NCBI GenBank assembly: GCA_022449455.1
Contig: JAKUPL010000003.1
Coordinates: 62,001 to 126,000 of the forward strand
DNA from: Alcanivorax sp.
Lineage (GTDB): Bacteria > Pseudomonadota > Gammaproteobacteria > Pseudomonadales > Alcanivoracaceae
DNA: 64,000 nt
Direction of reading: 5' to 3'
The notes under the pieces were generated by a model. The model was not told the DNA's origin. It saw only the letters and a list, made by a program, of their open reading frames with translations, and made no database searches. The position numbers were made by a program, and so were the translations under genes. Each line of letters opens with the position of its first letter. Positions within the stretch are counted from its first letter, which is position 1. Positions 1 to 64,000 of this stretch are shown piece after piece.

Positions 1-488
1 ACCGCCTCGTAGGTCAGGGTGCCGGAACGGGAGACGATGCCCACCTTGCCCGGCTTGTGAATGTGACCGGGCATGATGCCGATCTTGCACTCACCGGGGG
101 TGATCACGCCGGGGCAGTTCGGGCCGATCAGGCGCACATTGCCCTTGCGGACGATGTATTCCTTCACGTACAGCATGTCCAGGGCGGGAATGCCCTCGGT
201 GATGCAGACGATCAGCTCGATGCCGGCGTCGGCGGCCTCGATGATGGAGTCCTTGCAGAACGCCGCCGGTACGTAGATCACGGAGGCGGTGGCGCCGGTT
301 TCCTTGACCGCGTCGGCCACGGTGTTGAACACCGGCAGGCCCAGATGGGTCTGGCCGCCCTTGCCCGGGGTCACGCCGCCGACCATTTGAGTACCGTACT
401 CAATCGCCTGCTCGGAGTGGAAGGTGCCCTGGCTGCCGGTGAAACCCTGGCAGATCACCTTGGTGTTCTTGTCGATCAATACGCTCAT
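1..488 (-). CDS. sucD: succinyl-CoA synthetase alpha subunit, partial at the left edge
   Basis: This is the N-terminal 162 residues of the ADP-forming succinate-CoA ligase alpha subunit, which joins SucC to convert succinyl-CoA to succinate with ATP formation in the TCA cycle. The visible part begins [18 protein letters not shown] (CoA-binding Rossmann fold) and contains [20 protein letters not shown], typical of SucD. The phosphohistidine region lies beyond the window edge. The ATG overlaps the sucC stop as ATGA, so the two are translationally coupled. It is the last visible gene of the sucAB-lpd-sucCD operon; its terminator is outside the window. Confidence 0.97.
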
Positions 489-1654
489 TTGGCACCTCCC
501 GCGGCTTTCACCACCTGCTCGGCGGCGTCGTCAAAACTCTTGGCGGCGATGATGTTCATGCCGCTGTCGGCCAGTTTCTTGGCGCCCAGCTCGGCGTTGT
601 TGCCTTCCAAACGCACCACCACCGGCACTTCGACGCCCACTTCTTCCACGGCGCCGATGATGCCTTCGGCGATCAGGTCACAACGGACGATGCCGCCGAA
701 GATGTTGACCAGAACCGCTTGCACCTGATCGTCGGAGAGGATGATCTTGAACGCTTCGGTGACGCGCTCCTTGGTGGCGCCGCCGCCCACGTCCAGGAAG
801 TTGGCGGGCTGGCCGCCCTTCAGCTTGACCAGGTCCATGGTGCCCATGGCCAGGCCGGCACCGTTCACCATGCAACCGATGTTGCCTTCCAGGGCCACGT
901 AGTTGAGTTCCCACTCGGCGGCGCGACGCTCGCGCTCGTCTTCCTGGGAGGGATCTTCCAGCGCCTTGATGTCCGGGTGACGGAACAGTGCGCTGCCGTC
1001 CACGTTGATCTTAGCGTCCAGGCAGTGCAGATCGCCCTGCTCGGTGATCACCAGCGGGTTCACTTCGATCAGCGCCAGGTCCTTATCGTCGAACAGTTTG
1101 GCCAGACCGGTGAAGATCTTGGCGAACTGACCGACCTGCTTGCCTTCCAGGCCCAGCTGGAACGCGATCTGGCGAGCCTGGTAGGGCTGCGCGCCGACCA
1201 GCGGGTCCACTTCCGCCTTGAGGATTTTTTCCGGGGTTTCCTCGGCGACTTTCTCGATTTCCACGCCGCCCTCGGTGGACGCCATGAACACCACCCGGCG
1301 GGTGGCGCGATCCAGTACCGCGCTCAGGTACAGTTCCCGGGCGATGTCGGTGCAGGTTTCCACCAGGATCTTGGACACCGGCTGGCCGTGCTCGTCGGTC
1401 TGGAAAGTGACCAGACGCTGGCCCAGCCATTTTTTGGCGAATTCCGCCGCTTCCTCGGGGCTGTCGACCAGCTTCACACCGCCGGCCTTGCCGCGGCCGC
1501 CGGCGTGTACCTGTGCCTTGACGACCCATTTGTCGCCACCGATTTCCTTCGCCTTGGCGGCCACCTCTTCAGGGGTGTCGCAGGCGAATCCCTTGGAAAC
1601 CGGCAGGCCGTAATCAGCAAACAGCTGTTTAGACTGATACTCGTGGAGATTCAT
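485..1654 (-). CDS. sucC: succinyl-CoA synthetase beta subunit (ADP-forming)
   Basis: The 389-residue ATP-grasp subunit partners SucD. The N-terminal ATP-grasp fold carries K46 and the glycine-rich GGRGKAGG (52-59), and the acidic metal-binding IEVNPLV lies near residue 200. The C-terminal ligase domain has FLDVGGGA and [10 protein letters not shown]. Length is as usual for the family. The gene is 96 bp downstream of lpd across a hairpin-rich gap and overlaps sucD by 4 bp. Confidence 0.98.
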
Positions 1655-1701
1655 GCCTTAACTTCCATCAAATGTCTGTGGATAGCGCTCCCGGCGCAAA
1701 A

Positions 1702-1750
1702 TCGGGGCCGCGCCGGGCCCCGACCGGATCAGGGCCCGTGCACGCGGGCC
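1702..1750 (-). other. two perfect hairpins between lpd and sucC
   Basis: The 96-bp gap holds two perfect inverted repeats: an 8-bp stem with 6-nt loop (1702-1723, arm TCGGGGCC) and a 6-bp stem with 6-nt loop (1733-1750, arm GGCCCG). The second ends immediately beside the lpd stop. Neither is followed by a T-tract, so they are not classical terminators. They could protect or process the mRNA and set lpd versus sucCD levels; that role is inference. Confidence 0.5.
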
Positions 1751-3193
<1,443 letters not shown>

Positions 3194-3205
3194 CTATCCC
3201 TTTGT

Positions 3206-4465
3206 TCAGATGTCCAGCAGCAGACGGGCCGGATCCTCGATAAAGTTCTTCACGGTGACCAGGAACTGCACCGCTTGCTTGCCGTCGATCAGGCGGTGGT
3301 CGTAGGACAGCGCCAGATACATCATCGGCAGAATCTCCACCTTGCCGTCCACGGCCATGGGCCGTTCCTGGATCTTGTGCATGCCCAGGATCGCGGTCTG
3401 CGGCGGATTGAGAATCGGCATGGACATCAGCGAGCCGAACACCCCGCCGTTGGAGATGGTGAAGGTGCCGCCGGTCATTTCATCGATGGACAGCTTGCCC
3501 TTCTGGGCTTTCTGACCGTAGTCGATGATCTGGGACTCCACTTCCGCCAGACCTTTCTGGTCGGCGTCGCGCACCACCGGTACCACCAGGCCGCGCTCGG
3601 TGGACACCGCCACGCCGACGTCGTAGTAACCGTGGTAGACCACGTCGTCACCGTCGATGGAGGCGTTCACTTCCGGGTAGCGCTTGAGCGCTTCCACGCA
3701 AGCGCGGGTAAAGAAGCCCATGAAGCCCAGGCGCACGCCGTGGGCCTTCTCGAAGGCGTCCTTGTAGTTCTTGCGCATGTCCATGATCGGCTTCATGTTG
3801 ACCTCGTTGAAAGTGGTCAACATGGCCGCGTTCTGCTGAGCGGACACCAGCCGCTCGGCGATGCGCTTGCGCAGACGGGTCATCGGCACGCGGCGCTCTT
3901 CGCGCTCGCCGGGCTCCGCTTCGGGGATCGGGGCCGCTTTCGATTCGGAAGAGGAGGAAGCGGGCTTCTCCTGGCGGTTGGCCAGGGCCTTCTCCACGTC
4001 TTCCTTGGTGATGCGACCGTCGCGGCCGGTGCCTTTGACGTCGCCGGCGGCCAGGCCGTGCTCGCTCATCATCTTGCGCGCGGCCGGGCCGGCCTGGGCG
4101 TCGTCGTCACCGCCCTCGGCGTCGGCGGGCTCGCTCTTGGCTTCCGCCTTCGGCTCATCGGCTTTCGCTTCGGCCTTGCCCTCGTCCTTGCTTTCTTCCT
4201 GCTTGGCGTCACCGCCGCCGGAGCCGCTGCCGGCCTCCAGGGAACCCAGGACTTCCTGGCTTTCCACGGTGTCGCCTTCGTCCTTGAGGATCTTGCCCAC
4301 CACGCCGTCGCTGGGGGCCACTACCTCGAGAACCACCTTGTCGGTTTCGATGTCCACCAGCAGCTCGTCACGCTTGACCGCCTCGCCTTCTTTCTTGTGC
4401 CAGGTGGCCACGGTGCCGTCCGCCACGGATTCGGGAAACTGTGGGGCTTTGATTTCTGTCGCCAT
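3206..4465 (-). CDS. sucB: 2-oxoglutarate dehydrogenase E2, dihydrolipoyl succinyltransferase
   Basis: The 419-residue core acyltransferase of the 2-oxoglutarate dehydrogenase complex transfers the succinyl group from lipoate to CoA. Domains in order: a single lipoyl domain (about 1-77, lipoyl-lysine K43 in IETDKVVLE), an Ala/Glu/Lys-rich linker, a peripheral subunit-binding domain (about 125-161) and the catalytic domain ending with DHRLIDG (H390/D394). It is the second gene of the suc operon, 35 bp after sucA. Confidence 0.97.
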
Positions 4466-4500
4466 GCTGATTCCTTAAACCCTTTTCGGTTCGCTTTCGC

Positions 4501-7338
4501 TCATTTGATCTGGAATGCGTCTTCGACCAGACGCTGCTGCTGTTCAACGTGCAGGGACATGGAGCCCGCCGCCGGTGCCGCCGCCATGTCGCGGCCGGCG
4601 TAGTGCACCGGGAGGTTGTCCTTGACCGCCCGCGCCACGCGCAGGAAGTGGTGCTGGGAGCTGAACCAGGCGCCCTGATTCATGGGCTCTTCCTGGCACC
4701 AGACCAGGGTCTCCAGGTTCGGGTAGCTCTCCAGAATCTCGGTCAGACGTTTCTCCGGGAACGGATAGAGCTGCTCGATGCGCACCACCGCGGTGTCGTT
4801 GAGGTCGTCGCTTTCGCGCTTCTCCAACAGGTCGTAGTAGACCTTGCCGGCGCACATCACGACTCGCTTGACGGCCTTGCGGTCAAACTCCGGCTGCTCG
4901 TCGATCACGGTCTGGAAGCGACCCTCGGCCAGATCCTCCAGGGAGGACGTGGCGCGCTTGTGACGCAGCAGACTCTTCGGCGTCATCACCACCAGCGGCT
5001 TGCGCAGCGGGCGGATCGCCTGACGGCGCAGCAGATGGAAAATCTGCGCCGGCGTGGTCGGCACGCACACCTGCATGTTGTGCTCGGCGCACAGCTGCAG
5101 GAAGCGCTCCAGGCGCGCGGAGGAGTGCTCCGGGCCCTGCCCTTCGTAACCGTGCGGCAGCAGCATGGTCAGGCCGCACAGACGGCCCCACTTGGCTTCA
5201 CCGGAAGAAATGAACTGGTCGATCACCACCTGGGCGCCGTTGACGAAATCGCCAAACTGGGCTTCCCACAGGATCAGCGCCTTGGGCGTGGTGGTGGCGT
5301 AACCGTACTCAAACGCCAGCACCGCTTCCTCGGACAGCAGGGAATCGTAGATGTCCATGCGCGGCTGGCCCTCGTAGAGGTGCTGCAGCGGCACATAGTT
5401 GTCGCCGTTTTTCTGGTTGTGCACCACCGCGTGCCGGTGAGAGAAGGTACCCCGGCCGGAGTCCTGGCCGGTCAAACGCACCATGTACCCCTGGTCCAGC
5501 AGCGTGGCGTAGGCCAGGGTCTCGCCGTAGCCCCAGTTCAGGGACATGGCGCCGGCGGTCATCTTGCGGCGGTCTTCCAGGATTTTCTTGACCTGACGCT
5601 GGGTGACCACGCCCTCGGGCAGGGTCTCCAGGCGACCGGCCAGGTCCTGAAGTTTCTTCAGCGGGTAACCGGTGTCCCAGTCGTCCTCGACCTGGTGGCC
5701 GATGAACGGAGACCAGTCCACGAACAGCGCCTTGTTGGGCTCGCGCACCAGGGCCTTGACCACGTGGTTGCCCTCGTCGAGGGCGTCCCGGTAGTCGTCG
5801 ACCATCTTCTGGGCGTCCTGCTCGGACAGCACCTGCTCGTTGATCAGACGCTCCGCGTACAGGGTACGGCTGGAGGGGTGGGACTTGATCTTCTTGTACA
5901 TCAGCGGCTGGGTGGAGGACGGCTCGTCCGCCTCGTTGTGGCCCAGACGGCGGTAACAGATCAGGTCGATCACCACGTCCTTCTTGAACTGCATGCGGTA
6001 GTCCACCGCCAACTGGGTGACGAAGTAGACCGCCTCCGGATCGTCCGCGTTGACGTGGAAGATCGGCGCCTGGACCATCTTGGCCACGTCGGTGCAGTAC
6101 TCGGTGGAGCGGGCATCATCACGACGGCTGGTGGTGAAGCCCACCTGGTTGTTGATGATGATGTGCAGGGTGCCGCCGGTGTGGTAGGCACGGGTCTGGG
6201 ACATCTGGAAGGTTTCCATGACCACGCCCTGGCCGGCGAAGGCGGCGTCACCATGGATCAGGATCGGCACCACCTGGTCGCCGCCGCTGTCGTCGCGGCG
6301 GTCCTGGCGGGCACGCACCGAACCTTCCACCACCGGAGACACAATCTCCAGGTGGGAGGGGTTGAAGGCCATCGCCAGGTGCACCTCACCGCCGGAGGTC
6401 TGCACGTTGGACGAGAAGCCCTGGTGGTATTTCACGTCGCCGGAGCCGTTCTCGTTGAAGCTCTTGCCCTCGAACTCGCCGAACAGGTCCCGCGGGCTCT
6501 TGCCCAGGGTGTTGACCAGCACGTTGAGGCGGCCCCGGTGGGCCATGCCGAGCACCATTTCCTTGGCGCCGTAGCTGCCGACCCGCTGAATCATCTCGTC
6601 CATCAGCGGAATCAGGGACTCGCCGCCTTCCAGGCCGAAACGCTTGGTGCCGGGGTAGCGACTGCCCAGGTATTTTTCCAGCCCTTCGGCGGCGGTGAGC
6701 CGCTCAAGAATGTGCTGCTTGATGTCGGCGCCGTACTGCGGATGGCTGCGCACGCCTTCCAGCCGTTGCTGGATCCACCGCTTCTCGGCGGTGTTGACGA
6801 TGTGCATGTACTCCGTGCCCACGGTGGAACAGTAGCTGCCTTGCAGGCAGTCCATGATCTCACGGAGGGTGGCTTCCGGCTTGCCCAGGAACAGGTTGCC
6901 GGTCTGGAACACGGTGTCCAGATCGGATTTGCTCAGTCCGTGGTGGGCCAGTTCCAGATCCGGTACCGCTTCGCGTTCCATCAGACCCAGCGGGTCCAGC
7001 TTGGCCACCTGGTGGCCACGGTTGCGGTAGGCGGCGATCAGGTGAAGCACCCGCACCTGGCGGCGTTCGTGCTCGGAACTGACGGCGCTGGCGCCCATTT
7101 TCTGAACCCGGGAGCGATTTTTGGCTTCCAGCAGAAAATGTTCGCGTACCGCGGAATGGGGAACGTCGGATTCCACGGCGCCGTTGACGCTGGGAAGCTT
7201 CTCGAAGTAGGCGCGCCAGTCTTCCGGCACGGAGTTGGGATCGGTCAGGTAGGATTCGTACAGTTCATCAACATAGGCCGCGTTGGCGCCCCCGATGTGG
7301 GAGGACTGCCATTGGCGGTGCATGGAACTGTCTTGCAT
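4501..7338 (-). CDS. sucA: 2-oxoglutarate dehydrogenase E1 component
   Basis: The 945-residue thiamine-diphosphate E1 decarboxylates 2-oxoglutarate and reductively succinylates the SucB lipoyl group. The N-terminus (HIGGANAAYVDELYESYL) is the E2-binding segment of the OdhA/SucA family. A ThDP/Mg site is seen as HGDAAFAGQG with INNQVGFTT about 35 residues later, and the transketolase-like C-terminal half follows. The start was set at 7338 (MQDSSMHRQW) because GGAACGAG lies just upstream; an in-frame start at 7398 would add 20 residues untypical of the family. It is the first gene of the suc operon. Confidence 0.97.
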   Translation of the reverse strand: MQDSSMHRQWQSSHIGGANAAYVDELYESYLTDPNSVPEDWRAYFEKLPSVNGAVESDVPHSAVREHFLLEAKNRSRVQKMGASAVSSEHERRQVRVLHLIAAYRNRGHQVAKLDPLGLMEREAVPDLELAHHGLSKSDLDTVFQTGNLFLGKPEATLREIMDCLQGSYCSTVGTEYMHIVNTAEKRWIQQRLEGVRSHPQYGADIKQHILERLTAAEGLEKYLGSRYPGTKRFGLEGGESLIPLMDEMIQRVGSYGAKEMVLGMAHRGRLNVLVNTLGKSPRDLFGEFEGKSFNENGSGDVKYHQGFSSNVQTSGGEVHLAMAFNPSHLEIVSPVVEGSVRARQDRRDDSGGDQVVPILIHGDAAFAGQGVVMETFQMSQTRAYHTGGTLHIIINNQVGFTTSRRDDARSTEYCTDVAKMVQAPIFHVNADDPEAVYFVTQLAVDYRMQFKKDVVIDLICYRRLGHNEADEPSSTQPLMYKKIKSHPSSRTLYAERLINEQVLSEQDAQKMVDDYRDALDEGNHVVKALVREPNKALFVDWSPFIGHQVEDDWDTGYPLKKLQDLAGRLETLPEGVVTQRQVKKILEDRRKMTAGAMSLNWGYGETLAYATLLDQGYMVRLTGQDSGRGTFSHRHAVVHNQKNGDNYVPLQHLYEGQPRMDIYDSLLSEEAVLAFEYGYATTTPKALILWEAQFGDFVNGAQVVIDQFISSGEAKWGRLCGLTMLLPHGYEGQGPEHSSARLERFLQLCAEHNMQVCVPTTPAQIFHLLRRQAIRPLRKPLVVMTPKSLLRHKRATSSLEDLAEGRFQTVIDEQPEFDRKAVKRVVMCAGKVYYDLLEKRESDDLNDTAVVRIEQLYPFPEKRLTEILESYPNLETLVWCQEEPMNQGAWFSSQHHFLRVARAVKDNLPVHYAGRDMAAAPAAGSMSLHVEQQQRLVEDAFQIK

Positions 7339-7720
7339 CGTCGCTCGTTCCTTAGCCGGGCGAACGTCACGCCTGTGGGCATGCATGCTTCTGTCCACAG
7401 GGCCGCGACCCTGTTACCCGTGCTTATCGCTGTTTACGGAAACGGCGCCTTTTAAGCACCGCCCCCACCCTGCTTTGTCGCGCTCCCGGGGTTACCGGAA
7501 ACGCCCGGTATTGTAATACGTTTATGGGGCCATTGTTAGGCACTACAAGACCATGGTAGGGACCAATTTGCCCCGATACGGCCCGTCTACCCTGGCAAAA
7601 TGCCCTGAATGGCCCGGAAACCTCGTCAAGCTTAACGAAACCCGCCGGTCACGGCCCCACCCCGTCGCATTCGGAAACAACTTTACTGATGGGCTCGGCC
7701 TGCCCGGCTTACGGCAGGCC
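7339..7720. other. sucA upstream region with candidate promoter
   Basis: About 380 bp between the sdh terminator and sucA hold no convincing gene. A weak sigma-70 candidate on the minus strand pairs TACAAT (7510-7515) with CTAACA (7534-7539) at 18 bp spacing, giving a leader of roughly 165 nt before sucA. With a strong terminator after sdhB, sucABCD-lpd probably has its own promoter here. Short ORFs in both directions in this stretch look like chance. Confidence 0.35.
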
Positions 7721-7746
7721 AAAAAAAGGCGGCCCGCAGGCCGCCT
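7721..7746 (-). terminator. rho-independent terminator after sdhB
   Basis: A perfect 8-bp stem (arm AGGCGGCC, 7727-7734 and 7739-7746) with a 4-nt loop is followed on the minus strand by a run of seven T residues (A-run 7721-7727 on the plus strand). It lies 8 bp past the sdhB stop and separates the sdh and suc transcription units. Confidence 0.9.
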
Positions 7747-7754
7747 CTCTTCTC

Positions 7755-8471
7755 TCACACGCCCCGTTCAAGGAGCATGGAGCGGATGTGCCCGATCGCC
7801 CGGGTGGGGTTGAGCCCCTTCGGACAGACGCTGACACAGTTCATGATGCCGTGGCACCGGAACAGGCTGAACGGGTCGTCCAGCCGGGACAGGCGCTCCT
7901 CGGTGGCGTCGTCGCGGCTGTCCGCCAGGAAGCGGTAGCTCTGCAACAGGGCCGCCGGGCCCAGGAACTTCTCCGGATTCCACCAGAAGCTCGGGCAGCT
8001 GGTGGAGCAGCACGCGCACAGGATGCACTCGTACAGACCGTCCAGCTTGGCCCGCTCTTCCGGGGACTGCAGGCGCTCGATGGCCGGCGCCGGCGACTGG
8101 TTCTGCAGGTAGGGCTGCACTTTTTCGTACTGCTGGTAGAACACGCCCATGTCCACGACCAGGTCGCGGATCACCGGCAGACCGGGCAGCGGACGCAGCA
8201 CCAGCGGCTTCTTGCCTTCCTTGACGCCCGGTGCCACTTCGGACAGCGGGGTAATGCAGGCCAGCCCGTTCTTGCCGTTGATGTTCATACCGTCGGAACC
8301 GCACACGCCTTCGCGGCAGGAGCGGCGGTAGGACAGGCTCTCGTCCTGTTCCTTCACCAGAGCGAGGATATCGAGCACCATCAGGTCCTTGCCCTGGGTG
8401 TCGACCTCGTACTCCTTCATGGTCGGCTCGCGGTCGGTGTCCGGGTTGTAGCGGTAGATACTGACTTTCAT
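7755..8471 (-). CDS. sdhB: succinate dehydrogenase iron-sulfur subunit
   Basis: The 238-residue electron-transfer subunit of complex II passes electrons from SdhA FAD to the membrane quinone site. Cysteine sets for all three clusters are visible: SCREGVCGSDG plus a later LACIT for [2Fe-2S], CILCACCSTSCP for [4Fe-4S] and CHGIMNCVSVCPKG for [3Fe-4S]. It is the last gene of sdhCDAB, 16 bp after sdhA, and is followed by a terminator. Confidence 0.98.
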   Translation of the reverse strand: MKVSIYRYNPDTDREPTMKEYEVDTQGKDLMVLDILALVKEQDESLSYRRSCREGVCGSDGMNINGKNGLACITPLSEVAPGVKEGKKPLVLRPLPGLPVIRDLVVDMGVFYQQYEKVQPYLQNQSPAPAIERLQSPEERAKLDGLYECILCACCSTSCPSFWWNPEKFLGPAALLQSYRFLADSRDDATEERLSRLDDPFSLFRCHGIMNCVSVCPKGLNPTRAIGHIRSMLLERGV

Positions 8472-8487
8472 GGCTACACGTCTCCGA

Positions 8488-10263
8488 TTAGTAGGTCCGG
8501 ACCTTGGGCTGGAAGGTGTCCACGGTCTTCGGCTTGAAGTTCACTTCGCGCTTGCCCAACTGCTTGGTGCGCGGGTCGTAGATGGAATGGCACAGCCAGT
8601 TCTCATCGTCCCGGTCCGGGTAGTCGTAGCGGGAGTGCGCGCCGCGGCTTTCGGTGCGGTTGTAGGCCGCGATCGCGGTGGCTTCCGCCACTTCCAGCAG
8701 GTTGTCCAGCTCCAGGGCTTCCACACGGGCCATGTTGAAGGCGCTGCTCTTGTCGTCCAGATGCGCCTGGGCGATACGGCCACGCAGGTCGGCCAGCTTC
8801 TGCACGCCCTCTTCCATCAGGTCGCCCTTGCGGAACACACCGAAATGGTTCTGCATGGTGGTCTGCAACTCCTTGCGCAGACTGTGCACGGATTCGCCAC
8901 CCTTGGAGTCGTTCCAGCGGTTGACCCGGGCCAGCGCGGCGTCGATGTCGTCGTTGCTGGGCTCGTACTGGGTCATGCCCTGGCGCAGCGCGTCCTCGAT
9001 GTAGAGGCCGGCGGCGCGGCCGAACACCACCAGGTCGAGCAGCGAGTTGCCGCCCAGACGGTTGGCGCCATGCACGGATACGCAGGCTACCTCGCCCACC
9101 GCGAACAGACCGTTAACGATCTGATCCTCGCCTTCGTGGCCGCCGCTCATCTTCAGCGCCTGGCCGTGAACGTTGGTGGGGATGCCGCCCATCATATAGT
9201 GGCAGGTGGGCACCACCGGGATCGGCTCCTTGACCGGGTCGGTACCGGCAAAGGTGATGGCCAGCTCACAGATGCCCGGCAGGCGGCTGTGCAGCACTTC
9301 CTCGCCCAGGTGGTCGAGCTTCAGGTACACATAGCTGCCATCCGGGCCGTCACCGCGACCATCGAGGATTTCCATCATCATGGAACGGGCCACCACGTCG
9401 CGGGACGCCAGGTCCTTCGCGTTGGGGGCATAACGCTCCATGAAGCGCTCGCCGTCCTTGTTGATCAGGTAGCCACCCTCGCCCCGGCACCCTTCGGTGA
9501 CCAGCACGCCGGCACCGGCGATACCGGTGGGGTGGAACTGCCACATTTCGATGTCCTGCACCGGCACGCCGGCGCGCAGGGCCATGCCCACGCCGTCACC
9601 GGTGTTGATCAGGGCGTTGGTGGTGGACGAGTAGATGCGGCCGGAACCGCCGGTGGCGAACACCGTGGCCTTGGCCTTGAAGAACACCGTCTCGCCGGTT
9701 TCGATGCTGAACGCGATCACGCCACAGACGTTCTCGTTGGCGTCCTTCACCAGCTCGGCGGCGTACCACTCGTTGTAGAACTGGGTGCCGTTCTTCAGGT
9801 TCTGCTGATACAGGGTGTGCAGCAGAGCGTGGCCGGTACGGTCGGCGGCGGCACAGGTACGGGCGGCCTGGCCACCCTCACCGAAGTTCTTGGACTGGCC
9901 ACCGAAGGGACGCTGGTAAATGCGGCCTTCCTCGGTACGGGAGAACGGCAGACCCATATGGTCCAGCTCGAACACCGCTTCCGGGCCCACCTGGCACATA
10001 TATTCGATGGCGTCCTGGTCACCGATGTAGTCGGAGCCCTTGACGGTGTCGTACATGTGCCAGCGCCAATCGTCATTGGGATCGGCGGAGGCGATCGCAC
10101 AGGTGATGCCGCCCTGGGCGGACACGGTGTGCGAACGGGTCGGGAATACTTTGGAAATCAGCGCGGTCTTGAAACCGGACTGGGCCATCTGCAGGGAGGC
10201 ACGCATGCCCGCGCCCCCGCCGCCGACGACGATCGCGTCAAAGGTAATGGTACGAATGGACAT
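8488..10263 (-). CDS. sdhA: succinate dehydrogenase flavoprotein subunit
   Basis: The 591-residue catalytic subunit oxidises succinate to fumarate. It has the N-terminal FAD fold ([11 protein letters not shown]), the SHTVSAQGG motif with the covalently flavinylated histidine, the FHPTGI active-site segment, and the C-terminal fumarate-reductase-type helical domain. Length matches SdhA. It begins 3 bp after the sdhD stop. Confidence 0.98.
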
Positions 10264-10266
10264 GGA

Positions 10267-10638
10267 TTATGCGCCTCCCCAGATCATCAGCAGACCCCAA
10301 AGGATGTAGACCAGCAGCAGCAGGGCAATGCCCATCTGCACCACCAGGCGAACGCTGGTGGCGGCCTTGCCGAAGGTCAGGCCGGTCAGGTAGTCGGTGG
10401 TTACGCTCCACAGGCCGATCCAGGTGTGGGCGGCCACGGAGAACAGCATCAGGGTGTTGGCGATGCGCATCGGCACCGACCCCATGAACGCGCTCCAGGT
10501 AGCGTAGTCCAGGTCGCTGTTGCAGATCAGATAGCCGACCATGCCGATCACGTACAGCGCGATCACCACGGCGGAGACCCGTTGAATCAGCCAGTCATAA
10601 AGGCCGTTACGGCCAAGGCTCGTTACACTCGTTACCAT
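10267..10638 (-). CDS. sdhD: succinate dehydrogenase membrane anchor subunit
   Basis: A 123-residue three-helix membrane protein that, with SdhC, anchors SdhAB and forms the quinone/heme b site. Hydrophobic helices lie at about residues 20-40, 56-80 and 95-118; AAHTWIGLWSV in the second carries the conserved histidine. The ATG overlaps the sdhC end by 7 bp. Assignment rests on topology and operon position as much as sequence. Confidence 0.95.
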   Translation of the reverse strand: MVTSVTSLGRNGLYDWLIQRVSAVVIALYVIGMVGYLICNSDLDYATWSAFMGSVPMRIANTLMLFSVAAHTWIGLWSVTTDYLTGLTFGKAATSVRLVVQMGIALLLLVYILWGLLMIWGGA

Positions 10639-11006
10639 ACCCAGGCTCCTGCCAGCAGAATCAGCACCGCGGTGACGATGAACGTGAGCTTGGCGCCCCG
10701 TCGGCCGCCTTCGAGGGTTTCACCCACGCCGGTGTCCATGATCAGGTGGCGGATACCGGCCACCAGGTGATAGGAAATAAAGGACAGGATCGCCCACAGC
10801 ACCAGCTTGGCCAGTGGTGAGGTCATCAGTTGTTTCAGGTCCGCAAAGCTCTCGGGGGACGCCAGGGAGCGATCCATCATCCACAGCAGCACGGGCAGGG
10901 CCACGAAAATGGCCACGCCGGTAATGCGGTGGGTGATGGACGCAATGGCGGTGACCGGGAACTTGATCGTCGTCAGATCGAGGTTAACGGGTCTCTTGTC
11001 GTTCAC
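10632..11006 (-). CDS. sdhC: succinate dehydrogenase cytochrome b556 subunit
   Basis: A 124-residue three-helix protein with the SdhC signature SITHRITGV near residue 25 and the heme-ligand segment SYHLVAGIRHLIMD near residues 80-95. It binds heme b and ubiquinone with SdhD. The start codon is GTG (11006) and the ribosome binding site is weak. First gene of sdhCDAB, divergent from gltA. Confidence 0.95.
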   Translation of the reverse strand: MNDKRPVNLDLTTIKFPVTAIASITHRITGVAIFVALPVLLWMMDRSLASPESFADLKQLMTSPLAKLVLWAILSFISYHLVAGIRHLIMDTGVGETLEGGRRGAKLTFIVTAVLILLAGAWVW

Positions 11007-11203
11007 GGTAGCCTACACTTTTGCCGGGCTCCGGCGGTGACCGGAGCGGTTGTCGGGAACTTGGCACCAACGGCGGCGTCGTAACACCTGTGAGGTTTGG
11101 CCGCTACTGCCCGGGCCGGGGTGGAGCCCACTGAAGCCTGAAACCACGCCAAACCGGGCCAGGGGTCCGGGCGGCGCAGGCGGGAGACTTCGTCGCGGGC
11201 GGC

Positions 11204-11232
11204 AGTATATCGCCGCGCCTGCGGCAAAACAA
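11204..11232 (-). promoter_or_regulatory. candidate sdhCDAB promoter
   Basis: On the minus strand a -10 TATACT (11204-11209, 5/6 match to TATAAT) follows TTGTTT (11227-11232, conserved TTG) at 17-bp spacing. The implied start site near 11197 gives a long leader before the sdhC GTG. Confidence 0.5.
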
Positions 11233-11445
11233 ACGTCAACCACCTGTTTTTATAGTAGCGGGAACCCGGGTGGGCGGATCGTGAAGAATGTTCGTGCCGC
11301 TTCCCCACTTGCGCCGTTAATCGCTTGTTTTCCAAAGCGCTTTGCCGGCGGTGGCCGGTGCCGGCCGGACCGGAGCGCCTCGTCCCGGTGCGCGTAATCG
11401 CCTGTTTACCCTACAAAAGTGGCCAGCGCGCGGGCGGGCTTCTCG

Positions 11446-11474
11446 TTGACAAAGACCCATCAAAACTTTAACGT
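11446..11474 (+). promoter_or_regulatory. candidate gltA promoter
   Basis: A perfect -35 TTGACA (11446-11451) is followed after 17 bp by TAACGT (11469-11474), which keeps the first, second and last bases of the -10 consensus. The position about 107 bp ahead of the gltA ATG is reasonable. The weak -10 suggests an activated or regulated promoter. Confidence 0.45.
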
Positions 11475-11580
11475 CCCCCGCGCTCTGGAGGACCTTCCCC
11501 ACGGGACCCACGGCGGTTAAGCCACGATATTAATCGCGCGCCCGGCGGGTGTACCCTCTATTCACCGAGGAGAAATTCCC

Positions 11581-12867
11581 ATGACCGAGAAGAAAGCCAT
11601 TCTCAAGGTAGAGGGCCGCGACGATCTGGAATTGCCGATCCTGACGCCCACCCTGGGCCGCGACGAGATCGACGTTTCCTCCCTGACCGCCAACGGCCTG
11701 TTTACCTTCGACCCGGGCTTCACGTCCACCGCCTCCTGCGAATCCAAGATCACCTATATCGACGGTGAAGTCGGCAAGCTGTTGCACCGGGGCTATTCCA
11801 TCGAGGAACTGGCCGCCAAGTCCGACTACCTTGAAGTGTGCTACCTCCTGCTCAACGGCGAGCTCCCCAACGCCGAGCAGAAAGAGGCGTTCGTCGGCAC
11901 CGTGAAAAACCACACCATGGTGCACGAACAGATCCGCAATTTCTTCAACGGCTTCCGCCGTGACGCGCACCCGATGGCGATCATGTGCGGCGTGGTCGGT
12001 GCCCTGTCCGCCTTCTATCACGACTCCCTGGACATCACCAACCCCGAGCACCGCGAGATCACCGCCTACCGGCTGATCGCGAAAATGCCGACCATCGCGG
12101 CCATGTGCTACAAGTACGGCCTCGGCCAGCCGCTGATGTACCCGCGCAACGATCTCGGCTACGCGGAAAACTTCCTGCACATGATGTTCGGCAATCCGTG
12201 CGAGGAAACCCAGGTCAGCCCCACCCTGGCGCGGGCCATGGACAAGATCTTCATCCTGCACGCCGACCACGAGCAGAACGCCTCCACCTCCACGGTGCGT
12301 CTGGCCGGCTCCTCCGGCGCCAACCCGTTCGCCTGCATCGCCGCCGGCATTTCCGCCCTGTGGGGCCCCGCCCACGGCGGTGCCAACGAAGCGGTGCTGA
12401 ACATGCTCGACGAGATCGGCGACATCAGCCAGATCGAGACCTACGTCGCCAAGGCGAAGGACAAGAACGATCCCTTCAAGCTGATGGGCTTCGGCCACCG
12501 GGTTTACAAGAACTACGACCCGCGCGCCACGGTAATGCGTGAATCCTGCCACGAGGTGCTCAACGAGCTGGGCGTCAACGATCCCAAGCTCGAGCTGGCC
12601 ATGAAGCTGGAAGAAATCGCCCTGAGCGACCCCTACTTCAAGGAGAAGAAGCTGTTCCCGAACGTGGACTTCTACTCCGGCATCATCCTCAAGGCGATCG
12701 GCATTCCGACCTCCATGTTCACCGTGATCTTCGCTCTGTCCCGTACCGTGGGCTGGGTCGCGCACTGGAACGAAATGATCTCCAATCCCTACAAGATCGG
12801 CCGTCCCCGCCAGCTCTACACCGGCGAGAAGGAGCGTCACCTGGTGCCGCTCAACGAGCGCAAGTAA
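11581..12867 (+). CDS. gltA: citrate synthase
   Basis: The 428-residue type II (hexameric, NADH-sensitive class by length and sequence) citrate synthase condenses acetyl-CoA and oxaloacetate. Catalytic segments are visible: [10 protein letters not shown] with [23 protein letters not shown] and [11 protein letters not shown] clear GAGGAGAA ribosome binding site precedes the ATG. It is divergent from sdhCDAB and ends in a strong terminator. Confidence 0.98.
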
Positions 12868-12892
12868 AACCGCGCCTCTTGTCGATCAAAAA

Positions 12893-12917
12893 GGCCGCCC
12901 CCGGGCGGCCTTTTTTT
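12893..12917 (+). terminator. rho-independent terminator after gltA
   Basis: A perfect 8-bp GC stem (GGCCGCCC / GGGCGGCC, 12893-12900 and 12903-12910) with a 2-nt loop as drawn is followed by seven T residues (12911-12917). An A-run on the other side could give weak reverse termination. Confidence 0.92.
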
Positions 12918-12990
12918 ATGGCCGGTGAGTGCCTACACTTCTGGCGGCCATCGCGGACATTTTTCTGGATCGGACCGATAGGGAATCACA

Positions 12991-14064
12991 ATGAAAAAAA
13001 TCATCGCCGTGCTGATCATCGTGGCACTGGGTGCCTACCTGCTGTTCTGGCCGGTGCCGGTGGCGCCGGTGGCCTGGAAGGCGCCGACGGCGCCGGCCCT
13101 GGAAGGCCGCTTCGCGGTCAATGATGCCCTGGACGGCGCCCGCCGGCTGGCCGCCGGGGAAGGCGTGGGCCCGGAAGACGTGGCCATCGACACCGACGGC
13201 AATCTCTATGCGGGTTACCAGGACGGCCGGCTGGTGCGTTTCGGGCCGGACGGCACCGATCCGGACCTGATCGTCAACACCGGCGGCCGCCCGCTGGGCC
13301 TGGACTTCGCGCCGGATGGCACCCTGGTGGTGGCCGACGGCTACCGCGGCCTGCTGCGGGTGAACCCGGACTCCGGCGCGCTGACGGTGCTCACGGACAG
13401 CGCCGAGGGCGTGCCGTTCCGCTTTACCGACGATGTGGACGTGGCCGGTGACGGCACCGTCTATTTCACCGACGCCTCCTCCAAATTCGGCCCCGCCATG
13501 CACGCCCGCGACGACATCATCGAGCATGGCGGCCACGGTCGCTTCCTGCGCTACGACCCGGCCAACGACAGCACCACGGTGCTGATCGACGGCCTGCAGT
13601 TCGCCAACGGCGTGGCCCTGTCCCGCGACGAGGACTTCGTGGTGGTCACCCAGACCGGCAGCTACAACATCGTGCGCTACTGGCTCAAGGGCGAGCGGGC
13701 CGGCGAGCACGAGGTGTTCCTCGACAACCTGCCGGGCATTCCGGACGGCATCTCCGCCAACGGCGACGGCACCTTCTGGGTGGCCCTGTTCGCGCCGCGC
13801 AATGCCGCCCTCGACGCCATGTCCGACAAACCCCTGCTGCGCGAGGTGGTGTACCGCCTGCCCGCCTTCATGCAGCCCCAGCCGGCGCGCCACGCCTTCG
13901 TGCTGGGCCTGGACGAACAGGGCCGGGTCACTCATAACCTGCAGCATCAGAACGAGGGCGCCTTCGCCCCGATCACCAGCGTGGAGCAGTACGGTCAGCG
14001 CCTGTACCTGGGCAGTCTGACCCGGGACAGCTTCGCGGTTTACACGCTTACCCCCAAGGAGTAA
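12991..14064 (+). CDS. membrane-anchored SMP-30/strictosidine-synthase-like beta-propeller protein
   Basis: A 357-residue protein with one N-terminal hydrophobic helix (about 4-22, no clear cleavage site) and a six-bladed propeller body with repeated D-G-N/T-L/V-Y/V turns (DTDGNLYAG, APDGTLVVADG, AGDGTVYFTDAS). SVEQYGQRLYLGSL near the end resembles adipocyte plasma membrane-associated protein and strictosidine-synthase-like proteins. Family members are lactonases or arylesterase-like enzymes; the substrate cannot be told. Four bases separate it from the next gene, so the two may act together on a lactone/hydroxyacid. Confidence 0.75.
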   Translation: MKKIIAVLIIVALGAYLLFWPVPVAPVAWKAPTAPALEGRFAVNDALDGARRLAAGEGVGPEDVAIDTDGNLYAGYQDGRLVRFGPDGTDPDLIVNTGGRPLGLDFAPDGTLVVADGYRGLLRVNPDSGALTVLTDSAEGVPFRFTDDVDVAGDGTVYFTDASSKFGPAMHARDDIIEHGGHGRFLRYDPANDSTTVLIDGLQFANGVALSRDEDFVVVTQTGSYNIVRYWLKGERAGEHEVFLDNLPGIPDGISANGDGTFWVALFAPRNAALDAMSDKPLLREVVYRLPAFMQPQPARHAFVLGLDEQGRVTHNLQHQNEGAFAPITSVEQYGQRLYLGSLTRDSFAVYTLTPKE

Positions 14065-14068
14065 CGCC

Positions 14069-14947
14069 ATGACCACCGCCGCCTTTATCGGATTGGGCAA
14101 CATGGGGTATCCCATGGCCGGGCACCTGGCCCGCGCCGGGCTCGAAGTCACCGTCTACAATCGCAGCCAGGACAAGGCCAGCCGATGGGCGGAGGAGTTC
14201 GGCGGGCGCGCCGCCCGCACCCCCGCCCTGGCCGCCCGCGACGCCGAGTTCGTGTTCGTGTGCGTGGGCAACGACCGGGACCTGCGCCAGGTCACCGTGG
14301 AGGACAACGGCGCGGTGCACACCCTGGCCCGGGATGCGGTGCTGGTGGACCATACCACCGCCAGCGCCACCATGGCGGAAACCCTGGACGCGGCCTGCCG
14401 CGAAAAGGGCGCGCACTTCATGGACGCGCCGGTGTCCGGTGGCCAGCAAGGCGCCCAGAACGGCCAGTTGTCGATTATGTGCGGCGCCGAACCGGTGACC
14501 TTCGAACGGCTGTCACCGGTGCTCGCCCATTACGGCAAGACCGTGGTGCACATGGGACCGGTGGGCCAGGGGCAGCTCACCAAGATGGCCAACCAGATCT
14601 GCGTGGCCAGTGTCATCGAAGGGGTGGCCGAGGCGCTTTCCTTCGCCCGCGACGCCGGCCTGGACGCGGAGAAGGCGGCGCGGGTGATCGGCGCTGGCGC
14701 CGGCGGCTCCTGGCAGCTGGTCAACCGCCACGCCACCATGCTCGCCGACGACTACGATCACGGTTTCGCGGTGGACTGGATGCGCAAGGACCTGGACATC
14801 TGCCTGGCCGAGGCCACCCGCCTGGGCAGCAGCCTGCCGGCCACCGCCCTGATCAACGAGTTCTACAAGGAAGTGCAGTCCATGGGCGGCGGCCGCTGGG
14901 ACACCTCCAGCCTGCTGCGCCGGCTGCGTCGCCACCGCGAAGACTGA
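14069..14947 (+). CDS. NAD(P)-dependent beta-hydroxyacid dehydrogenase (3-hydroxyisobutyrate dehydrogenase family)
   Basis: A 292-residue two-domain oxidoreductase. The N-terminal Rossmann motif GLGNMGYPMAGHL, the substrate-binding DAPVSGGQQGAQNG and the catalytic lysine in KMANQ are all present. The NRS after the second strand (VTVYNRSQDKA) suggests NADP preference; that is inference. It may be a 3-hydroxyisobutyrate dehydrogenase, tartronate semialdehyde reductase or a broad aldehyde/succinic-semialdehyde reductase. It follows the propeller gene closely and is convergent with the amidohydrolase. Confidence 0.85.
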   Translation: MTTAAFIGLGNMGYPMAGHLARAGLEVTVYNRSQDKASRWAEEFGGRAARTPALAARDAEFVFVCVGNDRDLRQVTVEDNGAVHTLARDAVLVDHTTASATMAETLDAACREKGAHFMDAPVSGGQQGAQNGQLSIMCGAEPVTFERLSPVLAHYGKTVVHMGPVGQGQLTKMANQICVASVIEGVAEALSFARDAGLDAEKAARVIGAGAGGSWQLVNRHATMLADDYDHGFAVDWMRKDLDICLAEATRLGSSLPATALINEFYKEVQSMGGGRWDTSSLLRRLRRHRED

Positions 14948-15988
14948 TCAGGACGCGCCTTTCTTGCGCGGCCGGGCGCCCTGCTCCGGCACCAGCGCCA
15001 GGGCGTTGTCCCGGGCCAGGGCCCGGGCCACGTCCTGCGGCAGCGCGTCCAACAACGGCCGGTAGGCATCGAGAATCTTCTTCATACTGTCGAAATGGCC
15101 CACCAGGTCCGTGCCCAGGGTAAAGCGGTCCGGGTGGTCCTCGATCAGTGCCAGCCAGGTATCACTGGGCTCGTCGTCGTCCAGCAGGTAGTGCTCGCGC
15201 ACGCTCCAGGACAGATCGATATAAAGATTGTCGTAGCGGTCCAGCAGCGCGCGGATGATCTCCGGCAGCGTATCCAGCGGTGCCTGACGCTTTTCCACCC
15301 CGCCACTGGTGCCGGCATGAGCGAGCACGAAGCGGGTGTCCGGATGGGCGGCCAGCGCCTCCTCCAGTTCCTGCAGATAGATGGGCGTTTCCTCGCGCAG
15401 CGAAGTCAGGTTGCTGTGCAACAGCACCGGCAACCGGTAGCGGCCGGCCACGGTGTACACCTTCATCAGCGCCGGGTGGTTGGCGCGGGGCGTCTCGCCG
15501 TGGGTGAGCGCGGTCAGGTCGTCGTGACGGGTGATTACCTCGCCGATACCGCGCCACAGGCCCGGGTAACGCTGGATCAGTGCCTCCACCTGGCGGGCCG
15601 CGTTCATGTCGGTGGGGTTAAAGCCGCTGATAAAGGGGATCAGCCGCCGCTGCTGCGTCTCCGGCAGCGACAGGACCGCCTGGGCCACGATGTCGTCGGT
15701 GGCGCTGTAATGGTAAAGAGGCGCTTCGTCCCCCAGGTAATAACGGGGGCGGCGCGGGGCGCTGGCCTCCCACTTCTTCATCACCGGCATGCCGAACAGC
15801 CAGGCCTGCTCCACCCCGGCCCGGTCCATGGCCTTCAACATGGCGGCGGCGCCCTCGCTTTCCTGCATGAAATCCACATAGTGCAGATGGGCGTCCACCC
15901 AGGCGGGCCCCTCCGCGTCGCTGGCCCGCCCTGGCCCGGCGCCCAGCAAACCGCCGGCCAGTAACGCCAGCATCACAACCACACGCAT
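14948..15988 (-). CDS. secreted amidohydrolase (Amidohydro_2 family)
   Basis: A 346-residue TIM-barrel metal hydrolase with a Sec signal peptide (about 1-22, ending GPGRA) and a DAHLH metal motif just after it. Later histidine and aspartate segments (PVLLHSNLTSL, FVLAHAGTSGG, LGTDLVGHFD) fit the amidohydrolase metal centre. The start at 15988 has a strong GGGAGAAGGGA ribosome binding site; upstream in-frame starts would hide the signal peptide. The substrate is unknown. Its stop abuts the stop of the convergent reductase gene. Confidence 0.8.
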   Translation of the reverse strand: MRVVVMLALLAGGLLGAGPGRASDAEGPAWVDAHLHYVDFMQESEGAAAMLKAMDRAGVEQAWLFGMPVMKKWEASAPRRPRYYLGDEAPLYHYSATDDIVAQAVLSLPETQQRRLIPFISGFNPTDMNAARQVEALIQRYPGLWRGIGEVITRHDDLTALTHGETPRANHPALMKVYTVAGRYRLPVLLHSNLTSLREETPIYLQELEEALAAHPDTRFVLAHAGTSGGVEKRQAPLDTLPEIIRALLDRYDNLYIDLSWSVREHYLLDDDEPSDTWLALIEDHPDRFTLGTDLVGHFDSMKKILDAYRPLLDALPQDVARALARDNALALVPEQGARPRKKGAS

Positions 15989-16246
15989 TCCCTTCTCCCT
16001 TTCCCTGATCGGTTGGCAAAGACTCCGTAAACAGACCCCGGTGGTCAACGACGGTTTCCGGCTTGCGCGGGCTTTGAACATTTTTTGACAGTCCGACGTG
16101 GCGGGGCGAACGAAGGCACGGACAAAATGTCTATTTATGGACTTTCAATGAATAACGTGTTTAATATGGACCTGCTTCCCGAGGCCCGGTTCGGCCACAG
16201 GCCGACCAGGGGCCGCTTATCGGGCTCAATTGCGAGGAGAGATGCG

Positions 16247-16645
16247 ATGCAAGCGCTTCCAGCGTCCCCGCCACTGGACGATTCGGCCCGTCACGCCGCC
16301 CTGCGGGCGGTGTTGCGTCTGTTTGACCACTGGCAGTGTTCGGAGAAGGAAAAGATGGCGCTGCTCGGGGTCGGGCGCTCCACCCTGCACAAATATCAGA
16401 GCCGCCCGGACAGCGCCCGGATCGGCAACGACCTGCTGGAGCGGCTCAGCTATCTGCTCAATATCCACCAGGCGCTGCGCACCCTGTTCGGCAACAAGGA
16501 AAACGTGTACGGGTTCGTGCGGCTGCCCAATCACAATCCCTTCTTCAACGGCGCCAGCCCCATGGATGTGATGCGCAACGGCCGCGTAGCCAGCCTTTAT
16601 GAGGTGCACCGGCAACTGGACGGTCTGCGTGGAGGTCAGTGGTGA
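16247..16645 (+). CDS. Xre/MbcA/ParS-family antitoxin
   Basis: A 132-residue protein with a helical DNA-binding N-terminal half (about 15-75, including LLGVGRSTLHKYQ) and a C-terminal toxin-binding region (about 76-130) with NHNPFFNGASPMDVM, close to the MbcA/ParS/Xre antitoxin hallmark 'N..F.G..P..-M'. The start at 16247 has AGGAGA seven bases upstream. The stop overlaps the start of the RES toxin. The family neutralises the toxin and represses the operon. The 258 bp upstream are AT-rich and repeat ATGGAC twice 30 bp apart, a possible operator. Confidence 0.88.
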   Translation: MQALPASPPLDDSARHAALRAVLRLFDHWQCSEKEKMALLGVGRSTLHKYQSRPDSARIGNDLLERLSYLLNIHQALRTLFGNKENVYGFVRLPNHNPFFNGASPMDVMRNGRVASLYEVHRQLDGLRGGQW

Positions 16646-17340
16646 CGGATCCGGACGATCTGCCCCTGCGCGCCTTCCCGGCGCAGGACGCCTACCGGCT
16701 GGTGAACGGCAAGTACCCGCCCATCGAGATCTTTGACGACGTGGCCGACCAGGCCGATTTCGAGGCACTTTACGCGGTCCAGGCGCTGACCAATCCGCGT
16801 TTGCAGATGCTGGTCGGCGAGCTGCACCGGGTGCCGCCGCACCGGCGGCCGTGGGGCATCCCCGGATGCAACTATGCGCTCGGACCGTTCGTGCACCTGA
16901 GCCCGCAGGGGTCGCGGTTTTCCGATGGCGGCTACGGCGTGTTCTATTGCGCCGAGCGCATGGCCACCGCCCTGGCCGAGACCCGCTTTCACCAGGAACG
17001 GTACTTCCAGCGGGTGCCGGGGCTGAAATACGATCGCATCGTGATGCGCGGGCTGCGGGTGCGGTTCAGCGCCCGGCTGCGGGACATTCATACGCCCTAT
17101 CGGGATGACGGCGGCTGGTATCGGCCGGACGACTACGGACCGGCCCGGGCCCTGGGGCAACGCCTGTTCGACGCCGATGAACACGGTCTGGCCTACGGGT
17201 CGGTACGCCACGGCGGCGCTCTGTGCTTCGCCCTGCTCTCTCCGCATCTGATCGAGTCGGTGACGCCGGCGACGCATTATGAGTACGTGTGGGACGGGGA
17301 GCGGATCGCGCATGTGTTGACGATCCGGCGGTTGTCGTAA
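16642..17340 (+). CDS. RES-domain toxin (NAD-depleting)
   Basis: A 232-residue RES-domain protein; characterised relatives (MbcT, Res-Pp) degrade NAD+. The family landmarks are visible: arginine in AYRLV near the N-terminus, glutamate in FYCAERMATALAE, and serine in YGSVRHGG. A GTG start at 16642 overlaps the antitoxin TGA (GTGA) and sits five bases after GGAGGT; a GTG at 16639 is too close to that site. The gene is complete, so the module is probably functional. Confidence 0.88.
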   Translation: MTDPDDLPLRAFPAQDAYRLVNGKYPPIEIFDDVADQADFEALYAVQALTNPRLQMLVGELHRVPPHRRPWGIPGCNYALGPFVHLSPQGSRFSDGGYGVFYCAERMATALAETRFHQERYFQRVPGLKYDRIVMRGLRVRFSARLRDIHTPYRDDGGWYRPDDYGPARALGQRLFDADEHGLAYGSVRHGGALCFALLSPHLIESVTPATHYEYVWDGERIAHVLTIRRLS

Positions 17341-17540
17341 GAAAAAAGAACGCCAAATAAAAAAGCCCCGGCTCTGTGAGTGTGCCGGCCTTGGAATCCG
17401 GCTTCGTCGAGGGGCAACGACAAGTATCCTGGGGCGGCCCGCCGGAAATCACAGATTTCCGGCGTTCGCCGGCGCGAAGCGGTGCTTCGCGAATTCCCGG
17501 CTCACCCCCTAGGGGAGTGGCAACCCCCCTAGAGGATGAA
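17341..17540. repeat. hairpin-rich scar with direct repeats and a partial tRNA-Glu 3' copy
   Basis: The 200 bp between the RES gene and the tRNA terminator are non-coding. A 27-bp segment at 17348-17374 recurs with one mismatch at 17538-17564 (core CGCCAAATAAAAA). Between them are two tight hairpins: 10-bp arms (GCCGGAAATC, 17441-17463) and 8-bp arms (CGCGAAGC, 17473-17491). At about 17509-17530 is a degenerate copy of the tRNA-Glu acceptor/T-arm end sharing CCCCTAGGGGAGT. The pattern suggests a past duplication or integration at tRNA-Glu. Confidence 0.6.
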
Positions 17541-17592
17541 CGCCAAATAAAAAGGCCCCGGCTCGAAAGAGCCGGGGCCTTTTTATTTGGCG
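17541..17592. terminator. bidirectional terminator, 24-bp perfect palindrome
   Basis: Perfect 24-bp arms (17541-17564 and 17569-17592) flank a GAAA loop. The GC core (GGCCCCGGCTC) is bordered by A5 and T5 runs, so it can terminate in both directions: the tRNA-Ala/tRNA-Glu transcript (minus) and the toxin operon (plus). The outer five bases of the right arm are the CGCCA 3' end of tRNA-Glu. Confidence 0.85.
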
Positions 17593-17663
17593 TCCCCTAG
17601 GGGAGTCGAACCCCTGTTACCGCCGTGAAAGGGCGGTGTCCTAGGCCACTAGACGAAGGGGAC
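17588..17663 (-). tRNA. tRNA-Glu (TTC)
   Basis: 76 nt with encoded CCA. The acceptor stem GTCCCCT pairs with AGGGGAC, the anticodon loop CTTTCAC gives TTC, and the T-loop is TTCGACT. It lies five bases downstream of tRNA-Ala on the same strand and next to gltX, the gene for its own synthetase. Confidence 0.98.
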
Positions 17664-17668
17664 GTATT

Positions 17669-17744
<76 letters not shown>

Positions 17745-17784
17745 AAAACTGTCCCACCGGGTCATGCCCTGTGTGGAGCCGCGT

Positions 17785-17812
17785 ATTTTACGCAGCGGCC
17801 CTACCCTGTCAA
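17785..17812 (-). promoter_or_regulatory. promoter of the tRNA-Ala/tRNA-Glu unit
   Basis: On the minus strand a perfect TTGACA (17807-17812) is followed after 16 bp by TAAAAT (17785-17790, 5/6). The discriminator is GC-rich (ACGCGGC), as expected for a stringently controlled stable-RNA promoter. The start site near 17778 is about 34 nt before tRNA-Ala. Confidence 0.85.
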
Positions 17813-17859
17813 GCACTCCCCGGCGGTTTTTGACGGTTCGGTGTCCGTCTGCTCAACGC

Positions 17860-19350
17860 TTAATCAGTTTGCGGAAAAAGTGCGCTGAATTCCTTCTCCA
17901 GCTTCTTGGTTTGCTTCTTCGAGACGCCGCCCAGCACGTCGACGGCATGGCGCAGACGGGCCCGGCTGATGTCGGAGCCCAGCAGTTCCATGCTGTCCAC
18001 CACCGAGAAGCTGGCGCTGGTGCCGGCGATGGCCACGAACACCGGGAACAGGAAGTCCTTGATCTTCACTTCCAGCGCATCGGCCAGGGCCTTGGCGTCG
18101 GCGAACAGCGCATCGCGGCGCCAGTCCCGCTGTGCCTCGCAGGCCCACAGATAAAACTGCAGCCACTGCTTCTGGGTATCCAGGTCGATCTTGGGATGCT
18201 CGAAATCCGCTTCCCGTACCGTCACCTGGCCGGCGAAGCAGAAGCCGGCCTTGTCCACCACCTCGCCGAAGGTTTCCACCCGCTGCTTGATGTGCGGCAG
18301 CACCTGCATGGCGTAGTCGCGATTGAACGCCCACTGCACCAGTTGCTCAAGAAACTGCTCGTCGGACAGGTCACGCAGCCATTGCCCGTTCAGCCAGCTG
18401 AGTTTTTCCACGTCGAACACCGGGCCGCCCAGGGACACCCGCTGGATATCGAACGCCGCCTGCATCTCCTCCAGACTGAAGCGCTCGCGCTCGTCGGGCA
18501 TGGACCAGCCCATGCGGCCCAGATAGTTGACCACCGCCTCGGGCAGAAACCCCATGCGACGGTAGAAGTTGATGCTGGTGGGATTCTTGCGCTTGCTGAG
18601 CTTGGACTTGTCCGGGTTGCGCAGCAGCGGCATGTGACACAGCACCGGCATGTCCCAGCCGAAGTACTCATAGAGCAGCTTGTGCTTGGGCGCGGAGTTG
18701 AGCCATTCCTCACCGCGCAGCACATGGGTGATGCCCATCAGGTGATCGTCCACCACATTGGCCAGATGGTAGGTGGGCATGCCGTCGGACTTGAGCAGGA
18801 TCTGCGCGTCCACCAGGGCCCAGTCCAGTTCCACCGGCCCGCGCAGCAGGTCGTGAATTTCGCAGCGGCCGTCACGGGGCACGCGCATGCGCACCACATG
18901 GGGGGCGCCGTCGGCTTCCCGGCGGGCCTGCTCGTCCGCGTCCAGTTCCAGGTCCTCGGGTTTCAGGGCCCGGTTCTCGCCGGCCTCCTTAAGGGCGGCG
19001 CGCAGCTCGTCCAGCTCGCCGGCCGTGCGGTAACACTTGAAGGCGTGGCCGTCGGCCAGCAGTTGGTCCGCGTATTCCCGATACAGATGGGCGCGCTCGC
19101 TCTGCCGGTAGGGGCCGTGGGGGCCGCCCACGTCCGGGCCCTCGTCCCAGTTCAGGCCGAGCCAGCGCAGGGAATCCAGAATCGCCTGCTCGGAGGCGTC
19201 GGTGGAACGGCTCTGGTCGGTATCCTCGATGCGCAGAATGAACTGGCCGCCGTGTTGACGGGCGTAGCAGAGGTTGAACAGAGCGATATAGGCGGTGCCC
19301 ACGTGGGGGTCGCCGGTGGGCGAAGGCGCCACCCGGGTGCGAACGGTCAT
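17860..19350 (-). CDS. gltX: glutamate-tRNA ligase
   Basis: A 496-residue class I aminoacyl-tRNA synthetase charging tRNA-Glu. The HIGH-equivalent HVGT (16-19, in [13 protein letters not shown]) and the KMSKS-equivalent KLSKR near residue 250 are present, followed by the anticodon-binding C-terminal domain. Length is usual. It is encoded just upstream of tRNA-Ala and tRNA-Glu on the same strand, but those have their own promoter. Confidence 0.98.
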
Positions 19351-19377
19351 GCTGACTCCGTGGCCGGAAACAAAAAC

Positions 19378-19413
19378 AAGAGGGCCCGCATTATAGAAGA
19401 TGCGGGCCCTCTT
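19378..19413 (-). terminator. terminator of the DUF1328 gene, overlapping the gltX promoter
   Basis: Perfect 14-bp arms (AAGAGGGCCCGCAT and its complement, 19378-19391 and 19400-19413) with an 8-nt loop are followed on the minus strand by a T-rich run (TTGTTTTTGTTT). It lies about 50 bp after the DUF1328 stop. A smaller 7-bp hairpin (19419-19437) sits immediately upstream. Confidence 0.8.
19390..19395 (-). promoter_or_regulatory. candidate -10 of the gltX promoter inside the terminator hairpin
   Basis: A perfect TATAAT on the minus strand straddles the arm and loop of the preceding terminator. At 17 bp upstream is CTGATA (4/6 match to TTGACA). The expected start site is about 35 nt before the gltX ATG. 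Confidence 0.5.
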
Positions 19414-19463
19414 ATCAGCCGGTCAGCGAGTGACCGGCCCCGGTTCGGGGAACAGCCGACGCG

Positions 19464-19619
19464 TCAGCGTCGTCCCAGTACCAGACTCACGATCCAGATC
19501 ACCAAGAAGACTACGAACAGGATCTTGGCGATGCCGGCGGCCGTACCGGCGATGCCGCCGAAACCCAGTACCCCGGCGATGATGGCAATAACCAGGAAAA
19601 TCAGACTCCATCCCAACAT
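19464..19619 (-). CDS. DUF1328 small membrane protein
   Basis: A 51-residue protein starting [20 protein letters not shown] and ending LVLGRR, with two hydrophobic helices separated by a glycine-rich turn ([14 protein letters not shown]). This is the DUF1328/YtjA family, short inner-membrane proteins often induced by stress; the function is unknown. GGGAGAA precedes the ATG. Confidence 0.93.
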
Positions 19620-19743
19620 GGTTTTCTCCCTGCTTCGTCTTAGGTGGCTTTTATGAAAAACGAAGCAGCGAAACGCGGCAAGACGCTTTTACACGAATAT
19701 ACCTTTGTTTGCGGTGTTTTGCGGTTTTCACGATAATCGCGCC

Positions 19744-20763
19744 ATGTCCATTGCCCCCTCCTCGCACCCCGCTCCGCTGTCCCGGCGTTTCTCCATCGCG
19801 CCGATGATGGCCTATACCACCCGCGACTTCCGTTACCTGGCCCGGCTGATCACCCGGCGCACCCTGCTCTATACCGAAATGGTGGTGGCGCCGGCGGTGA
19901 TTCACGGCGACCGGGACCGGCTGTTGGGGTTCGACGCCACCGAACACCCGCTGGCGGTGCAGCTGGGCGGCAGTGACCCGGCCCAGCTGGCGGAGGCGGC
20001 GCGGGTGTGCGCCGACTACGGCTACGACGAGATCAATCTCAACGTGGGCTGCCCGTCGGATCGGGTGCAGCAGGGCAAGATCGGCGCCGTGCTGATGGCC
20101 GAGCCGGACCAGGTGGCCCGTTGCGTGGAGGCCATGGCCGCCGCCACCGAGGTGCCGGTGACGGTGAAGACCCGCATCGGCATCGACGACCAGGACGACT
20201 ACGCCTTCTTGCAACGCTTCGTTACGCACATGGACGGGGCCGGCTGCCGCAGCCTGACGATTCATGCCCGCAAGGCGATCCTCTCCGGCCTGTCGCCGAA
20301 GGAAAACCGTGACATTCCACCGCTGATCTATGAGCGGGCCTACGCCGTGAAAGCGGAGTTCCCGCATCTGGAGATCATCCTCAACGGCGGGCTCAAGGAC
20401 ATCGACGGCATGCTCGCCCACCTGGGCCAGGTGGACGGCCTGATGGTGGGCCGCGAGGCCTATATGAACCCCTGGTTTCTGGCCGACGTGGACCGTCGCG
20501 TGTTCGGCGAGCCCGGTCCGGCGCCGGACCGGCGCGCCGTGGCCGAGGCCTTCCTGCCCTACCTGCAGCGCCGCTACGCCCAGGGGGTGCACCCCAAACA
20601 CGTGCTGCGCCACGCGCTCAATCTGTTCCAGGCGGTGCCCGGCGCCCGCGCCTATCGCCGCCATCTCAGCGAGAACGCCCATCGCCGCGATGCCACGCCA
20701 AAGGTGTTCGAAGAGGCGCTGGCCCTTTTGGATGCGGCCACCGTTGGCTATGCTGCTTCCTGA
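19744..20763 (+). CDS. dusA: tRNA-dihydrouridine(20/20a) synthase
   Basis: A 339-residue FMN TIM-barrel enzyme reducing U20/U20a in tRNA D-loops. The FMN site starts at APMMAYTTRDFRYL, and the catalytic cysteine lies in NLNVGCPSDRVQ, followed by the KTRIGIDDQDDY and DusA-type HARKAILSGLSPKENR segments. ATG 19744 fits the family better than the in-frame 19705 start. Confidence 0.96.
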   Translation: MSIAPSSHPAPLSRRFSIAPMMAYTTRDFRYLARLITRRTLLYTEMVVAPAVIHGDRDRLLGFDATEHPLAVQLGGSDPAQLAEAARVCADYGYDEINLNVGCPSDRVQQGKIGAVLMAEPDQVARCVEAMAAATEVPVTVKTRIGIDDQDDYAFLQRFVTHMDGAGCRSLTIHARKAILSGLSPKENRDIPPLIYERAYAVKAEFPHLEIILNGGLKDIDGMLAHLGQVDGLMVGREAYMNPWFLADVDRRVFGEPGPAPDRRAVAEAFLPYLQRRYAQGVHPKHVLRHALNLFQAVPGARAYRRHLSENAHRRDATPKVFEEALALLDAATVGYAAS

Positions 20764-20817
20764 ACATTCATGCATCGCGGGCCGCCAGGAAGGCGCGCGC
20801 ACAGGAAGGTGGACATC

Positions 20818-21774
20818 ATGACGAGCAAACGGCAACAACTGGAACAGTGGACCACCGTGGTGGCCGACACCGGCGATCTGGAAAAAATCGCCGCCCTGCG
20901 TCCCCATGACGCCACCACCAATCCGTCCCTGCTGCTCGCCGCGGCCCGCGACGGACGGTTCCGTTACCTGCTCGATCAGGCCCGCGAGCTGGCCCGGGAA
21001 ATGGGACACCGTGACGACCTGGCCTGGTGCTGCGATGCCTTCGCCTGCGTGGCCGGCCAGGCGGTGCTGGAACATATCCCCGGGCTGGTCTCCACCGAGG
21101 TGGACGCGCGGCTGTCGTTCGACACCGCCGCCACCGTCGCCAAGGCGCGCCGGCTGATGGCGCTGTATCGGGAGCTTGGCGTGGACGGCGACCGGGTGCT
21201 GATCAAGGCCGCCGCCACCTGGGAAGGCATCCAGGCGGCACGCATCCTGGAAGAGGAAGGCATCCACTGCAACCTGACCCTGGTGTTCGCGGTGGAGCAG
21301 GCCCTGGCCGCCGCCGAGGCCGGCGCCACCCTGATCTCACCGTTCGTGGGCCGGATCCGCGACTGGTACGTGAAGCAGGGTCTGGAGATCAATCACATCG
21401 ATCAGGACCCCGGCGTGCAGTCGGTGCGCCACATCTTCCATCTGCTCAAGGCCCGCGGGCTGGAAACCATCGTGATGGGCGCCAGCTTCCGCAACGCCGC
21501 CGAGATCGAAGCGCTGGCCGGTTGCGACCGCCTGACCATCAGCCCCGCCCTGCTGGACGAACTGGGCAACGACGACGGCAAGCTGGAGCGGCGCCTGGAA
21601 GACACCAACGTGGAACCGGAAACCGAGTGGCAGCCGGTGAACGAAGCGGCGTTCCGCTGGTCCCTGAATGACAACCCCATGGCCTGCGATCTGCTCAGCG
21701 ACGGCATCCGGCGCTTCGCCGCCGATCAGCGGGCCCTGGAACAACGGCTCACCGAGGAGGAGATCGCCGCGTGA
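20818..21774 (+). CDS. tal: transaldolase (type B)
   Basis: A 318-residue pentose-phosphate enzyme transferring dihydroxyacetone units from sedoheptulose 7-phosphate. DATTNPSLLL carries the catalytic aspartate, the Schiff-base lysine is in LIKAAATWEGI, and the phosphate site follows (SPFVGRIRDWY). The start at 20818 has AGGAAGG upstream; the in-frame start at 20770 adds residues unlike the family. Its TGA overlaps the next start (GTGA). Confidence 0.97.
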   Translation: MTSKRQQLEQWTTVVADTGDLEKIAALRPHDATTNPSLLLAAARDGRFRYLLDQARELAREMGHRDDLAWCCDAFACVAGQAVLEHIPGLVSTEVDARLSFDTAATVAKARRLMALYRELGVDGDRVLIKAAATWEGIQAARILEEEGIHCNLTLVFAVEQALAAAEAGATLISPFVGRIRDWYVKQGLEINHIDQDPGVQSVRHIFHLLKARGLETIVMGASFRNAAEIEALAGCDRLTISPALLDELGNDDGKLERRLEDTNVEPETEWQPVNEAAFRWSLNDNPMACDLLSDGIRRFAADQRALEQRLTEEEIAA

Positions 21775-22214
21775 AATGGCTTGCCCGCCTGTTTCCCACC
21801 GACGACCGCGCCAGCGAAACCAGTACCGATGACCTGCACCGCGCCGCCGCCGCCCTGTTGATGGAGGTGGCGCGCACCGACGGTGAAGTGGATGAACAGG
21901 AGGAGCGCCTGCTGATCCAGGCGATACAGCGTCATTGGCGGCTCGATGACACGGAGATGGCGGACATCGTCTCGGAGCTGCGTGAACGGGTGGAAGCCGC
22001 CACCGACCTGTTCGAATTCACCCGCCCCCTGCGCGAGCGCTGGGACCCGGAAACCCGGGTGCGGTTGATCTACGACATGTGGGCCGTGGCCGCCGCCGAC
22101 GGCAAGGCCGACGTCCACGAAGAGCAGCTGATCCGCCGGGTCTCCGAGCTGCTCTACGTGTCCCACGGCGACTACATCCGCGGCAAATTGGCGGCTCTGG
22201 GCGAGGACGGCTGA
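21771..22214 (+). CDS. TerB-like acidic helical protein
   Basis: A 147-residue protein with two related metal-loop-like motifs, ARTDGEVDEQEE (about 34-45) and AAADGKADVHEE (about 107-118), the pattern of the TerB/DjlA-N tellurite-resistance fold. It is soluble, with no signal peptide. It begins with GTG overlapping the tal stop, so it is co-translated with transaldolase. No role in tellurite resistance is implied. Confidence 0.8.
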   Translation: MKWLARLFPTDDRASETSTDDLHRAAAALLMEVARTDGEVDEQEERLLIQAIQRHWRLDDTEMADIVSELRERVEAATDLFEFTRPLRERWDPETRVRLIYDMWAVAAADGKADVHEEQLIRRVSELLYVSHGDYIRGKLAALGEDG

Positions 22215-22236
22215 ACGCCGCCCTCGACGGTCCCGG

Positions 22237-23106
22237 TTACTCCCAGCCGTCGTCCTCTTCCAGGGCCGGGTCCTCATCCGGCAGCGGCGGCGCCGCCGCG
22301 TCCGGTCCTTCGATCTGAATCAGCCGGCGCTGCAGATAGGCGTTGCGGATAAAAGTATAGCGGTCGCCGACGATGTTCCTTTCCAGATCCAGCAGGTCGG
22401 CACGCAGGTCCACGCCGTACAGCGCCGCCACCCCGTAGCGGGTCAGATCATCCTCGATGTAGGTGGGCGGCCACAGGTAGGAACGCGGGTACAGCGTGCC
22501 GGCGTCCCGCACCGAGGACGGTCCGAAGATCGGCAGTACCAGATACGGCCCGGAGGGCACGCCCCAGCGGCCCAGGGTGACGTCCAGATTGGTGTCGCTG
22601 TTGTGCAGGTTCATGTCACTGGCCACGTCGAACAGCCCGGCCAGACCCAGGGTGGTGTTGACCGTGAAGCGTCCCAGGTTGTGCCCGGCCTCGCCCCATT
22701 GCCACTGCAGCGCGTAATTGATCGAGTCGCCGATGTCGCCCAAGTTGCTGAAGAAGCGCGTCACGGTGTCGTCCAGCCACTGCGGGGTGATCCAACGATA
22801 GCCCTTGGCCGCCGGCTTGATGGCATAGCGATCGACGAATTCGTTGAAGCCGAAAATCTTGCGGTTGAAGCCCTGCCACGGATCCCGCTCCTCGAAGGCG
22901 GCGGCGCCGCCACGATCAAAGGGGGTGGACGCCTCGCCCCATTGGTCATCGCCGGCGTCGTCCGTGGCCTGCTCGCTGGCGGCGGCACGGGGGTCGTTGC
23001 GGGCCGGGGCATCCGCCGGCGGCGCGTCGTCCGCCGGGGTCTGGGAGGGGGAATGGGCACAGCCGGCCAGGGTGATCCATAACAAAGCGGGAATCCATAC
23101 GCGCAC
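22237..23106 (-). CDS. mlaA: MlaA/VacJ outer-membrane lipoprotein
   Basis: A lipoprotein of about 289 residues with the lipobox LAGC, an Ala/Pro/Asp-rich linker and the MlaA core (DPWQGFNRKIFGFNEFVDRY, then GRFTVNTTLGLAGLFDVA and YLVLPIFGPSSVRDA). MlaA with porins extracts phospholipid from the outer leaflet for return through MlaC and MlaFEDB. GTG at 23106 is spaced well from AGGA; a TTG at 23112 is too close. The rest of the mla system is not nearby. Confidence 0.93.
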   Translation of the reverse strand: MRVWIPALLWITLAGCAHSPSQTPADDAPPADAPARNDPRAAASEQATDDAGDDQWGEASTPFDRGGAAAFEERDPWQGFNRKIFGFNEFVDRYAIKPAAKGYRWITPQWLDDTVTRFFSNLGDIGDSINYALQWQWGEAGHNLGRFTVNTTLGLAGLFDVASDMNLHNSDTNLDVTLGRWGVPSGPYLVLPIFGPSSVRDAGTLYPRSYLWPPTYIEDDLTRYGVAALYGVDLRADLLDLERNIVGDRYTFIRNAYLQRRLIQIEGPDAAAPPLPDEDPALEEDDGWE

Positions 23107-23211
23107 GGGCAACGTCCTTTCTTCGTGATTTTATCGTCGGCGCATTATAGCGGCGCGCACGGTGGGCAGAGCAACCACCCCCTGGCCGGTTCCGGCGGTT
23201 GCGCCGGTCAG

Positions 23212-24015
23212 TCAGTCGCCGCGGGTGCCGAGAATCAGCCCCCGCTGGCGCAGCCCGCCCAGCAGGTCGGCACCGAAAGCGCGCACCGCGGCCGGATCCG
23301 GATGCCCGATCTCCCCGGCCAGCCGGGCCAGCAGCCGTTCGCCGCTGTCCTCGGGATATTCGCCGATCAGCGCCAGCAGCCGCGCGGTGACCGCGTTGAT
23401 CTCCATGAACGCCACCTGCTCGTCGCCATCCCGGTAGATCAGCAGCCAGACCGGCTGCGGCGGCGGTTCGGTGGGCCGGTGCCGCGGGCCGATGCGGTGC
23501 ACCGGCCAGCGGTATTGCAGCACCGCATGCAGGGGCGACAGGCAAGGCACGCCGGCCAGCGGATCGCCATCCGGCCGCACCCGGGCCTGGATCGGCGCGT
23601 CGGCGGTTTCCAGCACCACCTCCATCCACTCGTAATGGGCCAGCTCGGCCAGAAACGGCGGCGCGCCCTCCTCCGGCGTGTACTCCTCCTCCAGAAAGGT
23701 GACGAACTCCCGGCCGATCTCAAGAAAATACGGCGAGCGCGAACTGTGGGCGTCAAAGAAGGCGCGCACCAGTCGCCGCCAGGCGGGCTCGTCGTGGAGC
23801 GCCCTGAGCACCGGAAAGCCTTTTTCCAGAAACCCGTTGATGTTGTTGAAGAACAGATTGCGGTAGACCGCCAGGCGCCGTTCCTCGATGCCCTCCGGGG
23901 CCGGGTGCCGGTCCGGATCGCGCAGGTGGGCGGCGAAGCGGCGCTGGATGCGCAGGAACTCCGGTTCGCTGTTCCTTTCGCTGTTCCTTTCGCTGGTCCT
24001 TTCCGGGGACTCCAT
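23212..24015 (-). CDS. hvfC: HvfC-like RiPP maturation partner (DUF2063)
   Basis: A 267-residue protein with the DUF2063/BufC N-terminal helical domain (about 18-110, with RLAVYRNLFFNNINGFLEKGFPVL) and a C-terminal domain ending in a winged-helix-like segment (FMEINAVTARLLALI). HvfC/BufC proteins bind the precursor and assist the MNIO enzyme. The ATG overlaps the hvfB stop (ATGA). The N-terminus has a tandem SERN repeat from a 12-bp DNA duplication (about 23970-23995). Confidence 0.88.
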   Translation of the reverse strand: MESPERTSERNSERNSEPEFLRIQRRFAAHLRDPDRHPAPEGIEERRLAVYRNLFFNNINGFLEKGFPVLRALHDEPAWRRLVRAFFDAHSSRSPYFLEIGREFVTFLEEEYTPEEGAPPFLAELAHYEWMEVVLETADAPIQARVRPDGDPLAGVPCLSPLHAVLQYRWPVHRIGPRHRPTEPPPQPVWLLIYRDGDEQVAFMEINAVTARLLALIGEYPEDSGERLLARLAGEIGHPDPAAVRAFGADLLGGLRQRGLILGTRGD

Positions 24016-24875
24016 CAGGCGCTCCGCAATGCCGGGCGGGCGCCGCCGTGGGCGTGCTGCAGCGCGCCGATGTGGCGCAGCTCATCGCACAGGGTGTCGA
24101 ACGGCGGGAAATTGAAGTCCCGCTCCAGCAAGGTGGGCAGCACGCCGAACGCCTGATAGGCCACCTCCAACAGACGCCACACCGGGTCGATCACCTCGGC
24201 GCCGTGGGTGTCCACTTTCAGGTCCTCGGCCTCGTCGAAATGGCCGGCCACGTGCACATAAAAAATGCGCTCGCCGGGCAGGCCGCGAATGAAGTCGGCA
24301 GCGTCGTAGCCGTGGTTGATGCCGTTCACGTAGGCGTTGTTCACATCCAGCAGCAGGCCGCAGTCGGCCTCTTCCAGCACCGCGCGCACGAAGTCCAGCT
24401 CGCTGAGGGCGGCGCTTTCGTGCACCGGCGGCGCCGCGTAGTAGCTGACGTGTTCGATGCCGATACGCTGGCCAAGAAAATCCTGCACCTGGCGGATGCG
24501 CTCCGCCGCGTGGTGCACGGCTTCCTCAGTGAAAGGAATCGGCATCAAATCGTAAAGATGGCCGTGATCACCGCAGTAGCTCAGGTGCTCGGTGTAGCAG
24601 CGGATGCGGTGTTCGGCGAGAAAGGTTTTGATCCGTCCGAGCAGATCGAAATCCAGCGGCTCCGGGCCACCCAGGGACAGGCTCAGACCGTGGCTGACAA
24701 AGGGAAAGCGTTCGGTGAAGGCCCGGAACTCACGGCCCAGCCGGCCGCCCATGGGAATCCAGTTCTCCGGTGCCACTTCCAGAAAGTCCACCGGCGGCGA
24801 AGGGGCTTGAGACAGCGGGCCCATCAGGGCCCGCCTCAGCCCCAGACCGGTGCCGGTCACGGGGAACGTCTTCAT
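24015..24875 (-). CDS. hvfB: HvfB-like MNIO (DUF692) RiPP maturase
   Basis: A 286-residue TIM-barrel multinuclear non-heme iron oxidase. Candidate iron ligands and family motifs are clear: [57 protein letters not shown] and DTHGAEV. Characterised relatives (HvfB with HvfC; MbnB with MbnC) oxidise cysteines of a precursor peptide; HvfB makes oxazolone/thioamide pairs that bind copper. It lies 11 bp after the precursor gene and overlaps hvfC. Confidence 0.92.
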
Positions 24876-24886
24876 GGTGCGAGCAA

Positions 24887-25147
24887 TCAGCCCTGGCCGC
24901 CGCAGCTGCCTTCGGACTTCTTGTCACCGCCACAGCTGCCTTCGCCTTTCTTGTCGCCGCAGCTGCCTTCACCACATTTGCCTTCGCCGTCCTTGGAGTG
25001 ATCGCCGGCGAGCTGATAGCCGCTCTGCAGATCGGTGGCGCCGAACGGGTTGTCGGCGGCATGCACCGCGGGGATGGACATCGCGGATGCCACCACGGCG
25101 GCACCCAGGGTGGCGGCCAGCGGATTCAGTTTGCTTTCTTTAGCCAT
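24887..25147 (-). CDS. hvfA: HvfA-like RiPP metallophore precursor with four EGxC motifs
   Basis: An 86-residue precursor with a Sec-type signal peptide (1-30, cleavage after VHA), a spacer, and a Gly/Lys/Glu-rich C-terminus holding one EGKC and three EGSC motifs (Cys58, 63, 72 and 82). In the Haemophilus HvfA system EGKC cysteines are converted to oxazolone/thioamide copper ligands. The start at 25147 has AGGAGA upstream; a longer in-frame start would bury the signal. First gene of hvfABC; no DoxX-like hvfD is present. Confidence 0.9.
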
Positions 25148-25272
25148 GATCGATCTCCTGAAACGCATCTTATCGGAATGTATGAAACTTATTGTCGAAG
25201 GCACCTCCGGGTGCCGTGACCCTATGGAGGCACGGGGCAGGTAAAGATTACGTGGAGATCGGAATGTTTTTT
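25148..25272 (-). promoter_or_regulatory. hvfABC leader with competing hairpins
   Basis: On the minus strand GGCACC (25210-25215) can pair with GGTGCC (25200-25205, loop CGGA), or its GGCAC core can pair with an upstream GTGCC (25228-25232); the two pairings exclude each other. ACATTCCGAT also occurs twice, near 25173 and 25259. No convincing sigma-70 promoter was found, so an alternative sigma factor or a terminator role for the preceding gene is possible. Confidence 0.35.
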
Positions 25273-26403
25273 TCAGCGCACCCGATTGAGCACCACGCTG
25301 CCGATGGAATAGCCGGCGCCAAACGAGCAGATCACGCCGTGGGTGCCCGCTTCCAGATCGGTGTTGTATTTATGAAACGCGATGATCGAACCCGCCGAGC
25401 TGGTGTTGGCGTAATCGTCCAGAATCACCGGCGCTTCCTCGCGGCTGGCGTCACGACCCAGCACCCGGCGGGCGATGAATTCGTTCATGCTCAGGTTGGC
25501 CTGATGCAGCCACATGCGTTTCACGTCGCTCACCGGTACCCGAAGATCGCTGAGATGGGAAGTGATCTGTTCCGCCACCATCGGGCACACTTCCTTGAAC
25601 ACCTTGCGACCTTCCTGACGGAACAGCTTGTCGCGGGCGCCCACGCCGGAGGGGTCGGCGCGATTGAGAAAACCGAAATTATTGCGAATGTTGTTGGAAA
25701 AACGGGTCTGCAGGCGGGTGCCCAGCACTTCCCACTGGGTGGCGCTGGTGGCGTCCTCGGCGCGCTCCAGAATCACCGCCGTGGCCACATCGCCGAAAAT
25801 AAAGTGGCAATCCCGATCCTGCCAGGCCAGATGGCCGGAACAGATTTCCGGGTTGACCATCAGCACGCGGCGGGCGGACCCGTTGCGGATGGCGTCCACG
25901 CCGGCCTGGATACCGAAGGTGGCACTGGAACAGGCCACGTTCATGTCGTAGCCCCAGCCGTGTTCCATGCCCAGCGCCTGCTGCACTTCCACCGCCATGG
26001 CCGGGTAGGCGCGCTGCATGTTGGAACAGGCCACCAGCACCGCGTCCAGGTCGTCCGGGCCGAGGCCGGCGTTGTCGAGGGCCTGACGGGCCGCCTTGAC
26101 GGCGATCTCCGCCTGCACCGACAACTCCTCGTCGCCACGCTCCGGAATGCTCGGGCACAGACGGTCCGGGTCGAGAATGCCTTCCTTATCCAGCACGTAA
26201 CGCTGCTTGATGCCGGACGCCTTTTCGATAAAGGTGCTGTTGGACGGGGTCAGCGCTTCCCGTTCGCCGGCCTCGATGGCCGCCGCGTGTTCGCGGTTAT
26301 GGCGCTCCACGTACTCGTTGAAGGAGGCCACCAGTTCGTCGTTGGTGATGGATTGCTCAGGGGTCCAGAGTCCGGTCCCGCTGATCACTACGGAATGGGT
26401 CAC
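25273..26403 (-). CDS. beta-ketoacyl-ACP synthase III family protein (FabH-like)
   Basis: A 376-residue thiolase-fold condensing enzyme. The triad is complete: cysteine in NVACSSATFGI, histidine in LHQANLSMNEF and asparagine in YANTSSAGS. It is about 55 residues longer than FabH, with an insertion near residues 30-70, like the long FabH homologues of hydrocarbon-degrading gammaproteobacteria. It may start fatty acid synthesis or condense another acyl group. GTG 26403 follows AGGA at seven bases; a TTG at 26421 is less likely. It stands alone. Confidence 0.85.
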   Translation of the reverse strand: MTHSVVISGTGLWTPEQSITNDELVASFNEYVERHNREHAAAIEAGEREALTPSNSTFIEKASGIKQRYVLDKEGILDPDRLCPSIPERGDEELSVQAEIAVKAARQALDNAGLGPDDLDAVLVACSNMQRAYPAMAVEVQQALGMEHGWGYDMNVACSSATFGIQAGVDAIRNGSARRVLMVNPEICSGHLAWQDRDCHFIFGDVATAVILERAEDATSATQWEVLGTRLQTRFSNNIRNNFGFLNRADPSGVGARDKLFRQEGRKVFKEVCPMVAEQITSHLSDLRVPVSDVKRMWLHQANLSMNEFIARRVLGRDASREEAPVILDDYANTSSAGSIIAFHKYNTDLEAGTHGVICSFGAGYSIGSVVLNRVR

Positions 26404-26516
26404 AAGCCTGTCCTCGCACAAAGGGCGCCCCCGGGGAAGAGCCGCCTCGACAGTGTAAATAGGTCAATTATCCGGATATGACAGGTCCGGCGCAAAGGGC
26501 GACGGACCGGCGGCGT

Positions 26517-29500
26517 TCAACAGGCCTCCCACTGCTTGTTGAGCCGCTTGGCGGACACCGGCACCTTGGTGCCCAGGGGCTGGGCGAACAGGCTGACCCG
26601 GTATTCCTCGATCATCCAGCGAAACAGGCGCAGCGGCGCCGGTTGCCGCCAGGGCGGCGTGTCGCCGGCGCGGCGCCGGAAGCGCTCCTGGTAATCCTCC
26701 AGCTCGGCCACCAGCGCGCGGTCGCGACCGATCTGGCCGCCCATCTTCTCCAGACGCTGGGCCACCGCCGCCAGGTAGCGGGGGTATTCGCTCAACCATT
26801 CCGCCTCCACCGCCAGCGGGAAGGCGTCGCTGAACAAGTCGCCGAGCTGGGTTTTCAGATCGCGGTGGGCGTGGGCCCAGGCCAGCGGAAAATTCTTCTC
26901 CAAACGGGCCATGGCATCGCGGTAGGCCGCGAACAGCTCCCCGTAGCCGGTGAGCGCCTTCTCCGCCGCGCTGACGAAGTCGCCACGGCCGGCGTCGAAG
27001 CGCGCCCGCCAGGCGTCGCCATCGCGCACCGGCTCGGCGTGAAAACGAAAATGATCGGCGGCGAACCGCAACAGCACCCGCTCCAGACCGTGCCGGCCCA
27101 GTTCCGATTTGTCCGCCTTCAGTTTCTGGAAACCCGGGCGCTGGCCGGCGAAGCGTTTGAGCGCGCGCACCTGATCGCCCAGCGCCAGCAGTGCCAGGCG
27201 CGCGCAGCCGTAGCCGTGGTGCCAGGCGGCATCGTCGGCGTCCGCCCGGCGCCGCAGCGCCACCCGGTCGCCCAGGTCTTCCAGGGCCGGATAGTGACGC
27301 AGTCGCAGGCCACCCTGCTCCCGCTCTTGGCACTCCGGCACGCTGCCGAAGCACCAGTCGCGGCCTTCCGGGTCCGGCTCGTCACGAACCGCCGGGGCGG
27401 CCGCCACCTGCTCCGCCAGGGTGCGGCGCAAGTCGGCCGGGTCGCGACTTTCGCGAACAACGGCGCCCTCGCCGTCCACCACCCGCAGGTTCATGCGCAG
27501 ATGATCCGGAATGCGCGCCACCGGCCACTCTTCCTGCTCCACCCGCACGCCGGTGATGCGTTGCAGCTCCCGGGTCATGGCCGGCAGCAGCGGCTGGTCC
27601 GGCGACAACGCCTCCATCAGCGCATTGACGAAGTCCGGCACCGGCACGAAATGACGCCGGCGTGCCTTGGGCAGACCGCGAATCAAGGCTTCCAGCTTTT
27701 CACGGAGCAGCCCCGGCACCAGCCAGTCCAGCCGCTCGTCGGGCACCTGCCCGAGGGCCGCCACCGGCACCACCAGAGTGACGCCGTCGGTGTCACCGGT
27801 GGGGTCGAAGCTGTATTCCAGCGGCAGGCTCAGCCCGTCCAGATCGAGCCGGTCCGGAAACGCGTCCTCGCGCAGATCCGGGCTGCGCGACAACAGGAAA
27901 TCGTCGTCCATCAGCAGCGCCCGGCGCTGCGCCTCCGAGGCGGTTTTGCGATACCAGGTTTCCAGATGCGTGAGGGTGTACAGCCCCTCCGGCAGCCGTT
28001 CGTCGTAGAACGTCACCCGGGTTTCTTCATCCACCAGAATGTCGCGGCGACGCAGTTTGTGCTCCATGGCCTCGAGCTGCTCCAGGCGCTCCCGGTTGGC
28101 GCGCACGAACACCGGCTCGCGGCTCAGCTGACCGGCCACCAGACCCTCGCGGATCATCAGTTCCCGGGCCAGGGGCGGATCCAGCGGGCCATAGTTGACG
28201 CGCCGGCCGGACGCCAGGATCAGGCCGAACAGATTGACCTGCTCCCGGGCCATCACGCAGCCGCGTTTTTTCGACCAGTGCGGCTCAAAGTACTGACGTT
28301 TGATCAGGTGCGCCGCTTCCTGCTCCACCCAGTGCGGTTCGATGCGCGCCACGCAGCGGGCGAACAGCCGGCTGGTTTCCACCTGCTCGGCGGCCATCAA
28401 CCAGCGCGCGCCGTTCTTGCGGTTGGCGCTTTTGCTCAGTGACGAGCCCGGCCAGATCAGCGGCTTGCGGTTGCGGGTGGACAGCCACTCGCCTTCCTCG
28501 CCGCGCTGCATCACGTTGCCGAGCAGGCCGGTGAGCAGGGCCCGGTGCACCGCCTCGTACTCCGCCGGCTCCGCGTTCAGGGTCCAGCCCTGCTCCCGGG
28601 CCAGCAGCAACAACTGCCGATGGGTATCGCGCCACTCGCGCATGCGCGACGGCGCCAGGAAGGCTTTCTTCAGGGCCTTTTCGAACTGCGCCCGGGACAG
28701 CGCCTCGCGCTGCTCTTCCGCCCAATGCCAAAGATTGAGAAACCAGAGGAAGTCGCTGTCCTTGTCCTCGAACGGCTGGTGCGCCTGGTCCGCCTGCTGC
28801 TGCTTGTCCCGGGGCCGCTCGCGGGGGTCCTGCACCGCCAGGGCGGCGACGATCACCAGCACCTCGCGCAGGACTTTCTTGTCGGCGCCGCCCACCACCA
28901 TGCGCGCCAGGGTCGGGTCCAGGGGAAAGCGCGCCAGTTGCCGTCCCAGGGCGGTGGGCCGGCGGCCCTTGTCCAGGGCCCCCAGTTCCTCCAGCAGCCG
29001 ATAACCGTCGCGGATAAAGCGACCGTCCGGCGGCTCCATGAAGGGAAAGTCCTCCACCGCGCCCAGGCGCAGGTCCGCCATCTGCAGAATCACCGCCGCC
29101 AGATTGGTGCGCTGGATTTCCGGATCGGTGAACACCGGGCGCTGCAGAAAGTCGTCTTCCTCGTAGAGCCGGAAACAGACGCCGGGCATCAGCCGCCCGC
29201 TGCGCCCGGCGCGCTGGTTGGCGCTGGCCTGGGACACCGGCTCCACCGGCAGCCGCTGCACCTTGGAATGCACGCTGTAGCGGCTGATGCGGGCGGTGCC
29301 GGCGTCGATCACATAGCGGATGCCGGGTACCGTCAGGGAGGTTTCCGCCACATTGGTACTGAGCACCACCCGCCGGCCCCGGTGGCTGGAGAACACGCGC
29401 TGCTGCTCGGCGCCGCTCAGGCGCGCGTACAGCGGCAGCAGTTCCGTGTCGCGGAAATCGCAGCGCTTGAGGTGATGGTGCACGTCACGAATGTCGCGCT

Positions 29501-30383
29501 CGCCGCTGAGAAACACCAGCACGTCGCGGGCGGTGGGCGGGCCGCTCCGGCGTTCCTCGCGCTGGATCTCACGGAGCACGTCCTCCACCTGCAGCCCCAG
29601 GTCCCGGTCCGCCTCCGGCGGCCGGTAGCGGATCTCCACCGGGAAGGTGCGGCCGGACACTTCGAACACCGGGGCGTCGCCGAAGTGGGCGGCGAAGCGC
29701 TCATGGTCGATGGTCGCCGAGGTGATGATCACCTTCAGGTCGGGACGGCGCGGCAACAGCTGTTTGAGATAGCCGAGCAGGAAATCGATATTGAGGCTGC
29801 GCTCGTGGGCCTCATCGATAATCAGAGTGTCGTACTGATTGAGGAAGCGATCGTTCTGGATCTCGCTGAGCAACATGCCGTCGGTCATCAGCTTGATCAG
29901 GCTGTCCTCGCCCACCTGTTCGCTGAAGCGCACCTTGTAGCCGACCTTCTCGCCAACCCGGGTGTGCAGTTCCTCGGCCAGCCGCGCCGCCACCGAGCGC
30001 GCCGCCAGACGGCGCGGCTGGGTGTGGCCGATGTAACCGTCCACGCCGCGCCCCAGTTCCAGACAGATCTTGGGCAGCTGGGTGGTCTTGCCGGAGCCGG
30101 TTTCGCCGGCCACCACCACCACCTGGTGATCGCGGATCGCCGCCGCCAGTTCCTCCCGGTGGCGCACCACCGGCAGGTCCGGCCATTCCAGCGGCGCCGC
30201 CAGCAGCTCCTGGCGCCGCGCCCGGGCGGCCACGGAGGTTTCGATGGCGGCCGCCACCTTATCGCGGCCGCTTTCACTGAAACGCCGGCCGAGACCGTCC
30301 AGGCGTTTCTTCAGACGCGGCCGGTCACCGGCGCGCGCCTGCGTGAGCCGTTGGTAAAGCGCTTTCAATGAAGTCTCGGTCAT
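26517..30383 (-). CDS. hrpA: ATP-dependent RNA helicase HrpA
   Basis: A 1288-residue DEAH-box RNA helicase. It has motif I (GETGSGKTTQLPK), motif II DEAH (IIDEAHERSLN), motif III SAT and motif VI QRAGRSGR, followed by the HA2/OB-fold region and the long HrpA-type C-terminal domain (DUF3418). HrpA acts on stalled ribosomes and mRNA. Length is normal. It follows the M61 peptidase gene by 11 bp, so the pair may be co-transcribed. Confidence 0.97.
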   Translation of the reverse strand: MTETSLKALYQRLTQARAGDRPRLKKRLDGLGRRFSESGRDKVAAAIETSVAARARRQELLAAPLEWPDLPVVRHREELAAAIRDHQVVVVAGETGSGKTTQLPKICLELGRGVDGYIGHTQPRRLAARSVAARLAEELHTRVGEKVGYKVRFSEQVGEDSLIKLMTDGMLLSEIQNDRFLNQYDTLIIDEAHERSLNIDFLLGYLKQLLPRRPDLKVIITSATIDHERFAAHFGDAPVFEVSGRTFPVEIRYRPPEADRDLGLQVEDVLREIQREERRSGPPTARDVLVFLSGERDIRDVHHHLKRCDFRDTELLPLYARLSGAEQQRVFSSHRGRRVVLSTNVAETSLTVPGIRYVIDAGTARISRYSVHSKVQRLPVEPVSQASANQRAGRSGRLMPGVCFRLYEEDDFLQRPVFTDPEIQRTNLAAVILQMADLRLGAVEDFPFMEPPDGRFIRDGYRLLEELGALDKGRRPTALGRQLARFPLDPTLARMVVGGADKKVLREVLVIVAALAVQDPRERPRDKQQQADQAHQPFEDKDSDFLWFLNLWHWAEEQREALSRAQFEKALKKAFLAPSRMREWRDTHRQLLLLAREQGWTLNAEPAEYEAVHRALLTGLLGNVMQRGEEGEWLSTRNRKPLIWPGSSLSKSANRKNGARWLMAAEQVETSRLFARCVARIEPHWVEQEAAHLIKRQYFEPHWSKKRGCVMAREQVNLFGLILASGRRVNYGPLDPPLARELMIREGLVAGQLSREPVFVRANRERLEQLEAMEHKLRRRDILVDEETRVTFYDERLPEGLYTLTHLETWYRKTASEAQRRALLMDDDFLLSRSPDLREDAFPDRLDLDGLSLPLEYSFDPTGDTDGVTLVVPVAALGQVPDERLDWLVPGLLREKLEALIRGLPKARRRHFVPVPDFVNALMEALSPDQPLLPAMTRELQRITGVRVEQEEWPVARIPDHLRMNLRVVDGEGAVVRESRDPADLRRTLAEQVAAAPAVRDEPDPEGRDWCFGSVPECQEREQGGLRLRHYPALEDLGDRVALRRRADADDAAWHHGYGCARLALLALGDQVRALKRFAGQRPGFQKLKADKSELGRHGLERVLLRFAADHFRFHAEPVRDGDAWRARFDAGRGDFVSAAEKALTGYGELFAAYRDAMARLEKNFPLAWAHAHRDLKTQLGDLFSDAFPLAVEAEWLSEYPRYLAAVAQRLEKMGGQIGRDRALVAELEDYQERFRRRAGDTPPWRQPAPLRLFRWMIEEYRVSLFAQPLGTKVPVSAKRLNKQWEAC

Positions 30384-30394
30384 GAAGGTCCGTG

Positions 30395-32212
30395 TCAGCG
30401 GCGATTGAGCAGCCAGGCCCGGCCTTTGTCGTTGAGCACGTCGCCGTCCAGACTCAGCCAGGCGGTGGTCGGCTCCGACGGGGCCAGATCCACGCTGAAC
30501 CGCATCAGCTCGTCACGACGGAAGGCGTGCACCTCCACCCGCTCGCCGGGGGCGTAGGCGGCCAGCACCGTGTCCAGCGTGCCCGCGTCCACCTTGAGCC
30601 CGTCCACGGCGATCAGCACGTCGCCCGCCGACAGACCGGCGGCCATCGCCGCGCCCTGCTGGTAGGCTACCTGAATGCGTGCCCCCGCGGGATCGGCGGC
30701 CACGCGCACGCCCAGGTTCACCGGCGCCTGTTCAAGGCCCGCTTTAGCCCCGGATTTGCCTCCTGGTTTGCCACCATTGTCACCGTGGCTTTCGGCGGCG
30801 CGCCAGTGCAAGGTGACACCACGCTCCGCCAGCAGCTCGGCCAGCGGCAGATCCTCGGTGCTGTACAGCGCCTGCTCGAAGAAGTCGCCCAGATCGACGC
30901 CGGCGACTTCCTCCGCCAGCGGCCGGATGCCCTGCTCGGGTACGCCTTCGCCGGTTTGGCCATGGCGCCGCCACAGCAGCCGCATCAGATCGTCCAGACT
31001 CTTCTCATCGTTGGTCTCGCGGCGCAGGGTCAGGTCCAGGGCCAGCGCGATCAGAGCGCCCTTGGCGTAGTAGCTGACGATGGCGTTGGGCGCGTTCTCA
31101 TCCTGCTGGTAGAAACGCGTCCAGGCGTCGAAGCTGGATTCGGTGACGGTCTGCTTGAAGCGGCCCTGCCCGCGATAGACCCGGGTCAGGGTCTGACCGA
31201 GCAGCTCCAGATAGCTTTGCGGGGTGATCAGCCCGGTGCGCGCCAGGGACAGATCGTCGTAATAACTGGTGATGCCCTCGAACGCCCACAGCAGTTCCGT
31301 GTGTACCTCGCCGCGCAGATCGAAGGGCGTGAACGCCGCCGGCTTGATGCGCTTCACGTTCCAGGTGTGGAAGTACTCGTGGCTGCACAGGCCCAGGTAG
31401 CTTCGGTAGCCGTCGCGGACCCGGTCCGGGGCGTCGGTGCGCAGCGGCAGGTCGGTGCGCGGGCTCATCAAGCTGGTGGAGTTGCGATGCTCCAGCCCGC
31501 CATAGCCGTTGGTGACCAGGGTCATGAACAGATAGCGGTTCATCGGCGCCGGTTCACCGAACAGCTTGATATGGTGCTCGCAGATCGGCTTCAGGTCCCG
31601 GCACAGGCGCGCCATGTCGGCCCGCTGGCGGCCGCTGAGCACCACCTGATGGGGCACGCCGCAGGCCTCGAATTCGGCGTGCTCGAAGTTGCCCATCTCC
31701 ACCGGATGATCCAGCAGGGCGTCGTAATCCTCGGCGCGGAAGCGGCCGAACCCGAGCACCGGACCGTTGACCCGCTCCAGGCCGGTGGCCAGTTTCCAGG
31801 TGCCGTAGGCGGCGCCCGCCGGCGCCTCGATGTCCACTTCGCAGGGTTGATCCTCGAAGCCCATGGCGGCCAGGAACACGCAGGGCCCGTTGAAATAGCC
31901 GTGGGTGGTGTCCAGATGGGCGCCGCGCACCGACAGGTCCCAGGCGTACACCTGGTATTCCACGGTCACCGGGCCGTCCACCGGCGGCAATTGCCAGGTC
32001 TGTTTGTCGATCTTGGCCACGTCCAGGGCCCGGTCGCCGGCGCGCGCCTCCAGGCTGACGATATGGCGGGCGAAATCGCGAATCATGTAGCTGCCCGGAA
32101 TCCAGGCCGGCAGGGTCAGGCCCTGCCCTTCCGGGGTGGGCTCGGCCACCGTCAGAGTTACCTGGAAAAGATGGGCTTCCGGTCTGAGCGGACGAATCCG
32201 ATAGTGAATCAC
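30395..32212 (-). CDS. M61-family metallopeptidase with PDZ domain
   Basis: A 605-residue glycyl-aminopeptidase-type peptidase. It has an N-terminal beta domain, a zinc gluzincin motif HEYFH (in LCSHEYFHTWNVKRIKP), the GGLEHRNST motif typical of M61, and a C-terminal PDZ domain (about 500-570, with GLSAGDVLIAVDG). A Gly/Lys-rich insert (HGDNGGKPGGKSGAKAG) precedes the PDZ. GTG at 32212 is supported by AAGGAG. No signal peptide is visible, so it is probably cytoplasmic. Confidence 0.93.
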   Translation of the reverse strand: MIHYRIRPLRPEAHLFQVTLTVAEPTPEGQGLTLPAWIPGSYMIRDFARHIVSLEARAGDRALDVAKIDKQTWQLPPVDGPVTVEYQVYAWDLSVRGAHLDTTHGYFNGPCVFLAAMGFEDQPCEVDIEAPAGAAYGTWKLATGLERVNGPVLGFGRFRAEDYDALLDHPVEMGNFEHAEFEACGVPHQVVLSGRQRADMARLCRDLKPICEHHIKLFGEPAPMNRYLFMTLVTNGYGGLEHRNSTSLMSPRTDLPLRTDAPDRVRDGYRSYLGLCSHEYFHTWNVKRIKPAAFTPFDLRGEVHTELLWAFEGITSYYDDLSLARTGLITPQSYLELLGQTLTRVYRGQGRFKQTVTESSFDAWTRFYQQDENAPNAIVSYYAKGALIALALDLTLRRETNDEKSLDDLMRLLWRRHGQTGEGVPEQGIRPLAEEVAGVDLGDFFEQALYSTEDLPLAELLAERGVTLHWRAAESHGDNGGKPGGKSGAKAGLEQAPVNLGVRVAADPAGARIQVAYQQGAAMAAGLSAGDVLIAVDGLKVDAGTLDTVLAAYAPGERVEVHAFRRDELMRFSVDLAPSEPTTAWLSLDGDVLNDKGRAWLLNRR

Positions 32213-32298
32213 ACCGACTCCTTAACTGGCGGGGAAGCTGGTCACTGGAAGCCCATCATGATACATGTTCAGCACGTTTTCAGGGGACCCCATCGACG

Positions 32299-33213
32299 AT
32301 GACTTCGGACAGTTTGGTACTCGACGCCGGCGACGGCCACCGCATCGGCGTGCACGAATGGCGCGCCGCCGATCCCATCGGCACCTTGATCTGGCTGCAC
32401 GGCATGGGCGAGCACGGCGCCCGCTACCAGGCGCTGGGCGAAATCCTCGCCGAGCACGGCTGGAACCTGTATTGCCCGGACCATCGCGGCCACGGCATCA
32501 GCCAGGACGCCGACCAGCCGCCGGGCCATTTCGGCGACCAGGACGGCTGGGACAAGGTGATGGGGGATGTGCAGCGGGTGGTGGAGGTGGTGGCCGAGCG
32601 GCATCCCGGGCCGCTGGTGCTGGGCGGCCACAGCATGGGCTCGTTCATCGCCCTGGCCGGTGCCGAGCGCTTCGGCGAGCGGCTCGACGGACTGGTGCTG
32701 TGCGGCAGTGATTACCACTCCGCCTGGTACTACCGCGCCCTGCTGCCGGTGATCCGCAGGCAGCAACGGCGCCAGGGCCCCCGTGGCGAAAGTGCCCTGA
32801 TCGACAAGCTGACCTTCGGCGCCTGGGCACGCAGCGTGCGGGACCCACGCACCGACTTCGACTGGCTCAGCCACGACCACGGCCAGGTGGACGCCTACAT
32901 CGACGACCCCAACTGTGGCTTCCAATGCACCAACGCCACCTGGGTGACGCTGGTGGCGGCGCTGGCCCGGGTGCAGGGCAACAGCGGCCTGGCCGCCCTG
33001 CCCGCCGGCCTGCCGATCCTGCTGCTGGGCGGCCGTCAGGACCCGATGAGCAACTTCGGCAAGGGCATGGACCGTCTGGAAAACGCCCTGCGCCGCCGCG
33101 GCCTGCCGCTGCAGCGCCTGGACTGCCCGGACGGCCGCCATGAAATCCTCAACGACTACTGCGCCCCGGAAGTGCGGCAGGTGTTGGTGGAGTGGTTGAA
33201 TCGGCGGCTCTAG
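32299..33213 (+). CDS. alpha/beta hydrolase, monoacylglycerol-lipase-like
   Basis: A 304-residue serine hydrolase (Hydrolase_4 type). It has the oxyanion segment LHGMGEHGARY, the nucleophile elbow GGHSMGS, an aspartate in GGRQDP and a histidine in DGRHEILND. A helical lid spans about 140-220. The family hydrolyses monoacylglycerols or lysophospholipids. It is divergent from the M61 gene and apparently alone. Confidence 0.88.
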   Translation: MTSDSLVLDAGDGHRIGVHEWRAADPIGTLIWLHGMGEHGARYQALGEILAEHGWNLYCPDHRGHGISQDADQPPGHFGDQDGWDKVMGDVQRVVEVVAERHPGPLVLGGHSMGSFIALAGAERFGERLDGLVLCGSDYHSAWYYRALLPVIRRQQRRQGPRGESALIDKLTFGAWARSVRDPRTDFDWLSHDHGQVDAYIDDPNCGFQCTNATWVTLVAALARVQGNSGLAALPAGLPILLLGGRQDPMSNFGKGMDRLENALRRRGLPLQRLDCPDGRHEILNDYCAPEVRQVLVEWLNRRL

Positions 33214-33263
33214 CCGGCCGGTTGACCGGGCTCGTGACGGCCAGGTCGTACCGCTCGACGGCC

Positions 33264-33356
33264 AGTTACAAGTTAAAAGTTGAAAGGCGCGGGCACGACC
33301 CTGCCGTCTCAAAGGCCCGCCCCGCGTTTTAACTTTTAACTTTTAACTTTCAACTC
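33264..33356. repeat. AT-rich inverted repeat with tandem AACTTTT heptamers
   Basis: The convergent gap contains a left arm with AAGTTAAAAGTTGAAAG followed by GCGCGGGC (about 33269-33294) and a right arm with GCCCGCC, CCGCG, three tandem TTTTAAC/AACTTTT units and TTTCAACT (about 33314-33354). It is far more AT-rich than its surroundings. It could act as a bidirectional terminator or be a degenerate repetitive element. Confidence 0.5.
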
Positions 33357-33361
33357 GTCTC

Positions 33362-35440
33362 TCAATCCGGCTGCGCGGAGATCTCATTCTCCACCGTAAA
33401 CTCCACATAGCCCAGATACCGATTGCGAATCTCGCGCACGTATTTGACCGGCTCGGAACCCCGCACGTAACCGAACCGGGCCTGGCGGGCGTATTGCGGG
33501 CGCGAGAGCAGCAACATGGCGGTTTCCACATTGTCGAACCAGAGGTCCGGGTCCTTGCCCAGCCGCTGGGCCAGACGCCGGGCGTCTTCCACGTGGCCGG
33601 CCCCGGCGTTGTACGCGGCCAGCCCGAAATACAGTTTCTGCGCCAGTTCCAGCCGCTGCGGAAAACGGTCCTCCAGCCATTGCAGATAGGCCATGCCGGC
33701 GGCGATGCCCTGCTCCGGGTCGTGGGGGTCGCTGAAGCCGAACTGGCGGGCGGTACGCGGCATCACCTGCATCAGCCCCTGGGCGCCGGCGAAGGAGCGG
33801 GCGTCCGGATTGAAGCGGCTTTCCTGGTACATCTGTGACACCACCAGACGCCAATCGAAGCCGTACTCCAGCGCGTATTCCTTGATCAGATCGTCATAGG
33901 GGGAGATTTCCTTGCCCGCTTCCACCCGGTATTCCTCGTGCAGGCGGATGGTCTTGGGTTCCTTGAAATAGCGGTTGAAGGTGACGTTGTAGAACAGCCC
34001 TTTGTAATTGCGAGTGATGTAAGCGTCCAATTGCTTCTTGAGCCCCGGCTGGTTGTCGCGCAGCGCCCAGGCGATGTCGCGTTCGCCTTCCAGGGTCCAG
34101 AGCGGCTGAATGTCGTCCCGGTAGGTGCTTTCCAGGGCCGCCAGATGGCTGTCCACCAGGGTCAGGTCCAGCTCGCCGTCGGCCACCTGCTGAATCAGCA
34201 GTTCCGAGGTGGCGCCCTCCTCCCGACGCACGGTCACCGGAATACCGCCCTCGCGCAGCCGCTCCAGGGAATCCACGAAGGCGCTGTCGGCGGCCACCGT
34301 CACGGTGCGCCCGGCCAGTTCCTGCACCGATTCCAGCGGGTCTTCGTCGGCCGGGCCGATGATCTGCTCGTGCACCTCCAGGTAGCGCTTGCTGAACCGC
34401 CAGCCGGCCCGGCGCCGTTCCTCGGTGACCGTCATGGAGGCGGCGATCACGTCGCCGGCGCCCTCCCGCAGCGCCTGGAACATGTCCGAGGCGCTGTTGC
34501 GCACCACCATGCGCACCCGCAGCCCGTGCTGCTTGGCGAAGTGGCGGATCAGATCGTAGTCGAAGCCCATCAGTTCACCGCGCCAGAGAAAATAGCTGGC
34601 CGGGTTGTTGGAGGTGATCACGCGCAGCACGCCTTCCTCCTTGATGGCGGCCCAATCGCGCTGCACCCGGGTCTGCACCGAGGCGCTCACATGGTGGCTG
34701 ACGATGAATTCGTTGACCGCCGCACGCAGTACCGGGTTGTCCTGGCGCACCGCCCAGGCGATGCGGCGGCGCTCCTTGACCACCGGCCCCCGGCGCAGGC
34801 CATCGTAGTCCAGCAGCAGGCTCTCGAGCATGTTGCCGTCGACGATGGTGGCGCCAAAGCGCCCGTCCGCCACCGCCTCCAGCAGGCCCGCGTCGGAGGT
34901 GTCACCGGGCAGGGTTTCCACCTTGATGGTGTCGAAACGTCCGGCCAGTTCCTCCGCGGTCTCCGCGTAGGCGGTGCCCTCCGGCACCGCCAGGGTCATG
35001 GCGCCAAGGGCGGCCAGGTCGTCGCCCTCGCGGCTGTCCGGCACCACCAGGTACTCGTCGATCACCGCCACCGGTGTGCAGAACGCCACCGTCTCGCCGC
35101 GGGCTTCGGTCACCGAATAGTTGCTGACGATCATGTCCGCGCCGCCGTCGTTGAGCAGGTCCGCCAGCTCGCCGGTGCCGTCGGTGTAGACCCAGCGCGG
35201 CTCCAGGCCGAGCGCCTCGGCGGCGGCTTCCGCCTGCTCGCGGAACTCCTGGAGGGGCACGCCTTCGCGCACCAGCGCCTGCTCCTCGTCGAAGCGCGGC
35301 GCCGCCAAACGCAGCACGCCGCGCTCCTGCAGCGCCTCCAGATCGCCGGTTTCGGTGTAGTCCGGGCCCTGGCCGCAGCCGGCCAGCAGCGCAAGCGTCA
35401 GTACCGCCAGCAGCGCGGCGGTCACGGGGTGGTTGGTCAT
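33362..35440 (-). CDS. MltF-like lytic transglycosylase lipoprotein with two solute-binding domains
   Basis: A 692-residue lipoprotein (lipobox LAGC) with two tandem periplasmic solute-binding-3 domains (about 30-260 and 265-490) and a C-terminal SLT lysozyme-like domain (about 525-650). The catalytic glutamate is in YQESRFNPDA, followed by GAQGLMQVMPRTA and YNAGAGHV. It is about 170 residues longer than canonical MltF, which has a single binding domain; the first domain here is extra. It cleaves peptidoglycan, possibly gated by muropeptide or another ligand. Confidence 0.9.
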   Translation of the reverse strand: MTNHPVTAALLAVLTLALLAGCGQGPDYTETGDLEALQERGVLRLAAPRFDEEQALVREGVPLQEFREQAEAAAEALGLEPRWVYTDGTGELADLLNDGGADMIVSNYSVTEARGETVAFCTPVAVIDEYLVVPDSREGDDLAALGAMTLAVPEGTAYAETAEELAGRFDTIKVETLPGDTSDAGLLEAVADGRFGATIVDGNMLESLLLDYDGLRRGPVVKERRRIAWAVRQDNPVLRAAVNEFIVSHHVSASVQTRVQRDWAAIKEEGVLRVITSNNPASYFLWRGELMGFDYDLIRHFAKQHGLRVRMVVRNSASDMFQALREGAGDVIAASMTVTEERRRAGWRFSKRYLEVHEQIIGPADEDPLESVQELAGRTVTVAADSAFVDSLERLREGGIPVTVRREEGATSELLIQQVADGELDLTLVDSHLAALESTYRDDIQPLWTLEGERDIAWALRDNQPGLKKQLDAYITRNYKGLFYNVTFNRYFKEPKTIRLHEEYRVEAGKEISPYDDLIKEYALEYGFDWRLVVSQMYQESRFNPDARSFAGAQGLMQVMPRTARQFGFSDPHDPEQGIAAGMAYLQWLEDRFPQRLELAQKLYFGLAAYNAGAGHVEDARRLAQRLGKDPDLWFDNVETAMLLLSRPQYARQARFGYVRGSEPVKYVREIRNRYLGYVEFTVENEISAQPD

Positions 35441-35540
35441 GCAATCGTTCCCTCCTGCGCACCAATCTAACCGAAAAGGGTGACCGGTCGCGAATTGTTA
35501 AATGGAGGGCGTGAAACCGGAGCGAGGACAACGGGCGGAA

Positions 35541-35567
35541 TAAAAAAGGGGCGCCGCGTGGCGCCCC
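35541..35567 (-). terminator. rho-independent terminator after the TSP3 gene
   Basis: An 8-bp perfect stem (GGGGCGCC / GGCGCCCC, 35548-35555 and 35560-35567) with a GCGT loop is followed on the minus strand by six T residues. It ends the ompA-like/TSP3 transcript 27 bp after the last gene. Confidence 0.9.
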
Positions 35568-35594
35568 ATGATCTGCCTGATCAGAGAAGGAGTA

Positions 35595-37019
35595 TCAAGG
35601 TGCCGGGGTATTGCCGGCGCAAACGCGGTGGATACGCAGGGTGTCGTTGAGGTTCAGCAAACCCGCGTACTCCAGTTCCACGCTGTCGAAGGTGACCGCG
35701 CTGGTGTCCACCTCGGCGGACAGGAAGCGCTGATCGCTGTTCAGGGACAGGCCCAGCAGTTCCAGATCCAGCAGACCGCCGTCCACGGTGAAGCTCTGTA
35801 CTACTTCACCGTTATCGACCAGTCGCAGGGTCAGGAAGTTACCCAGCAGGCCCAGGTTGAGCAGCGAAGAGGCCGGATCGGAGATCACGAAACCGATGCG
35901 GTTGATGCCCGTGATGTCATTGTTCTGGTCAGCGGCGTCCGCGCTGATCTGCGCACCGCCATAGATCAGAGCGGCCGAGACGTTCAGCTCCGCGAAGTTC
36001 TGCTCGACGTCGTCGGTCAGGTATTCCGGATTATCCACGCTGGCGATGGCGACCCCCAACGAGCTTCCGTTCCCTTCGTAGTCCGGGCTCAGCAGCGGCT
36101 GATAGGTGCTGGTGTCGTTACAGGTGAAGCCGTCGGTGTCGCACACGTCGCCGATGCCGTCACCGTCCTCGTCCGCCTGGTCGGCGTTGGCGATGGTCGG
36201 GCAGTTGTCGATGTCGTCCGGCACGCCGTCGTCGTCCTGATCCTGGGTGTCGTCCACCGGGCAGCCGTTGTTGATGGCCGGGCCGGGGGTACGCGGGCAC
36301 TCGTCGTCCACGTTGTCCACGCCGTCGCCGTCCAGATCGTCGTCGCACACGTCACCCACGTTGTCACCGTCCAGGTCTTCCTGGTCCGGGTTGGGGATCA
36401 GCAGGCAGTTGTCGTCCTGGTTCGGCACGCCGTCACCATCGGTGTCGCCGTCACAGGCGTCGCCAGTGCCGTCGCCGTCGGTGTCGAGCTGGTCGAAGTT
36501 GGCCACGTAGGGGCAGTTGTCGTCGTCGTTCTGGATGCCGTCGTCGTCGATGTCGTTGTCGCACACGTCACCGATGCCGTCGCCGTCGATGTCGGACTGG
36601 TTCGGATTGGGGACCGCCGGGCAGTTGTCCTCGTTGTCCTCGATGCCGTCGTCGTCCTGGTCGATGTTGTTGTCGCAGGCGTCGCCGATGCCGTCGTTGT
36701 CGGTGTCGGTCTGGTCCGGGTTGGCCACCCGCGGACAGTTGTCATCGTCGTTCTCGATGCCGTCGTCGTCGATGTCGTCGTCGCAGGCGTCGCCGATGCC
36801 GTCCTGGTCCTGGTCCAGCTGGCTGTGGTTGGGCACCGCCGGGCAGTTGTCCTGGTCGTCCGGAATGCCGTCGTTGTCCTGATCGTCGGGCACGTTCGGC
36901 GTCGGATCACCGCCGCCGCCGCCGCCACCGCCGTCGCTGTCGCTGGCGTTGCAACCATAGATCCCGGCGCCGAGGACGGCGAGCAGGACCAGCATGGTCA
37001 GATTTCTGAGCTTCAACAT
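35595..37019 (-). CDS. thrombospondin type-3 repeat lipoprotein
   Basis: A 474-residue protein with an N-terminal lipoprotein signal (lipobox GIYGC), a Gly/Asp linker and about seven calcium-binding TSP3 repeats (units such as [10 protein letters not shown] and [13 protein letters not shown], roughly residues 45-275). The C-terminal domain of about 200 residues (from about 280) is beta-rich and unrecognised. ATG 37019 has GAGGAG upstream; it follows the OmpA gene by 11 bp, so the two probably form an outer-membrane pair. Calcium-dependent rigidity or adhesion is inferred from the repeat family. Confidence 0.88.
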
Positions 37020-37030
37020 GTGGTTTCTCC

Positions 37031-38122
37031 TCACTTCTCGGTGACGCGGAATTCAACGCGGCGGTTCATGGCGCGGCCGGATTCGTTGTCGTTGCTGGCG
37101 ACCGGATCCAGTTCGCCGTAGCCCCGGGCGGTCACGCGATCGGCGTCCACGCCGCGCATCACCAGATACTGACGCACTGCTTCGGCGCGCTGGCGGGACA
37201 GCTGTTCGTTGTAATCGGCGTTGCCGACGCTGTCGGTGTGACCGGCCACTTCCACGCGGAAGTCGGTCTGCGCCTTCAGGGAATCGGCGATGCGGTCCAG
37301 GGTGGATTCGGAACCGGCGGTCAGACGCGCGGAATCGAATTCGAAGTTGATGTTGCTGAGCGTGACGGTCTGGTTGGCGATCAGGCAGCCCTTGGCGTCG
37401 ACCTGGCCACCCTGCAGGGTGTTCGGGCACTGATCGCGATCGTCCGGCACGCCGTCACCGTCGGAATCCACGGACGGTTTGGGCTGGACGCGCACTTCGC
37501 GGGTTTCCACCACCACTTTTTCCTTGGTGATGACCTTGGTGTAGCCAAGCGGGAATTCCACGCCCAGGGACAAGCGCACGTCGCCGAAGGCGCCGTCGCC
37601 ACGGGCCGGGCCGGCGCCGTCGAAGTCGTCGTACACATAGCGCACGTCGCCACGGAATTTCAGACCGTTATCGAACACCGGGCCAGTGACCGCGCCGAGA
37701 CCGGCGGTGGCACCGAAATTGGTGTCCTGGTCGTCGTCGGGCAGTACTTCCTGATCGATGGCGCCCACGGTGACAATGGCGTACGGGGTGAAGCCGGTGC
37801 GATCACCAAAGGCGTAGGCGAGACCGGTGGTCAGGTGGTACTGATAGAAATCCTGGGTGTTGGGGATACCCGGATCCATCTTGTAGAAGCCGAATTCGGT
37901 CTCCCACCAGAAGTGATCGGACAGCTGACGACCGTAAAAGACGCTGTAGCCAGCGGCATCGTCGTCATACTGACGGTCCTCGTCCAGATCCACGTAGGAG
38001 CCGAAGCCACCCACGTACTGGCGCGTGTTCACATCCTCTTCGTAATGCTCTTCCGCCAGAGCCGGCTGCATCGCCAGCCCCACGGCCATTACCAGCGGGG
38101 ACAATTTCAAGCTTGCTTTCAT
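37031..38122 (-). CDS. OmpA-family outer-membrane protein with TSP3-like linker
   Basis: A 363-residue protein. It has a signal peptide (1-23, ending PALA), an eight-stranded barrel (about 24-200), a short linker with one TSP3-like motif ([14 protein letters not shown]) and a C-terminal peptidoglycan-binding OmpA domain (about 255-360: [38 protein letters not shown]). Structure resembles Pseudomonas OprF and Alcanivorax OmpA proteins. It starts at 38122 behind a G-rich ribosome binding site and leads the TSP3 lipoprotein in one transcript. Confidence 0.92.
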
Positions 38123-38373
38123 GGTGTTACCCCCCTCGGGTATCAACGGATTACACTGCAAGCATTGGAATAGCCGGGGGTCTTAAAAAAAACAGACTTC
38201 CGGTGACTTCCAGTAGGATTAGTGTTGAGAACTTCGCTCTGCCTTTGCACAACTTGTCCCGGCGGTATCGTTTTGTATCCGCTCTGTACCCGCGTCACCG
38301 AACCAGCGCCTTTTTGTTGTGGGTGCCGCCACCAAATGGTACGTTCGTGCAAAAATAAAAGGACTCGCCCCTG

Positions 38374-40395
38374 ATGCCTTCCCGTCGCCGATTCCGTCGC
38401 CCCCTGGGGCTGGCTCTGCTGACACTGCTGCTGCTTGCCGGCGGCGCCCTGCTGCACACCGCCTGGCCGTTTCTGTTCTATCCTCGCGAAGCGTTGCGCT
38501 TCGACGTACCGGCGCCGCGATCCTCGTCCCCGTCCGACGTGGCCCTGGCCGGCGTCGCCGAGGTCGACATCACCCCGGCCATCGGCCTGCCCAAATTCGG
38601 CTATTCCGCCTGGGCGGCGGACGGCGACGGCCTGCGCACCCGGCTCAAGGCCCGTGCCTTTTATCTGCACGGCCCCGGCGGCACGCCGCTGGCCCTGGTA
38701 CAGCTGGACCTGGGCGCCGGTTCCCTGCCGCTGCACTACGCGGTGGCGGAGCGCATCGCCGCCACCACCGACGTGCCCGCTCACGGGCTCAGTCTGCTGG
38801 TCACCCACACCCATTCCGGGCCCGGCCAGTACCTGGGCAGCGACTTCTACAATGTGTTTGGCGGCAACCGGCCGGGCTTCGACCCGGCGCTGTTCGATTT
38901 TCTCGCCGACCGCATCGCCACGGCGGTGAACCGTGCCTACCGGGATCGCCGCCCGGCCCGCCTGGCCGTGGGCGGCCGGGACGTGTGGGGCCTGACCCGC
39001 AACCGCTCACCCCGGGCCTGGGCGCGCAATTACCCGCTGGACCCGGACACCGTGGACGGCAATACCGCCCTGCGCGCGGTCAACCCGCGCATGACCCAGC
39101 TGCGCATCGACCTGCAGGCCGACGATGGCCGTTACTACCCGGCCGGCGCCCTGACCCTGTTTTCCGTGCACGGCACCGCCATCCCCGCGTTTACCGGCCC
39201 CTATCACGCCGACGTCTGGCACTGGCTGGCGCGGGGCCCCGGGCGCCGCTTCGCCGCCGGCGACCTGCCCTGGCCCTTGGTGCACGGCGCGGTGCAGGCC
39301 ACCCACGCCGACAACAACCCGGCCTGGCACCCGGACCACCGTGGCGACCTGGAGGCGCGGCGCATCGGCACCGCCCTGGGCGAACAGGCCGCCGACCTGT
39401 TCCAGTCCCTGGACACGCGACCCGCCCCCCGCCTGGTCACCGCCGCCGGCGCCCGGCAACTGGACCTGCTGACGCTCACCGACGCACAGCGCCACGGCCT
39501 GTGCCCGCGCCCGGTGGTGGGCGCGGCGGTGGCCGGCGCCGCCAACGGCGATGAGGTGTTCCCGGTGTCCTACCTGCCGTTTCTCAGGGAGGGCTGGCCA
39601 CGGCGCTGGTTCACCGACGGCTGCCAGGGCGTCAAACAGTGGATGCTGTCCAAGGCGCAACTGCTGCTGGCACCGGAGGCGTTCCCCCACCGCGCCCTGT
39701 TCCAGGTACTGCGTATCAACGACCTGGTGCTGGTGCCGCTGCCCTGGGAGATCACCCTGGAAAGCGGCAATCGCATCCGCGGCGCGGTGCTGGATGCGCT
39801 GCCGGACGGCCGCCCCTGGCGGGTGGAAATCTCCAGCCTGGCCAACGGTTTCCTGGGCTACGCGGTGACCCCGGAGGAATACGGCGCCCAGAACTACGAG
39901 GGCGGGCACACGCTGTACGGGCCGCATACCCTGGACTTTCTCGCCGCGCAGAGCGCGCGGCTGGGTGGCGACCTGTTCGCCGCCGGCGCCGTGGACGAAC
40001 TGCCCGCCCGCGCCGACTTCGACCTGCTGCGCCACGACTACTGGCCCACCGCCCCGACCGACCGGCGCTGGGCCCGCCAATGGCGGCAGCCGGCCCGCTT
40101 CCAGGAAGCCCGGGGCGAGAAAGGCGCCTACTGGGCCTGGCGCTTCCACGGCGAGCCGCCCGGCGCCCTGGCGCTGGACCAGCCGTTGCTGCGCATCACC
40201 CGCGCCGACGACCGGGCGCCGGTGATCGACGACGACAGCGGCGACCTGGCCCTGCGGTTGATCAACCAGGACGATCAGGGCGCGCTCTACGAGGTGCGCT
40301 GGTACCACCCGCCGCCGGCGCCGCCGGGCCACTTTCAGCTGGAAGTGCGGGCCGGTTCCCGGGCGCCCGGATTGACCTCGCCGGCCTTTCCCTGA
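38374..40395 (+). CDS. neutral/alkaline ceramidase-family protein
   Basis: A 673-residue protein with an N-terminal membrane helix or uncleaved signal (about 10-34). The ceramidase fold shows AGVAEVDITPAIGLP, the zinc-site THTHSGPGQY (H145/H147) and LFSVHGTAIPAF, plus YEGGHTLYGPHT later. The nucleophile motif of known neutral ceramidases (N-x-G-D-V-S-P-N) is not evident; the matching place reads ATHADNNPAWHPDH with no serine. It may hydrolyse another amide or be catalytically altered. Start at 38374 with AAAGGA upstream. Confidence 0.8.
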   Translation: MPSRRRFRRPLGLALLTLLLLAGGALLHTAWPFLFYPREALRFDVPAPRSSSPSDVALAGVAEVDITPAIGLPKFGYSAWAADGDGLRTRLKARAFYLHGPGGTPLALVQLDLGAGSLPLHYAVAERIAATTDVPAHGLSLLVTHTHSGPGQYLGSDFYNVFGGNRPGFDPALFDFLADRIATAVNRAYRDRRPARLAVGGRDVWGLTRNRSPRAWARNYPLDPDTVDGNTALRAVNPRMTQLRIDLQADDGRYYPAGALTLFSVHGTAIPAFTGPYHADVWHWLARGPGRRFAAGDLPWPLVHGAVQATHADNNPAWHPDHRGDLEARRIGTALGEQAADLFQSLDTRPAPRLVTAAGARQLDLLTLTDAQRHGLCPRPVVGAAVAGAANGDEVFPVSYLPFLREGWPRRWFTDGCQGVKQWMLSKAQLLLAPEAFPHRALFQVLRINDLVLVPLPWEITLESGNRIRGAVLDALPDGRPWRVEISSLANGFLGYAVTPEEYGAQNYEGGHTLYGPHTLDFLAAQSARLGGDLFAAGAVDELPARADFDLLRHDYWPTAPTDRRWARQWRQPARFQEARGEKGAYWAWRFHGEPPGALALDQPLLRITRADDRAPVIDDDSGDLALRLINQDDQGALYEVRWYHPPPAPPGHFQLEVRAGSRAPGLTSPAFP

Positions 40396-40494
40396 TTATT
40401 GCGCGGGGCATCTTTTCCGCGGGATTTGCGGCGCCATCCGGTGACAGCGGCGGGCGCGCTGCTACACTGGCGCCTTATTGAAAGGAGATCGTCC

Positions 40495-41106
40495 ATGAGG
40501 GCTCTGTTTTTTCCCCTGACCGTCCTCGCGGCGGCGGCCCTGGCCGGCTGCGCCAGCACCACCCAGGTCACCACCCGCACCGTCACCGACACCCCGCCAC
40601 CGCCGGCCACCACCCTGCTGCTGGCCGCCCAGAGCCCGGAGAGCGACACCCGCGAAACCTGGGAACTGACCTGCCGGCCGATCTTTGCCCGCACCGGCAT
40701 TACCGTGCACCTGGCCCACCAGGAAGTGCCGTTCTGGGACGAGGACGGCCGCCAGGCGCTGAGCGACTGGGCCGGCGAACACGGGGCCGACCGTATCCTG
40801 CTGGTGGACCTGACCCGGCTGCTGATGTCGGCGCCCAATCTGCCCGGCGACCGGGAACTCAACCCGCTCAATCAGGACACCGAAGTGCAGCCCACCTGGC
40901 GCCTGGGCCTGGACGGCCAGCGCATTCCGCGGGCGCCCCTGGAAGACACTGAGGACCGCTTTCCCGCCTATCTGATGGACGGCACCGGCGCCTCCCTGTG
41001 GTACGGCGTGGCCCGCACCCACGAAGCCAACGACCAGGCCGCCATCGCCAAGAGCCAGTGTCGCGCCCTGCGCGATGCCCTGCGCCAGTCCGGCCTGCTG
41101 CCCTGA
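40495..41106 (+). CDS. hypothetical lipoprotein
   Basis: A 203-residue lipoprotein with a clear signal and lipobox (ALAGCAS, Cys18) and a strong AAAGGAGA ribosome binding site. After a Thr/Pro-rich linker the mature domain has two cysteines (LTCRP and SQCRA) that could form a disulfide. I recognise no family. It sits between the ceramidase-family gene and msrA, all on the plus strand. Confidence 0.75.
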   Translation: MRALFFPLTVLAAAALAGCASTTQVTTRTVTDTPPPPATTLLLAAQSPESDTRETWELTCRPIFARTGITVHLAHQEVPFWDEDGRQALSDWAGEHGADRILLVDLTRLLMSAPNLPGDRELNPLNQDTEVQPTWRLGLDGQRIPRAPLEDTEDRFPAYLMDGTGASLWYGVARTHEANDQAAIAKSQCRALRDALRQSGLLP

Positions 41107-41210
41107 CCCCGCCGCCCCGGGGCATTGATACCCGGGGCGGACGCCCCCATCTGCTGAGCATGCAGGGGCCGCGTGCGCCCCGTCCCTGATCCCGCATCCA
41201 TGGAGGTACC

Positions 41211-41831
41211 ATGAAAGCCGTGATTCCCGGAACATCCCTGGCGATCCATCCGGACCGGTTCCCCGACCCGGCGGACACCCTGCCCGCGGACCGGGACGCC
41301 GGCCGCGCGGTTCTCGGTGGCGGCTGCTTCTGGTGCGTGGAGGCGGTGTACGCCGCCCTGGACGGGGTCACCAGCGTGATCTCCGGCTACGCCGGCGGCG
41401 AGGCGGACAGCGCTCATTACGAGGCGGTGTGCGGCGGTCGCACCGGCCACGCGGAAGTGGTGGAAATCACCTACGACCCGGCCCGCATCGGATTTGGCGA
41501 CCTGCTCAAGCTGTTCTTCTCGGTGGCCCACGACCCCACCCAGAAAGACCGCCAGGGCAACGACCGGGGCCCCCAGTACCGCTCCTCCATCTTTCCCGTG
41601 GACGAGGATCAGGAACGGGTGGCCCGCGCCTATATTGCCCAGTTGAACAACGCCGGCGCCTTCACCGCGCCCATCGTCACCACCCTCGAAACCGGCCACC
41701 CGTTCTACCCGGCGGAGGACTACCACCAGGACTTCGCCCGGCGTAACCCCAACCAGCCGTACATTCAGCACGTGGCCCGGCCCAAGCTGGACAAGCTTCA
41801 CGCCGCCTTTCCCGACCTGCTGAAACCCTGA
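41211..41831 (+). CDS. msrA: peptide-methionine (S)-S-oxide reductase
   Basis: A 206-residue repair enzyme reducing Met-S-sulfoxide in proteins. The catalytic cysteine is in [12 protein letters not shown], followed by [17 protein letters not shown] and the RSSIF motif. No signal peptide is visible, so it is cytoplasmic. msrB follows after 28 bp. Confidence 0.97.
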
Positions 41832-41859
41832 ACGACTCATTGAATCAAGAGGTCCGCCC

Positions 41860-42285
41860 ATGAGTACGTCCGCCAGCGGCCATGACCTGACGCCGCTCAC
41901 CGACGCCGAAAAACAACAGCGCGCCGCCGGCCTCACCGCCGAGGAGCGCCGCATCCTGCTCAACCAGGGCACTGAACCGCCGTTCTGCGGCGGCCTGCTC
42001 GACAACAAGGAAAGCGGCACCTACCTGTGCAAGCTGTGCCACCTGCCGCTGTTCCGCTCCGACGAGAAATTCGAATCCGGCACCGGCTGGCCCAGCTTCT
42101 ATCAGCCGGTGGACCCGGAACACGTCAAGGAACTGCGCGACGACAGCCACGGCATGGTCCGCACCGAGATCCGCTGCGCGCGCTGCGACGGCCACCTGGG
42201 CCACGTGTTCCCCGACGGCCCGCCGCCCACCGGCCTGCGCTACTGCCTGAACTCCGCGTCACTGGTGTTCGAAGCCGGCGACTGA
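41860..42285 (+). CDS. msrB: peptide-methionine (R)-S-oxide reductase
   Basis: A 141-residue SelR-fold enzyme. The zinc ligands appear as CKLC and [12 protein letters not shown], the substrate segment as GTGWPSF, and the catalytic cysteine in RYCLNSASL. It pairs with msrA to repair both methionine sulfoxide epimers. Confidence 0.97.
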
Positions 42286-42305
42286 ACGATGACCACCCGC
42301 CGGGC

Positions 42306-42333
42306 TTGTCTCGGCGGGCGGTCCTGCTAAACT
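42306..42333 (+). promoter_or_regulatory. candidate tRNA-Thr promoter
   Basis: TTGTCT (42306-42311) and TAAACT (42328-42333) are separated by 16 bp, followed by a GC-rich stretch, about 30 nt ahead of the tRNA. Each hexamer matches consensus at four of six positions. Confidence 0.5.
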
Positions 42334-42363
42334 AGCCCGCCTCGCCCGTCCGGGCGGGGGCGT

Positions 42364-42439
<76 letters not shown>

Positions 42440-42463
42440 TTCTTTTCTTTCCAAGCCAGTTCT

Positions 42464-43675
42464 TCAGGCGGCCAGGGATTCCGCCGGGCCGAAGAACTCA
42501 TAGTGGACATCCTCCGACGGTACGCCCCGGCTCGCCAGTAGCTGACACAGATGCCGCAGCATGGGCGTGGGACCGCAGAAGTAATACTCGGCCTTCTCCC
42601 CGCCCACCAGCTCGTCCAGCAGCGCCTCATCAATCAGTCCCTCGCCATCGTGGACGGCTTTCAGGCGATCCTCGGGCAGCGGCTCGCTATAGCGAACGTG
42701 AACACGCAGGCCGGGATGGCGACGCTGCAACGCGTTTACTTCATCGGCAAACGGATGCACGCGGCCATTCAGTGCGCCCTGGATAAGCCATACTGGCCGC
42801 CCCGGTGACGCCGCCAGCGCCTCGTGCAGCATGGAAAGTAGAGGGGTAATGCCCACGCCGCCGGCGATCAGCACCAACGGCCGGGTGCTGGACGCCGCCA
42901 GGGTAAAGTCTCCACAGGGCGGGCTCAGTTCGACCTTGTCGCCCGCCTGGAGCCGCTCGTGCAGATGGTGGGAGCAGATCCCCGCCGGGGTCCCTTCTCC
43001 CCCCTCCCGTTTCACACTGATGCGATAGCAAGCAGCGCCTGGTTCATTGGAAAGGCTGTAGTTGCGCATGATCGTTTCGCCCCCCGGCAGTGCCACGCGC
43101 AGCGTCACATATTGTCCGGCTTTATGGGCCGGCAAGGGCTTGCCATCCCCGGGTTTGAGATACAGCGATACGATGTTGTCGCTGGCCGCTTCCCGATGGC
43201 TGACCACGAAATTCCTGAAACCATTCCAACCGGCGTGTTCACGTTGTTGCCGATAGATCGCCGTCTCCCGCTGGATGAACAGATCGGCGAGCGCGCCGTA
43301 GGCGGCCGCCCAAGCGTCCAGGATCGGATCGGTTTCCGCCAGGCCGAGCACTTCCCTGATCGAGGCGAGAAGATTTTCCCCGACAATCGGATAGTGCTCG
43401 GGCTGGATGCCCAGAGACACGTGTTTTTGCGCAATCAGTTCCACCGCCCCGGTCAGGGCGGACGGGTCATTGATATGTTGTGCGTACGCGCAGATGGCCC
43501 CGGCAAGCGCTCGTTGTTGCTGGCCGGATTGTTGATGCGCCGGATTGAAGAAGCCGCGCACCTCCGGGTTGTGCCGGAACATGCGCTGGTAGAAATAGCG
43601 GGTCAGATCCTCCCCATGGTCCTGCAGAACAGGGATGGTTTGTTGAATCACGCTGAGTTGAGTGGGAGTGAGCAT
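42464..43675 (-). CDS. hmp: flavohemoglobin, nitric oxide dioxygenase
   Basis: A 403-residue three-domain enzyme converting NO and O2 to nitrate. The globin domain (1-140) has the proximal histidine in IAQKHVSLGI. The FAD domain (about 150-260) has RNYSLSN, and the NAD domain has GGVGITPLLSM and FCGPTPMLRHL. It is divergent from an NsrR-type repressor across a gap with tandem dyad operators, so NO induction is likely. Its 3' end converges on tRNA-Thr. Confidence 0.96.
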   Translation of the reverse strand: MLTPTQLSVIQQTIPVLQDHGEDLTRYFYQRMFRHNPEVRGFFNPAHQQSGQQQRALAGAICAYAQHINDPSALTGAVELIAQKHVSLGIQPEHYPIVGENLLASIREVLGLAETDPILDAWAAAYGALADLFIQRETAIYRQQREHAGWNGFRNFVVSHREAASDNIVSLYLKPGDGKPLPAHKAGQYVTLRVALPGGETIMRNYSLSNEPGAACYRISVKREGGEGTPAGICSHHLHERLQAGDKVELSPPCGDFTLAASSTRPLVLIAGGVGITPLLSMLHEALAASPGRPVWLIQGALNGRVHPFADEVNALQRRHPGLRVHVRYSEPLPEDRLKAVHDGEGLIDEALLDELVGGEKAEYYFCGPTPMLRHLCQLLASRGVPSEDVHYEFFGPAESLAA

Positions 43676-43686
43676 AGGAACCTCTC

Positions 43687-43738
43687 TAAATAGGTATTTT
43701 GCATGCCTGTTTAAATAGGAATACTATATGCCTATTTA
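43687..43738. promoter_or_regulatory. tandem dyad operators for the NsrR-type repressor
   Basis: Two 27-bp dyads share two bases: 43687-43713 (arms 9/11 complementary) and 43712-43738 (10/11). Each is TAAATAGG-n-AT, five spacer bases, then ATGCCT-n-TTTA. A plausible -10 TACTAT (43722-43727) with TTGCAT 17 bp upstream for the regulator lies inside, and the hmp start is only 11 bp from the first dyad. Binding should block both genes. Confidence 0.75.
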
Positions 43739-43757
43739 TAGGCAGGTCAAGAGACCC

Positions 43758-44183
43758 ATGCAGCTAACGACACACACCGACTATGCGCTGAGATTATTGA
43801 TCTATCTCGCTCTGCCAGAGGACCCCGCGCCCGCCACGGTTCAAACGGTCGCGCTGGCGTATGGCATCTCGGCCAATCATGTCGCCAAGGTGGCGCAGAC
43901 ACTGGTGCAGACCGGGCACATCAAAAGCGTCCGTGGGCGTGGCGGTGGTCTGACGCTGGCCAGGCCGCCACGGGAAATCGGTGTGGGAGAGGTGGTTCGC
44001 GAGACAGAGAATCTCAGGCTTCTGGAGTGCTTCGGCCCCGCTTCCCGCTGTCCGATCGACCCCGCCTGCAAACTCAAGAAGGCGCTCGGACAGGCTCAAG
44101 AAGCGTTTCTGTCTGAATTGGATCGCTACACGTTGGCGGATCTGGTGGACAACGGCAACGAACTGACGCGGCTACTGCGCTAA
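43758..44183 (+). CDS. nsrR: Rrf2-family NO-sensing repressor (NsrR)
   Basis: A 141-residue Rrf2 winged-helix regulator (MQLTTHTDYALRLLIYLA at the N-terminus). Three cysteines in ECFGPASRCPIDPAC match the NsrR iron-sulfur ligands that react with NO. ATG 43758 fits family alignment; the longer start at 43728 lies inside the operator. It is divergent from hmp and presumably autoregulated. Confidence 0.92.
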   Translation: MQLTTHTDYALRLLIYLALPEDPAPATVQTVALAYGISANHVAKVAQTLVQTGHIKSVRGRGGGLTLARPPREIGVGEVVRETENLRLLECFGPASRCPIDPACKLKKALGQAQEAFLSELDRYTLADLVDNGNELTRLLR

Positions 44184-44191
44184 GCGCGGGC

Positions 44192-46021
44192 TCAACGCGC
44201 TCTCATCAGCACGCTCGGGTTCCGGTCCCCTTCTTCGAGACGACGTCGATGCGCTTTCAGTATGTCGCTCCGCGTCAGCATACCAATCGGATGACCGGGT
44301 TGATCCGGGAGCACCACCACCAGGCGACCCACGTTGTGGCGCACCATATGGTCCGCGGCCTCTCGCAGGGTGTGCCCGGGCGTGACCACCAACGGGGAGC
44401 GCCGGATCAATCCACCCACTGGCGCGTCGTCAGAGGTATCCAGCGCCATCAGATCACGACGGGTCAGTACGCCCTGCAAATGGCCTTCTTCATCGACCAC
44501 GGGGAAGCCCTGATGATGGCTTTGCGCGCTACCGTCCAGCAGCCAGGCCCGAACACCCTCCAGCCTTTCATCCCGGGACAGGCTTACCGGCGACCGGCTG
44601 TACACCTGTTCCACGGTAATCTGCGCCAGGGGATCGGAGTCGTATTCCGCCGGAACCATCACTCCACGCCGCGTGATCTTCTCGGTCATGATGGTGGTGC
44701 GCATGCACAGGGTCGACAGCAGGTAGGCGGTGGCGCAGCCGGCCAGCAACGGCAGTAAAGCGTTGGGCTGATGGGTAACCTCGATGGCGAACACCACGGA
44801 TGTCAGAAAAGCCCGCGAGGCGCCGGCGAACATGGCCGCCATGCCCACCAGCGCCGCCAGACCCGGGTCGATGCCCCAGCTCGGTAGCGCCTGGGATACC
44901 AGCAACCCCAGGCATCCACCCAAAGCGCCGCCAATGATGAACAGTGGCGCGAGGGTCCCACCGGAAGTGCCGCTTCCCAGCGCGATTGACCAGGCGAGGA
45001 ATTTCATCAGACACAAAAACACCAGCGTGCCGATCGCCAACTTGACGTTGAGAATCGACTGGATAAGCTCGTAGCCGACCCCCAACACACGCGGTTCCAC
45101 GTAGCCCGCCAGCCCCACCGCCAGGCCGCCCAACGCCGGCCACCACATCCAATGCACGGGCAGCCGCTCGAAGCCGTCCTCAATCCAATACAATGCTCGC
45201 GTTACGCCCACGCTCAGCACGCCCATCAATACGCCCAACACTGCATACAACGCCACCGCGGCGGGCAGGGCCGGCTCAATGGCGGCCATCGGGAACACCT
45301 CCCCGGTACCGAGCACAACGTAGCGAACACCGGTGGCCGTGGCGGCGGCCAGCGCCACCGGCACCATTGAGCGCCCGCGAAACTCGAACAGCAACAGTTC
45401 CACCGCCAGCAACACCGCCGACACCGGTGCGGAGAACACGGCAGCCATACCGGCTGCCGCGCCGGCCGCCAACAAGATTTTTCGCTCCAACGCGCTGATG
45501 TGGAGCAGCTGGCCCACCAGCGACCCCAAGGCGCCACCGGTGGCGATGATCGGACCTTCCGCGCCGAACGGTCCACCGCTGCCAATCGAAATCGCCGACG
45601 AAAGAGGTTTCCAGAAGGTAATACGGGCGGGGATCCGGCTTTCGTTGGTGAGTACCTGCTCCATGGCCTCGGGGATACCGTGTCCGCGAATCGCTTTCGC
45701 GCCCCACCGGGCCATCAAACCGATAACCAGCCCGCCCGCCACCGGCACCACGATTACCCAGGCCCCCAGGGTATGATCCAATGGCGTGATCGGCGAAAAA
45801 GACAGCCGTCCAAAGAAGAACAAATGCGTGAAGAAATCGATCAACATCAGCAGTAGCTTGGCCACCGGACCGGCCAGCAGCCCCAATCCGATCGCCAGCG
45901 CACAAATCCAAAGCAGTCGCCCGCGGCTTGCACCGGTCACCGAGGGCGGGCCACCCGGCGGAACATCGTCCGCCAGGGCCGGCGAAACGGGGATCGGGCT
46001 CGACGGGTTGATGTGGGGCAT
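44192..46021 (-). CDS. ClC-family chloride channel/antiporter with CBS domains
   Basis: A 609-residue integral membrane protein. The ClC selectivity motifs GSGGPFGAEGPI (with the gating glutamate) and GSGTSGGTLAP are present. Two C-terminal CBS domains (about 480-590, with GVLTRRDLMAL and GMLTRSDILKA) suggest nucleotide control. ATG 46021 follows GGAG at six bases; ATG 46027 abuts it. It lies 59 bp downstream of gdx without a visible terminator, so it probably shares its riboswitch-controlled transcript. Confidence 0.92.
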   Translation of the reverse strand: MPHINPSSPIPVSPALADDVPPGGPPSVTGASRGRLLWICALAIGLGLLAGPVAKLLLMLIDFFTHLFFFGRLSFSPITPLDHTLGAWVIVVPVAGGLVIGLMARWGAKAIRGHGIPEAMEQVLTNESRIPARITFWKPLSSAISIGSGGPFGAEGPIIATGGALGSLVGQLLHISALERKILLAAGAAAGMAAVFSAPVSAVLLAVELLLFEFRGRSMVPVALAAATATGVRYVVLGTGEVFPMAAIEPALPAAVALYAVLGVLMGVLSVGVTRALYWIEDGFERLPVHWMWWPALGGLAVGLAGYVEPRVLGVGYELIQSILNVKLAIGTLVFLCLMKFLAWSIALGSGTSGGTLAPLFIIGGALGGCLGLLVSQALPSWGIDPGLAALVGMAAMFAGASRAFLTSVVFAIEVTHQPNALLPLLAGCATAYLLSTLCMRTTIMTEKITRRGVMVPAEYDSDPLAQITVEQVYSRSPVSLSRDERLEGVRAWLLDGSAQSHHQGFPVVDEEGHLQGVLTRRDLMALDTSDDAPVGGLIRRSPLVVTPGHTLREAADHMVRHNVGRLVVVLPDQPGHPIGMLTRSDILKAHRRRLEEGDRNPSVLMRAR

Positions 46022-46080
46022 CGACATCTCCTTGATACGTGAGAGAACGGAGGCAACCGTCGACCTGGCACTGTGCGTCG

Positions 46081-46401
46081 TTAAGAGGGGGAGAGAAACT
46101 TCAGGCCAGCCAAGCCGACAAAAATAAGCAGTAAGCACAGCAAGCGGCCGGCACTGGCGGAATCGCCAAACAGCACGATACCCAGCACCACCGTTCCGAT
46201 CGCGCCGATGCCCGTCCAGACCGCATAGGCCGTGCCGACCGGTAATTCCTTCATGGCCACACCCAGCAATCCCATACTGATGGCCATCGCCAGAACCGTG
46301 CCGACGGTCGGTAAAGGACGGGTGAACCCCTCGGTGTACTTGAGCCCGATGGCCCAGGCGACTTCGAATAAACCAGCGATGAAAAGCACCAACCAGGACA
46401 T
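46081..46401 (-). CDS. gdx: SMR-family guanidinium exporter (Gdx/SugE)
   Basis: A 106-residue four-helix small multidrug resistance protein beginning [20 protein letters not shown], nearly the E. coli SugE/Gdx signature with the essential glutamate E13. Family members export guanidinium in exchange for protons as antiparallel dimers. The guanidine-II riboswitch just upstream supports this substrate over quaternary ammonium compounds. The start at 46401 has AAGG seven bases upstream. Confidence 0.93.
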
Positions 46402-46420
46402 GATGAAACCTTGAGAGCCA

Positions 46421-46464
46421 GGGGCCGTCCCCAGTGAGTCGGTCGATGGCGAGGCCGTCCCCGC
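46421..46464 (-). ncRNA. guanidine-II (mini-ykkC) riboswitch
   Basis: The minus strand has two small hairpins each closing an ACGG (ACGR) loop: GCGGGG-ACGG-CCTCGC (46449-46464, 6-bp stem with one G-U) and GGGG-ACGG-CCCC (46421-46432), joined by a 16-nt linker. This is the mini-ykkC architecture, whose two ACGR loops bind guanidinium. It lies 19 nt ahead of gdx, with the second hairpin near the ribosome binding site, so it probably controls translation. Confidence 0.9.
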
Positions 46465-46471
46465 GCGCACC

Positions 46472-46477
46472 ATTATA
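46472..46477 (-). promoter_or_regulatory. -10 element of the gdx promoter
   Basis: A perfect TATAAT on the minus strand lies 7 bp before the riboswitch, so transcription should start at or just ahead of its first hairpin. No good -35 was found at 16-18 bp spacing. Confidence 0.6.
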
Positions 46478-46509
46478 GGTCGCCGATTGCCAATATCCAG
46501 CCGCTTGCC

Positions 46510-47355
46510 CTATTTCGGAGCCGCGCCTTCGCTGGACACCAGGGCCCGCAAAGCCTCGATGACCTGAGTCATGACTGCGGATTGCTGATGCCTGCCGTAT
46601 ATCAGATAGACCGGGTAGCTGAATTCCGGCGCCGCCTCCTCCCGCCGCAGCTCACCGCTTTCCAGGTAGGGCTGCACCACCCGGGTGCGAAAATAGCCGC
46701 TCCCTCCATACCGCAGGATATAGCGCAGCGCCAGCGGGCCCAGGTCGATCGTGACGCCCGCCCGCGCCCGTTCTGGCCAGGCACTGTCATGCTGGCGTCG
46801 GAAATCCGCGCCCCAATCCACATACACATAGGGGGAGGCGGTGTGCGCGTCGCGCACCAGAATCAACTTCTCTTCCATCAGTTGCTCGACCTGCATACCC
46901 GGCCAGTAGTCCGGTTGATGCACAAGCGCCGCATCCAGCACCCCCTGCTCCAGCTTCTCATTCAGGGTGGCGCGCTCCCCCACTTCGGCGCGGACGGCGG
47001 CGTCGGGACAATCCTCACGCAGCGCCATCAGCCAATCCAGCAGCCACGGATTCCAAAGACTGATCTCCGCCCCAAGGGTCACGGTGCGCCCCGCTCCCTC
47101 CGGCAAGGGAAGAGATCGCCGGGCGGCGTCCCAAGTGCGCACTAGTTGACTGGCATGACCAGCGAACTGTTCGCCATTCGTGGTCAGGCGGGCACCGCTA
47201 CGATTGCGCACGAACAGGCGACAACCGAGCTGGCCTTCCAGGTTGTGGATGCGCGCGGTGACGGTGGTCTGGGTGACATGAAGGCGCTCCGCGGCCGCCA
47301 TGAAGCTGCCAGAGCGAACGATCTCGAGAAAAGTACGAGCCAGTTCAATATCCAT
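46510..47355 (-). CDS. LysR-family transcriptional regulator
   Basis: A 281-residue LysR regulator with an N-terminal winged helix (FMAAAERLHVTQTTVTARIH, about 18-37) and a periplasmic-binding-like effector domain. It is divergent from cysJ with 105 bp between, so it likely controls the sulfite reductase operon. The helix-turn-helix is intact. It is shorter than CysB and lacks obvious similarity to it outside the HTH, so a different co-inducer is possible. Confidence 0.9.
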   Translation of the reverse strand: MDIELARTFLEIVRSGSFMAAAERLHVTQTTVTARIHNLEGQLGCRLFVRNRSGARLTTNGEQFAGHASQLVRTWDAARRSLPLPEGAGRTVTLGAEISLWNPWLLDWLMALREDCPDAAVRAEVGERATLNEKLEQGVLDAALVHQPDYWPGMQVEQLMEEKLILVRDAHTASPYVYVDWGADFRRQHDSAWPERARAGVTIDLGPLALRYILRYGGSGYFRTRVVQPYLESGELRREEAAPEFSYPVYLIYGRHQQSAVMTQVIEALRALVSSEGAAPK

Positions 47356-47460
47356 TTTTCATATCAATATCATTAATGTTAAAGCGCATTGTATTTCATT
47401 ATTCGTCTCGGGTTCAGCTCGGCATACTTCGGCTCACGCACCTATCGGATGGAGCCCGCG
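47356..47460. promoter_or_regulatory. divergent LysR/cysJ control region
   Basis: This 105-bp AT-rich gap holds an AATG-n8-CATT dyad (47375-47390), compatible with a LysR T-n11-A site, next to ATATCAATATCATTAATG. No clear promoter pair could be assigned. Confidence 0.35.
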
Positions 47461-49206
47461 ATGACCGCCCAGGCGTCGGCGCACCCTTTCTCGGAAACAC
47501 AATGGCGGCGTATTCACGCCCTGCTGGAGGACCTGGACGAACGCCAGCTCCTGTGGCTGAGCGGTTATCTTTCGGGCCGGAGCAATGCGCCCGGACCGTC
47601 CGCTAAAACGACCGGCTCAGGGCCCGCGGTGCTGATCGCCTACGGCACCGAGACGGACAACAGTCGCCACCTCGCTGAACGTCTCAAGGCGCAGTGCGCG
47701 GAGCACGGCATTACCGCGGACGTCCAGGACCTGGCGTCGGTGCGGCCTCGCCAGCTCACCAAACGCAAACACCTGGTAGTGATCGTCGCAACCCATGGGG
47801 ATGGCGAACCGCCGGAACCGGCGCACCCATTCTTTGAAGAGCTGGCGGAAGACGCCACCGCCCCCAAACTGGCCGGATTGCGATTTGCCGTCCTGGCCTT
47901 GGGCGACAGCACCTACGAGCACTTTTGTACCGCCGGCCGTACGCTGGATGCGCGGCTGGAAGCCTTGGGCGGCCAGCGCCTGATTGAGCGTCAGGAATGC
48001 GATGTGGATTTCGAAACGCCGGCCCGGGAATGGCTGGCCAAGGTGATGGAGGCTCTCCCCAGGGAGACATCCCTCCCCGTTGCGAACACGCCATCGCTGG
48101 CGGCGTCGGACGCCCGGGCCTTCGACAAACAGCATCCACTGGAAACCGAAGTGCTGGTCAACCAGTGCCTCAGCGCACCGGGCCGCGCCAACCCCATTCA
48201 TCACCTGGAACTGGCACTGGATATCTCGGATTTCCCCGCGGCCCCCGGCGATGCGGTGGGGGTTCTGGCCGACAACCCTCCGCAGCAGGTGGCCGCGGTG
48301 CTCGACGCCAGCGGCTTGTCCGGCGAGCAGCCGGTGGTGGTGGACGGCCGTGCCCAGCCGCTGGTGCAAGCCCTCCGCCAGCACCGGGATCTGACGCTCC
48401 CCGGTGGGAGACTTCTGGCCTATTGGGCCGAACTGACCGGCGAGGCCAAGCTGAAAAGCGTTGTCGATAACGGCACGCGGAGCCAGCGCGCCTTTCTCAG
48501 ACGTCATCAGGTGCTGGACCTGATGCAGCGTCATCCGGCGCGCCCCGATGCTGACATGCTGGTGGACGTGCTGCGCCCCCTGCAGCCCCGCCTTTATGAC
48601 CTGGCCAACAGCCTCGACGTTGAGAAAGATACGCTGCATCTCACTGTCAAGCGCTTCCAGTACGAGTTCGAAGGCCGTGTGGAAACCGGCATCGCCTCCC
48701 GTTATCTGCTGGACCTGCAACCGGGCGACCGGGTGCGCCTCTATCCCCACCGCAACGCGCGCTTCCACCTTCCGGACGATCCCCGGGCACCGCTCATCCT
48801 GGTTGCCGAAGGCACCGGCATCGCGCCGTACCGGGCTTTCATCCAGCACCTGGCCCACACCGGCCGGCACACACCCTGCTGGCTGGTGTTCGCTGAGCAA
48901 CGGTTCGAGGAAGACTTTCTTTATCAACTGGCGTTCCAGGAAGCCCGTCGTCGAGGCGTTCTTGAGCGGGTGGATACGGTGTTCCAGGTGGATCAGCCGA
49001 ACCGGGCCCTGGCCGACCCGATCCTTGACCACGCCGCGCCCTTCATCGACTGGCTGAAGCGCGGCGCGCATCTCTATTTCTGCGGTGACAAGGACCGGCT
49101 CGGCGACACCGAAGCGCGACTGCGCGAGGCTGTGGACGAACGCCTCGGAGCCGGCCACTGGAAGCAACTGTCGAAGGCCAAACGCCTTCACCGAAATCTC
49201 TACTAG
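47461..49206 (+). CDS. cysJ: sulfite reductase flavoprotein alpha subunit
   Basis: A 581-residue diflavin reductase. It has a flavodoxin domain (about 60-200, YGTETDNSRHLAERL), a CysJ-type FAD domain with connecting insert (about 225-430, RLYDLANS in place of the usual RLYS-IAS) and an NADPH domain (EGTGIAPYRAFIQ, YFCGDKDRLG, ending HRNLY). It passes NADPH electrons to CysI. ATG 47461 has GGAG upstream. First gene of an operon with cysI and three DsrE-like genes. Confidence 0.94.
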   Translation: MTAQASAHPFSETQWRRIHALLEDLDERQLLWLSGYLSGRSNAPGPSAKTTGSGPAVLIAYGTETDNSRHLAERLKAQCAEHGITADVQDLASVRPRQLTKRKHLVVIVATHGDGEPPEPAHPFFEELAEDATAPKLAGLRFAVLALGDSTYEHFCTAGRTLDARLEALGGQRLIERQECDVDFETPAREWLAKVMEALPRETSLPVANTPSLAASDARAFDKQHPLETEVLVNQCLSAPGRANPIHHLELALDISDFPAAPGDAVGVLADNPPQQVAAVLDASGLSGEQPVVVDGRAQPLVQALRQHRDLTLPGGRLLAYWAELTGEAKLKSVVDNGTRSQRAFLRRHQVLDLMQRHPARPDADMLVDVLRPLQPRLYDLANSLDVEKDTLHLTVKRFQYEFEGRVETGIASRYLLDLQPGDRVRLYPHRNARFHLPDDPRAPLILVAEGTGIAPYRAFIQHLAHTGRHTPCWLVFAEQRFEEDFLYQLAFQEARRRGVLERVDTVFQVDQPNRALADPILDHAAPFIDWLKRGAHLYFCGDKDRLGDTEARLREAVDERLGAGHWKQLSKAKRLHRNLY

Positions 49207-49214
49207 GAGGCGGC

Positions 49215-50915
49215 ATGATCCAGCGCGATTGCGATCTCAGTCAGCCAGTGGAAACACTCCACGACAACGAGCAACTGAAGGCTCGCAGCCGTCAACTGCG
49301 CGGCACCATCGCCGATGGCCTGGAGGACACGCTCACCGGAGCGGTGCCCGGCGAGGACCCGCTGCTGATGAAGTTTCACGGTATCTATCAACAGGATGAT
49401 CGGGACCAGCGCGCGGCGCGACGGCGGCGGCATCTGGAGCCGGTGTATCAATTCATGGTACGCCTGCGCATTCCCGGCGGGCTGCTGACCAAACGACAAT
49501 GGTGGGGCATCGACGCCCTGTCGCGCCGCTACGCGGAACGCGGCATCCGTATTACCACCCGGCAGACGGTACAGCTACACGGTGTGCGCAAACGGGCGCT
49601 GCGTGGCCTGATGCAGGATCTGCGCGACATCGGTCTGGACACCATCGCGGCCTGCGGCGATGACAGCCGCGGTGTGGTGTGCGGCGCCAATCCTTTCCTG
49701 TCCCGCGCCCACCGCCGGGTCGCGGAGCTGGCGCGCGTCACCAGCGATCAACTGATCCCGAGAACCCGCGCCTATCCGGAAATCTGGTACCAGGAAGCCA
49801 GTGACCGCCAGGACGATGAGGAACCGCTCTACGGCGCGCTCTACCTGCCCCGCAAGTTCAAGGTCGGGTACGCCCTGCCGCCGGTCAACGACATTGATGT
49901 CTACGGCCAGGATTTGGGGCTGATCGCGGTGGTGGAGAATGGCGAACTGCACGGCTTCAACGTGTGCGTCGGCGGCGGCATGGGGCAGTTGGACAATCGC
50001 AATGACAGTTACCCGCGGCTGGCGCAGGAGATCGGCTTTATCGACGCCGACGACGCACCTAACTTCAGCGAAACGGTGATGTCGATTCAAAGGGACTTCG
50101 GAGACCGGAGAGACCGTCATCGCGCTCGCTTCAAGTACACCCTGGATCGACTGGGCCTGCCCTGGTTTCTTGAAGAGCTGGCGTTGCGCTGGGGACGGCC
50201 GCTGGCGCCGGCACGACCACAGCGCTTTGACCACAATGGCGACCGGCTCGGTTGGCACCGGGGCGACGATGGCCTCTGGCACGCCACGCTCTACATCGAA
50301 AGCGGGCGCATCGACGACCCCCTCAGAGCCCGGATCAGCGGTTTGCTGGAACAGTACGGCGGCCGGCTTCGGCTGACCACCAATCAGAATCTGCAACTCA
50401 CGCACATCGAGGATCACGAGCGGGAGTCGCTTCAATGGCGCCTGGACGACCTCGATCTATCCTGGCGGCTGGCCCCCGACACCCAGGCGGCCCACACCCT
50501 GAGCTGCGTGGCGCTGCCCACCTGCGGCCTGGCGATGGCCGAGGCGGAGCGCTACACCCCTCGCCTGCTGGATCTGTTCCAACGCCTCAAGGGCCAGTAC
50601 GGGCTTGCCGGGGTGCCGATCTCACTGCGTCTGACCGGTTGCCCCAACGGTTGCGCCCGCCCCTATCTGGGTGAAATCGCGCTGACCGGTCGGGCGCCGG
50701 GTCTCTACAACCTCTATCTTGGCGGCAGCTTTCACGGTGATCGTCTCGCCCTTCTCCATGCCGGCAACGTGGACGAAGCCCGCTTTCTGGAACTGCTTGC
50801 GCCGCTGCTCGAACAGTTCGCCCGCCATCGACACGACGACGAGCATTTCGGTGACTTTCTGCTCCGCCGGCAATTGCTCGCCGACCGCCCGGTGTCGCTG
50901 ACTTCTTCTTCCTGA
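49215..50915 (+). CDS. cysI: sulfite reductase hemoprotein beta subunit
   Basis: A 566-residue siroheme/[4Fe-4S] enzyme reducing sulfite to sulfide with six electrons. It has two ferredoxin-like and nitrite/sulfite-reductase repeats, and the cluster cysteines in CVALPTCGLAMAE and TGCPNGCARPY. Eight bases separate it from cysJ. The arrangement is assimilatory (CysJI), not Dsr-type dissimilatory. Confidence 0.95.
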   Translation: MIQRDCDLSQPVETLHDNEQLKARSRQLRGTIADGLEDTLTGAVPGEDPLLMKFHGIYQQDDRDQRAARRRRHLEPVYQFMVRLRIPGGLLTKRQWWGIDALSRRYAERGIRITTRQTVQLHGVRKRALRGLMQDLRDIGLDTIAACGDDSRGVVCGANPFLSRAHRRVAELARVTSDQLIPRTRAYPEIWYQEASDRQDDEEPLYGALYLPRKFKVGYALPPVNDIDVYGQDLGLIAVVENGELHGFNVCVGGGMGQLDNRNDSYPRLAQEIGFIDADDAPNFSETVMSIQRDFGDRRDRHRARFKYTLDRLGLPWFLEELALRWGRPLAPARPQRFDHNGDRLGWHRGDDGLWHATLYIESGRIDDPLRARISGLLEQYGGRLRLTTNQNLQLTHIEDHERESLQWRLDDLDLSWRLAPDTQAAHTLSCVALPTCGLAMAEAERYTPRLLDLFQRLKGQYGLAGVPISLRLTGCPNGCARPYLGEIALTGRAPGLYNLYLGGSFHGDRLALLHAGNVDEARFLELLAPLLEQFARHRHDDEHFGDFLLRRQLLADRPVSLTSSS

Positions 50916-50929
50916 TATCGGAGTTCTCC

Positions 50930-51256
50930 ATGTCCAAATACTTGTTCATTCAAAGTCAGGATCCGTTCACTGAAAGCCGGGCCCGGCATCAGTTTGAACT
51001 GATCGGGCAACTGCACGAGGCCGGCCATGACGTTTCCGTTCTGCTGGTGCAGAACGGCGTAACGCCGGCTCGTCGCGGCGCCCGCGGAGAAGGACTCGAC
51101 CAATTACTGAACCGGGAAGTGTCGATCTACGCCGATGTCTTTTCACTGGAACAGCGGGAACTGGACGAATCCGACCTGAAGGATCGGATCATTGTGTCCG
51201 GCCTGCACATCATCATCGACGCCATGCTGGCGCGCGGCAAAGTCATCTGGCACTGA
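50930..51256 (+). CDS. DsrE-family protein, first of three
   Basis: A 108-residue DsrE/F-fold protein (MSKYLFIQSQDPF, VSVLLVQNGV, then LKDRIIVSGLHIII). It contains no cysteine, so it is probably a structural subunit like DsrF/TusC rather than the sulfur carrier. It lies 14 bp after cysI and ahead of two more DsrE-like genes. Confidence 0.82.
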   Translation: MSKYLFIQSQDPFTESRARHQFELIGQLHEAGHDVSVLLVQNGVTPARRGARGEGLDQLLNREVSIYADVFSLEQRELDESDLKDRIIVSGLHIIIDAMLARGKVIWH

Positions 51257-51273
51257 ACCAACGGAGAGCGAAA

Positions 51274-51687
51274 ATGAGTCATGACCGTATCCTGACCTTT
51301 GCTTTCATGGAGCCGCCCTTTGAAAGCGAACGCACGATCACCTTCTTCCGGCTTCTCGATGCTGCCCTGGATCGGGACGTGGACGTCCGGGTGTTCGCCT
51401 ACGAGGGCGCGGTAGCGCTGGCTTTCGCCCATCAGCAGCCGCACGGCAACGCCATGCATGGCCGCGATAGCGGCGAGGAAGCCCACCCTCTCACCAAGGA
51501 CTGGATCCGGGCCCTGCAGGAGAAAGCAAAGGCAAAAAGGATCGGCTTCGAGTGGATCAACTGCGGCTTGTGCGTGGACGAGCGCGGTGTCAACGACGTT
51601 ATCGACGGCTGTGGCCGTGGCGGTCCGCCTGACCTGTGGCGCTACGCAAGCGAGGCACGCAACACCCTGACCATTGGCACGAGGTAA
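51274..51687 (+). CDS. DsrE/TusD-like sulfur carrier, second of three
   Basis: A 137-residue DsrE-fold protein with INCGLCVDERGV near residues 94-105. The position of its second cysteine relative to the R-G-V matches the active cysteine of DsrE/TusD, which carries persulfide. A third cysteine follows in DGCGRGG. It is the likely catalytic member of the three. Confidence 0.82.
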   Translation: MSHDRILTFAFMEPPFESERTITFFRLLDAALDRDVDVRVFAYEGAVALAFAHQQPHGNAMHGRDSGEEAHPLTKDWIRALQEKAKAKRIGFEWINCGLCVDERGVNDVIDGCGRGGPPDLWRYASEARNTLTIGTR

Positions 51688-51689
51688 TC

Positions 51690-52070
51690 ATGAACGTACT
51701 GCAGGTGATCGATCAGGCCTACCGCACCACCACCGAGGAACAGGACGACACCATTCTGTGGCTGACCCGCTCGATGCGTGGCGCCGGTGGCGATCTGACG
51801 GTGCTGCTCAGTGGCCATGCCGTGCATTACGCGGTGCTGCGCCGTCGGCAGCCGGCGCTGACGTTGGGCCAGTGGCGGCAGACCCAACCGGCGGAGCTGC
51901 CCCGCGATATCGCCGAGCTGGTCGCGAGCGGCGTGCCGGTTTACGCGGTTCAGGAGGATCTGGAAGAGCGCGGTCTCGGCCAATTGCCTTTACAAGGGGG
52001 TGTCCGTCCCATCGCTCGTCATGCGCTGCCGGGGCTGTACGAACAAGTGGACCAAGTCTGGCAATGGTAG
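51690..52070 (+). CDS. DsrE-like/TusB-like protein, third of three
   Basis: A 126-residue protein with DsrE-fold features (MNVLQVIDQAYRT, GGDLTVLLSGHAVHYAVL, VPVYAVQEDLEERGL) and no cysteine. Assignment rests on short motifs and position. The start at 51690 has GAGG upstream. Its end overlaps the next gene by 7 bp. The three proteins could form a TusBCD/DsrEFH-like heterohexamer. Confidence 0.72.
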   Translation: MNVLQVIDQAYRTTTEEQDDTILWLTRSMRGAGGDLTVLLSGHAVHYAVLRRRQPALTLGQWRQTQPAELPRDIAELVASGVPVYAVQEDLEERGLGQLPLQGGVRPIARHALPGLYEQVDQVWQW

Positions 52071-53065
52071 GCCCTTCACTGCACAGGCCCCTGTGCGATC
52101 TGCTGGGATGTCGCTGGCCGATCCTTCTGGCCGGGATGGGCGGAGTGGCCCGGTACCGGCTGGCCGCCGCCGTGTCCCGAGCCGGGGGCTTCGGTGTGCT
52201 GGGCATGGTCCGTGAGCCGGCCCAGCGCATCCGGGCCGAGGTCCAGGCGCTGCGAAATGCCGGCATCGAGCGCTTCGCCGTCAATCTGATTCCCGCCGCG
52301 ACGGACTCCGCGCGACTGGACGAACAGGTCGCTGCCTGCCTGGACCTGCAGGTGCCGTGGGTAGTGCTGTTCTGGGACGTGGATACCGTGCTGGTGCGCC
52401 GGCTGAAAGCAGCCGGGCTGGGCGTTATTCACCAAATCGGAGGTCGCGCCGATGCCGAAGAGGCCGTGAGCGCCGGCGCCGACATTCTGATCGCTCAGGG
52501 CCTGGAAGCCGGCGGTCATGTGCGCGGCACCATGACCACTTTCGGTCTGCTCACCGAGCTGGTGCCGTGGAGCCCGGTGCCACTGGTCGCCTCCGGCGGC
52601 ATCGGCGGCGGACGGGGGCTGGCGGCCGCGCTTGCGCTCGGTGCCCAGGGGGCAAGCCTGGGCAGCGCGTTTTTGGCCACCCACGAAGCCAATGCCCACG
52701 ACCACCACAAACTTCGTCTGATCAAGGCCCGGGGCGAGGACACCGTGCGTACCCGCCTGTTCGACCGCAACTGGCACGAGGCCGCGCCAGTGCGGGTACT
52801 GAACAACCGGGTCACCCGGGGTGAGTACGACGATTTGAAACGCAACGGAATCAGCGAGATCATCGGCGAACAGGACGGTCAGCCGGTCTATCTGTTTTCC
52901 ACCGACTCGCCGCTCGCCGACGCCACCGGCGAGCTCGACGACATGGCGCTGTACGCCGGCCAGTCGTGCGGCACCATCAACCGGATCGACACCGCCGGCG
53001 AGCGTGTCGAACAGATTGTTCGGGAGGCTCTCGCCACTATTCGCCGACTTCAGCCGGCGCTCTGA
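52064..53065 (+). CDS. nitronate monooxygenase/2-nitropropane dioxygenase-like flavoprotein
   Basis: A 333-residue FMN TIM-barrel protein with PILLAGMGGVARYRLAAAV, HQIGGRADAEEAV, the NMO family motif GLEAGGHVRG and VASGGIGGGRGLAAAL. It overlaps the third DsrE-like gene, so it is in the same operon. The oxidised substrate is unknown; a link to sulfur or nitro compounds is inferred from neighbours only. Confidence 0.85.
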   Translation: MVGPSLHRPLCDLLGCRWPILLAGMGGVARYRLAAAVSRAGGFGVLGMVREPAQRIRAEVQALRNAGIERFAVNLIPAATDSARLDEQVAACLDLQVPWVVLFWDVDTVLVRRLKAAGLGVIHQIGGRADAEEAVSAGADILIAQGLEAGGHVRGTMTTFGLLTELVPWSPVPLVASGGIGGGRGLAAALALGAQGASLGSAFLATHEANAHDHHKLRLIKARGEDTVRTRLFDRNWHEAAPVRVLNNRVTRGEYDDLKRNGISEIIGEQDGQPVYLFSTDSPLADATGELDDMALYAGQSCGTINRIDTAGERVEQIVREALATIRRLQPAL

Positions 53066-53094
53066 TATCCCGCTACTGTGTATCAGGAGATCCC

Positions 53095-53457
53095 ATGAAA
53101 CAGCCCTCTCGCATTCAGTGCAAACGTGTCCAGGATCCGGCGGAACCGTCTGACGGCTACCGCGTGCTGGTGGACCGGATCTGGCCCCGCGGCATCAAAA
53201 AAGAGGTCCTGAAAGCCGACGATTGGCGCAAGAACCTGGCGCCCTCCACCGAGCTGCGCAAATGGTTTGGCCACGATCCGGCCCGCTGGGCGGCGTTCTA
53301 CCAGAAATTCCACGCCGAACTGCGCCAGCGACCGGAACAGGTGGACAGCCTGCTCGCCGCCTGCGACGGCCAGGTGCTGACCCTGCTGTTCGCCGCCCGC
53401 GACCGCGAGCACAACAACGCGGAGGCGCTGCGCATGTTTCTTCTGGACCACGAGTAG
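53095..53457 (+). CDS. DUF488 family protein
   Basis: A 120-residue DUF488 protein (KRVQDPAEPSDGYRVLVDRIWPRGIKKE, given in two parts: residues 8-24 and 25-35; then WRKNLAPSTELRKWF and LLFAARDREHNNA). Function unknown; members are often near stress and heme genes. A strong AGGAGA precedes the ATG. It is probably the last gene of the cysJI operon. Confidence 0.9.
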   Translation: MKQPSRIQCKRVQDPAEPSDGYRVLVDRIWPRGIKKEVLKADDWRKNLAPSTELRKWFGHDPARWAAFYQKFHAELRQRPEQVDSLLAACDGQVLTLLFAARDREHNNAEALRMFLLDHE

Positions 53458-53587
53458 CATCCGTCCCGAATCAGACTCAAAGGTAAATTCGCCAACCCGG
53501 GGACAGAAATCCATCGCGCCCGGCAAGGCATCGCCGTGGCCGGCGACCGACACTAGGGCTCTCGGATAAGAGAGTAAAGAGTCCTGG

Positions 53588-56578
53588 ATGAGCGATCACA
53601 GCACCGAGACCCGCGCCGATGGCAGTCACATCGGCCGGTCCCAGACCCGTTTCGAGGATCAGGCCCTGCTGCGTGGCCTGGGCCGATACGCCGACGACCT
53701 GGCGACGCCGCCGGGCACCCTGCACGCCGCCGTCGTGCGCTCCCCCCATGCCCATGCCCGGGTGCTGTCCGTGGACGTCTCCGAGGCGCTCGCCCTCAAG
53801 GGCGTGCGCGCGGTGCTCACCGGCGAGGACGTGAAGCGCTGGGCCCATCCGTTCCCGGTGGGGGTGCGCGGCGCGCCCATGGAGCACTGGTGCCTGGCGG
53901 TGGACAAGGTGCGCTATGTGGGCGAGCCGGTGTGCGTGGTGATCGCCGAGGACCGCTACCGGGCGGAAGACGCCCTGGATCTGGTGCGCGTGCAATACGA
54001 GCCGCTGAAACCGGTGATCGATCCGGAGAAAGCCGCCGCCGAGGACGCGCCGGTGCTGCACGACGCGGTGGGCGGCAACGTGGTCAACGAACGCCACTTC
54101 CGCTACGGCGACCCGGACCAGGCGTTCGAGGACGCCGACCACCGGGTCTCCATCAAGGTGCGTTTTCCACGCAACTCCTGCACCCCGATCGAATGCTATG
54201 TGGTGGTGGGCCAGTATCAGCCGGCCACCGGCGTGTACGACATCCTCTCCAATTTTCAGGGCCCCTATGCGCTGCATTCGGTGATGGCGCGGGCGCTGAA
54301 CGTGACCAGCAACCGGCTGCGGCTGCGCACGCCGCCGGATTCCGGTGGCAGCTTCGGCATCAAGCAGGGCGTGCTTACCTATGTGGTGCTGATGGGGCTG
54401 GCGGCGCGCAAGGCCGGCGCCCCGGTGAAATGGGTGGAAGACCGGCTTGAGCATCTGCAGGCCTCCTCCAGCGCCACCAACCGGGTGGCGGACATGGAGG
54501 CGGCGGTGGACGCGGACGGCCGCGTCACCGCCCTGCGCTACGACCAGATCGACGACTGCGGCGGCTATTTGCGCGCGCCGGAGCCGGCCACCTTCTATCG
54601 CATGCACGGCAACCTGACCGGCGCCTACGGCATCCGCAACCTGGCGGTGCGCAACCGGGTGGTGCTCACCAACAAACTGCCCAGCGGCCTGAACCGGGGC
54701 TTCGGCGGCGGCCAGATGTACTTCGCCCTGGAGCGCCTGATGCACCAGGTGGCCCGGCAGCTGAACCTGGACCCGCTGGAAGTGATGCGCCGCAACCTGG
54801 TGCCGGCGGACGCCTTCCCCTACCGCACCGCCTCCGGGGCGCTGCTGGACTCCGGGAAATACGCCGACACCGTGGACCTGGCCCTGCGCGATGGCGGCTA
54901 TCAGGAACTGATTCAACGCCGCGACCGGGCCCGCGCCGAGGGCAAACTGTACGGCGTGGGCCTGTGCGCGGTGGTGGAGCCGTCGATCTCCAATATGGGC
55001 TACATCACCACCGCCCTGACGCCGGAACAGCGCCGCAAGGCGGGGCCGAAGAACGGCGCGGTGAGCACCGCCACCATCGGCATCGATCCGCTCGGCGGCA
55101 TCACCGTGCACGTGTCCTCCACACCCCAGGGCCAGGGCCACCAGACCGTGGTCGCCCAGGTAGTGGCCGAGGTGCTCGGCGTGGACCCGGCCAGCATCCT
55201 GGTCAATGTGGAGCTGGACACCGGCAAGGACCCCTGGTCGATCGCCTCGGGCAACTATTCCAGCCGCTTCGCCGGCGCCGTGGCCGGCGCCGTGCACAAG
55301 GCAGCGCTGCAGGTGCGCGCGCGGCTGGCGAACATCGCGGCGACGATGTGGGAGGCCGACGCCGAGCGGGTGCGCTTCGCCGGCGGCAAAGTGTTTATCG
55401 AGGACGGGCCGAGCCTGGGCTTCCATCGCGTCGCCGGCACCGCCCACTGGTCCCCCGCCCTGCTGCCGGACAATGAAAGCGGCGGCCTGCGCGAAACCGC
55501 GTTCTGGACGCCGCCGCAGCTGGAAGCCCCGGACGACGACGACCACATCAACAGCTCGCTGTGCCACGGCTTTATCTTCGATTACTGCGGTGTGGAGATC
55601 GACCGGGTCACCGGCGAGGTGCACATCGACCGCTACGTGACCTGCCACGACGCCGGCCGCCTGCTGAACCCGATGCTGGTGGACGGCCAGATCCGCGGCG
55701 GCTTCACCCAGGCCCTGGGCGTGGCGCTGATGGAAGAGTTCGCCTACGGCGAGGACGGCAGCTTCCTGTCCGGCACCCTGGCGGACTATCTGCTGCCCAC
55801 CGCCCCGGAAGCGGTGGAACCGCTGATCCTGCACACCGAAACGCCCTCCCCGTTCACCCCTCTGGGCGCCAAGGGCATGGGCGAAGGCAACAACATGAGC
55901 ACGCCGGTGTGCATCGCCAACGCGGTGGCCGACGCCCTGGGCCGCGACGACATTCAATTGCCGCTGACCCCGTCCCGGGTGCGCGGCCTGATCGGCATCG
56001 ACGAGCCGCCGGCGCCGGAGGGGCTGGAGCCGTTGGCCGCGCCGCGCGCCGGCGGGCCTGCCCTGCAGGCGCGCGACTCGGTGGTGGTGCCGGCGTCGCC
56101 GCAAACCGTCTACGACACCGTGCTCGACCCGGAAACCCTGCGCGCCATCATTCCCGGCTGCCATGCCCTGGAGCTGGAAGGCGAAAACCAGTACCGCGCC
56201 GACGTCACCGTGGGCGTGGGCATGATCAAGGCGCGCTTCGCCGCCCGGGTCCGTCTCAGCGACCTGGACCCGCCCCACTCCCTGCGGCTGTCCGGCTCCG
56301 GCGATAGCGCCATGGGTTCCGCCTCCGGCAGCGCCCACGTGACGCTGGTGGAACTGGACAACGGCCACACCCGCCTGGAGTACGTCTACGAAGTGGACGT
56401 GGGCGGCAAGATCGCGGCGGTGGGCGGCCGCATGCTGCAAAGCGCCTCGAAAATCATTATCGGCCAGGTGTTCAACCGGCTCGCCCAGCGCCTCACCGGC
56501 AAGCCGGTGGGCGGCGGCCTCTGGCAACGGCTGCGCGCGCTGATCGCGCGGCTGCTCGGCAAGGGAGACGCATCATGA
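53588..56578 (+). CDS. hmfA: 2-furoyl-CoA dehydrogenase-type large subunit with fused CoxG domain
   Basis: A 996-residue molybdenum hydroxylase large subunit (xanthine dehydrogenase/CoxL family). The molybdopterin domains show NRGFGGGQMYF, STPQGQGHQTVVAQ and the catalytic glutamate in GAKGMGEGNN. It lacks the CO-dehydrogenase active-site loop with cysteine. A C-terminal domain (about 830-975) is a SRPBCC/CoxG-like module (PASPQTVYDTVLDPE, then PGCHALE). Gene order large-FAD-FeS-ligase-hydratase matches hmfABCDE, which hydroxylates 2-furoyl-CoA. Another aromatic-acyl-CoA substrate is possible. Confidence 0.8.
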   Translation: MSDHSTETRADGSHIGRSQTRFEDQALLRGLGRYADDLATPPGTLHAAVVRSPHAHARVLSVDVSEALALKGVRAVLTGEDVKRWAHPFPVGVRGAPMEHWCLAVDKVRYVGEPVCVVIAEDRYRAEDALDLVRVQYEPLKPVIDPEKAAAEDAPVLHDAVGGNVVNERHFRYGDPDQAFEDADHRVSIKVRFPRNSCTPIECYVVVGQYQPATGVYDILSNFQGPYALHSVMARALNVTSNRLRLRTPPDSGGSFGIKQGVLTYVVLMGLAARKAGAPVKWVEDRLEHLQASSSATNRVADMEAAVDADGRVTALRYDQIDDCGGYLRAPEPATFYRMHGNLTGAYGIRNLAVRNRVVLTNKLPSGLNRGFGGGQMYFALERLMHQVARQLNLDPLEVMRRNLVPADAFPYRTASGALLDSGKYADTVDLALRDGGYQELIQRRDRARAEGKLYGVGLCAVVEPSISNMGYITTALTPEQRRKAGPKNGAVSTATIGIDPLGGITVHVSSTPQGQGHQTVVAQVVAEVLGVDPASILVNVELDTGKDPWSIASGNYSSRFAGAVAGAVHKAALQVRARLANIAATMWEADAERVRFAGGKVFIEDGPSLGFHRVAGTAHWSPALLPDNESGGLRETAFWTPPQLEAPDDDDHINSSLCHGFIFDYCGVEIDRVTGEVHIDRYVTCHDAGRLLNPMLVDGQIRGGFTQALGVALMEEFAYGEDGSFLSGTLADYLLPTAPEAVEPLILHTETPSPFTPLGAKGMGEGNNMSTPVCIANAVADALGRDDIQLPLTPSRVRGLIGIDEPPAPEGLEPLAAPRAGGPALQARDSVVVPASPQTVYDTVLDPETLRAIIPGCHALELEGENQYRADVTVGVGMIKARFAARVRLSDLDPPHSLRLSGSGDSAMGSASGSAHVTLVELDNGHTRLEYVYEVDVGGKIAAVGGRMLQSASKIIIGQVFNRLAQRLTGKPVGGGLWQRLRALIARLLGKGDAS

Positions 56579-57402
56579 AGGCGGCGTCGTTCGATTACGT
56601 GCGCGCTTCCAGCAAAAAGGAAGTGCTGCAGTTGCTCCACGAACACGGCGAGGACGCCCGGATACTGGCCGGCGGCCAGTCCCTGATGGCCACCCTCAAT
56701 ATGCGGCTCACTCAGCCCAAGGTGGTGATCGACATCAACCGGGTGGAGGAACTCAACCGGATCCGCAACGAAAGCGGTTATCTGGCGGTGGGCGCGGCGG
56801 TGCGCCAGGTGCAGCTCACCGACCGCGCCGAGCTGGCCCGGGAAGTGCCCCTGCTGGCCAAGGCGCTGCCCTGGATCGGCCACTTCCAGACCCGCAACCG
56901 GGGCACCGTGTGCGGCTCCGTGGCCCATGCCGATCCCAGCGCGGAGATTCCGCTGTGCCTGGTGACCCTGGGCGGCAGCGTGGTGTTGGAATCGCTGAAG
57001 GGCAAACGCCGGGAAGTGCCGGCGGCGGAGTTCTTCCAGGGCCTGTTGACCACCGACCGCCAGCCCAAGGAATTGATCAGCGAGGTGCGCTTCCCGCTGG
57101 CGCAGGACGGCACCGACTACCGCTTCCAGGAAATCGCCATGCGCCATGGCGACTTCGCCCTGGTGGCGCTGGCGCTGTGCCTGCGCGCCGACGGCGCCCA
57201 TCTGGGCGTGGGCGGCGTGGCCGACCGACCGGTGGCGCAAACGCTGCCCTTGGGCGACGAGCTGCCGGCCGCGCTCAACACCCTGGCCTGGTCGCTGGGC
57301 GCCCAGGACGACGTTCATGCCTCCGCGGCCTACCGGCGCCAGCTGGTCCGCGAACTGGGCCAGCGACTGATCGAGGAGCCTTCCCATGCACGCCCCCGCT
57401 GA
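56575..57402 (+). CDS. hmfB: 2-furoyl-CoA dehydrogenase-type FAD subunit
   Basis: A 275-residue FAD-binding subunit (CoxM type). FAD motifs are ILAGGQSLMATLNMR near residue 30 and TVCGSVAHADPSAEIP near 110. It lacks the [4Fe-4S] insert of 4-hydroxybenzoyl-CoA reductase, arguing against that enzyme. The ATG overlaps the hmfA stop, and the end overlaps hmfC by 17 bp, so the three subunits are tightly coupled. Confidence 0.85.
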   Translation: MKAASFDYVRASSKKEVLQLLHEHGEDARILAGGQSLMATLNMRLTQPKVVIDINRVEELNRIRNESGYLAVGAAVRQVQLTDRAELAREVPLLAKALPWIGHFQTRNRGTVCGSVAHADPSAEIPLCLVTLGGSVVLESLKGKRREVPAAEFFQGLLTTDRQPKELISEVRFPLAQDGTDYRFQEIAMRHGDFALVALALCLRADGAHLGVGGVADRPVAQTLPLGDELPAALNTLAWSLGAQDDVHASAAYRRQLVRELGQRLIEEPSHARPR

Positions 57403-57916
57403 ACAGCGCAGTGAGATTGAACTGGAACTGAACGGCGAAACCCGCCACGGACGCACCGAGCCGCGCACCCAGCTGTGCGACTTTCTGCGCCACGATCTGG
57501 GCGCCACCGGCGTGCACGTGGGCTGCGAGCACGGCGTGTGCGGCGCCTGCACGGTGCTGGTGGACGGCGTCGCCTCGCGCTCCTGCCTGATGCTCGCGGT
57601 GCAGGCGGACGGACGCCGCATCGACACCGTGGAATCGCTGGCCCGGGACGACGTGATGAACGACCTGCAGCAGGCCTTCAGCCGTCATCACGCCCTGCAA
57701 TGTGGCTTCTGCACCAGCGGCATCCTGATGTCCTGCGTGGAATTTCTGCAACGGGTACCGACCCCGGATGAAGCGCAGGTGCGCGACATGCTGTCCGGGC
57801 ATCTGTGCCGTTGCACCGGCTATACCGGCATCGTGCGCGCGGTGCTGGAAGTGGCCGGCCAACGCCAAAGCGGCGAATCACAACAAAATGCTTCGGAGAA
57901 CCCCAACGATGTTTGA
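57386..57916 (+). CDS. hmfC: 2-furoyl-CoA dehydrogenase-type [2Fe-2S] subunit
   Basis: A 176-residue ferredoxin-like subunit with both cluster motifs: CEHGVCGACTVL (plant-type) and CGFCTSGILMSC with CRCTGYTGI. It transfers electrons from molybdenum to the FAD subunit. Length is normal for CoxS-type proteins. Confidence 0.88.
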   Translation: MHAPAEQRSEIELELNGETRHGRTEPRTQLCDFLRHDLGATGVHVGCEHGVCGACTVLVDGVASRSCLMLAVQADGRRIDTVESLARDDVMNDLQQAFSRHHALQCGFCTSGILMSCVEFLQRVPTPDEAQVRDMLSGHLCRCTGYTGIVRAVLEVAGQRQSGESQQNASENPNDV

Positions 57917-59444
57917 TCTTGGACGCAGCTTTCTGGCCGCCGTGGAACGTCGCCCCCAGGCGATGGCGATCAGCGACGGCCCCCAACGCCTCAGTTACGA
58001 GGCCTGGTTCGATGTCATTCAACGCGCCGCCCGCGGCCTCGAGGATCTGGGGCTCGCCAAGGGCGACCATCTGGTGGCGGCGATGCAGAACCGCTGGCAG
58101 ATGGCCACGCTGCACTGGGCCTGCCAGTTCAGCGGCATCGTCATGACCCCGCTCAACTGGCGCTGCACCGCCGAGGATCTGGCCTGGACCCTGGAGAACG
58201 CCGACGCCCGTGCCCTGGCCCACGACGAATCGGTGCTGGAAGCGGTGCGCGCCATGGGCCGCCCGGCGGTGCCCTGCATCAGTGTCGGTGAAGCCGCGTT
58301 CCCCGACGCTCTCGGCTTCGACGATCTGTGCGCCCGCGCGCCGGCCGACACCGTGCTGCGCGCCGGCCCGGAAGACTGGTCGCTGATGCTGTACACCTCC
58401 GGCACCACCAGCCGGCCCAAGGGCGTGCCGCGCCGGCACCGCGCCGAGCGCGCCGCCGCCCTCGCCCATGTGGCGCAGAACCTGTACAGCCAGGAAGAAT
58501 GTACGCTCGGCGTGATGCCGCTGTACCACACCATGGGCGTGCGTTCGCTGCTGTCCATGGCGCTGCTGGACGGCCACTTCGTGTGCGTGCCGCGCTTCGA
58601 CGTGGAAGCCACCCTGGACGCCATCGAGCGCGAGCGCATCAGCAATCTGTACCTGGTGCCGACGCTCTATCACATGCTCATCGAAGACCCGGCCTTCAGC
58701 GCCGAGCGGGTTGCCAGCGTGCACAAGATCGGCTTCGCCGGAGCGCCCATGAGCGACGGCCTGATGCGCCGGGTGCAGGACGCCTTCCAGCCGGACCTGT
58801 TCGTCAACCATTACGGCAGCTCCGAGGTGTACACCTTCACCATTGATCAGGCCGCCAACCGCAAGCCCGGCTCCTCCGGCCGCAGCGCGCTCAACCAGCG
58901 CATCCGCGTGGTGCACCTGACCAGCGACTCCCCCGCCGAGGTGGCACCGGCCGGCGAGGAAGGCCAGATCATCGCCGACCTGGCCAGCGACGAGGCGTTC
59001 GAGGGCTACTGGCGTCGTCCGGACGCGGACGCCAAATCGATCCGCGACGGCTGGTACTTCACCGGCGACACCGGCTTCTTCGACGAGGACGGCGACCTGT
59101 TCGTCACCGGCCGGGTGGACGACCTGATCATCACCGGCGGCGAAAACGTGAGCCCGGCGGAGATCGAGAACGTGCTGTCCCTGCACTCCGCCGTGGAGGA
59201 AGTGGCGGTGGTGGGCCTGCCCGACGAGCAGTGGGGCAAGTTGATTACCGCCTTTATCAAGGTGCGGCAACCGATCACCGACGAGGTGCTCGACGCCCAT
59301 TGCGTGAGCTCCGGGCTGGCCCGGTTCAAACGCCCGCGCCGCTACGAATTCATTGACCAGATTCCCAAATCCCCGGTGGGCAAGATCCTGCGCCGCGTGC
59401 TGGTGGCCGACTACAGCGACCCGCAACCGGCGGAACAGCCCTGA
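57909..59444 (+). CDS. hmfD: acyl-CoA synthetase, probable 2-furoate-CoA ligase
   Basis: A 511-residue ANL-superfamily AMP-forming ligase. Motifs: LYTSGTTSRPKGV, NHYGSSEVYTF, YFTGDTGFFDEDGD, GRVDDLIITGGENVSP and the C-terminal lysine in PKSPVGKIL. Position after the dehydrogenase genes equals hmfD. ATG 57909 overlaps the hmfC end; the upstream in-frame start at 57768 lies inside hmfC and is a shadow. Substrate is inferred from gene order. Confidence 0.8.
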   Translation: MFDLGRSFLAAVERRPQAMAISDGPQRLSYEAWFDVIQRAARGLEDLGLAKGDHLVAAMQNRWQMATLHWACQFSGIVMTPLNWRCTAEDLAWTLENADARALAHDESVLEAVRAMGRPAVPCISVGEAAFPDALGFDDLCARAPADTVLRAGPEDWSLMLYTSGTTSRPKGVPRRHRAERAAALAHVAQNLYSQEECTLGVMPLYHTMGVRSLLSMALLDGHFVCVPRFDVEATLDAIERERISNLYLVPTLYHMLIEDPAFSAERVASVHKIGFAGAPMSDGLMRRVQDAFQPDLFVNHYGSSEVYTFTIDQAANRKPGSSGRSALNQRIRVVHLTSDSPAEVAPAGEEGQIIADLASDEAFEGYWRRPDADAKSIRDGWYFTGDTGFFDEDGDLFVTGRVDDLIITGGENVSPAEIENVLSLHSAVEEVAVVGLPDEQWGKLITAFIKVRQPITDEVLDAHCVSSGLARFKRPRRYEFIDQIPKSPVGKILRRVLVADYSDPQPAEQP

Positions 59445-59468
59445 ACGACCCAGAAAAGGAAAAACACG

Positions 59469-60272
59469 ATGAACGTGTCCGAGATTGAACAGTTTCTGAA
59501 TACCGAGTTCGACGGCTTCAAGGTGGAACTGCGCACCGACCAGGAGCGCGGCGACATCATCCTGGGCCGCCCGCCCTACAACGTGATCGCCATGAGCCAG
59601 CGCGACTACCTGCGCCAGGTGTTCGAGGCGCTGGACGCTCATCCCGGCGTGCGCGTCATCGTGCTGCGCGCCGAGGGCCAGCATTTCTCCAGCGGCGGCG
59701 ACATCCGCGGCTTTCTGGAAGCCTCCCCGGAGCACGTCTCCAAACTGGCCTGGAACGTGGCCGCCGCCGAGCGCTGCAGCAAGCCGGTGATCGTCGCCAA
59801 CCGTGGCTACACCTTCGGCGTCGGCTTCGAGCTGTCGCTGGCCTGTGATTTCCGCATCGCCTCGGAAACCGCCCGCTACGCCCTGCCGGAACAGAACCTG
59901 GGTCAGATTCCCGGCTCCGGCGGCTCCGCGCGGCTGCAGAAAATGATCGGCATCACCCGCACCAAGCACATGGTGATGCGCGCCAAGCGGGTCAGCGGCG
60001 AACAGGCCCTGGCCTGGGGCTTCGTCACCGAATGCGTGCCGGACGACGAGCTGGAGAGCGCCACCGATGCCCTGGTGGAAGAGCTGCGCCGGTTCTCGCC
60101 GTTGGCCCAGCGCACCGCCAAGAAGCTGATCAACGACAACGAGGACTCGCCGCTGAAGGTGGCCATCGAAATGGAAGGCCATTGCTACAGCCGACTGCGC
60201 AGCTCCGCGGACTTCAAGGAAGGCGTGGAGGCGTTCCACGCCAAGCGCCCGGCGGTGTTCAAAGGCGAATAG
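59469..60272 (+). CDS. hmfE: enoyl-CoA hydratase/isomerase family, probable 2-oxoglutaroyl-CoA hydrolase
   Basis: A 267-residue crotonase-fold protein with the oxyanion segment SSGGDIRGF and a second loop GYTFGVGFELSLACDFRIA (acidic residue at FE). HmfE of Cupriavidus basilensis belongs to this family and sits in the same place, hydrolysing 2-oxoglutaroyl-CoA to 2-oxoglutarate. If so the pathway enters the TCA cycle at the SucAB step. A general hydratase is possible. Confidence 0.78.
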   Translation: MNVSEIEQFLNTEFDGFKVELRTDQERGDIILGRPPYNVIAMSQRDYLRQVFEALDAHPGVRVIVLRAEGQHFSSGGDIRGFLEASPEHVSKLAWNVAAAERCSKPVIVANRGYTFGVGFELSLACDFRIASETARYALPEQNLGQIPGSGGSARLQKMIGITRTKHMVMRAKRVSGEQALAWGFVTECVPDDELESATDALVEELRRFSPLAQRTAKKLINDNEDSPLKVAIEMEGHCYSRLRSSADFKEGVEAFHAKRPAVFKGE

Positions 60273-60392
60273 GCCCGCACCCTGCGCTCAACAGCAGCCC
60301 GGGCCGGTTTTCCCGGCCGGTCCGGCCCACGCCCGGTGGCTAACAACATTCGGTTGATAACACCCGGTTGATAACAAAAACAGAGGCTTAGC
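60273..60392 (+). other. hmfE-benE gap with hairpin and tandem repeat
   Basis: This 120-bp gap contains a GGCCGG/CCGGCC hairpin (about 60302-60319) and a 14-bp tandem repeat (CGGTTGATAACA twice, 60351-60362 and 60365-60376) immediately before benE. It may reduce read-through or hold a regulator site; the sequence alone does not decide. Confidence 0.35.
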
Positions 60393-61631
60393 ATGCCCCA
60401 CGAAGTGCCCGTCGATACCGGCGAGCGGAACCGTCCGCCGCTGCGTGCCGCCTTCAACAGCCGCACGCTCAGCACCGGCGTGGTGGCCGCCCTGTTCGGT
60501 TGCACCGGTCCGGCGGTGATCGTCATGAACGCCGCCGAGGCCGGGCAGTTGTCCAACGCCCAAACCGTGGCCTGGCTGTTCGGCATCTATGTGCTGGGCG
60601 GTCTGATCAGCCTGTTCTTTGCCTTGCGCTATCGGCTGCCGATCAGCGGCGCCTATACCATTCCCGGCGCCGCCATCCTGGCCGCCTCCCTGCAGATGAT
60701 TCCCTTCAACGAGGCGGTCGGCGCGTTCATCGCCAGCGGGCTTCTGGTGCTGGCGCTGGGCTTCAGCGGCCTGATCGGCCGCCTGGCGCACTGGCTGCCG
60801 GTGCCCATCGTCATGGCGATGATCGCCGGCGCCCTGTTCCGCTTCGCCACCGGCGCGGTGGATTCGGTGGTGGCCGCGCCCTGGGTGGCCGGCATCGCCG
60901 CCCTGGCCTTCTTCCTCACCGGCCGCCTGACGCGCGCGGTGCCGCCGGTGCTGGTGGCCGGCGTGGTGGGCCTGGGCATGGCGCTGTGGCTCGGCGAGCT
61001 GCGAACCGCCCAGGTGTCCCTGGAACTGGTGATGCCGGCCTTCACCGCGCCGGCGTTCTCCTGGCAGGCGTTCTTCGCCATCTCGGTGCCGCTCACCGCC
61101 CTGGTGATCGGTGCCGAGAACGCCCAGGCCATCGGCGTGCTGATGGCCGAGGGCTACAAGCCGCCGGTCAACGCCATGACCATCGCCAGCGGCGTCGGCG
61201 GCCTGCTGGCCGGCCTGTGCGGTGGCCATAACGCCAATATCGCCGGCCCCATGACCGCCATCTGTTCCTCGGAACAGGCCGGCGAGGACCGGCGCCTGCG
61301 CTACGGCGCCTCGGTGGTCAACGGGGTGCTGTTTATCCTGTTCGGCCTGTTCGCGGGCTTCGCGGTACCCTTTATTCTGGCGTTGCCCAAGGCGTTGATC
61401 ATGGTGATCGCCGGCCTCGCCATGATCGGCGTGCTGCTGAGCGCCTTTCAACAGGCGTTCCGCAAGAACGGTCCCTGCCAGGTGGGTGCCTTCGTGGCGC
61501 TGACCGTGGCGATGAGCAAGTTTTCCCTGCTCGGGATCAGTTCGCCCTTCTGGGCGTTGCTGCTGGGCGTGGCCACCTCCGCCCTGCTCGGTGAACTCGG
61601 CGCCGCCCGGCGCCAGGAGGCACAGGCATGA
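60393..61631 (+). CDS. benE: BenE-family aromatic acid/H+ symporter
   Basis: A 412-residue membrane protein with about 12 hydrophobic helices and BenE signatures (FGCTGPAVIVMNAAE, GAYTIPGAAILAAS, GGHNANIAGPMTAIC). BenE transports benzoate; here it probably imports the furoate or aromatic acid used by the operon. Its end overlaps the TRAP permease start (ATGA). Confidence 0.88.
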   Translation: MPHEVPVDTGERNRPPLRAAFNSRTLSTGVVAALFGCTGPAVIVMNAAEAGQLSNAQTVAWLFGIYVLGGLISLFFALRYRLPISGAYTIPGAAILAASLQMIPFNEAVGAFIASGLLVLALGFSGLIGRLAHWLPVPIVMAMIAGALFRFATGAVDSVVAAPWVAGIAALAFFLTGRLTRAVPPVLVAGVVGLGMALWLGELRTAQVSLELVMPAFTAPAFSWQAFFAISVPLTALVIGAENAQAIGVLMAEGYKPPVNAMTIASGVGGLLAGLCGGHNANIAGPMTAICSSEQAGEDRRLRYGASVVNGVLFILFGLFAGFAVPFILALPKALIMVIAGLAMIGVLLSAFQQAFRKNGPCQVGAFVALTVAMSKFSLLGISSPFWALLLGVATSALLGELGAARRQEAQA

Positions 61632-63595
61632 AAAAGTACTGCAACCCGGCCAGCGTGGTCGCGCTGCTGTGGGCCCTGTTCCAGATCTGGATGGTCTACG
61701 GCTCGCCGCTGGAGTTGATCGTGGCGGTGCCCATCCACGTGATGTTCGGCGTCATGCTCACTTTCATCACCCATCCGCTGATCGCGCCGCCGGAAGGCGG
61801 CCCGCGACACTTCGGCGTCAGCCGCGCCAGTGACTACCTGCTGGTGGCGGTGGCCGCCGCCATCGCCGTGCATTACTACCTGAACGGCGAAACCCTGATC
61901 ACCCGCATCGCCATGGTCGACCTGCCCACCACCACCGACCTGGTGGTGGGCGTGGTCACCATCGCCCTGGTGGTGGAGGCGGTGCGCCGTTCCCTCGGCA
62001 TGGGCCTGACCACCGTGATCCTGGTGTTCCTGGTCTATCAGTTCTGCGGCCCGCTGCTGCGCGAGGTGCCGCTGCTGCGCATCATCGGCCACGACGGCCA
62101 ACCCAGCCGCATGTTCTTCGAGACCTTTATCGATCTGCAGACCATGCAGAACGAGGGCGTGTTCGGCATTCCCAGCATCGTCTCCTACGGCCAGGTGTTC
62201 TATTTCCTGCTGTTCGGCGCCTTCCTGCAACTGTTTGGCGGCGGTCAGCTGTTCATGGATCTGTCCATGCTGCTGGTGGGCCGCCTGCGCGGCGGCATGG
62301 CCAAGGTGTCCATCGTCTCCTCCACCCTGTTCGGCGCGGTCAGCGGCAGCGCCACCGCCAACGCGGCGGTGATGGGCATGTTCACCATTCCCGCCATGAA
62401 ACGCTCCGGAATGCGCGCCGAGCAGGCCGCCGCGGTGGAGGCCACCTCCTCCACCGGCGGGCAACTGATGCCGCCGGTAATGGGCGCCGCCGCCTTCCTG
62501 ATCGCCCAGTTCATGGGCATTCCCTACGCCGAGGTGGCGCTGGCGGCGATCATTCCGGCGCTGCTGTTCTATCTGGCGCTGTACTTCGTGGTCGATCTGC
62601 TGGCCCGCCGCAACAATCTGAGCGGCCTGACCAAGGCGGAACTGGAGACCGACTGGGGCAGCGTGCTCAAGCGGCTGTATCTGCTGATCCCGGTGTGCGT
62701 GCTGGTCTACCAGATCATGGCCGGCCGCGCGCTCAGCTCCGCCACCCTGGAAGCGGTCTGGCTGACCGTGTTCCTGGGCCTGTTCACCCGCTGCTGGGAC
62801 GGCGTGCGCGAGCACGGCCTGGCCGGCCTGACCGGCGCCGTTCGCTCGGTGGTGGGCGACTCGGTGCAGGCGCTGGACTCCGGCGCGCGCAGCGCCATCG
62901 CCGTGGCCATCCCCTGTGCCGGCGCCGGCATCGTGGTGGGCATCGCTTCCAGCACCAACCTGGGCCTGACCTTCGGCACCTTCGTCACCACCCTGTCCGG
63001 CGGCATGATGATCCCGGCCCTGCTGCTGGTGATGATCATGGTGATCGTGATGGGCATGGGCATGCCGACCACCGCCGCCTACATCATGGGCGCCATTCTC
63101 GCCATTCCGGCGCTGGATAAACTGGGCGTGCCGCAGCTGTCCTCGCACTTCTTCGTGCTGTACTTCGCCGCCCTGTCGATGGTGACGCCGCCGGTGGCGC
63201 TGGCCGCCTTCGTGGCCGGCGGCATCGCCAAGGCGGACGTCTGGAAAACCGGCTGGGCCGCGTTCCGCTACAGCCTGGCCGGCTTCCTGGTGGCGTTCGC
63301 CTTCGCCTTCAGCCCGGCACTGCTGCTGCAGGGCGAGTGGACCAAGATCGCCACCGCCACGGTCACCGCCGCCATCGGCTGCTACGCCCTGGCCGGTTGC
63401 GTGGCCGGCTTCCTGCGCACCCGCAATTCAAGACTTGAATCGGTGCTGCTGCTGGCCGCCGCGGTGCTGCTGATCACGCCCAAACTGGCCGCTTCGCTGG
63501 TCGGTCTGGTGCTGCTCGCCGCGGTGTTGGGCGGGCAATTGTGGCGCCGGCGCGCGGCCGACACGGCATCCGTATCCACCGCGCGGCAAGAATAA
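61628..63595 (+). CDS. TRAP transporter permease, fused 4TM-12TM (TAXI type)
   Basis: A 655-residue fusion of the small (DctQ-like) and large (DctM-like) TRAP membrane subunits, as in TAXI-TRAP systems. Features: GAVSGSATANAAVMGMFTIP, EATSSTGGQLMPPVMGAAAF, GMGMPTTAAYI and GVPQLSSHFFVLYFA. It uses a sodium or proton gradient to import a carboxylate delivered by the next gene product. It is coupled to benE. Confidence 0.93.
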   Translation: MKKYCNPASVVALLWALFQIWMVYGSPLELIVAVPIHVMFGVMLTFITHPLIAPPEGGPRHFGVSRASDYLLVAVAAAIAVHYYLNGETLITRIAMVDLPTTTDLVVGVVTIALVVEAVRRSLGMGLTTVILVFLVYQFCGPLLREVPLLRIIGHDGQPSRMFFETFIDLQTMQNEGVFGIPSIVSYGQVFYFLLFGAFLQLFGGGQLFMDLSMLLVGRLRGGMAKVSIVSSTLFGAVSGSATANAAVMGMFTIPAMKRSGMRAEQAAAVEATSSTGGQLMPPVMGAAAFLIAQFMGIPYAEVALAAIIPALLFYLALYFVVDLLARRNNLSGLTKAELETDWGSVLKRLYLLIPVCVLVYQIMAGRALSSATLEAVWLTVFLGLFTRCWDGVREHGLAGLTGAVRSVVGDSVQALDSGARSAIAVAIPCAGAGIVVGIASSTNLGLTFGTFVTTLSGGMMIPALLLVMIMVIVMGMGMPTTAAYIMGAILAIPALDKLGVPQLSSHFFVLYFAALSMVTPPVALAAFVAGGIAKADVWKTGWAAFRYSLAGFLVAFAFAFSPALLLQGEWTKIATATVTAAIGCYALAGCVAGFLRTRNSRLESVLLLAAAVLLITPKLAASLVGLVLLAAVLGGQLWRRRAADTASVSTARQE

Positions 63596-63631
63596 CGTTC
63601 GACTCAACTTTTACTATCAGGAGAACAAGAA

Positions 63632-64000
63632 ATGCGACATCTCAGCTTCCGCTCTCTCGCTCCCGCCCTGTTCGCGGTGCTGCTCGCCCTGACCGGCGCC
63701 ACGCAGGCCGCCGATCCGGTCAAGGTCAAATTCGCCGCCGGCCCCACCGGCACCACCTGGTACGCCTACGCCGGCGCCCTGCGCACGGAAATGCTCAACG
63801 GTCTGCCGCAGGGCTCCACCGTGGACATCCTCGGCACGCCGATGGCGATCGCCAACACCAAGCTGCTCACCGCCAAACGCACCGACGTGGCGCTGATCTT
63901 CCCGCCGGTGGCGTCCTGGGCGGAGCGCGGCTTCGGCCCGTTCGACAAGAAAATCGACAATATCCGTGGCCTGGTGGGCGGCCTGGATCAGTACTACCAG
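63632..64000 (+). CDS. TAXI-family TRAP solute-binding protein, partial
   Basis: The first 123 residues of a periplasmic binding protein cut by the right edge. A signal peptide (about 1-27, ending TQA) is followed by VKFAAGPTGTTWYAYAG, the TAXI family start, and DILGTPMAIANTKLL. It supplies substrate to the fused TRAP permease 36 bp upstream. The start has AGGAGA. Confidence 0.92.
   Translation, partial: MRHLSFRSLAPALFAVLLALTGATQAADPVKVKFAAGPTGTTWYAYAGALRTEMLNGLPQGSTVDILGTPMAIANTKLLTAKRTDVALIFPPVASWAERGFGPFDKKIDNIRGLVGGLDQYYQ

Follow-up and report, generated by a model that had tools for sequence, protein, structure and literature searches.

Does a three-gene locus whose precursor peptide carries mostly serine before its cysteines belong to the copper-peptide systems of the HvfABC type, and what sets it apart from them? 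The locus, hvfABC, lies on the minus strand of the window, by which we mean the whole stretch of 64,000 nucleotides of an Alcanivorax sp. genome that was analysed. The first-pass annotation had described a secreted 86-residue peptide with one EGKC and three EGSC motifs, followed by a DUF692 and then a DUF2063 gene, overlapping or nearly so, and both descriptions agree with our reading of the ORF and its motifs, of an 11-bp gap between hvfA and hvfB, and of a single base pair shared by hvfB and hvfC. The span it gave, 24015-25147, covers hvfA and hvfB but omits the DUF2063 gene, hvfC. The features of the locus are as follows.

24887-25147, minus strand: hvfA, precursor peptide of 86 residues, with Cys58, Cys63, Cys72 and Cys82
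24015-24875, minus strand: hvfB, MNIO (DUF692) enzyme of 286 residues (PF05114, 323.6 bits)
23212-24015, minus strand: hvfC, partner protein of 267 residues with DUF2063 and NGO1945_C domains (PF09836 and PF22106)
25058-25147, minus strand: probable Sec signal peptide of HvfA, about residues 1-30, with cleavage near VHA/AD judged by eye
25007-25054, minus strand: conserved leader segment of HvfA, 16 residues, PF...L..GY-type pattern
24899-24985, minus strand: HvfA core with four EGxCG motifs, one CxxxxC pair and two isolated
25155-25159, minus strand: Shine-Dalgarno sequence AGGAG of hvfA, read from the sequence

The N-terminus of HvfA combines a basic start with a hydrophobic core (mean hydropathy 1.88 over its best 15 residues, which begin at residue 14), and GGAGA precedes hvfA in the 30 upstream regions aligned. 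Chance does not account for the motifs: when the 56 residues of mature HvfA were shuffled 200,000 times, a single shuffle reached three motifs and no shuffle reached four. The operon, on contig C23 of a 4.2-Mb genome, is the sole MNIO match of that genome. HvfB shares 98% identity with its counterpart in Alloalcanivorax marinus NMRL4 (L002), and we assign the organism to Alloalcanivorax on this basis. On the 5′ side of the operon, in the same orientation, comes a gene for beta-ketoacyl-ACP synthase III, with hrpA beyond it; on the 3′ side lies an MlaA-like gene (101.3 bits, below the cut-off of 375). No metal gene was named among the five neighbours scanned, one of which had no match of any kind. 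Searching the same genome for EGxCG returned the three hvfA matches and three single ones on two other contigs, six in all compared with 14 for the reversed control; no second Ser/Thr-type repeat precursor was found with this pattern, which is blind to Lys before the Cys. Between 22800 and 25500 a scan for sigma-70 promoters gave none, and two terminator-like matches did not exceed the shuffle mean of 2.3 and were discarded. Among the 46 family genomes searched, a Cys-motif precursor lies 5′ of all 43 HvfB-type loci (one partly masked).

Gene content, read directly as above, is matched by the families of the two larger proteins, likewise observed: HvfB scores 416.7 bits against the NCBIfam HvfB model NF003818 (cut-off 360) and HvfC 313.6 bits against NF050145 (cut-off 142). 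With these scores and the active-site positions kept (see below), the original assignment to HvfABC-type RiPP copper-metallophore operons stands. The comparison with HvfA and bufferin families that had been proposed came out divided. HvfA passes only the repeat-domain model NF050137 (KCGExKCG_twice; 22.3 bits, cut-off 19.5) and falls below the full-length HvfA model NF050188 (24.8 bits, cut-off 95); a bufferin identity was rejected, as HvfB is under the BufB cut-off (239.7 versus 310 bits) and HvfA has no DUF2282 match, and so was methanobactin, the MbnB model giving 34.8 bits versus a cut-off of 325. MNIO, PME1 and a Cys-rich precursor occur together, which is how captophorin loci are recognised in PMC13097082; the EGKCG group within them is defined by repeated EGKCG, and HvfA carries one EGKCG and three EGSCG. 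By sequence, the nearest solved structure to HvfB is 3bww (E 6.6e-76), itself 72.4% identical to Haemophilus HvfB (PMC13419390), and 3dee is a solved relative of HvfC (E 9.3e-11). We conclude that hvfABC is a real, intact captophorin operon, in a Ser-rich form that lacks HvfX.

The Cys-repeat precursor, MNIO and DUF2063 partner are shared with fontiphorin (fonABC, Fontimonas), oxazolin (hvfABC plus HvfX, Haemophilus) and gonophorin (ngo, Neisseria), and the substrate and catalytic residues of FonB match the RR and RDF motifs of the window's HvfB, by motif. In contrast to these systems, three of four motifs in the window's HvfA are EGSCG, it has only four cysteines and its genome is without HvfX. 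The mmr system of Microbulbifer, with product bulbicupramide, shares a marine gammaproteobacterial host and EGKCG repeats and binds Cu(I), whereas its EGKCG units hold five to eight cysteines (PMC12538549). The bufferins Buf1 and Buf2 of the Caulobacter sigma-F/NrsF regulon resemble our locus in having an MNIO with a DUF2063 partner and a secreted precursor (PMC12452194), and in a link to copper stress and ECF control through a GTAAC −35 element; they differ from it in the BufB and DUF2282 results given above, and NrsF is unmatched in 45 of the 46 family genomes. The operon is a Ser-majority, HvfX-less form of a known type.

The loss of metal ligands from HvfB, which the first-pass annotation had proposed to look for, was not seen in an alignment of 179 distinct enzymes. 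His62, His97, Glu141, Asp177, Asn179, His208, Asp222, His224, Glu251 and Asp253 are identical in all 179, the window's included; Arg14 and Arg15 each occur in 173 and Phe254 in 168. These active-site positions include the catalytic Asp; besides Asn179, Asp222 and His224, the others are taken to be metal ligands. Via 3bww, and assuming a one-residue numbering shift, those three align to N175, D242 and H244 of Haemophilus HvfB, whose loss abolishes activity (PMC13419390), and R14/R15/D253/F254 were matched, by motif only, to R15/R16/D249/F250 of FonB. This conservation is accompanied by purifying selection on both genes, also directly observed: against five relatives, dN/dS is 0.00-0.23 for hvfA and 0.06-0.21 for hvfB, and against G021, in a clade that lacks a whole copy of the sigma factor discussed below, hvfA gives dN 0.000 with dS 0.231 and hvfB a dN/dS of 0.06. 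Such selection argues that the operon is in use, even though the former regulator seems to be broken or lost in the clade.

What would HvfB make? The oxazolone/thioamide chemistry named at first has been revised in print to 5-thiooxazole (PMC13097082, PMC13419390). This ring was shown for fontiphorin, oxazolin and gonophorin, being present in each of the EGKCG products from the fon, hvf and ngo operons, and the class was named captophorins (PMC13097082); a second report also supports the ring and describes a mixed-valent diiron cofactor (PMC13419390), and the EGKCG precursor family was described in PMC12452194. We infer the chemistry, metal, export and regulation of hvfABC. The primary HvfA product would carry both a Sec signal peptide and a conserved NPF...L..GY leader (a PF...L..GY-type pattern occurs in 142 of 179 distinct precursors), and HvfC would present it to HvfB, the leader segment possibly being the part that HvfC engages. 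As an Fe(II)/Fe(III) MNIO, HvfB would then remove four hydrogens per Xaa-Cys pair and close the 5-thiooxazole, giving one Lys-5-thiooxazole and three Ser-5-thiooxazoles and a mass change of about −16.1 Da on HvfA, that is, the −4.03 Da per Cys predicted from the published chemistry. Once exported, HvfA may bind Cu(I) via the ring thiolates and buffer envelope copper under stress. We are confident in this reading as a whole, a minimal captophorin operon of the oxazolin type with four 5-thiooxazoles, Cu(I) binding, envelope copper buffering and probably rewired expression.

Serine before Cys, at three of the four positions of the window's HvfA with Lys at the fourth, is not unique to it. From 234 loci we obtained 202 usable precursors, 179 of them distinct, after dropping 32 loci without an unmasked precursor of at least three Cys or with less than 50% identity. 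Over the 179, the residue before Cys is Lys 990 times, Ser 112 times and Thr 26 times, and Ser plus Thr outnumber Lys in 18 of 178 distinct gammaproteobacterial precursors, including close relatives of the window; a nineteenth (of 179), L168, proved false, having been read in the wrong frame. No further case of this kind was seen among the 37 precursors without the leader pattern, several of which end at contig ends. Enzymes with Ser/Thr-majority precursors show no change of substrate-contact residue, R14 and R15 being kept in 19 of 19 and F254 in 18 of 19 (L168 included). The precursors L139, L149, L202, L205, L211 and L225 have segments between their EGKCG repeats that look like EF-hands by eye, which recalls the EF-hand chimaeras of PMC12452194, and the MNIO loci L201 and L221 have precursor repeats of CGNIC/CGTFC type, not ExxCG.

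The position of serine follows a pattern. In 38 distinct family precursors, CxxxxC pairs carry Lys 138 times and Ser/Thr 11 times, compared with 17 and 43 for isolated motifs. To control for kinship, enzymes were clustered at 75% identity, which left 25 informative clusters out of 99 (35 were tied and 39 lacked Lys/Ser/Thr motifs of one class); Ser/Thr was richer in isolated motifs in 24 of the 25 and the reverse held in one, the split being 28 to 1 at 85% identity and 20 to 2 at 70%. Isolated motifs favour Ser/Thr and CxxxxC pairs favour Lys, which is a pattern and not proof of function, because a residue can be copied when repeats duplicate within a gene. Isolated sites may nevertheless be handled differently: HvfB could convert the Lys-Cys site only, perhaps together with its CxxxxC partner, and leave the isolated Ser-Cys sites as free thiols or disulfides in a mixed 5-thiooxazole/thiol chelator. 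FonBC indeed left a one-repeat substrate unmodified and modified a two-repeat one (PMC13097082). We nonetheless consider this quite unlikely. Precursors without any Lys-Cys, among them L035/L114, L088 (four Ser), L041 (eight Ser, one Asn) and L194 (six Ser), the last two all-Ser with CxxxxC pairs, are known, and since L088, L041 and L194 lie 5′ of HvfB-type genes, whatever substrate their enzymes may have must be Ser-Cys. Moreover, FonBC tolerates Ala, Arg or Thr in place of the Lys before Cys (PMC13097082), and each Cys of MmrA cassette 1 is modified even with the other mutated (PMC12538549). Complete conversion to four 5-thiooxazoles remains our preferred reading. The portions of the captophorin literature covered here contain no test of a Ser-Cys substrate, and the literature searched makes no use of EGSCG in captophorins; the supplements, outside that search, may tabulate the motif.

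The DoxX-like HvfD reported as lacking is indeed lacking at the locus, and the HvfX type is missing genome-wide (best match 22.3 bits, cut-off 80), the sole DoxX match of this genome lying on another contig, unlinked to hvf. Lack of a DoxX partner is not unusual, as the characterised fon operon is minimal (PMC13097082) and a figure legend for mmr gives mmrA-C with flanking ORFs judged unrelated (PMC12538549). Six Alloalcanivorax genomes are without HvfX: the five that make up the window's clade, and G023, which the tree places elsewhere. The same six lack the Lys pair, which is present in the six other hvf-bearing Alloalcanivorax. Across the 43 family loci, HvfX is present in 28, of which 27 have a Lys/Arg-Cys pair, and absent from 15, of which nine have the pair and six do not (Fisher p 0.0045, for loci that are not independent). 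The association of HvfX loss with Ser content has exceptions: nine HvfX-less loci keep the pair, and G044 has HvfX without it.

How might the operon be controlled? The family hvfA genes are preceded by an ECF-type element, GTAAC-N15-GCATC, whose distribution we observed directly; the copies that matter for the window's genome (G000), with two truncated genes, are as follows.

25227-25251, minus strand: drifted ECF-type element GTAAT-N15-GCCTC, 79 nt before the hvfA start, one change per half
G000:C18:45166-45190, minus strand: ArsS-associated element (L291)
L322:5580-6308 (G000:C21): truncated ECF sigma gene, interrupted in region 4, its reading frame continuing into the anti-sigma tail
L322:10730-11158 (G000:C21): truncated ArsM-like methyltransferase gene, about 94 of 347 residues, then unrelated sequence

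With G or T before CATC, 36 of the 43 family hvf loci have the element, at a distance of 59-127 nt from the start; it is missing at hvf in the window's genome, G020, G021 and four loci of genus g4. A looser form, GTAAC-N15-17-C[AG]TC, was found in 48 of 195 upstream regions, nearly all from Alcanivoracaceae (1.35 expected by shuffles), and had no match in the hvfC control stretches; the 48 include a few chance matches (L010, L106, L107) and miss loci where an upstream Cys was taken as the first motif, which makes 36 of 43 the cleaner family count. A long form, GTAACVTTTAC-N9-GCATC, occurs once each in 23 of 46 genomes, about 0.6 kb or less from hvfB every time, and its reversed pattern nowhere in the 46. 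The short form gave 50 matches in 8 genomes versus 10 reversed, and at least 179 in 20 genomes versus 29 reversed, many of them background. Recurrent GTAACATGCTGGA...GCATC matches were set aside as coding, since those read (at least four) lie inside the sigma ORF.

The short form also precedes genes other than hvf. It stands 5′ of an ArsS-like radical-SAM gene in seven Alcanivoracaceae genomes (L291-L297, sites chosen for this), in two of which, when scanned, ArsS and two arsenosugar-type glycosyltransferases were over cut-off. It further stands 5′ of HvfX-type DoxX genes (L301-L304; L301, the one scanned, 237.5 bits versus 80), of ArsM-like genes (L301, L302, L303, L306, L307; the one scanned scored under the NCBIfam cut-offs) and of VTT/reductase genes (L301, L325), and most of the sites linked to these three kinds of gene adjoin an ECF sigma gene. 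In three loci read, the sigma gene is followed by one for a small CxxC protein, ZAS anti-sigma-like and named by eye. In the window's genome, one of six short-form sites precedes arsS, and three others (L298-L300) are unlike promoters of any known partner gene. ECF control of such operons was already known from Caulobacter, where DUF2282/DUF692 operons are under it and the sigma-F element is GTAACC-N16-CGAA, from Haemophilus, where RpoE2 with the 67-residue anti-sigma HrsE controls an hvf-type operon after HOCl, and from Neisseria, where sigma-E/MseR controls the homologous ngo-type operon. The ECF sigma and small anti-sigma are shared with these last two; unlike in them, the element in the Alcanivoracaceae examined precedes ArsS, ArsM-like and VTT-reductase genes, and no link of such operons with ArsS or ArsM-like genes was found in the literature searched. 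In relatives of the window, the hvf operon appears to belong to a regulon of an ECF sigma and a ZAS-like anti-sigma that includes HvfX, and the shared element suggests that Alcanivoracaceae induce the copper operon along with arsenic-family genes. A SigF/NrsF regulon was rejected, NrsF matching in one of 46 family genomes and not in the window's own. Separately, G023 has a second MNIO, 39% identical, near DoxX and NrsF (L124, G023:C23:103148-109888; NrsF at G023:C23:111133), a locus that is perhaps bufferin-type.

The arsenic-family genes preceded by this element bear on the metal, as do the HOCl induction of the Haemophilus operon through RpoE2 and the response of sigma-F-dependent DUF692 operons of Caulobacter to chromate, and of CC3255 to cadmium; all would fit a peptide made for another metal or for a non-metal role, such as a thiol- or hypochlorite-stress product. 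We judge this improbable. The earlier remark that the metal may differ is without support, as nothing in the sequence argues for another metal, and the characterised 5-thiooxazole peptides bind copper (PMC13097082, PMC12538549), bulbicupramide taking up Cu(I) and not, to an appreciable degree, Fe(III), Ni(II), Zn(II) or Mn(II) (PMC12538549). Its authors, who found little protection, are hesitant to assign a role in copper protection (PMC12538549). Copper remains the metal we would expect for HvfA.

In the window's own lineage the putative regulon looks altered. The ECF sigma matched in 11 of 13 genomes of the genus, in the window's only to residue 184 of 203, whereas nothing matched it at E <= 1e-20 in either G020 or G021; the relatives read carry sigma and anti-sigma genes both whole. 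Next to the truncated ArsM-like gene, the VTT/reductase gene is present. Among 12 Alloalcanivorax hvf loci, the hvf element is altered in exactly three, those of the window's genome, G020 and G021. From the truncated sigma, the absence of HvfX and the drifted element, hvf expression in the window's genome is probably rewired. The same three changes would also suit a poorly expressed relic, with ORFs intact and regulator gone, all the more as the Microbulbifer homologue was undetected in proteomes with or without added copper (PMC12538549). Against such a relic, which we think unlikely, stands the strong purifying selection on hvfA and hvfB reported above, and we retain an operon in use with probably rewired control. 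A simple story of regulon loss also leaves unexplained that the arsS copy of the element is intact despite the truncation of sigma, and does not fit G022, G023 and G024, which keep sigma and element and have no HvfX.

A more far-reaching and tentative proposal, which we hold to be rather unlikely, is that the residue preceding Cys encodes which of two kinds of 5-thiooxazole copper site is formed, one from Lys-Cys CxxxxC pairs and the other from isolated Ser-Cys motifs, with HvfX serving the Lys pairs; the Lys pair and HvfX would have been shed together in the window's clade and, separately, in G023, and a whole sigma lost in the three nearest genomes of that clade, leaving a self-sufficient, differently controlled Ser-type captophorin.

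The interest of the locus lies in its site pattern and its regulon, both beyond what was first claimed for it. The captophorins form a large class of copper peptides that has only lately received its name, and the parts played in it by HvfX and by the residue before Cys are at issue; a family with varied Lys/Ser mixes, with and without HvfX, and with the regulator whole or else broken or missing, offers ready pairs for comparison.
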